From a virus: DNA of 31,936 nucleotides. Shown here in pieces: positions 1 through 31,936 of the stretch. Made by a program: the position numbers and the translations under genes. The stretch is from IMG/VR virus record IMGVR_UViG_3300027668_000057, positions 1 to 31,936 of that record, one strand, 5' to 3'. The notes under the pieces are model-generated. The model was not told where the DNA came from. It saw only the letters and a list, made by a program, of their open reading frames with translations, and did no database searches. Position 1 is the first letter of the stretch; each line of letters starts with the position of its first letter.

Positions 1-294
1 ATTCGTGGGGCAATCCTCCATAACAATTTAGTTACTGATAAGAAGCTTAGCAGAAAAATAGAGAAGATAACCAGTGGTGACAAGGTTAAGTTTACATACT
101 TAGTCAAGCCAAATCCTATCAAGGAGAATGTTATTGCCTTTATTGATTACATGCCAAAGCAATTCAATCTAGATAAGTATGTGGATTATAATATGCAGTT
201 TGAAAAGACATTCTTAGGTGCCATTGAACCTGTACTAGATGCGGTTGGATGGAAGAGTGAAAGAAGTATTACACTTGAATCATTTTTCAGTTAA
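1..294 (+). CDS. 43: DNA polymerase gp43, C-terminal 97 residues (partial)
   Basis: The frame is open from base 1 to TAA at 292-294, so the gene begins before the window. The translated tail resembles the thumb and C-terminus of T4/RB69-family B DNA polymerases: a stretch with ENVIAFIDYMPKQF, then LDKYVDYNMQFEKTFLGAIEPVLDA, which matches the family pattern of a D-K-Y-I-D-x-x-x-Q-F-E-K helix. The last residues (SITLESFFS) look like the hydrophobic C-terminal peptide that docks family B phage polymerases on the gp45 sliding clamp. The role is replicative synthesis of the phage genome. Promoter 298-325 starts just after the stop. Confidence 0.88.
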   Translation: MRGAILHNNLVTDKKLSRKIEKITSGDKVKFTYLVKPNPIKENVIAFIDYMPKQFNLDKYVDYNMQFEKTFLGAIEPVLDAVGWKSERSITLESFFS

Positions 295-297
295 GTA

Positions 298-325
298 TGT
301 ACTTTTGCAAAAAGCGTGTTATAAT
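298..325 (+). promoter_or_regulatory. TGTACT-N16-TATAAT promoter upstream of 359
   Basis: -35-like TGTACT at 298-303 and -10 TATAAT at 320-325 with a TGT extension, spacing 16. It follows gp43 directly and should drive the coupled string 359-3032. It is one of eleven close copies of this promoter type in the window. Confidence 0.7.
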
Positions 326-358
326 AGTAGTATAAATTAATAGAAGGAAGTATATATT

Positions 359-700
359 ATGAAACTATATGTCAATAAAGATAAAACTAAGTTCGCTGCC
401 AATCAAACAGATGCCAAGAAGCAGTTTGGTATAGTTGAACCTTATGAAGTACCTACTGACAAGCCTGGACTTATAGCCTTTCTTAATAACTACGAAGGCC
501 CACCGGCTGCAGCTGTTGATCAGCAACCAGCGGATAGGAATGAATATCCCACCAGCAGCGTTACTCATCCACCTAGAGATACTTTGGTAGGAAGATGTAG
601 CATGGTAGAGTTAAAAGAGTTGTCCACTACACTTAATGTTTTAATAAATAAAACGTGGAATAGTATGGACCAACTAAATCCAGAGGCACTAATCAAATGA
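359..700 (+). CDS. Hypothetical protein, 113 aa
   Basis: First gene after the promoter at 298-325; AGAAGGAAG at 342-350 supplies a Shine-Dalgarno sequence before ATG 359. The protein is soluble, lacks a signal peptide or membrane segment, and has a Pro/Ala-rich linker near residues 47-72 between two more ordered halves. The C-terminal part (VELKELSTTLNVLINKTW) looks like a short helical domain. I do not recognise the family. The stop overlaps the next start (ATGATGA), so translation is probably coupled to the small membrane peptide that follows. No function is assigned. Confidence 0.7.
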   Translation: MKLYVNKDKTKFAANQTDAKKQFGIVEPYEVPTDKPGLIAFLNNYEGPPAAAVDQQPADRNEYPTSSVTHPPRDTLVGRCSMVELKELSTTLNVLINKTWNSMDQLNPEALIK

Positions 701-804
701 TGAAATTAGTAGAGTTTTTATACGGTGCAGGTTATATAGCTTGCATTGCAATCGCAGTATATGTTACACTTGTAATTATAGAAAGCGCAATCGGAGTAAG
801 ATAA
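697..804 (+). CDS. Small single-pass membrane peptide, 35 aa
   Basis: ATG at 697 (or 700) overlaps the previous stop, and the stop TAA at 802-804 overlaps ATG 804 of the next gene, giving tight coupling on both sides. The peptide is MMKLVEFLYGAGY followed by one hydrophobic helix (IACIAIAVYVTLVIIES). No family is recognised. Peptides like this are common in T4-like genomes and may act on the host membrane, but that is inference. Confidence 0.6.
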   Translation: MMKLVEFLYGAGYIACIAIAVYVTLVIIESAIGVR

Positions 805-1403
805 TGAGTAAAAATTGGGTAGAAGATATTGCAGCAATGCATAACAAATATGGTGTACATGAATGGACCGCTACCGCAAGTCCATATGATTTAAAAAAGT
901 TTATAGATTTTCGCTTAGATTTTATCGAAGAAGAATTCGAAGAAACTCAGAAAGCACACTTTGAAGAAGATGCTGAAGAAATTGTAGATGGTCTTATTGA
1001 TCTTTGTGTTGTAGCTATTGGTACATTAGATGCATTAGGTGTAGATCCATATAAAGCATGGGATAATGTCTTGGCTGCGAATATGGCAAAGGAAGTCGGC
1101 ATTAAACCTGAACGTCCAAATCCATTAGGCCTTCCAGATCTTATTAAACCTTCTGATTGGAAAGCTCCATCACATCAGGGTAATCATGGTATTATTGCAA
1201 ATAGTTTTTCTGATAAAATTAAAGATCGTATGGAAGTAGCAAACAAAGCAAGGACTGATATTCTAGCTGATAACCCTGATATTAATTCTAGCTGGACTCC
1301 TGATGCTATTACCTATGATGAGAAAGTTAGTATTGACTTAGTTGACTTTACGGCAGATTCTGAGTATATTAAAATGATGGGAGATATGAATGCCAATAGC
1401 TAA
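804..1403 (+). CDS. MazG-like nucleotide pyrophosphohydrolase, 199 aa
   Basis: All-alpha NTP pyrophosphatase superfamily. The metal-binding signature is visible as an acidic helix EEEFEET at residues 42-48 followed by AEEIVDGLIDL with E59 and D62 (the EExxE...ExxD pattern). It ends with the usual AxDNVLAANMAKE helix near residues 85-100. Such enzymes hydrolyse (d)NTPs or alarmones to NMPs and pyrophosphate; in phages they are proposed to clean the nucleotide pool or affect ppGpp. The C-terminal 90 residues form an extra region I cannot assign. ATG 804 overlaps the previous stop (TAATG), which favours it over upstream in-frame starts. A second MazG-like gene lies at 10847. Confidence 0.75.
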   Translation: MSKNWVEDIAAMHNKYGVHEWTATASPYDLKKFIDFRLDFIEEEFEETQKAHFEEDAEEIVDGLIDLCVVAIGTLDALGVDPYKAWDNVLAANMAKEVGIKPERPNPLGLPDLIKPSDWKAPSHQGNHGIIANSFSDKIKDRMEVANKARTDILADNPDINSSWTPDAITYDEKVSIDLVDFTADSEYIKMMGDMNANS

Positions 1404-1536
1404 AAGTAAAATAACCTATGACCTATGGTTACAAATGTACAAGGGTGTTGATATACACACAATCACTTTAAAAGAACACACTAAATGGTGTATTCAATTT
1501 GCTGCATGGAAAAACGGTAACATAGAAAAAGTATGA
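1390..1536 (+). CDS. Small hypothetical protein, 48 aa
   Basis: ATG at 1390 lies inside the 3' end of the MazG-like gene (14-base overlap), and its TGA (1534-1536) overlaps the next ATG at 1533. The product, starting MPIAKSKITYDLW, has two Trp-containing helices (YDLWLQMYKG and TKWCIQFAAWKNG) and no membrane segment. No family is recognised. Support comes from its place in an unbroken chain of coupled genes. Confidence 0.55.
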   Translation: MPIAKSKITYDLWLQMYKGVDIHTITLKEHTKWCIQFAAWKNGNIEKV

Positions 1537-1712
1537 AACATTTAACCCGTCGTTGGGGAAGTTTAACCGATCTGAAAAGGTATTTAGAAACTAAAACTAA
1601 AGAAAAGGTAATGAGCTTCAACGGTATTGAACTTGTTACTAATAAAGGTAGTTATAGTATTTCAGTGACATACGGCACAATGGAAAATGAATTAATTTTT
1701 AAGAAAAAATGA
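1533..1712 (+). CDS. Small hypothetical protein, 59 aa
   Basis: Starts with ATGA overlap at 1533 and ends with TGA 1710-1712 overlapping ATG 1709 of the primase-like gene. The product begins MKHLTRRWGSLTDLKRYLE and continues with beta-strand-like segments (NGIELVTNKGSYSISVTYG). No family is recognised. Position in the coupled chain is the main evidence. Confidence 0.55.
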   Translation: MKHLTRRWGSLTDLKRYLETKTKEKVMSFNGIELVTNKGSYSISVTYGTMENELIFKKK

Positions 1713-2632
1713 AAGCACTTACATTATTTAAATCAGTATTTGATAACAAAACTCATAAGCGTGTCGACTTTAAAGACGATGCTTCTTTTGAGAAGTTATT
1801 CATTGACTTATCGGCTTTACCTCGTAAAGATAAAAAGTCAGCTTCTTTAATATCACCAGCAGTTTATGAACCTGATACAACTCGTTCTAATGCTAGTGTG
1901 ATATGTTGGGCAGGTTGGTGTGCAGTAGATGTAGATGAACACATATTTGATGGAGATCTTGAGAAAGAATTGCTTGACAACTACGGTCAATGGAATCACA
2001 TCGTATATTCTACTGCTTCATCCACTAAAGAGCATCCTAAGTTTAGGATAGTATTCCCATTAAGTGAAGATGTTCCTAAGGACAAGATCAAGCACTTCTG
2101 GTTTGCTCTTAATAAAGAGTTAGGTGACATTGGTGATCCTCAAACAAAAGATCTAAGTCGTATGTATTATATCCCTGGCCAATACGCAGGTGCATATAAT
2201 TTTATATTCAAGAACTTCTCTGGTATGATCATGAATCCATATGATATTATGGCAAAGCATGATTATGTACAGAGAGCTGGTGGTTTATTAGACCATCTCC
2301 CACCTGAAATTCGTCGTCAATTGCTTGCTCACCGCAAGAATGAAATGACAAACAATAGTATAACATGGAGCAATTATAGAGATTGCCCATTCGTTAATCA
2401 AAAATTAGTTAAAGAGTATAACCAAATCTCTGAGACTGGTTGGTATACAAAGATGTATGCCATTATGGTTTCAATTGCAGGAAGTGCTGTCAGACAGAAG
2501 TACAATATAACTGCTCAAGAAATCACTACATTGTGTAAGGAGATAGATTATGAAAACGGAAACTGGTATAAATCAAGACCATTTGACAAAGAGGCCGATC
2601 GTGCCATTGAATTCGTATACGGAAACGTTTAA
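1709..2632 (+). CDS. Archaeo-eukaryotic-type primase / primase-polymerase-like protein, 307 aa
   Basis: The order of motifs fits the AEP (PrimPol/RepB-like) superfamily found in phages and plasmids: WCAVDVDE with the metal-binding pair D74 and D76, then YSTASSTKEHPKFRIVF at residues 100-116 (His and basic residues expected to contact nucleotide), then DLSRMYYIPG at 148-157. The C-terminal third is helical and may correspond to a PriCT-like domain. The role would be RNA/DNA primer synthesis, or priming during repair. T4 itself uses a TOPRIM primase (gp61), and none is visible here, although it could lie outside the window. The gene is coupled to 1533 upstream, and its last 83 bases are overlapped by the gene at 2550. 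Confidence 0.68.
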   Translation: MKALTLFKSVFDNKTHKRVDFKDDASFEKLFIDLSALPRKDKKSASLISPAVYEPDTTRSNASVICWAGWCAVDVDEHIFDGDLEKELLDNYGQWNHIVYSTASSTKEHPKFRIVFPLSEDVPKDKIKHFWFALNKELGDIGDPQTKDLSRMYYIPGQYAGAYNFIFKNFSGMIMNPYDIMAKHDYVQRAGGLLDHLPPEIRRQLLAHRKNEMTNNSITWSNYRDCPFVNQKLVKEYNQISETGWYTKMYAIMVSIAGSAVRQKYNITAQEITTLCKEIDYENGNWYKSRPFDKEADRAIEFVYGNV

Positions 2633-3032
2633 CCAAACAGACATAGATCCTAAACGTTTATACGAAAGGGCCAAGCCTGAATCTGAAAAGATAACTTGGA
2701 ATCCAAATATGAGATCTAAAGAAAAGATCTTAGAAGATTGTTTGATGGGGCAATGTGCAGAACTATATCTAATAGATAAGTGCGGATACACAGATAATCC
2801 TAATGGATTTATGGATGTGTTTGATCTTGAAGGTCGTGAGATTGAAGTCAAAACTACACGTAACCCGTATAATGTGAAGTATATGTTGGGTGATCTATTA
2901 GTCCGTAAGGTCGAATTTGGTCATGATGTTGCTGATACAGTTTTAGCATATCATTACCAAGAGAAGACCGGCGATTATATATTCTTAAATGAATATAATT
3001 TTAATGGTACAGAGTATGTACAAACACAATAA
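2550..3032 (+). CDS. PD-(D/E)XK nuclease-like protein, 160 aa, nested start inside the primase gene
   Basis: A strong ribosome binding site AAGGAG at 2537-2542 precedes ATG 2550, which supports this start despite an 83-base overlap with the primase frame. The nuclease-like core is E71 in GQCAELYLIDK, then MDVFDLEGREIEVKTT with D92, E99 and K101: a strand-turn-strand (D/E)xK motif. It resembles restriction-endonuclease-fold phage proteins rather than a specific named enzyme. It may process DNA together with the primase, but this is inferred from the overlap only. The final codons (EYVQTQ) are encoded by the next promoter (3017-3045). Confidence 0.6.
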   Translation: MKTETGINQDHLTKRPIVPLNSYTETFNQTDIDPKRLYERAKPESEKITWNPNMRSKEKILEDCLMGQCAELYLIDKCGYTDNPNGFMDVFDLEGREIEVKTTRNPYNVKYMLGDLLVRKVEFGHDVADTVLAYHYQEKTGDYIFLNEYNFNGTEYVQTQ

Positions 3033-3045
3033 ACTATGTTATAAT
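3017..3045 (+). promoter_or_regulatory. TGTACA-N17-TATAAT promoter upstream of 3068
   Basis: TGTACA 3017-3022, TATAAT 3040-3045, extension TGT, spacing 17. The -35 element is inside the last codons of the previous gene. It should drive the modification genes 3068-5119. Confidence 0.75.
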
Positions 3046-3067
3046 ATACCTTTCAATGGAGAAATAA

Positions 3068-3409
3068 ATGCAAAAAGAATCAATACTAATCCTGCAAGAA
3101 TGTGCAGAACTTCAAGCTAAAAAGTCAGAAGACTATCAAAACCCTAACTCGCAAGTAAAACAAGCAATGCATTACCGACGTGGTGTCAATTCTATACATG
3201 ATACTATGCACGGCAAAATGTTGCGTGCTCAGTCTTTACTTGAATCGGGTCAAGCCAATAACTTTGAGTCACTTGAAGACACGTATAAAGATCTTATTAA
3301 TTATGCATCTTTTGCTGTCTCATATATTCGTGGCAAAATGGAAGGCCAAGATCCTACACTCGATTATTTAAATAATCCTATTACTAAGAGATCAGACAAT
3401 GTTGATTAA
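3068..3409 (+). CDS. NMAD1/DUF1599-like (nucleotide-modification-associated) protein, 113 aa
   Basis: The helical sequence, with KKSEDYQNPNSQVKQA near residues 18-33, IHDTMHGKMLRAQSLLE near 43-59 and LEDTYKDLINYASFAVSYIRGKM near 69-91, resembles the DUF1599 family named nucleotide modification associated domain 1. That family tends to occur beside thymidylate synthase/hydroxymethylase homologues in phages, and the very next gene here is one. The mechanism is unknown in the family; a role in handling modified nucleotides is inferred from context. GGAGAAATA at 3058-3066 supplies the ribosome binding site. The assignment is from memory of the family pattern. Confidence 0.5.
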   Translation: MQKESILILQECAELQAKKSEDYQNPNSQVKQAMHYRRGVNSIHDTMHGKMLRAQSLLESGQANNFESLEDTYKDLINYASFAVSYIRGKMEGQDPTLDYLNNPITKRSDNVD

Positions 3410-4103
3410 ACCTTATAGGGTGCAAGATGTTCGTGATTACTTTGTCGCGGCCAAGCAGCACCAAATGAATATGACCACCGATAAGACCGGTGTTAAATGC
3501 ATTGAACTTATCGGTGCAAGCTTTGAAGCAAATGAACCGGCAATCTTCGGTGAACCTAACTTAGAATATATCAATCGTGAAATCGAATGGTATAAATCGC
3601 AATCACTTAATGTTAATGATATATACGGCAGTGAACGTAAACCACCTGAAGCATGGAACTACGCATCATCTCCTGAAGGCTTTATTAATTCTAACTATGG
3701 CTATTTAATATGGTCTAAAGAGAATGGTGATCAATATAATAATGCCTTAGCAGAATTAATGAGTAATGAAAATAGCCGTCGTGCTGAAATGATTTACACT
3801 CGTCCAAGTATATGGGAAGAATATGACTACCTCGGTATGTCTGACTTTATATGTACTAATACCGTATCTTATTATATCCGTGATGATAAATTAGAATGCT
3901 GTGTGCAGATGAGATCTAATGATGTTGTGTATGGTTATAAGAATGATTATGCATGGCAACAATATGTTCTTAACGAATTAGCAAATGATCTCGGTATTGA
4001 ACCTGGCAAAATGATTTGGCAAGTACAAAATTTACATGTCTATGAAAAACATTTTGATTTGGTTCAACCAACTAGAGTATTACCAGTAAAAGTGGCAGCT
4101 TAA
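3399..4103 (+). CDS. Thymidylate synthase / dCMP hydroxymethylase family protein, 234 aa
   Basis: The catalytic half of the thyA-like fold is clear: C152 in DFICTNTVSYYIRDD aligns with the PCH nucleophile segment, and CVQMRSNDVVYGYKND (residues 168-183) aligns with the phosphate-binding Arg and RSxDxxxG segment (R172, D175, G179). In an ungapped alignment the Asn that reads dUMP in thymidylate synthases is Asp183, as in T4 dCMP hydroxymethylase gp42. The product may therefore make 5-hydroxymethyl-dCMP or another 5-substituted pyrimidine nucleotide rather than dTMP. At 234 residues it is slightly shorter than T4 gp42 (246). It overlaps the NMAD1-like gene by 11 bases and shares one base with 4103. 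Confidence 0.75.
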   Translation: MLIKPYRVQDVRDYFVAAKQHQMNMTTDKTGVKCIELIGASFEANEPAIFGEPNLEYINREIEWYKSQSLNVNDIYGSERKPPEAWNYASSPEGFINSNYGYLIWSKENGDQYNNALAELMSNENSRRAEMIYTRPSIWEEYDYLGMSDFICTNTVSYYIRDDKLECCVQMRSNDVVYGYKNDYAWQQYVLNELANDLGIEPGKMIWQVQNLHVYEKHFDLVQPTRVLPVKVAA

Positions 4104-5119
4104 TGTGGCTTAACGAAGAAGCACTAGATGTGCTAGTAAACTATTACTACCCTAAGGCAGGTTGGTTACAAGACAACGTGAATTGGGGACCATTAGATTA
4201 CGAGGGTCCTGAAGCGAATAAGCTTATCAATGATCCTCTCTTACAGAAGATAGACATCTATGATTGTAAGACACGGAATGCAGCTGGCTTTTCTAATGTC
4301 TTGCAAGACTTAAAGTTTGGTTCTAATACTCCAAAATGGAGATGGCAGAATGAATCTCGTAGATCTATTAATAGTGAAAATGATAAGATCACTTGGGGTT
4401 TGTCTACGTGGTTCTTTGTTATGATGTGCCATCGTATTACAGGAAGTGGTGCATCATTTGAGAATGACCATGGATATCGTAATAACATTATTCAGCATTG
4501 GGGTACACGGTTTAACAGTATAGAAGAGATGTGTGAAGACTTAGTAAAGCAGAAACAGAAAGGTCCGATCTTTACTTCTATTGGTAACCAACCACCAGCT
4601 CCTAAAAAGGGTGTAACTAATGTAGACTTTATGACAAAGGAACTACCGAAGTTAATGTTTGAATTCACTGATTGGTTATTGTATGACTCTAAAGAAAAGA
4701 AAGGTCATAAAGATATTGTAGACTTTTTAAATAAACATAATGCAAAGATGGGGCACAGAAAGTTTAACTTCCAATATGCTGCATTCTCTATGGATTGCTC
4801 AGATTATTTTCCAGAGTCTGTAGATGTAGATTCACATACCTATTTAGGTAATAACGCAGTCCGTTGTATGAAGAAGTTATCTACAGGATATAAGCCAGAT
4901 GAGTTCATGGATCTATTAAGAGAACGCACAGGTGGTAAACCTAAGGATCTTGAAGATGTGATGTGTGACTTTGTGAGGTTTGGTCAGAATTATGTGCCAA
5001 GAGGTAACGGTACATTTGACCACATTACATCTACTATAACTAATAACAGCGGTTGGGTATCTGGCTGGGAACAGAGACAGGGCACACCACCAGAAAAAAG
5101 TAATATATTACCAATATAG
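4103..5119 (+). CDS. ADDT / aGPT-pyrophosphorylase-like DNA-base hypermodification protein, 338 aa
   Basis: Conserved-looking segments include WFFVMMCHRITGSGASFENDHGY near residues 103-125, GPIFTSIGNQPPAPKKGV near 154-171, and FNFQYAAFSMDCSDYFPESV followed by STHTYLG-type residues near 222-248. This pattern resembles the phage family described as alpha-glutamyl/putrescinyl-thymine pyrophosphorylases or amino acid:DNA transferases, which use a DNA-glycosylase-like fold to attach an amino group donor to an activated hydroxymethyl pyrimidine in DNA. It sits directly after the hydroxymethylase-like gene and before the PLP-like gene, the usual company for the family. No 5-hmdU DNA kinase is visible nearby. 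Identification is by eye. Confidence 0.5.
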   Translation: MWLNEEALDVLVNYYYPKAGWLQDNVNWGPLDYEGPEANKLINDPLLQKIDIYDCKTRNAAGFSNVLQDLKFGSNTPKWRWQNESRRSINSENDKITWGLSTWFFVMMCHRITGSGASFENDHGYRNNIIQHWGTRFNSIEEMCEDLVKQKQKGPIFTSIGNQPPAPKKGVTNVDFMTKELPKLMFEFTDWLLYDSKEKKGHKDIVDFLNKHNAKMGHRKFNFQYAAFSMDCSDYFPESVDVDSHTYLGNNAVRCMKKLSTGYKPDEFMDLLRERTGGKPKDLEDVMCDFVRFGQNYVPRGNGTFDHITSTITNNSGWVSGWEQRQGTPPEKSNILPI

Positions 5120-5120
5120 T

Positions 5121-5149
5121 TGTACAATCTAGGTAAACTATGTTATAAT
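5121..5149 (+). promoter_or_regulatory. TGTACA-N17-TATAAT promoter upstream of 5179
   Basis: TGTACA 5121-5126, TATAAT 5144-5149, extension TGT, spacing 17, immediately after the stop of 4103-5119. It should drive the PLP-like and SGNH-like genes. Confidence 0.75.
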
Positions 5150-5178
5150 ATAAGCATGGAAAGAAAAAAAGGAAAACA

Positions 5179-6054
5179 ATGCCACACAATAACCACGTAG
5201 AAGACGGATTCAACGTCGATGTTGGAATGATGCAACCAGATGAAGCTAAGAATTATTACTTAGATCTTGCAGGTGATTGGGAAGATCCTAATCCTGAACC
5301 ACGCATTGTTATGCATGAAGGTATAAGAGTTGTAAGAGATGATGACTTAGTTGGATCAAAGGTCCGCGGTGGTGATTGTTTAATGTCAAGTATCAAAGAA
5401 GATATTATTGTGTATGTCCAACCAAGAACTGGTTTGGCTGGTGTAAGTATATTAGATGTTGCAAAAAGACACAATAAAAGTGTGCGTTTGTTTATGCCCT
5501 CATCTAAAAGAATTTCATCTCATCAAGCATGTTGTATAGAGCAAGGAGCAGAAGCATCCTTCCATAGAATTGCAGCCATGCCTAACCTAAACCTAATTGC
5601 TAAGAAGTGGGCTGATGAGAATCCAAATGCATTCTTTATTCCCTTAGGACTTAAACACAAATTAGTTACAGCAGGAATGGTAAAGGTTGCCAGTAAGATT
5701 AAAGAACCTGATGTTGTCTATGTTGCTACATCAACCGGTGTATTGACACGTTCATTACAGATAGCTTGGCCTAATGCAGAGTTTGTATCTGTAGCAGTAA
5801 GTAGAAATATGAAAGCAGGTGAATTAGGTAGGGCGCAGGTTATATCTGAGGCACGTGCATTTACTGCGCCAGAGAAGCCAGAGAACCTACCTCCATTTCC
5901 AAACATTGCTACATATGATGGTAAGGTATGGAAATTTATTCCAAAACATTCTGATAAAGATATACTATTTTGGAACGTAGGTAAAGAACCTGCATTGACA
6001 GATGAAACACTATATGAAACAGATAGCTATAGGGAATGGGATAAGAACTTATGA
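5179..6054 (+). CDS. Fold-type II PLP-dependent enzyme-like protein, 291 aa
   Basis: Starts at ATG 5179 after GGAAAAC. The segment VVRDDDLVGSKVRGGD (residues 51-66) resembles the ED-L-x-GG-x-K-x-R lead-in of ACC-deaminase/tryptophan-synthase-beta-like enzymes, with K61 as the candidate pyridoxal-phosphate lysine. VYVATSTGVLTRSLQIAWPNAEFVSVAV near 190-217 resembles the phosphate-binding Gly/Ser loop followed by a Rossmann-like strand. Related phage proteins occur in thymidine/pyrimidine hypermodification operons, where the PLP enzyme decarboxylates or rearranges an amino acid attached to the base. The product on phage DNA cannot be predicted. It overlaps the next gene by four bases (ATGA). Confidence 0.55.
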   Translation: MPHNNHVEDGFNVDVGMMQPDEAKNYYLDLAGDWEDPNPEPRIVMHEGIRVVRDDDLVGSKVRGGDCLMSSIKEDIIVYVQPRTGLAGVSILDVAKRHNKSVRLFMPSSKRISSHQACCIEQGAEASFHRIAAMPNLNLIAKKWADENPNAFFIPLGLKHKLVTAGMVKVASKIKEPDVVYVATSTGVLTRSLQIAWPNAEFVSVAVSRNMKAGELGRAQVISEARAFTAPEKPENLPPFPNIATYDGKVWKFIPKHSDKDILFWNVGKEPALTDETLYETDSYREWDKNL

Positions 6055-6983
6055 TAACAGGAACATTTAATAAAATACCACGTAAGAAGAATAGCCATGG
6101 ATATGGTTGGGCACGTACGTGGGCAGAGAATTTAAACGTTGGTATCAATCATGATGCTGACCCAGTTGAGATACTATACTTAGATCATGGAGTAAACTTC
6201 GGTGGATCTATTAATCTATTCGGTGGATTTGATGATAAGCTTAAGCAGAGGGTGGATAACTTTTTACTAGCTGACAAAGTTTATTCACTAGACATTGATA
6301 TGCCTGAGTATGGAAATATGTTAGCCAAGAGAAAAGATTGCCCAGATAAAGACTGGTGCGCTCGTGTCCAAGACAAATGCGACGGAGCTCAAACAATGTT
6401 ATCCACTGATCTTGATACAGATTGGTTAACCATCGGTGATTCCCATACGGCCGCGTTCGCCCCTGAGGGGAGCATGGTTATTAAAACCAATGGGCTTACT
6501 CTTAACGGCATGATCAAGAGCAATTTCCAATACGTACGTGATCATATGGCTAAGTGTAACAACCTACAAGGTATCACATTAGTCTTTGGTAATATAGATC
6601 TTAGACATCATATATGTAGATTAGGTATTGACTACAGAGATATGTGGATAGAATTTAAAAGGTTTGGTGATAGTTTGCCAATACCAGTTGAGTATGCAGT
6701 GCCATGGCCCATAGAGTTTGAAGGTAGGAAATTACCTAAGACAGGTTACTATAAAGGTCAACCATTTTGGGGTTCATATTATGATAGATCACAAGCCCTA
6801 GCAGGTATCATTGAGACAATGGATATGATCAGCATGAATAAGATTATGTATCCTAATGAATGGCTAATGATGAATCCAGAAGTATATGCTAAAGAAAAGA
6901 TGGAAGGAACATCAAGTGTTCACATCTCACCAGAATGTTATCGAAGAAAAGAATTTGATCAAGGGTATGTACTTCCCATCTAA
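6051..6983 (+). CDS. SGNH-hydrolase-like protein of the modification island, 310 aa
   Basis: SGNH/GDSL landmarks are visible: block I as TIGDSHTAAFAP with S131, block III as VFGNIDLRHH with N181, and a C-terminal SSVHISPE that could supply the catalytic His. The N-terminal 90 residues (SHGYGWARTWAENLN, YLDHGVNFGGSINLFGGF) form a conserved-looking extra domain. SGNH proteins act as esterases or acyltransferases; beside a PLP-like and an ADDT-like gene it could acylate or deacylate a base adduct or its precursor, which is inference. The start overlaps the upstream stop, and the 3' end runs into the promoter at 6968-6995. Confidence 0.55.
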   Translation: MITGTFNKIPRKKNSHGYGWARTWAENLNVGINHDADPVEILYLDHGVNFGGSINLFGGFDDKLKQRVDNFLLADKVYSLDIDMPEYGNMLAKRKDCPDKDWCARVQDKCDGAQTMLSTDLDTDWLTIGDSHTAAFAPEGSMVIKTNGLTLNGMIKSNFQYVRDHMAKCNNLQGITLVFGNIDLRHHICRLGIDYRDMWIEFKRFGDSLPIPVEYAVPWPIEFEGRKLPKTGYYKGQPFWGSYYDRSQALAGIIETMDMISMNKIMYPNEWLMMNPEVYAKEKMEGTSSVHISPECYRRKEFDQGYVLPI

Positions 6984-6995
6984 ATGTGATATAAT
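6968..6995 (+). promoter_or_regulatory. TGTACT-N16-TATAAT promoter upstream of 7025
   Basis: TGTACT 6968-6973 inside the last codons of the SGNH-like gene, TATAAT 6990-6995 with TGA extension, spacing 16. It heads the recombination/replication operon 7025-11119. Confidence 0.7.
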
Positions 6996-7024
6996 AGATA
7001 CATAAATTGATAAGGAGAAGATAT

Positions 7025-7114
7025 ATGGGTTATGAATACTCACAATATATTTTTTGGATAGCAGCTATAGTTATTTTAACTATTTTGCTTGAAAAATTCT
7101 TTGACGATAATTAA
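7025..7114 (+). CDS. Small single-pass membrane peptide, 29 aa
   Basis: ATG 7025 follows a strong AAGGAG (7012-7017). The peptide MGYEYSQY then one helix (IFWIAAIVILTILLE) and an acidic KFFDDN tail is a minimal membrane protein with negative C-terminus. No family is recognised. The good ribosome binding site and the position as first gene of the uvsX operon are the evidence. Confidence 0.6.
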   Translation: MGYEYSQYIFWIAAIVILTILLEKFFDDN

Positions 7115-7135
7115 ATTAATAATGAAGGAGTACAA

Positions 7136-8188
7136 ATGGGTATAATGGATAAACTTCAGAAGAATTCTAGGATTAAAGAGACAGCAGTTCTCGATAAGTC
7201 TAAATTGTTTTCTGGCAAAGATATGGTAACCACACCGGTTCCAATGATTAACGTTGCACTATCTGGTGACCCAGACGGAGGTCTGTCTTCCGGACTAACA
7301 GTATTAGCAGGACCATCGAAGCATTTTAAGACTTCGTTTGCTCTTCTAATGGCAGCAGCATACTTAGACAAGTATGAAGATGCTGTGTTGTTATTCTATG
7401 ATTCAGAGTTTGGTAGCCCGCAACAATACTTTAAGTCGTTTGGTATTGATACTTCTCGAGTTCTGCATAGTCCAATAACTAATGTAGAAGAACTGAAGTT
7501 CGATCTAATTAATCAATTAGAAAATATCGAACGCAAAGATAAAGTCATTATTGTTATTGACTCTATTGGCAACCTTGCATCTATTAAAGAATTGACTGAT
7601 GCTATGAATGAAAAGTCTGTGGCAGATATGTCAAGAGCAAAAGCCCTTAAGGGTTTATTCAGAATGACCACTCCATATTTAACTATGAGAGACATTCCGT
7701 TGATTGCTGTTAACCATACCTACCAAGAGATTGGTCTATTCCCTAAAGCTATCGTATCAGGCGGTACAGGTATCTATTACTCAAGTGATAATATCTGGAT
7801 CATTGGTCGTCAGCAAGAGAAGAAAGGTACGGAGATCATGGGTTATAACTTTGTGATCAATGTAGAGAAGTCACGGTTTGTGCGTGAGAAGTCTAAGATC
7901 CCTATCTCTGTTACATGGGAAGGTGGTATTGAATCATACTCTGGCTTATTAGATGTTGCACTTGAAGGTGGATATGTAGTCAAGCCTAATATCGGTTGGT
8001 ACTCTAAGGTTAATAAGAAGACTGGTGAGATAGAAGATAAGAAGGTTCGTGTTGCTGAAACACTTAAAGAATCTTTTTGGCTACCTATCTTTAAGGATAC
8101 AGACTTCAAAGCATACCTTAAAGGCAAGTACGAAGTCGGTCATGCTAGCATGATTAAATCATCATCACCTGAAGATATGGATATTTAA
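7136..8188 (+). CDS. uvsX: UvsX RecA-like recombinase, 350 aa
   Basis: Strand exchange recombinase for recombination-dependent replication and repair. The Walker A motif reads GPSKHFKTS (about residues 59-67), which is the UvsX form rather than the bacterial RecA GPESSGKT; LFYDSEFG follows (Walker-B-like and the ssDNA-sensing strand), then VIIVIDSIGNL and VNHTYQEIG, both typical of the family. The C-terminus is acidic (SSPEDMDI), as in T4 UvsX. T4 UvsX is 391 residues, so this is a compact version. GAAGGAG lies before ATG 7136. The stop shares a base with the gp41 start, coupling the recombinase and helicase. Confidence 0.93.
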   Translation: MGIMDKLQKNSRIKETAVLDKSKLFSGKDMVTTPVPMINVALSGDPDGGLSSGLTVLAGPSKHFKTSFALLMAAAYLDKYEDAVLLFYDSEFGSPQQYFKSFGIDTSRVLHSPITNVEELKFDLINQLENIERKDKVIIVIDSIGNLASIKELTDAMNEKSVADMSRAKALKGLFRMTTPYLTMRDIPLIAVNHTYQEIGLFPKAIVSGGTGIYYSSDNIWIIGRQQEKKGTEIMGYNFVINVEKSRFVREKSKIPISVTWEGGIESYSGLLDVALEGGYVVKPNIGWYSKVNKKTGEIEDKKVRVAETLKESFWLPIFKDTDFKAYLKGKYEVGHASMIKSSSPEDMDI

Positions 8189-9534
8189 TGCAGATTGAAA
8201 CATTAATCTTACGTAACTTAATGCTTAATGAGGATTACACTAGAACTGTAATTCCTCATTTAAAGCTTATATACTTTGAAGATCCTTACAGAGCAGTATT
8301 CTCTGAGATAGTTGACTTCGTTAATAAGTTTAATAAACTTCCTAGTGCAGATGCACTTAGTATTGAATTAAGAAATAATCCTAAAGTTGGTTCTGATTCA
8401 TTAGCTCTTATACCTGAGATCAGTGTACAAGAGAAAGAACAGACAATGCCATGGCTTATTGAACACACTGAGAAGTGGTGTCAGGACAGAGCAATCTATT
8501 TGGCTATCATGGATTCAATTAATATTATTGAAGGTAAGCATGAGACTCTAGGTAAGAATTCTCTACCTGAAGTATTAAGTGAAGCCCTTGGTGTAAACTT
8601 TGATATTAAAGTAGGTCATGATTATGTAGATGATTCAGATTCTCGATTCGATTTCTATCATAGAGAAGAAGAGCACCTACCATTTGACTTAGAGATGTTT
8701 AATAAGATCACAAAGGGTGGTTTAGTAAACAAGTCTCTTAATGTTGCCCTTGCAGGAACCGGTGTAGGTAAATCCCTATTCATGTGTCATGTTGCCGCTG
8801 GTGCTTTAACACAGATGAAAAATGTGTTATACATAACTATGGAAATGGCAGAAGAAAGAATTGCTGAACGTATTGATGCTAACTTAATGAATGTACCTAT
8901 TGATCAATTAGAGAATCTATCAAAAGATATGTTTGATAAGAAGATGCATAAGCTTACTGACAAAGGTGTTGGCAAACTTATTGTAAAGGAATATCCTACT
9001 GGTGCAGCAAATGCAAATAACTTTAGGTCTTTATTGAAAGAGCTTAAGATCAAAAGAGACTTTGAACCTGATTTAATCTGTATAGACTACTTGAATATCT
9101 GTTCAAGCGCTCGTATGAAAGCTATGGGTGGTTCTATTAACTCATATACATATGTCAAAGCAATCGCTGAAGAATTACGTGGGTTAGCTGTAGAGTTTAA
9201 TCTACCGGTTCTAACTGCAACACAAACCACGAGAGGTGGTTTTGGTAACTCTGATGTAGGCTTAGAAGATACATCTGAATCATTTGGTCTACCAGCAACC
9301 GCTGACTTAATGTTTGCACTTATAGCAACAGAAGAATTAGATAACATGAATCAGATAATGATTAAGCAACTTAAGAACAGATATAATGATCCAACAGGAT
9401 CAAATAAAAAGTTTGTAGTGGGTATTGACAGAGCTAAGATGAGACTGTATGATGTAGAAAAAACTGCACAAACTCTCAATGTGAGGGATGAACCGCCTAA
9501 GGTCGCCAATAGATATGAGGAGTTTAATGTATGA
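8188..9534 (+). CDS. 41: gp41 replicative DNA helicase, DnaB-like, 448 aa
   Basis: Hexameric 5'-3' helicase at the replication fork. The N-terminal helical domain of about 160 residues is followed by the RecA-like motor with Walker A LAGTGVGKSLF (near residue 190), TMEMAEERIAERIDANL (the DnaB H1a-like region), Walker B DLICIDYLNI, and TATQTTRGGFG. These are standard DnaB/gp41 landmarks, and the length is close to T4 gp41 (475). Its loader, gp59, is encoded at 30309. The 3' end overlaps the deaminase start by four bases. Confidence 0.93.
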   Translation: MQIETLILRNLMLNEDYTRTVIPHLKLIYFEDPYRAVFSEIVDFVNKFNKLPSADALSIELRNNPKVGSDSLALIPEISVQEKEQTMPWLIEHTEKWCQDRAIYLAIMDSINIIEGKHETLGKNSLPEVLSEALGVNFDIKVGHDYVDDSDSRFDFYHREEEHLPFDLEMFNKITKGGLVNKSLNVALAGTGVGKSLFMCHVAAGALTQMKNVLYITMEMAEERIAERIDANLMNVPIDQLENLSKDMFDKKMHKLTDKGVGKLIVKEYPTGAANANNFRSLLKELKIKRDFEPDLICIDYLNICSSARMKAMGGSINSYTYVKAIAEELRGLAVEFNLPVLTATQTTRGGFGNSDVGLEDTSESFGLPATADLMFALIATEELDNMNQIMIKQLKNRYNDPTGSNKKFVVGIDRAKMRLYDVEKTAQTLNVRDEPPKVANRYEEFNV

Positions 9535-9998
9535 GTTCATTAATGCAGTCTACAGCATGGACAGATAAATATATTAAGTTAGCAAAGGTAATCTCTACTT
9601 GGAGTAAAGATCCTAGTACTAAGATTGGTTGTGTGGTTGTAGGTGCTGATGGTCAGATACTATCACAAGGATTCAATGGTTTCCCACGAGGAATTAAAGA
9701 TTCTGAAGAGAGACTAAATAACCGTGAAAGGAAATATGAATTAGTTGTACATGGTGAGATGAATGCAATATACAACGCATCTCTTAATGGAGTATCTTTA
9801 AAAGATTCTACTATGTATGTGTATGGTTTACCTACTTGTAATGAATGTGCTAAAGGTATTATTCAAGTCGGTATCAAAAAGGTTGTTGCCATGAGACCTG
9901 CTAAGTATAATAGTGATTGGGATAAATCAAACAAGAATGCTGCAGCTTTATTTAAAGAAGCTAATGTAATGTATTTAATAAAAGTGGAGGAAGAATAA
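9531..9998 (+). CDS. cd: dCMP deaminase, 155 aa
   Basis: Zinc cytidine/deoxycytidylate deaminase fold: VVHGEMNAIYNA supplies the zinc His and catalytic Glu, and PTCNECAKGI supplies the two zinc Cys. An N-terminal DPSTKIGCVVVGADGQILSQGFNGFPRG matches the dCMP-deaminase substrate region. It converts dCMP to dUMP, feeding dTTP synthesis. At 155 residues it lacks much of the extra zinc-binding insertion that makes the T4 enzyme 193 residues. Together with the dCMP-hydroxymethylase-like protein at 3399 it would set the balance between two fates of dCMP. Confidence 0.92.
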   Translation: MSSLMQSTAWTDKYIKLAKVISTWSKDPSTKIGCVVVGADGQILSQGFNGFPRGIKDSEERLNNRERKYELVVHGEMNAIYNASLNGVSLKDSTMYVYGLPTCNECAKGIIQVGIKKVVAMRPAKYNSDWDKSNKNAAALFKEANVMYLIKVEEE

Positions 9999-10126
9999 TG
10001 GGTAAGACAACAGTGCCGTTTATAAAAAAACGAGCAAAAGGACAGCCGAAAGTTAAGAAAGATATGAGTCACGGTACATACCGGTGTAAGAGGCATCCTA
10101 ATAGTAAGAGGTGCCAGAATGCTTAA
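9998..10126 (+). CDS. Small basic protein, 42 aa
   Basis: ATG 9998 overlaps the deaminase stop (TAATG) and has a strong GGAGGAAG ribosome binding site inside the deaminase 3' end. The product is rich in Lys/Arg (TVPFIKKRAKGQPKVKK) and ends YRCKRHPNSKRCQNA with two Cys and two His. It could bind nucleic acid or a metal, but the spacing does not match a classical zinc finger. No family is recognised. Confidence 0.55.
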   Translation: MGKTTVPFIKKRAKGQPKVKKDMSHGTYRCKRHPNSKRCQNA

Positions 10127-10553
10127 AACAAAAGTATTAGCATTAGCAACTGGTGCAGCAGTAATGTGGTCAACAATGGCCATTGCCGATTCAAGTGTAA
10201 GAGGTTCAGTGAAGGACCATTATCATGAAGTTGTTTATCTTGAGCCATACTATGTTGAAGTATGTGGTGAAGAGACAAAGATGAAAGGTAATGTTGTTGA
10301 AGGTGCTGTATGGGGAGCAATCTTCGGAAGTATCTTAGGCGATGTTCTTAATATCGATAGGACAACTGGTGCTGTCGTCGGTGGTATGGTTGGTGCAAAG
10401 ACTGAAGAAGCCAAAGGTAAGGTAAATACTACATCTGTTGTTTGTCAAACTGAAGTGCGTCAAAACAAAACCACGCGTAAAGAATATTCACATTCGACTA
10501 TGAGATTTGAAATTGAAGGGAATACATATGAAGTCCAGTTTAATAAAAGATAA
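10119..10553 (+). CDS. Secreted glycine-zipper protein, 17-kDa-antigen-like, 144 aa
   Basis: The N-terminus is a Sec signal peptide: MLKTKVLALATGAAVMWSTMAIA with likely cleavage after residue 23. There is no lipobox Cys. Residues about 59-94 (VVEGAVWGAIFGSILG ... TTGAVVGGMVGAK) form a glycine-zipper repeat like that of the bacterial 17-kDa surface antigen / YMGG-type envelope proteins. It presumably reaches the periplasm or outer membrane of the host. It lies in the uvsX operon, which is odd for an envelope protein. The 8-base overlap with the upstream small gene supports the start. Confidence 0.65.
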   Translation: MLKTKVLALATGAAVMWSTMAIADSSVRGSVKDHYHEVVYLEPYYVEVCGEETKMKGNVVEGAVWGAIFGSILGDVLNIDRTTGAVVGGMVGAKTEEAKGKVNTTSVVCQTEVRQNKTTRKEYSHSTMRFEIEGNTYEVQFNKR

Positions 10554-10857
10554 ATTTAAACCGTTTGACAAGTGGTCATTTGTAGATAAGAATGATTTAG
10601 ATACTGAACATTGGTATGTACGGTTAGAGGGTGGTGAATACCACAACGTTATATTCAGATACATGGATGTTAAACTAAACGAAACAACACAGTCTATTAA
10701 CTTTAATTATGAAGTTATAGAATATCCTGGGGAAAATCCTCATGGCAATATACAATTCAATACTGCATTGGGTGATATATTAAAAAGTATATTAGATGAT
10801 ACATTGACTAAGCAGGATTATGTATTAGGACCTAAAGAAGAAGAAAATGAATCTTAA
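10528..10857 (+). CDS. Hypothetical protein, 109 aa
   Basis: ATG 10528 follows AAGGG (10516-10520) and gives MKSSLIKDKFKPFDKW; the gene overlaps the end of the glycine-zipper gene by 26 bases. The protein is acidic, with a strand-rich centre (YHNVIFRYMDVKLNETTQSINFNYEVIEYP) and a C-terminal helix plus KEEENES tail. No signal peptide or known motif is visible. It overlaps the following MazG-like gene by 11 bases. Confidence 0.65.
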   Translation: MKSSLIKDKFKPFDKWSFVDKNDLDTEHWYVRLEGGEYHNVIFRYMDVKLNETTQSINFNYEVIEYPGENPHGNIQFNTALGDILKSILDDTLTKQDYVLGPKEEENES

Positions 10858-11119
10858 AGAAACACTAACCATTCTATCAGAAGAATGTGCAGAAGTTGTT
10901 CAGGCCAATTCTAAGTTAATTAGATTTGGCGTGGATAATGAAGAGAACAAGGATCATTTAGAGCAAGAGCTCGGTGACATTATGGCTATGATATGTATCC
11001 TTGATTATTATGGGTATGTTAACATAGAACGCATAGGTAGTCACATGGAACCTAAGCTAATTAAGCTTAAAAAGTACAGTACAATAAAGAACTTAAATAA
11101 AATTATTAAGAATTTATAA
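10847..11119 (+). CDS. Short MazG-like NTP pyrophosphohydrolase, 90 aa
   Basis: LSEECAEVVQANSKLIRFG (E12, E13, E16) and LEQELGDIMAMICIL (E41, D44) reproduce the EExxE...ExxD metal-binding motif of the all-alpha NTP pyrophosphatases, in the short single-domain form. It would hydrolyse nucleoside triphosphates; the substrate is unknown. It is the last gene of the operon that starts at 7025, and a late-type promoter follows. It is distinct from the longer MazG-like protein at 804. Confidence 0.72.
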   Translation: MNLKETLTILSEECAEVVQANSKLIRFGVDNEENKDHLEQELGDIMAMICILDYYGYVNIERIGSHMEPKLIKLKKYSTIKNLNKIIKNL

Positions 11120-11122
11120 TAG

Positions 11123-11130
11123 TATAAATA
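11123..11130 (+). promoter_or_regulatory. T4-type late promoter box before 11161
   Basis: Perfect TATAAATA, the T4 late -10 sequence, in the intergenic gap; transcription would begin near 11136, leaving a short leader with AAGGGA before ATG 11161. No TGTACA -35 is present. An 8-base match can occur by chance in AT-rich DNA, so location is the main support. Confidence 0.6.
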
Positions 11131-11160
11131 CCTTTATATATTCAGTTTATAAGGGAATAA

Positions 11161-11847
11161 ATGAAATCTTTAAGACAACACATACTCGAAGGAAGAAATG
11201 ATCCTTCAATCTTCCACGCAGTATTTATGGCTGGCGCTCCGGGTGCTGGCAAATCTTTTGTTGCCGATTCTATGGCCCTTCCTGGGCAATTAGGATACAA
11301 AGAAATTAATTCAGATATAGAATTTACTCGTTACATGAAATCTGCAGGATTAACTGACGAGAAAGGTACAGTTATCCTTGACCCTAACAGAAAATTTGAA
11401 CGTGGCGTTATACGAACTGTAGCAAAAAGACATACACAAGCAAAACAAAGTGGTGCATTGATTGGAAGGCTAGGTCTTGTTATTGATGGCACTGGAGCTA
11501 ACTCTGGTAAGTTACTTAAGCAAAAGAAAACATTAGAATCTCTTGGATACGAATGCCTTATGGTATATGTTAATCTATCTTTAGAAGGTTCAATAGAAGC
11601 AGACAGACAACGAGGACTTGATGGTGATAGAACTATTGGTCCTGAGTTAGTTACTACTAAGTGGAAAGAATTACAATCAGGCCTGGATCCTTTTAAAAAG
11701 TCATTCGGCAAATTATTTTTCGAGATAGATAACTCTGTAAGAGAGAAAACTCCAATATCAGTACGCAAGGTATTAAACTTTATTGTCAAGTGGTCTAAAA
11801 CTATGCCTAAAAATAAGGCAGCTAAAAAATGGATGGATGCAAATTGA
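11161..11847 (+). CDS. P-loop kinase (zeta-toxin/polynucleotide-kinase-like) with capsid-targeting-like N-terminus, 228 aa
   Basis: Walker A GAPGAGKS at residues 25-32, then EINSD (D52) and LGLVIDGTGAN (D109), the pattern of small kinases of the zeta-toxin/PNK group in which the Asp acts on the acceptor hydroxyl. SLEGSIEADRQRGLDGDR near 147-164 supplies lid arginines. The substrate is unknown. The N-terminus MKSLRQHILE/GR resembles the capsid-targeting sequence of T4 internal protein III, and ILE fits the gp21 protease rule (I/L-x-E), with cleavage expected after E10. It is first in the late cluster. The 3' end overlaps the next gene by 19 bases. Confidence 0.72.
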   Translation: MKSLRQHILEGRNDPSIFHAVFMAGAPGAGKSFVADSMALPGQLGYKEINSDIEFTRYMKSAGLTDEKGTVILDPNRKFERGVIRTVAKRHTQAKQSGALIGRLGLVIDGTGANSGKLLKQKKTLESLGYECLMVYVNLSLEGSIEADRQRGLDGDRTIGPELVTTKWKELQSGLDPFKKSFGKLFFEIDNSVREKTPISVRKVLNFIVKWSKTMPKNKAAKKWMDAN

Positions 11848-12176
11848 AAACATATAAAGAAGTAGAGGCCATCGATTGTATGTGTGAAGACATGTACAAA
11901 GACTTAGTTGTTGAGAAGTATGAAGGCAAGACACTAAATAACCCTACTCGTTCTGAGAAAGGTGCAAAACACAAGTTCCATGTATATGTAAAGAACGCTA
12001 AAGGTAATGTTGTAAAGGTTACATTTGGTGATCCTAACATGGAAATTAAAAGAGATGACCCTGCCAGACGTAAAGCTTTTAGAGCACGTCATAATTGTGC
12101 AGATAAAAAAGATAAAACTACAGCCGGATATTGGTCATGTTACCAATGGAGAGCTGGAGCAAAGGTAGATAATTAA
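11829..12176 (+). CDS. Basic DUF5872-like protein, 115 aa
   Basis: The C-terminal half has the recognisable pattern GDPNMEIKRDDPARRKAFRARHNC followed by TTAGYWSCYQW, which I associate with DUF5872, a domain of phage and large-virus proteins; some occurrences are fused to prohead or structural proteins. The Cys/His/Trp content suggests a compact, possibly metal- or nucleic-acid-binding fold. The role is unknown. The start at 11829 is inside the kinase gene; a later in-frame start (TTG-type, near KLKTYKEVEA) cannot be excluded. It sits in the putative internal-protein cluster, sharing a base with 12176. Confidence 0.6.
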   Translation: MDGCKLKTYKEVEAIDCMCEDMYKDLVVEKYEGKTLNNPTRSEKGAKHKFHVYVKNAKGNVVKVTFGDPNMEIKRDDPARRKAFRARHNCADKKDKTTAGYWSCYQWRAGAKVDN

Positions 12177-13864
12177 TGTTAAGCTTTAACAAAAAAGTAG
12201 AAGAAGATACTGGTATGCGTATAATTGATTTGCTCCCTAAGAAGGTGAAGCGAATGATATATAGACACCAACACCAAGACAAGTATAAAGCTGCTCTGCT
12301 CATGATGAAAGCATTAAGGAAAGATCCTGATGTAATTTCTAGAGGTCTATCTAAAGATAAAATTAAAGCTATTGCTGCTGATCACTTTGGTTTAAACCAC
12401 AGAGAGTTTGATAAGGTACTTGATCGTAAGACAAGATACGAAGAGAAGACTCCTGCACGACCTCAAGATGATGATTCAGGTTGGGTAGAAGAGTTTATCG
12501 TTGAGGCTCCACTAGGACCCGGTGATCTTGGAGGTGTTAATGCTGTTACTGGTGAATTAAGAGTAGAAATCCTTAAAAAATTAATTAAAGATGGTACACC
12601 TATCAAGATGGTTCCAGGTAAAGGCCATAAGAATGACTTGTTTACAGTAACAGATAAGAAATTAGCCTTAGACGCCTTAGATAAATTTACAAGAGACGGT
12701 AAGAGTTTCTCTATTGGTACCTATGATGGTAAGAATGTAAGTAGTAGCCACATTTTTAAGTCTAAAATATTCGGTGGTGATATGGGTGGCGCTGGCCCTG
12801 GAACAAAGGCTACAGCGGAAAGCGAATCAGCACAAGCATTGTGGTGTGCTGCAGTAACAGGTGAAGGTAAAAAGACATACGAACATTTCACTAATGATAT
12901 TCTAAGTAAATATACCAATCGTGCATTTACTGGTGGTACTAACCTTAAAACAATGTTAAGTATACCAGATGATTGGAGAAAGAGTTCATACTTATCGGCA
13001 GTAGTATTACTTGATGGTGGCTTTATTAATAAAGGTATGACATTCCATCGCGATGACGTAAAGATGAATGACATATACTCAAAGAAAAAAGACGCATATC
13101 GAAACAATGATATGAAGAATCTTAATAATGATAAGTGGAACCCTGGTGATATCTGGGCCCTTGACAAGAGTTTTAATGCTGATAATATACCTGTACTTAC
13201 TGTTCATGCACTAAATGTATATATGTTAGAAGAGTATATAGCAAGAAGAATTGTGGGCATATCCCTTAAGATAGTTGACAAAGGCACTGGAACATTTAAA
13301 GAATACAATAAAGAAGTACCTGTACCTACCGATGATTATAAAGTTGATAAACTGCAAGTCAAGGGTGAGAAGAGAGGAACCTTTTGGAGTACGAAGAGAG
13401 GTAGTATAACATCTAAAGAAGGTATGATACTGCAAATAGCTGCTAATAAATCTTTTGGCACAATGAAGATTGAGATAACAGGTAAAGGTGCAAGAGGCGG
13501 CGGTGCTGGTTACGGTCCAATTGAAGATTCAATTGAAATGCTTAAGATGCCTAAGTTAGAATCAAACTCTAATCTTGTCAAGCAAGCAAAGACTTTAGCT
13601 GATCCAGCAAAGAAAAACGATAAAGTGCGTAGAGACTTTTATAATAGAGTATCCAAGTTTGAAAAGATGACTAGGAAAGAGTTTGATGTAGAAATAGTAA
13701 AGAAAGATGCATCATGGATTCATTCTAAACTTGGTGTTATAACTATACTTGAGGCATTCAACAATGCATCTACTATAAAGGCAAATAGACTAATAACAAG
13801 ACTAATTAATTACGCTGGATCTAAATCAGAAGATGCAAGTGTATATGTTAAGGTAAGCAACTAA
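12176..13864 (+). CDS. Large protein of unknown function with internal capsid-processing-like site, 562 aa
   Basis: The N-terminal ~90 residues are helical and basic (LLPKKVKRMIYRHQHQDKYKAALLMM, residues 19-44). A linker with WVEEFIVEAP (103-112) follows; FIVE/A closely resembles the FIAE/A processing site of T4 internal protein III. Then come a Gly-rich GGDMGGAGPGTKATAESESAQALWC motif near 200-225 and KWNPGDIWALDKS near 322-334, followed by VGISLKIVDKG; D in GDIW and K in SLK could be a degenerate PD-(D/E)XK pair, a weak suggestion only. No signal peptide. Shares a base with 11829 and with 13864, so it is tightly coupled in the late cluster. Confidence 0.7.
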   Translation: MLSFNKKVEEDTGMRIIDLLPKKVKRMIYRHQHQDKYKAALLMMKALRKDPDVISRGLSKDKIKAIAADHFGLNHREFDKVLDRKTRYEEKTPARPQDDDSGWVEEFIVEAPLGPGDLGGVNAVTGELRVEILKKLIKDGTPIKMVPGKGHKNDLFTVTDKKLALDALDKFTRDGKSFSIGTYDGKNVSSSHIFKSKIFGGDMGGAGPGTKATAESESAQALWCAAVTGEGKKTYEHFTNDILSKYTNRAFTGGTNLKTMLSIPDDWRKSSYLSAVVLLDGGFINKGMTFHRDDVKMNDIYSKKKDAYRNNDMKNLNNDKWNPGDIWALDKSFNADNIPVLTVHALNVYMLEEYIARRIVGISLKIVDKGTGTFKEYNKEVPVPTDDYKVDKLQVKGEKRGTFWSTKRGSITSKEGMILQIAANKSFGTMKIEITGKGARGGGAGYGPIEDSIEMLKMPKLESNSNLVKQAKTLADPAKKNDKVRRDFYNRVSKFEKMTRKEFDVEIVKKDASWIHSKLGVITILEAFNNASTIKANRLITRLINYAGSKSEDASVYVKVSN

Positions 13865-15093
13865 TGAATTTTAAAAAACACATAGCAGAAGCAAAGAATA
13901 CTCATATGACTCACATAGAGGATATGGTTATAGATGGTGGAGTCAAAGGAGCACGGGATGCTATTTTCGCTTTACGTGATTTAAGAGATATGTTAGCTGG
14001 CCATGATAATAGTACTAAGCAAGTAACAGTCAAATGGGATGGAGCGCCGGCCGTATTCGCGGGTATTGATCCTTCTGATGGTAAGTTCTTTGTTGCTAAG
14101 AAAGGAATATTCAATAAGAATCCTAAGGTGTATAAGAGTGTTGCAGATGTTAAGGCTGATACTAAAGGTGATTTATCAGATAAGCTTACGATAGCATTTC
14201 AAGAATTAAGTAAACTTGGTATAAAGAAAGGTGTCTACCAAGGTGATATCATGTTCACTAAAAAAGACTTAAAGAAAGCAACAATCGATGGTGTGAAGTA
14301 TGTAACTTTCCACCCTAACACTATAGTATATGCAGTACCTATTGAAGCAGCAAAAGAGATTACGAATGCAAAGATTGGTGTGGTATGGCATACTTATTAT
14401 TCAGGTTCAACCTTTGAAACAATGAGTGCTTCGTTTGGTGTAACAACTGCAGCATTTAAAACAGTTAGATCAGTATGGCAGAAGTCTGCTAACTTCCCTG
14501 ACATTTCTGGTTTAGCCACATTATCTAAAAAGGAAACAGATGAAATTACGAAACATATATCAAACGCAGGTAAGATTTTTCAAAAGATTGCCTCCAATAC
14601 GCTTAATGACGTGGCTACAAATTCAGATATTAATTTATATATCAATACCTTCCGTAATACGAAAGTTAGAGCGCAAGAAGAAGTCACAGATTCAAAAGCC
14701 TACGTTGATGAGCTTATCGGATGGATCGAAAATCGTTATAACACCGAAAAAGAAAGGCTTAAAAGCGCTGCTGGAAAAGATAGGAAGGAAGCAGCCAAGC
14801 TGGATGCCTTAGAATTCTTCTCAGATGAGAACAAAGCAGGTCTTATAAGTATGTTTGATATGCAGAATGAATTAGTAATGGCTAAGAAAAAGCTATTAAG
14901 CCACCTTGATTCTATGGATAGTATAAATACATTTGTAAAGACAAAAGACGGATTCAGAGTAACAGGAGCGGAAGGTTATGTTGCTATAGATCATCTTACA
15001 AACGGTGCAGTGAAGATTGTAGACCGTATGGAATTCAGTTACAATAACTTTAGTAAAGATATAATCAAAGGATGGGAGTCTGAATCACGATGA
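13864..15093 (+). CDS. Ligase-like KxDG protein (DUF6267-like) with capsid-targeting-like N-terminus, 409 aa
   Basis: VTVKWDGAPAVFAG carries a K57-W-D-G motif like motif I of nucleotidyltransferases (DNA/RNA ligases, capping enzymes), where Lys is adenylylated. GKFFVAKKGIF (73-83) and GVYQGDIMF (123-131) occupy the places of motifs Ia/III, and YVTFHPNTIVYAVP may be the following strands. I recall this as a marine-phage family of unknown function (DUF6267). The C-terminal 150 residues are helical. The N-terminus MNFKKHIAE/AK matches the T4 internal-protein capsid-targeting pattern with IAE/A cleavage after E9. A nucleic-acid-joining role is inference. Confidence 0.68.
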   Translation: MNFKKHIAEAKNTHMTHIEDMVIDGGVKGARDAIFALRDLRDMLAGHDNSTKQVTVKWDGAPAVFAGIDPSDGKFFVAKKGIFNKNPKVYKSVADVKADTKGDLSDKLTIAFQELSKLGIKKGVYQGDIMFTKKDLKKATIDGVKYVTFHPNTIVYAVPIEAAKEITNAKIGVVWHTYYSGSTFETMSASFGVTTAAFKTVRSVWQKSANFPDISGLATLSKKETDEITKHISNAGKIFQKIASNTLNDVATNSDINLYINTFRNTKVRAQEEVTDSKAYVDELIGWIENRYNTEKERLKSAAGKDRKEAAKLDALEFFSDENKAGLISMFDMQNELVMAKKKLLSHLDSMDSINTFVKTKDGFRVTGAEGYVAIDHLTNGAVKIVDRMEFSYNNFSKDIIKGWESESR

Positions 15094-15395
15094 AAACATT
15101 AAACGGTGTAAGCACCACAGAAATAAACGCAGTTAATAAAGTATTACATATGCCAAAAGAACAAATGTTAAGTCCTGTTAATGAAGCATACAATGAAAAA
15201 GGATTTGTTAAAGCTTTAGAAGACATGCGGCAGTCACATGTTTTAATGGTTAAAAGCGGTTTATCAAGTGGTTATATCAAGCGGTTTGAACAACAATACG
15301 ATCAATTAGTATATGCCCATTTCGGAACAAGAAATGCGCACAAACTCGGCATTAAAAGAATTAATGGAAAAGTTTACGACGACGAGTCGAGGTAA
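15090..15395 (+). CDS. Hypothetical protein, 101 aa
   Basis: ATG 15090 overlaps the upstream stop (ATGA). Helical, mixed-charge protein with MPKEQMLSPVNEAYNEKGFVKALEDMRQSHVLM in the first half and YIKRFEQQYDQLVYAHFG in the second. No membrane segment or known motif. Its stop lies four bases before ATG 15400. Position in the late cluster suggests virion association. Confidence 0.65.
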   Translation: MKTLNGVSTTEINAVNKVLHMPKEQMLSPVNEAYNEKGFVKALEDMRQSHVLMVKSGLSSGYIKRFEQQYDQLVYAHFGTRNAHKLGIKRINGKVYDDESR

Positions 15396-15399
15396 AATA

Positions 15400-16224
15400 A
15401 TGAGCGTATTACATAGTTTTAAAGAACACTATCTTGAAGAGGCCGCGGCAGAAACCGTCACTCTAAACTGGGGTCGATTTAATCCCCCTACTATTGGTCA
15501 TGAAAAGCTTTTAGATGTAAGTCACGCTAAAGGTTCAGGTGTTCATAGAATTTATGCAACGCAATCCCAAGATGCTAAAAAGAACCCATTAGATTGGAAG
15601 ACTAAAGTTAAGTACATGCGGAAAGTATTCCCTGTACATGCTCGTATGATTCTTATGGATAAGAAGGTTAAGACAATATTTGATGCCTTAGTTATAGCTC
15701 ACAATGATGGATTTAAAAATCTTGAATTAGTTGTTGGTTCTGACAGAGTAAAAGAATTTGAAAAGCTTGTAAATGTATACAATGGTAAAAAAGCTAAACA
15801 CGGTTTCTATGACTTTGCATCTATTAAAATTATTAATGCTGGTGAGAGAGATCCAGATGCTGAAGGTGCAGAAGGTATGTCAGCCTCGAAGATGAGAGCA
15901 GCTGCAGCTAAGAATGATCTTATTGCATTTACCTCTGGTCTACCTCCAAAGTTCAAAGATTCTGAGGGACTAATGAATGCAGTTCGTTCCGGAATGGGTT
16001 TAAAAGAAGAAAAATCTTTTAGACAAGATATTAAATTAAAGCGTTCATCTAGTATTCGTGAGAAATATGTGTTAGGCAAATTATTTAATGTGAATGATAA
16101 AATAGTAACAACTGGCGGTCAGGAAGGTACTATAGATACATTAGGAAGTAATCACGTTAGAGTGAAGTTGAAAGAATCAGAAACATTTAAAACGTTCTGG
16201 TTATCAGATATAATTATTACATAA
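15400..16224 (+). CDS. HxGH-type nucleotidyltransferase with capsid-targeting-like N-terminus, 274 aa
   Basis: LNWGRFNPPTIGHEKLL (residues 22-38) is the N-terminal signature of the cytidylyltransferase/NMN-adenylyltransferase superfamily, with TIGH at 31-34; VVGSDRV (111-117) and MSASKMR (160-166) are the later G-D and I-S-x-x-x-R-like motifs. Such enzymes transfer NMP to a phosphate or phospho-compound, for example NMN to NAD+; the substrate here is not readable. The last ~45 residues (VNDKIVTTGGQEGTIDTLGSNHVRVKL) look like a KOW/SH3-type domain. ATG 15400 is preferred over the upstream in-frame start because GAGG lies 7 bases ahead and it places SFKEHYLEE/A at the N-terminus. Confidence 0.72.
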   Translation: MSVLHSFKEHYLEEAAAETVTLNWGRFNPPTIGHEKLLDVSHAKGSGVHRIYATQSQDAKKNPLDWKTKVKYMRKVFPVHARMILMDKKVKTIFDALVIAHNDGFKNLELVVGSDRVKEFEKLVNVYNGKKAKHGFYDFASIKIINAGERDPDAEGAEGMSASKMRAAAAKNDLIAFTSGLPPKFKDSEGLMNAVRSGMGLKEEKSFRQDIKLKRSSSIREKYVLGKLFNVNDKIVTTGGQEGTIDTLGSNHVRVKLKESETFKTFWLSDIIIT

Positions 16225-16236
16225 AGGAAAAGTATT

Positions 16237-16539
16237 ATGCAAGTTAATAAAGATCAATGGCCTGAAGGCACAACAGTAGACCTAGAAGGTTATTATTCAC
16301 CTGAAGGTGAAATGTTAAATAGTGAACCACATACACAAGAATTTGTAGATGCGTGGAATGGTGTTGTTGCACCTACTACTTATCATCAACATGTTATTGA
16401 AGAAGCAGTGGCTAATATTGTTACTGAAAAATCCAGTAAAGCTGAGATGGAAATTGAAGCCCGTAAGCATGGGATAGAACTAGATAGACGTCAGTCTAAA
16501 AAGTCTTTGTGGGGTAAGTTAAAGAAAGTAATGAAGTAA
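16237..16539 (+). CDS. Hypothetical protein with C-terminal SAP-like helix pair, 100 aa
   Basis: AAAGGAAAAG precedes ATG 16237. The N-terminal half is acidic and poorly ordered (NKDQWPEGTTVDLEGYYSPEG); the C-terminal third, SSKAEMEIEARKHGIELDRRQSKKSLWGKL, has the helix-turn-helix spacing (ARKHGIELDRR) seen in SAP-like tails of several T4-like phage proteins, which can contact DNA. The role is unknown. It closes the cluster begun at 11161. Confidence 0.62.
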   Translation: MQVNKDQWPEGTTVDLEGYYSPEGEMLNSEPHTQEFVDAWNGVVAPTTYHQHVIEEAVANIVTEKSSKAEMEIEARKHGIELDRRQSKKSLWGKLKKVMK

Positions 16540-16552
16540 ACCCTTTTTAAAG

Positions 16553-16560
16553 GATAAATA
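16553..16560 (+). promoter_or_regulatory. Weak late-promoter-like box before 16567
   Basis: GATAAATA differs by one base from the late consensus TATAAATA and lies 6 bases before ATG 16567, so transcription from it would start at about the ATG itself. A small CCTTT-TT-AAAGG hairpin precedes it (16542-16553). Confidence 0.3.
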
Positions 16561-16566
16561 TATATC

Positions 16567-16923
16567 ATGGAACTGACTAAAAATAACTTCGAGTTATATG
16601 CTGCGAAGCATTATCAGAAAGATAAATGGGCAACAACAGAAGACTTTAAGGAAGATATATCTAGGTTTAAGTATATCAACCGGCTGGTCAATAGGTATTA
16701 CCGTGACGACGATTTGAAGGAGCGGTTAATACTAAATCATATTATTATATTAGGTAATGTATTAGGACCTGCAGTTTGCGCAGAGATATTAATGTCTAAA
16801 ACTGACATGACTCTGCTAAGCACTGTAAAAACATTTTTGGTATATTTAAATTATTTGCCAGAACAAGATTATGTTGAAATCCCATTGGACTCAACGATTA
16901 TAGATGTATTAAGGAAACTATGA
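16567..16923 (+). CDS. Conserved-type T4-like phage protein, 118 aa
   Basis: Helical protein with ELTKNNFELYAAKHYQK, EDFKEDISRFKYINRLVNRYY and LKERLILNHIIILGNVLGPAVCAEIL. I recall similar proteins as conserved hypotheticals in many marine T4-like myoviruses, next to a homologue of the downstream gene. No enzymatic motif. Linked by ATGA overlap with 16920. Confidence 0.7.
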   Translation: MELTKNNFELYAAKHYQKDKWATTEDFKEDISRFKYINRLVNRYYRDDDLKERLILNHIIILGNVLGPAVCAEILMSKTDMTLLSTVKTFLVYLNYLPEQDYVEIPLDSTIIDVLRKL

Positions 16924-17450
16924 GTCAATATTTAAAAGAAAGCGCTGTAGACTTATTCATCACGTACAAGTTTGTTCGTCTACTTACAACTAAGTGGGAA
17001 GACACTGATGCGTTTGACGAAGGCGTAATTGACTCTAAAGGAAAGCTACTTGTTAAGGGTAAGGATCAAACCTCTGCCCAAAAGAAAGTCTATACTGTTT
17101 TTCACAAGTTAGTCTTCAATATTAAAAGGATTCTAGAGAAGGTACCATTCGGTAAATCTAGAATTGCGTCTTATGCTGCTGCCTTATATCTTCTAAAGGA
17201 AGAGACTGGTATGGCCGAAGAAGATATTCTAAAAGTATTACACGACTATGGCGCTGATACTTCGATCGACATAACTGAGGGGTTTAAAGAACTTTCTACA
17301 GGTATGCATATTCTAAATCATGATCTCCTTGAAGGCAATAAAGGAACTGTTGTAGAACTAGATTCTCTAGAACCAGTAGGATACTTTGCTGGTGTTCCAA
17401 TCTACAAAACACAAGAAAACATTTTTATATCTATTAATAATATCTTGTAA
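16920..17450 (+). CDS. Conserved-type T4-like phage protein, 176 aa
   Basis: AAGGAAACT precedes ATG 16920, which overlaps the preceding stop. Features are AVDLFITYKFVRLLTTKWEDTDAF, VYTVFHKLVFNIKRILEKVPFGKSRIASYAAALYLLKE and a C-terminal strand region VGYFAGVPIYKTQENIF. Proteins of this pattern recur in marine T4-like phages without known function. The N-terminus SQYLKE/SA also satisfies I/L-x-E, so it could be gp21-processed, but the motif is short. The pair 16567/16920 lies between the internal-protein cluster and nrdA. Confidence 0.7.
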   Translation: MSQYLKESAVDLFITYKFVRLLTTKWEDTDAFDEGVIDSKGKLLVKGKDQTSAQKKVYTVFHKLVFNIKRILEKVPFGKSRIASYAAALYLLKEETGMAEEDILKVLHDYGADTSIDITEGFKELSTGMHILNHDLLEGNKGTVVELDSLEPVGYFAGVPIYKTQENIFISINNIL

Positions 17451-17453
17451 CTG

Positions 17454-17482
17454 TGTACATTCGCGCTAAAGCGTGTTATAAT
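17454..17482 (+). promoter_or_regulatory. TGTACA-N17-TATAAT promoter upstream of nrdA
   Basis: TGTACA 17454-17459, TATAAT 17477-17482 with TGT extension, spacing 17. The spacer contains CGCGCTAAAGCG, a small inverted repeat not shared with the other copies. Confidence 0.75.
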
Positions 17483-17513
17483 ATACCTACAAAATAATTT
17501 AATCTGGAGTGAC

Positions 17514-19814
17514 ATGACGTCTATTTTCGTAACCAAGCGCAGTGGTGAAACTGAGCCATTTAACATTAACAAAATTCATCGTGTTCTAGAATGGGCCTGT
17601 AACGATTTAATTGGTGTAAGTATCTCAGAGATAGAGATGCGCGCAAATGTTCAATTATATAATGAGATGGAGTCTGTTAATATTCATGACCTCCTTATCA
17701 AATCTTCAGCTGAACTAATCACTGAGTCAACCCCTAACTATCAAACCGTAGCAGCTAGGCTTATTAATTATAAGCTTAAAAAAGTAGTCTATGGTGACAA
17801 ACAACCATGGGCTCTGAAAGAAATCATTGACCATAATATTGAAGCTGGTGTATACGATAAAGATATCCTAAATCAGTATTCAGAATCTGAATTAGATTAT
17901 ATTGATTCACATATTATAGATCACAGTAGGGATGATGATTTCACCTATGCTGGCATGGAGCAAATGCGTTCTAAGTATTTAGTACAGAACAGATCAACTG
18001 GTGTTATATATGAAACACCTCAAGTGTTATACATTATGATTGCCATGACTTTGTTTGGCAAATACAATGGAAGACGCATGCAGTATGTTAAGGACTTCTA
18101 TAACGCTACCAGTCAATTCTATATCTCATTGCCAACACCTATTATGGCTGGAGTACGTACACCTACGAGACAGTTTTCTTCGTGTGTAGTTCTTGAGACC
18201 AATGATTCATTAGATTCTATTAATGCCACCAGCACTTCTATTGTTAAATACATTAGTAAGAAAGCTGGCTTAGGTATTAACGCTGGTAAGATTCGTGCAG
18301 TGGGTTCACACATTGGTGATGGTTCGGTTGTGCATACTGGTATGATACCATTCCTTAAACTATTCCAAGCTTCTGTTAAGTCTTGTTCACAAGGTGGAGT
18401 ACGTGGCGGAGCAGCAACTGTCTATATGCCTGTATGGCATTATGAATTCGAAGATCTTGTTGTACTTAAAAACAATAGAGGTACGGATGAAACTCGTGTG
18501 CGTAACATGGACTATGCATTCCAATTTAACAAGTTAATGTACGAGAGATTATTAACCGGTGGAAACATTACATTTTTTAGCCCTCATGATGTACCTGGAT
18601 TATATGATGCATTTTTTGAGGACCAAGATAAGTTCAAAGAGTTATACGAGAAGTATGAAAAGACCCGTAAGATTCGTAAGAAAACATTACCAGCAGTTGA
18701 GGTCTTCTCACAATTCCTAACCGAGCGTAAAGAGACAGGCCGGATCTATCTACAGAATGTAGACCATGCAAATACACATGGTTCGTTTATCGAGAAGCAG
18801 GCACCGATACACCAGTCAAACCTTTGCTGTGAGATAACATTGCCAAGTCATGGACTAGAGTCTTATGATGATGCAAACAAAGGTGAGATTAGTCTATGTA
18901 CCTTGAGTGCAATCAACTGGGGATTAATTAATGACCCTAAGGATTTCGAGAAGTACTGTGATTTAGCTGTACGTTCCCTTGATGCTTTATTAGATTATCA
19001 AGATTACCCAGTTCTTGCAGCACAGAGATCAACAATGAACCGCCGTCCTCTAGGTGTTGGTATCATTAACTTTGCGTATTTCTTAGCGAAGCGTGGATTA
19101 AAGTACAATGATGAGGCATTAGCCACTGTTGATGAGTATGCCGAGGCTTGGAGCTATTATTTGATCAAATCGAGCGTAAATCTAGCAAAAGAGCGAGGTA
19201 AATGCTATAAAAACCTAGAGACTAAATACGGCCATGGTATACTACCGATAGACACCTACAAGCAAGAGGTCAATGAATTAGTCAAGCCGAAGCAAAGAAT
19301 GCCATGGTCGGCGCTCAGGAAGGAGCTTTTGTCCCACGGCATCAGAAATTCAACATTAATGGCTATTATGCCCGCAGAAACGTCTGCACAGATCAGTAAT
19401 TCAACAAATGGCATAGAACCACCGCGTGCATTAGTATCTTACAAGCAATCGAAGGACGGAGTGCTAGCACAGGTTGTACCTAACATCCACAACTTGAAAA
19501 ACAAGTATGATTTGTTATGGGATCAGGAAGGACCTGAAGGTTATCTAAAAATTATGGCAGTGCTTCAGAAGTATATTGATCAAGGTATATCTGTTAACAC
19601 CAGTTATAACCCAGCTCAGTACGAAGATAACAAAGTTCCCATGTCAGAGATGATGAAAGATCTAATCACATTCTATAAGTACGGAGGTAAACAATTGTAT
19701 TACTTTAATACAAATGATCAAGCAACAGAAGATGAGTCTACTATGGATTATGAACGTAAAGATTTTAAGTCTGATGAAGAGTATGATGACTATTGTGAAA
19801 GTTGTGTCTTATAG
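17514..19814 (+). CDS. nrdA: Ribonucleotide reductase class Ia large subunit, 766 aa
   Basis: Reduces ribonucleoside diphosphates to deoxy forms together with NrdB (21935). An N-terminal ATP-cone (FVTKRSGETEPFNINKIHRVLEWAC) is followed by the catalytic barrel: RQFSSCVV contains the first redox Cys, SNLCCEI the N-x-C-x-E radical site, and ISLCTLSAINWG the second redox Cys. LYYFNTND gives the radical-transfer tyrosine pair, and the tail ESCVL provides the C-x-x-C shuttle recharged by the glutaredoxin at 23008. Length is near the usual 750-760. GGAG precedes ATG 17514. Confidence 0.95.
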   Translation: MTSIFVTKRSGETEPFNINKIHRVLEWACNDLIGVSISEIEMRANVQLYNEMESVNIHDLLIKSSAELITESTPNYQTVAARLINYKLKKVVYGDKQPWALKEIIDHNIEAGVYDKDILNQYSESELDYIDSHIIDHSRDDDFTYAGMEQMRSKYLVQNRSTGVIYETPQVLYIMIAMTLFGKYNGRRMQYVKDFYNATSQFYISLPTPIMAGVRTPTRQFSSCVVLETNDSLDSINATSTSIVKYISKKAGLGINAGKIRAVGSHIGDGSVVHTGMIPFLKLFQASVKSCSQGGVRGGAATVYMPVWHYEFEDLVVLKNNRGTDETRVRNMDYAFQFNKLMYERLLTGGNITFFSPHDVPGLYDAFFEDQDKFKELYEKYEKTRKIRKKTLPAVEVFSQFLTERKETGRIYLQNVDHANTHGSFIEKQAPIHQSNLCCEITLPSHGLESYDDANKGEISLCTLSAINWGLINDPKDFEKYCDLAVRSLDALLDYQDYPVLAAQRSTMNRRPLGVGIINFAYFLAKRGLKYNDEALATVDEYAEAWSYYLIKSSVNLAKERGKCYKNLETKYGHGILPIDTYKQEVNELVKPKQRMPWSALRKELLSHGIRNSTLMAIMPAETSAQISNSTNGIEPPRALVSYKQSKDGVLAQVVPNIHNLKNKYDLLWDQEGPEGYLKIMAVLQKYIDQGISVNTSYNPAQYEDNKVPMSEMMKDLITFYKYGGKQLYYFNTNDQATEDESTMDYERKDFKSDEEYDDYCESCVL

Positions 19815-19838
19815 TATACAAAGTAAATTATAAGAAAC

Positions 19839-20030
19839 ATGTGGTCTGGTGTAGAGGAAATATATCCGGTACACACTAGCATGTTGCAGTCTCCGCAAGG
19901 TGCTTCGGTGCTTAAAGAGTCTGTAACAGAAAGGCCATATGATAATACTGAGTATAGACCAGTGCGACCACCCAAACCACCCTATGATATAACAGATTAT
20001 CGCTATTCTAATCTACTAGGAATTTGTTAG
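19839..20030 (+). CDS. Small Pro/Tyr-rich hypothetical protein, 63 aa
   Basis: Open frame beginning 25 bases after nrdA with no convincing ribosome binding site (AAGAAAC only). The second half repeats a Pro-Tyr-Asp pattern (RPYDNTEYRPVRPPKPPYDITDYRY), giving a low-complexity proline-rich tail that could bind a partner protein. No family recognised; it could also be a chance frame. Confidence 0.4.
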   Translation: MWSGVEEIYPVHTSMLQSPQGASVLKESVTERPYDNTEYRPVRPPKPPYDITDYRYSNLLGIC

Positions 20031-20034
20031 AATA

Positions 20035-20076
20035 TTATTCTACAAAAGTGTAAGGTTATAGAATAATCTTTCCTTA
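20035..20076 (+). terminator. Possible weak terminator after nrdA region
   Basis: Inverted repeat ATTATTCTA (20035-20043) / TAGAATAAT (20060-20068), 16-base loop, then CTTTCCTT. The long loop and interrupted T-run make it weak, but it lies between the nrdA transcript and the next promoter. Confidence 0.3.
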
Positions 20077-20110
20077 TTACAAAATGTTATAAAAATAGTT
20101 GCATTTACTG

Positions 20111-20139
20111 TGTACTTACCCTATAAATCATGTTATAAT
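20111..20139 (+). promoter_or_regulatory. TGTACT-N17-TATAAT promoter upstream of 20184
   Basis: TGTACT 20111-20116, TATAAT 20134-20139 with TGT extension, spacing 17. It heads two small membrane-protein genes and probably the tmRNA. Confidence 0.7.
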
Positions 20140-20183
20140 ATTACCATAAGTTAATAAAACAGAACTAAAGGATATTATAAATA

Positions 20184-20333
20184 ATGATGAATGAATTCTT
20201 AATTAGTGCAGGAAGCGTGTTTGTTATGATAATTGCTGGTATAGCTTTATTGTCAAACTTCTTCTTCCCCCTATTCCTTAAACATAATGATAAAATGAAC
20301 GAACAGTTTAAGGATGAAACACCTTCGGAATAA
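20184..20333 (+). CDS. Small single-pass membrane protein, 49 aa
   Basis: AAAGGA (20167-20172) precedes ATG 20184. The product MMNEFLISAG then a hydrophobic helix (SVFVMIIAGIALLSNFFFPLFL) and a charged tail (KHNDKMNEQFKDETPSE). N-out/C-in orientation is likely from charge. No family recognised. Immediately followed by another small membrane protein, so the two may act together. Confidence 0.65.
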   Translation: MMNEFLISAGSVFVMIIAGIALLSNFFFPLFLKHNDKMNEQFKDETPSE

Positions 20334-20370
20334 GGCTAAACTATTTTTAAAAAACGACATAGGAGAATAT

Positions 20371-20598
20371 ATGTTAGATAAAATCACGAACGGCGTTTCA
20401 GCCGCAACAGCAATATCAATGAGTTTAATTGGTCTCGCGATCATGTTACAAATTGTCTTCGGTGGAGCAGTACCTTTCTTAGGTGGTGATGTCATTGGAA
20501 CAGTTATTGGTATCGTTACACAGCTGGGTGACGCTGGTTTAGTAGGTTTAATTTCTGCTGCGGTATTGTGGAAGCTACTATCTCATGATGATGCATAA
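20371..20598 (+). CDS. Two-helix membrane protein, holin-like, 75 aa
   Basis: A strong AGGAGA (20361-20366) decides for ATG 20371 over an upstream in-frame start. Two hydrophobic helices (ISMSLIGLAIMLQIVFG and AGLVGLISAAVLWKLLS) flank a Gly-rich loop (GGAVPFLGGDVIG); the C-terminus is short and charged. The size and two-helix topology fit class II holins, which time lysis, but no lysozyme lies beside it and no motif proves it. A TATAAATA sequence at 20176-20183 could give late expression. Confidence 0.6.
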   Translation: MLDKITNGVSAATAISMSLIGLAIMLQIVFGGAVPFLGGDVIGTVIGIVTQLGDAGLVGLISAAVLWKLLSHDDA

Positions 20599-20624
20599 CA
20601 TTCATTATTCAATGAAGTGAGTAT

Positions 20625-20860
20625 AACGACGTAAAGGTTTAAGGGTAGAGGCAATTAAGACGGGGGTTCGACTCCCCCCTCCTCCACCAAATAATATTGT
20701 GAGGTAGTATTATTTGGTGGGGGAGACACGGCATCGATTAGTTAGCATAATCGCCTAAAACTCGTCAGTCAACAAAGACTTAAACATGAAAAATTTAAAC
20801 GGCAATCAAAGCGTTTATGCACTAGCTGCTTAGTCAGTTAGTTGAGGTTTTCTCCGGAGT
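20625..20860 (+). ncRNA. ssrA: Circularly permuted two-piece tmRNA
   Basis: The acceptor piece comes first: T-arm GGGGG-TTCGACT-CCCCC (20662-20678), acceptor strand CTCCTCC (20679-20685), A86 and encoded CCA (20687-20689). The coding piece starts at 20719 with GGGGGAGACACGGCATCGA, the tmRNA 5' consensus. GGGGGAG (20719-20725) pairs with CTCCTCC in all seven positions (one G-U). The intervening 20690-20718 extends the same helix, so the precursor forms an 18-bp hairpin with an 11-base loop that must be processed to yield two RNAs. TAAGGG near 20639-20644 can pair with CCCTTA 20861-20866. The outer ends are estimates. It rescues stalled ribosomes and tags the peptides. Gene order matches alphaproteobacterial/cyanobacterial permuted ssrA. 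Confidence 0.9.
20771..20833 (+). other. tmRNA tag-peptide reading frame
   Basis: After CAGTC (20766-20770), equivalent to the UAGUC that precedes the resume codon in tmRNAs, an in-frame run of 20 codons begins AAC AAA GAC and ends at TAG 20831-20833 with C-terminus SVYALAA. ALAA is the usual ClpXP-recognised tag end. The first codon is AAC rather than the usual Ala codon, so the exact resume position is uncertain. Confidence 0.7.
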
Positions 20861-20890
20861 CCCTTATCACCCAATACTCCGGTCTTTTTT
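20854..20890 (+). terminator. Terminator after the tmRNA
   Basis: CCGGAGT (20854-20860) / ACTCCGG (20876-20882), 15-base loop, followed by TCTTTTTT (20883-20890). Ends the tmRNA transcript just before the IscA-like gene; part of the 5' arm may belong to the tmRNA itself. Confidence 0.65.
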
Positions 20891-20904
20891 ATATAGATAA
20901 TACT

Positions 20905-21213
20905 ATGATTACACTCACAGATAAAGCAGTAGAGAAATTACTAGTATTAGTTGAAGGTCGCAAGCTAAGGATATTAGTGCGGACCACCGGCTGTTCTGGC
21001 CTTGCTTACCATTTAGAGTATGCAGATACAATCCAACCAGAAGATTTAGATTACTCCCAAAGAGGAGTAGCCATTGTTGTTGATCCTAAATCAATAGCGT
21101 ATGTTGATGGTTGTGAAATAGATTATATAACGCAAGGCCTCAATGAAGGATTCGAATTCTACAACCCTAAAGAAAAAGCTCGTTGTGGATGTGGAGAATC
21201 ATTTCAAATATAG
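20905..21213 (+). CDS. IscA/ErpA-type iron-sulfur carrier, 102 aa
   Basis: A-type Fe-S carrier protein: ITLTDKAVEKLL start, RTTGCSGLAYHLEY with C30, and a C-terminal NPKEKARCGCGESF with C94 and C96, giving the conserved Cys-(63)-Cys-x-Cys set. It would bind and deliver Fe-S clusters. IscA-like genes are known in marine T4-like phages, where they are thought to support host Fe-S proteins during infection. ATG 20905 gives the family N-terminus; the upstream in-frame extension runs through the terminator and is rejected. The ribosome binding site is weak, and the terminator hairpin lies only 14 bases upstream, so expression may depend on read-through. Confidence 0.9.
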   Translation: MITLTDKAVEKLLVLVEGRKLRILVRTTGCSGLAYHLEYADTIQPEDLDYSQRGVAIVVDPKSIAYVDGCEIDYITQGLNEGFEFYNPKEKARCGCGESFQI

Positions 21214-21214
21214 A

Positions 21215-21243
21215 TGTACATTCAGTACAAACTATGATATAAT
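21215..21243 (+). promoter_or_regulatory. TGTACA-N17-TATAAT promoter upstream of 21250
   Basis: TGTACA 21215-21220, TATAAT 21238-21243 with TGA extension, spacing 17. The -10 ends 6 bases before ATG 21250, so the first transcribed base should be at or next to the start codon. Confidence 0.75.
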
Positions 21244-21249
21244 GTATAC

Positions 21250-21417
21250 ATGAGTTTAATAAAAGAACCTTTAGGTGACGGCAATGTCCGGGTCACCAAA
21301 TTCGAAGATTACAAAAGATATAAGTTTGGCAATCCTGACACAGTCTGGATGGAGTTCGAACCTATACGCATATTTCCAGATATATGGGGACAATTTAATA
21401 CCGAGGATGATGAATGA
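21250..21417 (+). CDS. Small hypothetical protein, 55 aa, probably leaderless
   Basis: MSLIKEPLGDGNVRVTKFEDYK continues to VWMEFEPIRIFPDIWGQF; soluble, acidic, no known family. There is no ribosome binding site: the promoter -10 element ends at 21243, so the mRNA should begin with, or within a base or two of, ATG 21250. The stop overlaps the next start (ATGA), supporting the frame. The first gene of the nrdB operon. Confidence 0.6.
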   Translation: MSLIKEPLGDGNVRVTKFEDYKRYKFGNPDTVWMEFEPIRIFPDIWGQFNTEDDE

Positions 21418-21938
21418 ATATATTTTACTTAGATAGTGATGCAAAGTCCAGCGCGGAGATGCACTTAGATAAACATTGTAGTAAGATGCTGGTGGAATAT
21501 GCACAGCTAATGTCTACAGCTCACCGAGTTCTTGACGGTGTACCATATTATGACAAGAATAAAATAGGCTCTAAGATTAAACGATGGACACATAAAGAAG
21601 ATGGTTTATATAAAGCTTCGCATGTTAATCATCCGAGCAATGTGTGGCTTCGAGAAAGTATAAATAACTACGCATTCCTCTATTCGATGTGGTGCCACTT
21701 ACATAATGAATTCGTTATACGTTACGGCAAAGATCATATGTCGTATGTAAAACTCAAAGAAATATTAAAGAGCCCACCACTTAATTGTGGTGATAATCCG
21801 TTTACACAACCGACTCAAGCCATGCCCGACGATGTAAAAAACGCCGATAGCATTACTGCCTATAGAAATTATTATATGAAGTATAAGCATCATATAGCAG
21901 CATGGAAGACAGTCGTACCAACTTGGTATATAACATGA
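21414..21938 (+). CDS. Conserved-type marine phage protein, 174 aa
   Basis: MNIFYLDSDAKSSAEMHLDKHCSKMLVEYAQLMSTAHRVLDG is followed by YKASHVNHPSNVWLRESINNYAFLYSMW and, near the end, TQAMPDDVKNADSITAYRNYYMKYK...TVVPTWY. I recall this His/Cys-containing pattern from many marine phages as an uncharacterised family; some annotations liken it to pyrimidine-dimer glycosylases, which I cannot confirm. Conserved D, H, K and Y residues suggest an enzyme. ATGA overlaps on both sides place it in the nrdB operon. Confidence 0.7.
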   Translation: MNIFYLDSDAKSSAEMHLDKHCSKMLVEYAQLMSTAHRVLDGVPYYDKNKIGSKIKRWTHKEDGLYKASHVNHPSNVWLRESINNYAFLYSMWCHLHNEFVIRYGKDHMSYVKLKEILKSPPLNCGDNPFTQPTQAMPDDVKNADSITAYRNYYMKYKHHIAAWKTVVPTWYIT

Positions 21939-23011
21939 GAAAATCAGTATTTAAAATAAACGTAAAGAACCACATGGAAAAGGATTTATTCTTTGATGAG
22001 GGTGTTGATATTGCACGGTACGATATGGTTAAATATCCAGCGCTGCAGAAATTGTACGAGAAGATGTTATCATTCTATTGGACACCAGACGAAGTCGATG
22101 TCACAAAAGATAAGATTGACTTTAATAAGTTAACAGAGAATGAGCAACATATCTTTACAAGTAATCTTAAGAGACAAATCTTATTAGACTCGGTTCAGGG
22201 TAGAAGTCCTGACTTGGCTCTATTGCCAATTGCAAGTAATCCTGAATTGGAGTTATTGATTGAGACATGGGCATTCTTTGAAACCATTCACTCACGTAGC
22301 TATACGCATGTTATTAGGAACACATACGCGAATCCTTCTAAGATCTTTGATGAGATCACCTCAATCCCACAAATCAGCGAGTGTGGTAATGCGATCTCAG
22401 AACATTATGACAACCTGATCAATTATAAGGGTCCTCACGGTAGTCCTAAGCATAAAAAGCTGTTGTATCTATGTATGATAAGTATATATATCCTAGAAGG
22501 TATTAGGTTCTATGTGAGCTTTGCATGTTCATGGGCATTTGCTGAGTTAAAGCAGATGGAAGGTAATGCTAAGATTATTAAACTCATCGCAAGAGATGAG
22601 AACTTACACCTTGCAGCATCTTTAAATATCATACGAACTTTAATCAAAGACGATAAAGAGTTTGTACAGATCAAAGAAGAAACTAAAGATGAAGTAATGC
22701 AATTATTTGAAGATGCATTAGTTCAAGAAGAGGAATGGTGTGATTACCTATTTGGCAATGGTTCAATGATTGGATTGAATGCTGAACTCCTTAAAGAATA
22801 TGTGCGATGGATTGGTGCAAAGAGAATTAAGTCTCTAAACTATGCTGTACCGTTCTCAACACATTTACATAACCCACTTCCATGGACAGAGAAATGGATA
22901 AGCGGCGGCGCAGTTCAAGTAGCTCCACAAGAAACTGAGATTACATCTTATGTCGTTGGTGGTACTAAACACGATGTAGATAAAACATCATTTAAAGGAT
23001 TAAGTTTATGA
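21935..23011 (+). CDS. nrdB: Ribonucleotide reductase class Ia small subunit, 358 aa
   Basis: Supplies the tyrosyl radical for NrdA. Iron ligands are seen in LLDSVQG (Asp), FFETIHSRSYTHVI (Glu, His and the radical Tyr in SRSYTHV), the FACSWAFAE region, and RDENLHLA (Glu, His). The length matches the family. The start at 21935 (ATGA overlap) is preferred over a longer in-frame start at 21902 because it gives MRKSVFKINVKNHMEKDLF, a normal NrdB N-terminus. Coupled by ATGA to the glutaredoxin. Confidence 0.95.
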   Translation: MRKSVFKINVKNHMEKDLFFDEGVDIARYDMVKYPALQKLYEKMLSFYWTPDEVDVTKDKIDFNKLTENEQHIFTSNLKRQILLDSVQGRSPDLALLPIASNPELELLIETWAFFETIHSRSYTHVIRNTYANPSKIFDEITSIPQISECGNAISEHYDNLINYKGPHGSPKHKKLLYLCMISIYILEGIRFYVSFACSWAFAELKQMEGNAKIIKLIARDENLHLAASLNIIRTLIKDDKEFVQIKEETKDEVMQLFEDALVQEEEWCDYLFGNGSMIGLNAELLKEYVRWIGAKRIKSLNYAVPFSTHLHNPLPWTEKWISGGAVQVAPQETEITSYVVGGTKHDVDKTSFKGLSL

Positions 23012-23256
23012 GTAGAGCGATTGTATGGAGTAAGAATAACTGTATCTATTGTAGTAAAGCAAAAGCAGTGTTGGATCAGAAAGGTGTATTATACGAAGAA
23101 AGAAACGTTGAAGGAGACGATTGGACTCCTGAACAATTCTTCGAAGCTGTTCCTCCAGGCACTAGAACATTTCCTCAGATATATATAGATGAGAAGTATA
23201 TAGGATCATATGATAATATGATGACATTTTGGACAATAGGGGAATTAAAGTTATGA
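23008..23256 (+). CDS. Glutaredoxin, 82 aa
   Basis: Thioredoxin-fold redox protein with the active site SKNNCIYCSKAK (CIYC near residues 12-15), the cis-Pro in TRTFPQIYID and the GSYDNM turn typical of glutaredoxins. Reduces the NrdA C-terminal Cys pair; analogous to T4 NrdC. Its start overlaps the nrdB stop, and its stop overlaps the next ATG. Confidence 0.93.
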   Translation: MSRAIVWSKNNCIYCSKAKAVLDQKGVLYEERNVEGDDWTPEQFFEAVPPGTRTFPQIYIDEKYIGSYDNMMTFWTIGELKL

Positions 23257-23450
23257 TGTGTAAAGAGTGTAACAGCCAGGAATATTCTGTAATGATAATG
23301 GAAGATGGTGGATTTGGAGTTGACGCAGATGTATTAGGTGTTGACACACCATACTGCCCACTTTGTGGTAGTGATATTGACTTAGCAGAGCGTGGTGGAT
23401 TTGAGGCTGGCGATGATGACATTATGGGTGTAGGATACATTGACAAGTGA
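23253..23450 (+). CDS. Small zinc-ribbon-like protein, 65 aa
   Basis: ATG 23253 overlaps the glutaredoxin stop. Two Cys pairs are visible: MMCKECNSQEYSV at the N-terminus and YCPLCGSDIDL in the middle, spaced like a zinc ribbon; the rest is acidic (GFEAGDDDIMG). It may bind zinc and a protein or nucleic-acid partner. Function unknown. Confidence 0.68.
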   Translation: MMCKECNSQEYSVMIMEDGGFGVDADVLGVDTPYCPLCGSDIDLAERGGFEAGDDDIMGVGYIDK

Positions 23451-23902
23451 TAACAACATGTTGGATGTATGAAGGTAAAGAATTTACTTCTGATGACATT
23501 GGTGAGTATTACGGATTTGTGTATCGCATTACCAATAAGATTACTGGCCACGATTATGTTGGTAGAAAATACTTCAGGACAATCCAAAAGCTTAAGCCTT
23601 TAAAGGGGTTTAAAAGAAAGCGTAAGTCCGTAAAGGAAACTAACTGGAAAGAGTATTGGGGTTCGAGCAATAGGCTCACCGCTGATATGGAAGAGTTAGG
23701 TATAGAGAATTTCAAACGTGAGATCATATGTCTATGTGAAACACGTGGTGACACAAACTATATGGAAGCAAAGATACAGTTTGATGAAGAATGCTTATTG
23801 AACCCTAATAATTATAATGGGATCATAGCAGTGAAAATTGGTGTAGGATCTGTTAAAAATTTATCAGAAAAGTATGTACAAACGCACCAAACTATGTTAT
23901 AA
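23447..23902 (+). CDS. GIY-YIG-like endonuclease, 151 aa
   Basis: GEYYGFVYRITNKITGHDYVGRKYF (residues about 19-43) matches the GIY...YIG motif with the catalytic Arg in GRKYF, and ETNWKEYWGSSNRL plus NFKREIICLCET resemble SegE-like phage endonucleases; E107 in YMEAKIQFDEE may be the catalytic Glu region. The start is GTG 23447, overlapping the upstream stop (GTGA); an internal ATG seven codons later is an alternative. The last codons (EKYVQTHQTML) are encoded by the promoter of rnh. It may be a free-standing homing-type nuclease or a repair nuclease. Confidence 0.65.
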   Translation: MITTCWMYEGKEFTSDDIGEYYGFVYRITNKITGHDYVGRKYFRTIQKLKPLKGFKRKRKSVKETNWKEYWGSSNRLTADMEELGIENFKREIICLCETRGDTNYMEAKIQFDEECLLNPNNYNGIIAVKIGVGSVKNLSEKYVQTHQTML

Positions 23903-23903
23903 T
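23875..23903 (+). promoter_or_regulatory. TGTACA-N17-TATAAT promoter upstream of rnh
   Basis: TGTACA 23875-23880, TATAAT 23898-23903 with TGT extension, spacing 17; entirely within the 3' end of the endonuclease gene. Confidence 0.75.
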
Positions 23904-23933
23904 ATACTATGTTTACAAAAAAGGATATACATA

Positions 23934-24791
23934 ATGGTTTTAGTTGATTTTAATGGTTTGGCTATTGGTTCTATAATGGGCCAACTTAGTCATGGTGAAG
24001 AGTTAAGTGAGAATTTAGTTAAGCACATAATTCTTAATAATCTTCGGATGTACAGAAAAAAATACCCACAGATAAAGCACGGCAAGATGGTAATCTGTTG
24101 TGATAGTTACTCCTGGCGCAAGGATGTATATCCTGAGTATAAAGCCTCCCGCAAAACTAATCGTGCAAAAGATAAGTATAATTGGTCTGAGATCTTTGAT
24201 CTAATTGAATCTACTCTCATTGACATTCGTACCAACTTCCCTTATGCTGTTATTAAAATTGATAGTGCTGAGGCTGATGATATCATTGGTGCATTGACTA
24301 TAGAAAAGTCCACACCTCTTATTGGTGAAGATGTTGTTATTATTTCTGCTGATAAAGACTTTATTCAATTGCAGTCTCTTGGCCACGTAACACAGTGGTC
24401 ACCTATGTTTAATAAAGCTGTCAAAGATGATAACCCTGTTAAATATATCTTTGAACATATTCTTAAAGGTGATTCTAGTGATGGTGTTCCTAATGTGCTT
24501 TCTTCCGATGATTGTCTTGTTAATAATATTCGCCAATCGCCCATGACTAAAAAGAAGTTAGAATACTGGTGGGAGAATAGGAATAACCTTAAAGGCGTTA
24601 TGCCTACAGAGGTATTTAGGAATTACATACGTAATCGTCAAATGATAGATTTAAATTGTACACCTAAAGATATTTACAATTCAGCGGTTTCTCAATATGA
24701 GAATTATCAATATCCTCATCGTTCTAATATACTTACTTATCTAGTGAATCATAGGATGAAAATGCTTATCGATAGTGCCTCAGAGTTTTGA
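23934..24791 (+). CDS. rnh: RNase H, T4-type 5'-3' exonuclease, 285 aa
   Basis: FEN-1/T4 RNase H family enzyme that removes RNA primers and adjacent DNA from lagging-strand fragments. Acidic metal ligands appear in LVDFNGL, VICCDSYSWRKDVYPEYKASR, DSAEADDIIGAL and IISADKDFIQLQ, followed by the helical segment LKGDSSDGVPNVLS (helix-3-turn equivalent). The length fits T4 Rnh (305). AAAAAAGG precedes ATG 23934; the longer in-frame start upstream lies in the promoter and is rejected. Confidence 0.92.
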   Translation: MVLVDFNGLAIGSIMGQLSHGEELSENLVKHIILNNLRMYRKKYPQIKHGKMVICCDSYSWRKDVYPEYKASRKTNRAKDKYNWSEIFDLIESTLIDIRTNFPYAVIKIDSAEADDIIGALTIEKSTPLIGEDVVIISADKDFIQLQSLGHVTQWSPMFNKAVKDDNPVKYIFEHILKGDSSDGVPNVLSSDDCLVNNIRQSPMTKKKLEYWWENRNNLKGVMPTEVFRNYIRNRQMIDLNCTPKDIYNSAVSQYENYQYPHRSNILTYLVNHRMKMLIDSASEF

Positions 24792-24955
24792 GACACTTTG
24801 AGTCTGATGAAGAATTGAAAGAGTTCATGGAATATTTTAAAAATGAATTACCAGACCCCAATCATTATCCACATAAAGTAATGTGGTTAGTGCGTTGGTG
24901 GCAGAGTATAATTAAAAGGGAGAAAGAAGATGCCAACATACACGTTTCGAAATAA
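24788..24955 (+). CDS. Small hypothetical protein, about 55 aa (TTG start proposed)
   Basis: A frame running from TTG 24788, which overlaps the rnh stop as TTGA, to TAA 24953-24955. It reads (M)RHFESDEELKEFMEYF, then LPDPNHYPHKVMWLVRWW; the DPxHYP-x-x-x-x-x-L segment resembles small proteins I recall beside rnh in T4-like phages. If TTG is not used, ATG 24827 would give a 42-residue form. It overlaps the next gene by 26 bases. Confidence 0.55.
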   Translation: MRHFESDEELKEFMEYFKNELPDPNHYPHKVMWLVRWWQSIIKREKEDANIHVSK

Positions 24956-25169
24956 AGAAAATGGAATGGAGTGGGATGACACAATGTCTCACAAAAACCT
25001 TGAACAATATTATATAGACAATAATTGCACACAGATGATTGGTGCACCCACAACAATATCAAGTCACGGTGATGTGCATTCAAAAACAAGTGATGCCTTT
25101 AAAGATCGCATGAAAGACATTCATAAAACAGCTGGTCATTTCTCTAGAATGAATAAAGGAATCAACTGA
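24930..25169 (+). CDS. FmdB-like small phage protein, 79 aa
   Basis: MPTYTFRNKENGMEWDDTMSHKNLEQYY is the N-terminal pattern of FmdB-type regulatory/zinc-ribbon proteins as found in T4-like phages, but the Cys pairs of bacterial FmdB are missing apart from one Cys (NNCTQMIGAPTTISSHGD). The C-terminal FKDRMKDIHKTAGHFS helix is typical of the phage form. Role unknown. GGGAGAAAGAAG precedes the ATG. Confidence 0.68.
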   Translation: MPTYTFRNKENGMEWDDTMSHKNLEQYYIDNNCTQMIGAPTTISSHGDVHSKTSDAFKDRMKDIHKTAGHFSRMNKGIN

Positions 25170-25816
25170 TGTTTTTTCATGAACCGATTGATCTAGGTTA
25201 TAATGATCTAGTTGCAGTCACAGAAGAGAGTGGTAGAAAGTATGCCACCCCTAAAGGTAGTTATCCTTCAATAACAACAGTACTTGGTAAGCTTAGCAAA
25301 GCAGCTATTATGGCTTGGCGAGATCGTGTTGGACATGAAGAAGCTAATAAGATATCAAGACAGGCGGCAGGACGTGGCACCGCGGTTCATGCAATGTGTG
25401 AGAAGTATGTAAACAATGACCCTGATTATGCAAAAGGTGCAATGCCTAATATCTTGCATGACTTTAATAGAATTAAAGATATACTTGATACCAGAATAGG
25501 TACAGTATATGGACAAGAATTACCGTTGTACTCAGATCACTTAAAGGTTGCAGGTCGAGTAGACTGTGTGGCAGAGTTCGATGGTAAACTAAGTATAATC
25601 GATTACAAGACATCGAAGAAGACAAAGAAGAAAAGTTGGATTGAACAGTACTTTATGCAAGAATGCTTTTACGCTATTGCATGGGAAGAGAGAACAGGTC
25701 AACCAATTACACAATTAGTAACAATTATCTCAGTAGACAATGCTGAACCTCAAGTGTTTATTGAACATCGTGATAACTGGGATAAGCAACTCGTTAAAGC
25801 TATACAGGATTACTAA
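25169..25816 (+). CDS. RecB/Cas4-like PD-(D/E)XK exonuclease, 215 aa
   Basis: SITTVLGK and AAGRGTAVHAMCEKYV (H74, E78) form the N-terminal helices of the RecB-type nuclease fold; LKVAGRVDCVAEFDGKLSIIDYKTSKK gives D132, D145 and K147, and WIEQYFMQECFYAIAW gives the QxxxY-type motif. It lacks a visible four-Cys Fe-S set, so it is a Cas4-like nuclease without the cluster. Likely acts in recombination or DNA-end processing with UvsX. Shares one base with the FmdB-like gene. Confidence 0.82.
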   Translation: MFFHEPIDLGYNDLVAVTEESGRKYATPKGSYPSITTVLGKLSKAAIMAWRDRVGHEEANKISRQAAGRGTAVHAMCEKYVNNDPDYAKGAMPNILHDFNRIKDILDTRIGTVYGQELPLYSDHLKVAGRVDCVAEFDGKLSIIDYKTSKKTKKKSWIEQYFMQECFYAIAWEERTGQPITQLVTIISVDNAEPQVFIEHRDNWDKQLVKAIQDY

Positions 25817-25847
25817 TAATAGACACACTATTTCTGTGAAAACTTTC

Positions 25848-25876
25848 CACATAAGCATCGCAAACTATGATATAAT
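25848..25876 (+). promoter_or_regulatory. Promoter with poor -35, first of a tandem pair
   Basis: ACTATGA-TATAAT with -10 at 25871-25876 matches the family, but the -35 position reads CACATA (25848-25853). It lies 96 bases upstream of a second, complete copy. Confidence 0.5.
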
Positions 25877-25881
25877 ATACC

Positions 25882-25924
25882 TATACCAAATAAAAAAGGA
25901 ATAAGCTTATAATAAATTGGTATA
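25882..25924 (+). repeat. Inverted repeat in the leader between tandem promoters
   Basis: TATACCAA (25882-25889) and TTGGTATA (25917-25924) pair perfectly over 8 bp; the 27-base loop carries an AAAAAAGGA ribosome-binding-like sequence with no ATG after it. It would fold in RNA from the first promoter. Confidence 0.5.
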
Positions 25925-25943
25925 AGAAAGACTAAAATAGTTG

Positions 25944-25972
25944 TGTACAGAAACCCTCAACTATGATATAAT
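25944..25972 (+). promoter_or_regulatory. TGTACA-N17-TATAAT promoter upstream of 26007
   Basis: TGTACA 25944-25949, TATAAT 25967-25972 with TGA extension, spacing 17. Second of the tandem pair; heads the small-gene operon 26007-27760. Confidence 0.75.
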
Positions 25973-26006
25973 ATCTATATACTAATGAATAAGGAAGTAA
26001 TAAATT

Positions 26007-26270
26007 ATGAAAAATGCAAAAGCAATGAATGAAGTTAAAAAGTTAATGTTTGATTTAGATCAAGCTCAATTAACTGAACTAGTGCAACACTTTAAAAACT
26101 GTCGCTCTCTATTAAATATGAAAGCTAAGAGTGAATTTAGTGTTGGACAAAAAGTAAAGTTCGGTAAATTTATCGGTATTATCTCTAAGTTAAACCGAAC
26201 TAAGGCAGTAGTTAGTACTGCTACTGATGGCAAATGGAATGTTCCAATGACACGTATGGAGGCAATTTAA
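26007..26270 (+). CDS. Hypothetical protein with KOW/SH3-like C-terminus, 87 aa
   Basis: An N-terminal helical half (AMNEVKKLMFDLDQAQLTELVQHFK) precedes a strand-rich half FSVGQKVKFGKFIGIISKLNRTKAVVST, which has the V-G-x-x-V-x-F...G-x-I pattern of KOW/SH3-like barrels that bind nucleic acid or protein. GGAAG at 25991-25995 lies upstream of the ATG. Function unknown. Confidence 0.65.
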   Translation: MKNAKAMNEVKKLMFDLDQAQLTELVQHFKNCRSLLNMKAKSEFSVGQKVKFGKFIGIISKLNRTKAVVSTATDGKWNVPMTRMEAI

Positions 26271-26273
26271 GTT

Positions 26274-26441
26274 ATGGCAGGACACAAATACTCGAAAGAG
26301 ATTCAAGATTTTTTAGATGCAGGCGGAGTAATCAAAGTTATTCCACCTGAGGATACAGCTAAGACTCTAGAAAAGCAGAGCAATGGTTATTTCAAGGGGC
26401 GTCCAGTTATGGGCCCCACTAAAAAGAAGGAGGAGTCGTAA
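26274..26441 (+). CDS. Small hypothetical protein, 55 aa
   Basis: Starts three bases after the preceding stop with GGAGG in the upstream 3' end; reads MAGHKYSKEIQDFLDAGG, then VIKVIPPEDTAKTLEKQ and a basic tail NGYFKGRPVMGPTKKKEES. Soluble, no known family. Its stop overlaps the next ATG (TAATG). Confidence 0.62.
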   Translation: MAGHKYSKEIQDFLDAGGVIKVIPPEDTAKTLEKQSNGYFKGRPVMGPTKKKEES

Positions 26442-26515
26442 TGACAGTAAAGAATATTATCGTAACGGCCCTAATAATTATTAATGTTTATGTATGGAGT
26501 GGTATACTACTATGA
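26441..26515 (+). CDS. Very small single-helix membrane peptide, 24 aa
   Basis: A strong AAGGAGG (26427-26433) precedes ATG 26441, which overlaps the previous stop; the TGA overlaps ATG 26512. The product MTVKNIIVTALIIINVYVWSGILL is almost entirely one hydrophobic helix. Ribosome binding site and double overlap support translation. Function unknown. Confidence 0.55.
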   Translation: MTVKNIIVTALIIINVYVWSGILL

Positions 26516-26754
26516 ATTGGATAAAGAAAAGCAAACGCAAAACTACTGATAACTTAGAAGGCATTCGTCTTCGCTCTTGTCAACTATGGCTTGATGCCAC
26601 AGGCTTTCATCCTTTCTTAGATCCTGATACAATGAAATTGCCTGATTTAGAAAAAGGCTTTGGTTGTACATATGCTGAGTTACCAAAAGAAGCATGGGAT
26701 ACCATGGATCGTTATGATGAGGTTGTTGCACGAAGGAGTGTCTATGCTACGTGA
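26512..26754 (+). CDS. Small hypothetical protein, 80 aa
   Basis: ATG 26512 overlaps the preceding stop (ATGA) with GGAG upstream. A basic N-terminus (MNWIKKSKRKTTDN) is followed by an acidic/aromatic body (IRLRSCQLWLDATGFHPFLDPDTMKLPDLEKGF). No known family. Overlaps the HAD-like gene by 11 bases. Confidence 0.6.
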   Translation: MNWIKKSKRKTTDNLEGIRLRSCQLWLDATGFHPFLDPDTMKLPDLEKGFGCTYAELPKEAWDTMDRYDEVVARRSVYAT

Positions 26755-27337
26755 TTTAAGTGAAAAATTAATCTTAACAGATTGTGATGGTGTACTATTA
26801 GATTGGGAATACCATTTCTATAAGTGGCTAAAAGCAACTGAAGGTTATGAGCGTCTTAGCGATCATTACAATGTAGCAAAAGCTATTGGCGTTGCACAAC
26901 AAACTGGTTCAAGGTTTGTTAACAAGTTTAACAGGTCTGAAGAGATGAAAACTTTATCTCCTTTACGTGATGCTATTAAGTATGTTCGTAAGTTGCATGA
27001 AGAGCATGGATACATTTTCCATGTTATTACTTCACAGACTAACTGTAGACTTGCTCAAGAGTATCGTAAAGAGAACTTAAGAAACGTTTTCGGTACTACT
27101 ATGTGGGATGGTTTTACTATTCTAAATACTGGCCAGGACAAAGACGACGCTCTGAAAGAGTGGGAAAATACTGACTGTTGGTGGTTAGAAGATAAAGCAG
27201 CGAACATTGAGATGGGTAACAAGGTAGGTCTAAGAGGAATTCTTATTGATCACTCTTGGAATAAAAACAATACCTATGACTGTGATCGTGCTAAAACTTG
27301 GAAAGATGTTTACGAAATTATTACAGGTGAAGTGTGA
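26744..27337 (+). CDS. HAD-superfamily phosphatase/nucleotidase-like protein, 197 aa
   Basis: LILTDCDGVLLDWEYHFYKWL carries the HAD motif I with nucleophile D13 and D15; FHVITSQTNCRLAQEYRKENL supplies motif II (T/S), and DCWWLEDKAANIEMGNKVG is motif IV with the metal-binding Asp and a Lys. The cap is C1-type and small. Resembles phage 5'(3')-deoxyribonucleotidase-like proteins, which would dephosphorylate nucleotides; the substrate is not readable. GAAGGAG precedes ATG 26744. Confidence 0.75.
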   Translation: MLRDLSEKLILTDCDGVLLDWEYHFYKWLKATEGYERLSDHYNVAKAIGVAQQTGSRFVNKFNRSEEMKTLSPLRDAIKYVRKLHEEHGYIFHVITSQTNCRLAQEYRKENLRNVFGTTMWDGFTILNTGQDKDDALKEWENTDCWWLEDKAANIEMGNKVGLRGILIDHSWNKNNTYDCDRAKTWKDVYEIITGEV

Positions 27338-27507
27338 TGAGAAAGAATAAAGGTTACATCGGATTTGCATATCCTCTATTGAGGTTTACAGCCGGTGGTT
27401 TAATTGGTTTTGTTGGAGTGGCTGTATTTACCACTAACCCGTATATTGCTGTGGTAGTTACGGTAGGTTGTGGAGTTTTCGTCGACAAGATTTTTACTAA
27501 AAAATAA
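27337..27507 (+). CDS. Small two-helix membrane protein, 56 aa
   Basis: ATG 27337 overlaps the HAD-gene stop (TGATG). Two hydrophobic segments (FTAGGLIGFVGVAVFTT and YIAVVVTVGCGVFV) are separated by a short NP turn, with positive ends (MRKNKGY, KIFTKK). A Gly-rich first helix. It could be a holin- or antiholin-like or other membrane peptide; nothing specific is visible. Confidence 0.6.
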   Translation: MRKNKGYIGFAYPLLRFTAGGLIGFVGVAVFTTNPYIAVVVTVGCGVFVDKIFTKK

Positions 27508-27520
27508 GGATAATTATATT

Positions 27521-27760
27521 ATGAGTAACATAGTTGAAGCAGGTACAAAGGAAGAAATTGCGCATTTAAGATCTAAGAACAGGTTCTATGTTGCGGGTTG
27601 GGTAGCTAATACTTCTGGTGAAAATCCTCAAGTGTTGCCTGAATCTTGTAAAGGTAATGCTGCTATAGAGAAATATCATAAAGATTATCTATCTGGATAT
27701 GGTGATTCATATATGAATTATGAATCTTTAGCGGTGCAGTATGACCGGTTTTACAGTTAA
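27521..27760 (+). CDS. Hypothetical protein, 79 aa
   Basis: AAGGATAAT precedes ATG 27521. The product reads MSNIVEAGTKEEIAHLRSK, then FYVAGWVANTSGENPQVLPESCKGNAAIEKYHKDYL and a Tyr-rich tail (YGDSYMNYESLAVQYDRFYS). Soluble. No family recognised; last gene of the operon from 26007. Confidence 0.62.
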   Translation: MSNIVEAGTKEEIAHLRSKNRFYVAGWVANTSGENPQVLPESCKGNAAIEKYHKDYLSGYGDSYMNYESLAVQYDRFYS

Positions 27761-27767
27761 ATATTTG

Positions 27768-27775
27768 TATAAATA
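27768..27775 (+). promoter_or_regulatory. T4-type late promoter box before 27801
   Basis: Perfect TATAAATA in the gap after 27760; transcription would start near 27781, leaving AGGA 7 bases before ATG 27801. Confidence 0.6.
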
Positions 27776-27800
27776 AGCCTATATCACTATAGGATCTTTC

Positions 27801-27971
27801 ATGTCAACGACAGAACGGTTAGAACTGCTGGAAGCAAAGCTACAGCAGATTGGAATGATGGGGCAATGGTATCAAAGGTATGACATAAGTACTGGTGCTC
27901 AGGAATGTAAAGCTATCGTTAAAGAGTTAAAGGAAGTCTTAGATCCGCCGTGTGGTATGAGTCGGAAATAA
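27801..27971 (+). CDS. Small hypothetical protein, 56 aa
   Basis: AGGATC precedes ATG 27801. MSTTERLELLEAKLQQIGMMGQWYQRY is an amphipathic helix with heptad-like Leu spacing, possibly a short coiled coil; the rest is CKAIVKELKEVLDPPCGMSRK. No known family. First gene of the second late-type unit. Confidence 0.6.
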   Translation: MSTTERLELLEAKLQQIGMMGQWYQRYDISTGAQECKAIVKELKEVLDPPCGMSRK

Positions 27972-27986
27972 AGATGGAGGTGCTGT

Positions 27987-28295
27987 ATGGCATTATTAGA
28001 AGATGTTGTAATATTTTGTAAAAAGGAATTAAACATTCCTGATGAAATTCTTGTATCATTAGAAACAGAAGATCTAAGCGAAGACAATGTTAAAGGCTGG
28101 ACAACAGACTCAGCTGAAGATGATGAATACGATATTGAAATTGACACACATTTGGGATTTAAAGAATCTATCATAACCGTATGCCATGAGATGGTACACG
28201 TTCAACAATTACACGAAAACCGTGAGCTTGATGAAAATGAAGCTTACGAAAAAGAGGAAATGTTATATAAAAAATATATAAATAGTTCTCAGTAG
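27987..28295 (+). CDS. Small zincin-like metallopeptidase, 102 aa
   Basis: ESIITVCHEMVHVQQLHENRELDENEAYEKE contains HExxH (H67, E68, H71) followed by acidic residues; the Glu in NEAYEKE, about 17 residues after the second His, could be the third zinc ligand of a gluzincin. The N-terminal 55 residues are acidic and lack a signal peptide, so it probably acts inside the host or the particle. It would be among the smallest zincins (minigluzincin-like). GGAGG precedes ATG 27987. The 3' end carries the next late box. Confidence 0.65.
   Translation: MALLEDVVIFCKKELNIPDEILVSLETEDLSEDNVKGWTTDSAEDDEYDIEIDTHLGFKESIITVCHEMVHVQQLHENRELDENEAYEKEEMLYKKYINSSQ
28277..28284 (+). promoter_or_regulatory. T4-type late promoter box before 28355
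   Basis: Perfect TATAAATA within the last codons of the metallopeptidase gene; transcription would start near 28290, giving a leader of about 65 bases that contains AGTAGT (28292-28297) / ACTACT and an AAAGGAAAAA ribosome binding site. Confidence 0.55.
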
Positions 28296-28354
28296 TTTTT
28301 AGTATCACTACTTAAAAAAAGATATATTTTTATAAAAATAATAAAAGGAAAAAT

Positions 28355-29107
28355 ATGTTTAAAAAACTACTAGTCGCGACGGCGGCAATGGCAGTATCCG
28401 CAACTACGTTTGCAGGTATTAGCTTATCAGGGTTATATGAGGGAACACTAGATTCACACGGTGCTTATACTCAAGACATACATACTACTATGAAGGGAAC
28501 ATCAGGAAATTCAGCTATCACAGTTGTTCTTGATAAAGACTTTGCGGTAGATGATATGTATGTTGAAACTACAACAGGTCCTCTAACATTTACGTTAGGT
28601 GATAAGTCTGGTGATGATCCAGATTCAACTGTTCTAGGTGTAACAATGAAAGCGGGTGCAATCACATTAGGTCTTAATCAGATCTCTGGTGGTAACACAA
28701 CGATTGATGCAAGTGGAACAATTGGTGGTATTGCAGTTGCTATGACTGATGTTACATCATCAACACGTGAGACAACAGGTACTTTCGCTGCAGGTGGTTT
28801 ATCCACTACAGTTGTATATAACAAAGTAACTGCAGGTAATAATATTGACGTAACAGTAAGTACTACTGTTGCTGGATTAACGCTTAGCGCTAATCATGAT
28901 TCAAATGCAGATGGAACTTCAGAGAATGAAGGTTCTGTATCAAAAGCATTAGTTGGTTTAGGTACTGTTAAAGGCACTATGGGTAAGACGGGTGCTGGTG
29001 TTACAACTAAAGGATTTAGTTTGACACGTGGTATTTGGACTGGTGAATGGGAACAAGTAGGAAGCGCTGATGGTGTAACTACTCTGAAAGCAACTTTAGC
29101 TTTCTAA
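28355..29107 (+). CDS. Secreted porin-like outer-membrane beta-barrel protein, 250 aa
   Basis: The N-terminus MFKKLLVATAAMAVSATTFA is a clear Sec signal peptide (cleavage after residue 20). The mature protein starts GISLSGLYEGTLDS, as do Gram-negative porins, is rich in Gly/Thr/Ser with alternating hydrophobic residues (LTFTLGD, TTVVYNKVT, LTLSANHDS), has no internal hydrophobic helix, and ends TLKATLAF with the C-terminal Phe needed for outer-membrane insertion. About 10-12 strands can be drawn. It is too small for a trimeric general porin, more like an OmpW/short-porin type. Expressed from a late box; it might alter receptor availability or permeability late in infection. Confidence 0.75.
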   Translation: MFKKLLVATAAMAVSATTFAGISLSGLYEGTLDSHGAYTQDIHTTMKGTSGNSAITVVLDKDFAVDDMYVETTTGPLTFTLGDKSGDDPDSTVLGVTMKAGAITLGLNQISGGNTTIDASGTIGGIAVAMTDVTSSTRETTGTFAAGGLSTTVVYNKVTAGNNIDVTVSTTVAGLTLSANHDSNADGTSENEGSVSKALVGLGTVKGTMGKTGAGVTTKGFSLTRGIWTGEWEQVGSADGVTTLKATLAF

Positions 29108-29113
29108 ACTTCA

Positions 29114-29143
29114 GGGGGTCTTCTGGGCCCCCAACTTATTTTA
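29114..29143 (+). terminator. Rho-independent terminator after the porin-like gene
   Basis: GGGGG (29114-29118) / CCCCC (29128-29132) hairpin with a 9-base loop, followed by AACTTATTTTATT. Strong stem, weak T-tract. Confidence 0.6.
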
Positions 29144-29154
29144 TTGGAGAGACT

Positions 29155-29385
29155 ATGAACAATACAAAATTAATGAGCGAGTACTACAAGGACGATGGTA
29201 GTGTAGCTAAGGTATATCAAATAGTAACAGGAATGGATGGTGAGCGATCGTTCTTTTCAATTACGTATAAAGATCCTAATGGCGTTAGACTTATGCAAGA
29301 AGATTTTCCATACAAAGCTTTAGGCTATGTGGAAGATGCGGCAGAGAACTGGGCACTTGGTATCAAACTATTAACAGAGGGATAA
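29155..29385 (+). CDS. Hypothetical protein, 76 aa
   Basis: GGAGAG precedes ATG 29155. MNNTKLMSEYYKDDGSVAKVYQIVTG and FSITYKDPNGVRLMQEDFPYKALGYVEDAAENWALG suggest a small alpha/beta protein. No family recognised. One base separates its stop from the next ATG. Confidence 0.65.
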   Translation: MNNTKLMSEYYKDDGSVAKVYQIVTGMDGERSFFSITYKDPNGVRLMQEDFPYKALGYVEDAAENWALGIKLLTEG

Positions 29386-29386
29386 C

Positions 29387-29632
29387 ATGGCAGAATTCGA
29401 TTTCGGCTTTACACTTGTAGATGAAGCAGAGCTAGACGTTGCAAAAGAAGTTGCAACATCAACAGCAAGTGCAACTAACACACAAGACAAGCTTGACAAA
29501 TTATATAACGCAATCACGCCACTACTAAATAATCTTAAGGCTAACCCTGAGAAAGAATATATTAAATGGCCTAATCGAGTAGATAAGGTTGAAGCATTTG
29601 AAGGACAAATACTAAAAATATATAAAGGTTAG
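29387..29632 (+). CDS. Conserved-type small T4-like protein, 81 aa
   Basis: MAEFDFGFTLVDEAEL followed by DKLDKLYNAITPLLNNLKANPEKEYIKWPNR is a pattern I recall from many marine T4-like phages near gene 33/59/32, with no known function. Acidic N-terminus, helical centre, and a conserved WPNR followed by a basic helix. Confidence 0.72.
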   Translation: MAEFDFGFTLVDEAELDVAKEVATSTASATNTQDKLDKLYNAITPLLNNLKANPEKEYIKWPNRVDKVEAFEGQILKIYKG

Positions 29633-29634
29633 TA

Positions 29635-29663
29635 TGTACATTGATACAATACTATGTTATAAT
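29635..29663 (+). promoter_or_regulatory. TGTACA-N17-TATAAT promoter upstream of 29696
   Basis: TGTACA 29635-29640, TATAAT 29658-29663 with TGT extension, spacing 17; starts 3 bases after the preceding stop. Drives 29696, gene 33 and gene 59. Confidence 0.75.
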
Positions 29664-29695
29664 AGATGTATCAATTTAAATAATAGGAATATATT

Positions 29696-30082
29696 ATGGC
29701 AAGACGTAAGATGAGTGATGAGCAACGTGCGGCCGCTGCAGCTAACTTAGCGAAGGCTAGAGCAGCTAAAAAGCCCACGACATATAAGAACATTGCACCT
29801 AATGTACTAGCGTTAGAAGAAGATCATGGTCTATCAATGGTTAACGTGAAGCTATATATTAAAGCCACTAAGGAGAAACTATCTGCATTACGTCAAGCAA
29901 TTCATCGTAATGAGAGAGGTGCTCAAGCCAAGTATGAATCAGCAAGGATCTATAAGAACCATTGTGAAACATACCTACGTGAAGGTGTATGGTCTCTAGA
30001 TTTCTATGGTGAGAATGAAGAGAAGACAATGCATTGGAAAACTTTATCACCCGCGTATGACGCAGACGGAGTACAAAAATAA
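29696..30082 (+). CDS. Conserved-type T4-like protein, 128 aa
   Basis: An Ala/Lys/Arg-rich N-terminus (MARRKMSDEQRAAAAANLAKARAAKKPTT is helical and basic) is followed by LALEEDHGLSMVNVKLYIKATKEKLSAL and GAQAKYESARIYKNHCETYLREGVW. I recall similar proteins directly upstream of gene 33 in marine T4-like phages; function unknown. It may bind nucleic acid through the basic N-terminus. Shares one base with gene 33. Confidence 0.7.
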   Translation: MARRKMSDEQRAAAAANLAKARAAKKPTTYKNIAPNVLALEEDHGLSMVNVKLYIKATKEKLSALRQAIHRNERGAQAKYESARIYKNHCETYLREGVWSLDFYGENEEKTMHWKTLSPAYDADGVQK

Positions 30083-30312
30083 TGGATGACATAAACAAAA
30101 AATCATTTTCAGGTTTAGTTGAAACATTTGTTCGTACTCATAAAGATACAAACTATATAGATGCTATTATAAACGTGTGTGAGAGCAACGAAATCGATCT
30201 TAGGGACAGTAAGAAACTTATCTCAAAGAAGATTATAGAGCACGTGGAGCATGAAGCAAAGCAGCTTAACCTATTAATCGGTGGCAACCCTACACATATG
30301 TTGCCTATATGA
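30082..30312 (+). CDS. 33: gp33-like late-transcription co-activator, 76 aa
   Basis: Position (immediately before gene 59) and sequence (FSGLVETFVRTHKDTNYIDAIINVCESNEIDLRD, then ISKKIIEHVEHEAKQLNLL) fit the short marine form of gp33, which in T4 bridges the sliding clamp and RNA polymerase at late promoters. T4 gp33 is longer (112). The role would be to activate the TATAAATA promoters at 11123, 27768 and 28277. ATGA overlap with gene 59. No gp55 late sigma factor is visible in this window. Confidence 0.7.
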   Translation: MDDINKKSFSGLVETFVRTHKDTNYIDAIINVCESNEIDLRDSKKLISKKIIEHVEHEAKQLNLLIGGNPTHMLPI

Positions 30313-30887
30313 GGATGACAGGATATGAAGCATTTCAATTACACAACGCAGTTAATCTGCATTTCAACGGAAGTTACGATTGTTTTAAGTATAATTTTAA
30401 AACAAATGTAACTGAGAAAACATACTGGAAGAGGCCTGATAAATTCCAATTATCTAAGATAGGTAAACGTTTTAAAACTCGTGATGATATTACTTTGTAC
30501 TTTGCCGCACATCAAGTTGCTGGCAATAAGTATAGTAGTGATATGATACGTGACGAAGATACATATACAGCATTCTTGAAGAAGATAGATAGTATGTCTT
30601 ATGTGTTTCGAAATGAATTAGAAGAAATTTCAGATGTAAAGTTTGATGAACTCTTGGCTATAGAAGATACATATCCAAGAATTGTCCAGCTTCATCTTGA
30701 AGGTACGGTGTCTCTCGAGACATTGTGTATAATAAATCGCTTGACTGGGTTTATTAGTAAGGCGAACGAACAGATCACAGATACTATATTGTGGCCTGAT
30801 TTGTTTAAGAAGATATCTAAGTTTCAGTCTTTCTTAAAGATTGATGACAATAAAATGAAAAACATTATTGTAGATATTTTTAAATAA
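30309..30887 (+). CDS. 59: gp59 helicase loader, 192 aa
   Basis: Loads gp41 onto gp32-coated forks. YEAFQLHNAVNLHFNGSYDCFKYNFK matches the N-terminal gp59 segment (hydrophobic helix, then H-x-N-G-x-Y-D-x-x-K-Y-N); the C-terminal half is helical, with LHLEGTVSLETLCIINRLTGFI matching the region that follows S-x-E-T in T4 gp59. Length is near T4 gp59 (217). Starts by ATGA overlap with gene 33. Confidence 0.87.
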   Translation: MRMTGYEAFQLHNAVNLHFNGSYDCFKYNFKTNVTEKTYWKRPDKFQLSKIGKRFKTRDDITLYFAAHQVAGNKYSSDMIRDEDTYTAFLKKIDSMSYVFRNELEEISDVKFDELLAIEDTYPRIVQLHLEGTVSLETLCIINRLTGFISKANEQITDTILWPDLFKKISKFQSFLKIDDNKMKNIIVDIFK

Positions 30888-30891
30888 GGTA

Positions 30892-30919
30892 TGTACATTT
30901 GTCATAAACATGATATAAT
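30892..30919 (+). promoter_or_regulatory. TGTACA-N16-TATAAT promoter upstream of gene 32
   Basis: TGTACA 30892-30897, TATAAT 30914-30919 with TGA extension, spacing 16. A leader of about 50 bases precedes GGAGAG and ATG 30975. Confidence 0.75.
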
Positions 30920-30974
30920 ATATACTGATACAAAGTAATACAAATTTATACTAATTTTTAATGGAGAGTAAAAT

Positions 30975-31862
30975 ATGTCTTTTGCAGACTTAAAAGCGAA
31001 AGCTAGTGATATGAGTTCACTAGTAGGTGCGGCTGGCAGCACTAAAGAAAAGAAATCATTCGGCGACGACCGTATGTGGAAACCCTCAGTAGATAAAGCA
31101 GGTAACGGTTATGCTGTTATTCGTTTTTTACCTACAGTCGAAGGTGATGAATTACCTTGGGCAAAATACTGGGATCACTTCTTTCAAGGACCAACTGGTC
31201 AGTGGTATGTTGAGAAATCACTTACTACAATTAATAAGGATGATCCTGTATCTGAAATGAATTCAAAACTGTGGAATACCGGTATTGAAGCTGATAAAGA
31301 TACGGCTCGTAGACGTAAGCGTCGTTTACACTATGTGTCAAACATCTATGTAGTTTCTGATCCTGAAAATCGTGAGAACGAAGGTAAGGTAATGTTATAT
31401 ACTTACGGTGCTAAGATCTTTGAGAAGATCATGGACTCTATGCAACCTAAGTATGAAGATGAATCTCCGGTGAATCCATTCGATTTATGGAAAGGTTCTA
31501 ACTTTAAAATGAAGATCTCTCAAGTAGCAGGTTTTCGTAACTATGATCGTTCAGCCTTTGGTGCTGTTGAAGCATTGAATACAGATGATTCAGTTATGGA
31601 AGCTGCATACAACAAACAGTATTCTCTTAAAGAGTTTACTGATGTATCTACATTTAAATCTTACAGTGAACTTAATCTTAAGTTGACTCGAGTGTTAGGT
31701 GAAGAGCTTATGACACGTAATGAAGTTGATCATATGGATGAAGATGTTGCGGTTGATCAAGAGAATCGTACTCAGGAAGCTTTCACAGCTCCAGCAGCTA
31801 AGGTTGAATCTGATACTGATGATACGATGAGTTACTTTGCTAAGTTAGCAGCGGAAGCTTAA
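30975..31862 (+). CDS. 32: gp32 single-stranded DNA-binding protein, 295 aa
   Basis: Coats ssDNA at forks and recombination sites and binds gp59. An N-terminal cooperativity domain (ADLKAKASDMSSLVG) is followed by the OB-fold core (YAVIRFLPTVEGDELPWAKYWDHFF, LHYVSNIYVVSDPENRENEGKVMLYTYG, NPFDLWKGSNFKMKISQV) and an acidic C-terminal tail (TDDTMSYF near the end), which in T4 contacts partner proteins. The Cys/His cluster that holds zinc in T4 gp32 is absent: the core has no Cys. GGAGAG precedes ATG 30975. Terminator 31883-31908 follows. Confidence 0.93.
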   Translation: MSFADLKAKASDMSSLVGAAGSTKEKKSFGDDRMWKPSVDKAGNGYAVIRFLPTVEGDELPWAKYWDHFFQGPTGQWYVEKSLTTINKDDPVSEMNSKLWNTGIEADKDTARRRKRRLHYVSNIYVVSDPENRENEGKVMLYTYGAKIFEKIMDSMQPKYEDESPVNPFDLWKGSNFKMKISQVAGFRNYDRSAFGAVEALNTDDSVMEAAYNKQYSLKEFTDVSTFKSYSELNLKLTRVLGEELMTRNEVDHMDEDVAVDQENRTQEAFTAPAAKVESDTDDTMSYFAKLAAEA

Positions 31863-31882
31863 GAGTTATTAGTAGTGCTACG

Positions 31883-31908
31883 AACCCCTCTTTATGAGGG
31901 GTTTTTTT
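31883..31908 (+). terminator. Strong rho-independent terminator after gene 32
   Basis: AACCCCTC (31883-31890) / GAGGGGTT (31896-31903), perfect 8-bp stem, 5-base loop, then TTTTTTT reaching 31908. Confidence 0.92.
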
Positions 31909-31936
31909 ACGCCCATAGTTCAGTGGATAGAACAAC
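31909..31936 (+). tRNA. 5' end of a tRNA, cut by the window edge
   Basis: ACGCCCA (acceptor 5' strand), TA, then a D-arm GTTC-AGTGGATA-GAAC (31918-31933) and the first bases of the anticodon stem. The anticodon is beyond the window; the D-arm sequence resembles tRNA-Arg-like genes, which is not enough to name it. It begins directly after the terminator T-run. Confidence 0.8.

Follow-up and report, generated by a model that had tools for sequence, protein, structure and literature searches.

An uncultured marine viral DNA of 31,936 nucleotides (IMG/VR record IMGVR_UViG_3300027668_000057, analyzed here in full and hereafter termed the window) raises the question of whether a T4-like phage encodes its own tmRNA as two pieces in circularly permuted order and, if so, which bacterial type the gene belongs to and what it does for the phage. 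A sequence-only reading of the DNA had proposed such a gene, together with a phage-specific tag. In a scan of the whole window against all Rfam models (cmscan/Infernal), tmRNA_permuted (RF04321) was matched on the plus strand at 20627–20833 with 94.6 bits, against a cut-off of 47 bits; the match spans the full model (1–213; E 2.4e-17 for the whole window) and is the sole Rfam match above its cut-off in the window. ARAGORN called no tmRNA in the window; it calls a permuted tmRNA with an identical tag in the relative L058, and ones with similar tags in other relatives, so that the miss looks like a limit of sensitivity. The RF04321 score, the presence of 39 distinct copies in viral contigs and the covariation described below exclude chance. 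On these comparisons, which bear out the proposal for both the permuted RNA and its phage-specific tag, the window phage (marine, T4-like) has a permuted tmRNA gene that is both intact and strongly conserved.

Layout of the permuted tmRNA gene

The acceptor piece (20625–20689, plus strand, as are all features below) is supported by the RF04321 match and by covariation of a T-stem pair and of helix b. It contains the 5′ strands of helices formed with the coding piece (GACG at 20628–20631 and GCAATT at 20651–20656), a T-arm, the 3′ strand of the acceptor stem and an encoded CCA. The T-arm, GGGGG-TTCGACT-CCCCC (20662–20678), is seen in the predicted fold, and its T-stem pair varies among relatives (UA, UG, AU, CG or GC) with pairing never lost. 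The acceptor 3′ strand CTCCTCC (20679–20685), which includes U70, is supported by the RF04321 match, the fold and covariation. It pairs with GGGGGAG at 20719–20725 over the seven base pairs originally described, and pairing is complete (7/7) in all 28 rows of our alignment. The G3-U70 alanine identity pair is present as G-U at 3-70, and the corresponding columns (59/130) are invariant in the 28 sequences. Direct reading places the encoded CCA at 20687–20689, at the end of the acceptor piece and ahead of the coding piece that starts at 20719, as first noted. In five relatives (L041, L042, L053, L238 and L250) the acceptor end is encoded as ACCT, not ACCA, and the terminal A would therefore need to be added post-transcriptionally.

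Between the two pieces lies an intervening segment of 29 nt (20690–20718), presumed to be excised, as its folding and the pairing of spacer ends in relatives suggest. It forms the distal part of a helix that continues the acceptor stem; in the predicted fold, stem and spacer make one continuous 21-bp helix with a 5-nt loop (MFE −30.8 kcal/mol), and not the 18-bp helix first described. Just 5′ of the acceptor piece, a short imperfect inverted repeat (AACATTCATT...AATGAAGTGA, 20597–20620) is kept in the relatives that reach that far, most weakly in L005; it could be a leader, belong to the precursor itself or act as a promoter element.

The coding piece (20719–20888; RF04321 match, alignment and covariation) begins with GGGGGAG, the 5′ strand of the acceptor stem, and its 3′ end is approximate, since it was set at a T-run. 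This T-run (20884–20890) resembles a terminator and may mark the end of the transcript; relatives have a T-rich stretch at the same place. The tag frame (20801–20833) reads GGC AAT CAA AGC GTT TAT GCA CTA GCT GCT TAG, that is, a resume codon GGC and a tag of 10 amino acids, GNQSVYALAA, with a ClpXP-type Ala-Ala terminus and a stop codon. The assignment rests on the open frame, on the ARAGORN call in L058, which places the resume codon at the same spot, and on the family of tags in relatives. The ALAA end of the 20-codon tag first proposed was thus correct. Its length was not; the longer frame is open only through upstream in-frame sequence, the codons ahead of the tag are not likewise kept open in relatives, and it is a unit of roughly 10 residues that aligns, so that comparison of the tags rejects the 20-codon version.

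Two helices run through the tag codons. One is a hairpin spanning the resume codon (TAAACG...CGTTTA, 20796–20817; TAATCG...CGATTA in relatives), in which the pair formed by columns 210/225 is UA in 25 sequences and AU in three; this compensatory U-A to A-U change alters a tag residue from D to V, and accounts for SVYALAA in the window versus SDYALAA in relatives. The other (ACTAGCT/AGTTAGT, 20821–20842) covers the last tag codons and has three pairs changed on both sides. Past the stop codon is a pseudoknot (20843–20882; helices 8 and 9, 100% paired) formed by TGAGG (20843–20847) with CCTTA (20862–20866) and by CCGGAGT (20854–20860) with ACTCCGG (20876–20882), for which L239 offers a compensatory change, CAAGG with CCTTG.

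Relatives, gene neighborhood and covariation

Relatives were gathered from viral contigs, first through an iscA-like neighboring gene and then by DNA pattern. A full-length RF04321 match above the cut-off was present in 36 of the 50 viral records with the iscA neighbor; among the other 14, several contigs begin just before iscA and most of those remaining represent distant iscA copies. A further set, which includes the published phages HTVC008M and Melnitz as well as contigs found by the tmRNA pattern, gave such a match in 18 of 25 records. From these, 39 distinct tmRNA sequences, including that of the window, were cut out. In 39/39 the tag frame is open and its last residues are ALAA or LLAA; the cutting script required Ala-Ala-stop to report a tag, but no cut-out copy lacked one. 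The tags include GNQSVYALAA, GNQSDYALAA, GNQNDYLLAA, GKNDYLLAA, GNNDYLLAA, DNYSDYALAA and similar forms.

The gene order around the tmRNA is also conserved. Upstream, a gene for a small (94 residues) putative membrane protein (20314–20598) was found in 37 of the 39 copies, and the two contigs without it start too close to the tmRNA. The conserved downstream neighbor, identified by homology and by its presence in relatives, is the iscA-like gene (20905–21213; Fe-S biosynthesis, PF01521), whose ATG at 20905 lies 71 nt past the stop codon of the tag. In the window, nrdA, the small membrane-protein gene, the tmRNA, the iscA-like gene and nrdB are grouped at 17514–23011. Among annotated phage records, just 10 match the iscA-like gene; none reaches 60% identity, and several look like bacterial entries. 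Elsewhere in the window, an ORF at 5179–6054 matches a phage family annotated as threonine dehydratase (phrog_7093, 5.5e-36).

Selection on the structure was examined in a 28-sequence alignment, with a 51-pair structure that includes the pseudoknot. Pairing was found in 99.5% of the cells, a figure favored by the structure having been read from the same alignment; sliding the partners cuts pairing to 34–49%. Compensatory double changes, which are less affected by the source of the structure, occupied 50 cells as against 14.5 in shuffles, and none of 500 shuffles was as high. These comparative data indicate that phage two-piece tmRNAs are under selection for both structure and tag.

Type and proposed role of the tmRNA

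Two-piece tmRNAs are known in phages. One was published in 2022 for the marine phage Melnitz (PMC9004378); in an ARAGORN survey in the same work, 133 unique phage tmRNA structures included 53 two-piece forms, of which 50 came from marine or aquatic phages (PMC9004378), and another study, which lists 79 unique phage tmRNAs, combined the models as RF04321 (PMC11915505). The gene in the window is therefore less surprising than it had first seemed. Its type, however, is not the one implied at first. Kinship with alphaproteobacterial or SAR11 tmRNAs had been implied, but the model scores reject a SAR11 origin; the alpha model RF01849 gave only a partial match of 39.4 bits (gathering cut-off, 50 bits) and the cyanobacterial model RF01851 gave 31.5 bits, whereas the beta model RF01850 gave 83.9 bits, which is 0.1 bit under its gathering cut-off of 84 bits; a relative, G045, reaches 87.7 bits on the same model. 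By these scores, the window lineage is probably of the betaproteobacterial type. It resembles RF01850 in that this is the best clade model, matched over its full length, and in the CCA-first order and the downstream 3′ stem; it departs from RF01850 in the resume codon (GGC/GGA), in a divergent D-loop (GGCATCGATTAG) and in the tag, GN(Q/D/T)(S/N/I)(D/V)Y(A/L)LAA with shorter forms.

The closest published systems are those of Melnitz (MZ577097), a phage of the Methylophilales clade OM43, and of the Pelagibacter phage HTVC008M (KC465899). Both are T4-like marine Kyanoviridae phages with a permuted tmRNA and, like the kin of the window, no detectable SmpB, and their tags also end in Ala-Ala (ANDNYVPVDYALAA and ANFNEYALAA, respectively). 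Their tmRNAs, unlike that of the window, are of the alpha type (RF01849, 106.7 bits for Melnitz and 83.8 for HTVC008M; RF01850, 25 and 56 bits). The setting differs as well; the Melnitz gene precedes one for a late-transcription coactivator and has a glutamine riboswitch on its 3′ side, whereas that of the window lies between the membrane-protein gene and iscA, and the Rfam scan detected no glutamine riboswitch in the window. By sequence comparison, the window adds to the few published phage two-piece tmRNAs a lineage of probable beta type, linked to iscA and kept throughout a clade of marine T4-like phages that are uncultured. The proteins of the window phage are nearest to those of Kyanoviridae, with 55.6% for gp32 (Melnitz) and, for the helicase, 61% (phage C48C1) and 59% (Melnitz). 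Our best guess for the host is a betaproteobacterium such as one of the OM43 clade; Melnitz, an OM43 phage with an alpha-type tmRNA, illustrates that tmRNA type and host can disagree.

We are confident, from the conserved structure and tag, that the gene specifies a functional phage-encoded, circularly permuted two-piece tmRNA, probably of the betaproteobacterial type, which would use the SmpB and ClpXP of the host. The precursor would fold with the spacer prolonging the acceptor stem, and by analogy with known permuted tmRNAs, host tRNA-processing enzymes would cut after the CCA (20689) and before G20719, releasing two RNAs, acceptor and coding, that stay joined through the acceptor stem and the helices of the tRNA domain. 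Alanyl-tRNA synthetase would charge the CCA end through G3-U70, host SmpB would bring the tmRNA to stalled ribosomes, translation would resume at GGC, adding (Ala)GNQSVYALAA, and the -LAA end would send the tagged product to ClpXP. Ten phage records, including the complete genomes of HTVC008M and Melnitz and a 140-kb relative, yielded no SmpB, which implies the use of host SmpB; since the window is a 32-kb fragment, an SmpB gene elsewhere in the window phage is possible. In lytic growth, with mRNA cut and ribosomes stalled, the phage tmRNA would most likely supplement or replace that of the host in ribosome recycling, although it could have been retained for another role.

One such role, suggested for Melnitz (PMC9004378), is tag-directed proteolysis of host or phage proteins, for amino-acid recycling or the timing of lysis, as the selected function beyond rescue. 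In its favor, the tag is phage-specific and its C-terminus conserved. Against it, the degron end is an ordinary bacterial one, and we identified no targeting element; moreover, at least one difference between tags (D to V) tracks base pairing in the RNA rather than selection on protein function. We consider this explanation unlikely. Much less probable still is a decoy that engages stalled ribosomes or SmpB and so interferes with host trans-translation. Such a decoy would need neither degron nor frame, yet the 39 distinct copies retain the frame of the tag with its stop codon, the -LAA end and the acceptor stem; the precedent, as cited in PMC11915505, is a tag-less tmRNA-like RNA of mycobacteriophage DS6A reported to be inhibitory. 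Phages can carry ssrA fragments from integration sites (PMC9004378), but a passively carried host fragment, or a pseudogene decaying after recent capture, is scarcely credible; gene order is fixed and the gene has diversified inside the phage clade, no collected copy has a broken tag, and the compensatory changes contradict such an explanation, provided that the alignment is correct.

The origin by host capture that had been put forward is plausible as the ultimate source, but the presence of the gene in diversified forms across a phage clade is not what a recent acquisition would be expected to show. In a nucleotide search of phage records, the tmRNA gave only short partial matches, covering at most 20% of the query, most of them T-arm-like segments within genes for tRNA or tmRNA. 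In bacterial genomes, the acceptor stem together with the spacer had 12 exact matches, none recognizable by title as a donor.

Diversity of the intervening segment

Spacer length varies between 26 and 133 nt, and by sequence the spacers form several mutually unrelated classes. Nevertheless, each of the 31 distinct spacers tested has ends that pair (in total 294 of 341 positions, versus 137 in shuffles), and this persistence of pairing despite variation in length and sequence is consistent with a processing helix that is conserved. Almost identical tmRNA bodies can have different spacers, of 27 nt in L008 versus 133 nt in L011, and of 26 nt in L023 versus 133 nt in L025, and on the tree the 133-nt class cannot be explained with fewer than four changes. 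Together, these observations point to repeated exchange, gain or loss of spacers, or to recombination of the bodies. The clade shares all tRNA-domain features with the RF04321 permuted tmRNAs in general, but differs from them in having spacers that vary among near-identical bodies and that appear to be protein-coding in six relatives.

The six are the contigs with the 133-nt spacer (L011, L014, L017, L025, L026 and L027); the 29-nt spacer of the window lacks the ORF described here. The long spacer houses 126 nt of a 50-codon ORF (for example, L026:3646–3795), which starts 7 nt past the CCA and has its TAG stop about 20 nt into the coding piece of the tmRNA. The predicted product, MKEIIWHFSCK.C.GWWSIAV.D.W.PKKLFCPHCGKPY.YDGGD.ASI(R/K), is of the zinc-ribbon kind, with two CxxC motifs. 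It had no match in annotated phages, and a PHROGs search returned only weak matches to unknown families. Free-standing homologues of the ORF occur directly after iscA in L058 (85–88% amino acid identity over the shared 41–42 residues); in L048, a record with no tmRNA match, the homologue overlaps iscA at its start, and contigs L293–L296 have one with no iscA beside it (75%). Differences fall mostly at third codon positions (4, 3 and 16 for L011 versus L058, p = 0.0004); the third-position excess is seen in most comparisons and is not significant in some others. Given the free-standing homologues and this pattern, it is very likely that the ORF is a genuine small gene and that it has moved into the tmRNA spacer.

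Cleavage of the tmRNA precursor would destroy the message of the ORF, which would lose its stop codon and leave a nonstop RNA. That expression of the ORF protein might in this way be coupled to the processing or abundance of the tmRNA is speculation; the broader suggestion, that the spacer is an exchangeable slot able to house a protein gene, with tmRNA maturation coupled to ORF expression, is put forward as a rather improbable reading. We found no report of a protein gene in a tmRNA spacer in the portion of the open-licence literature consulted. If expressed, the spacer ORF would represent a gene arrangement in which protein-coding sequence extends over the segment removed from a split RNA gene.
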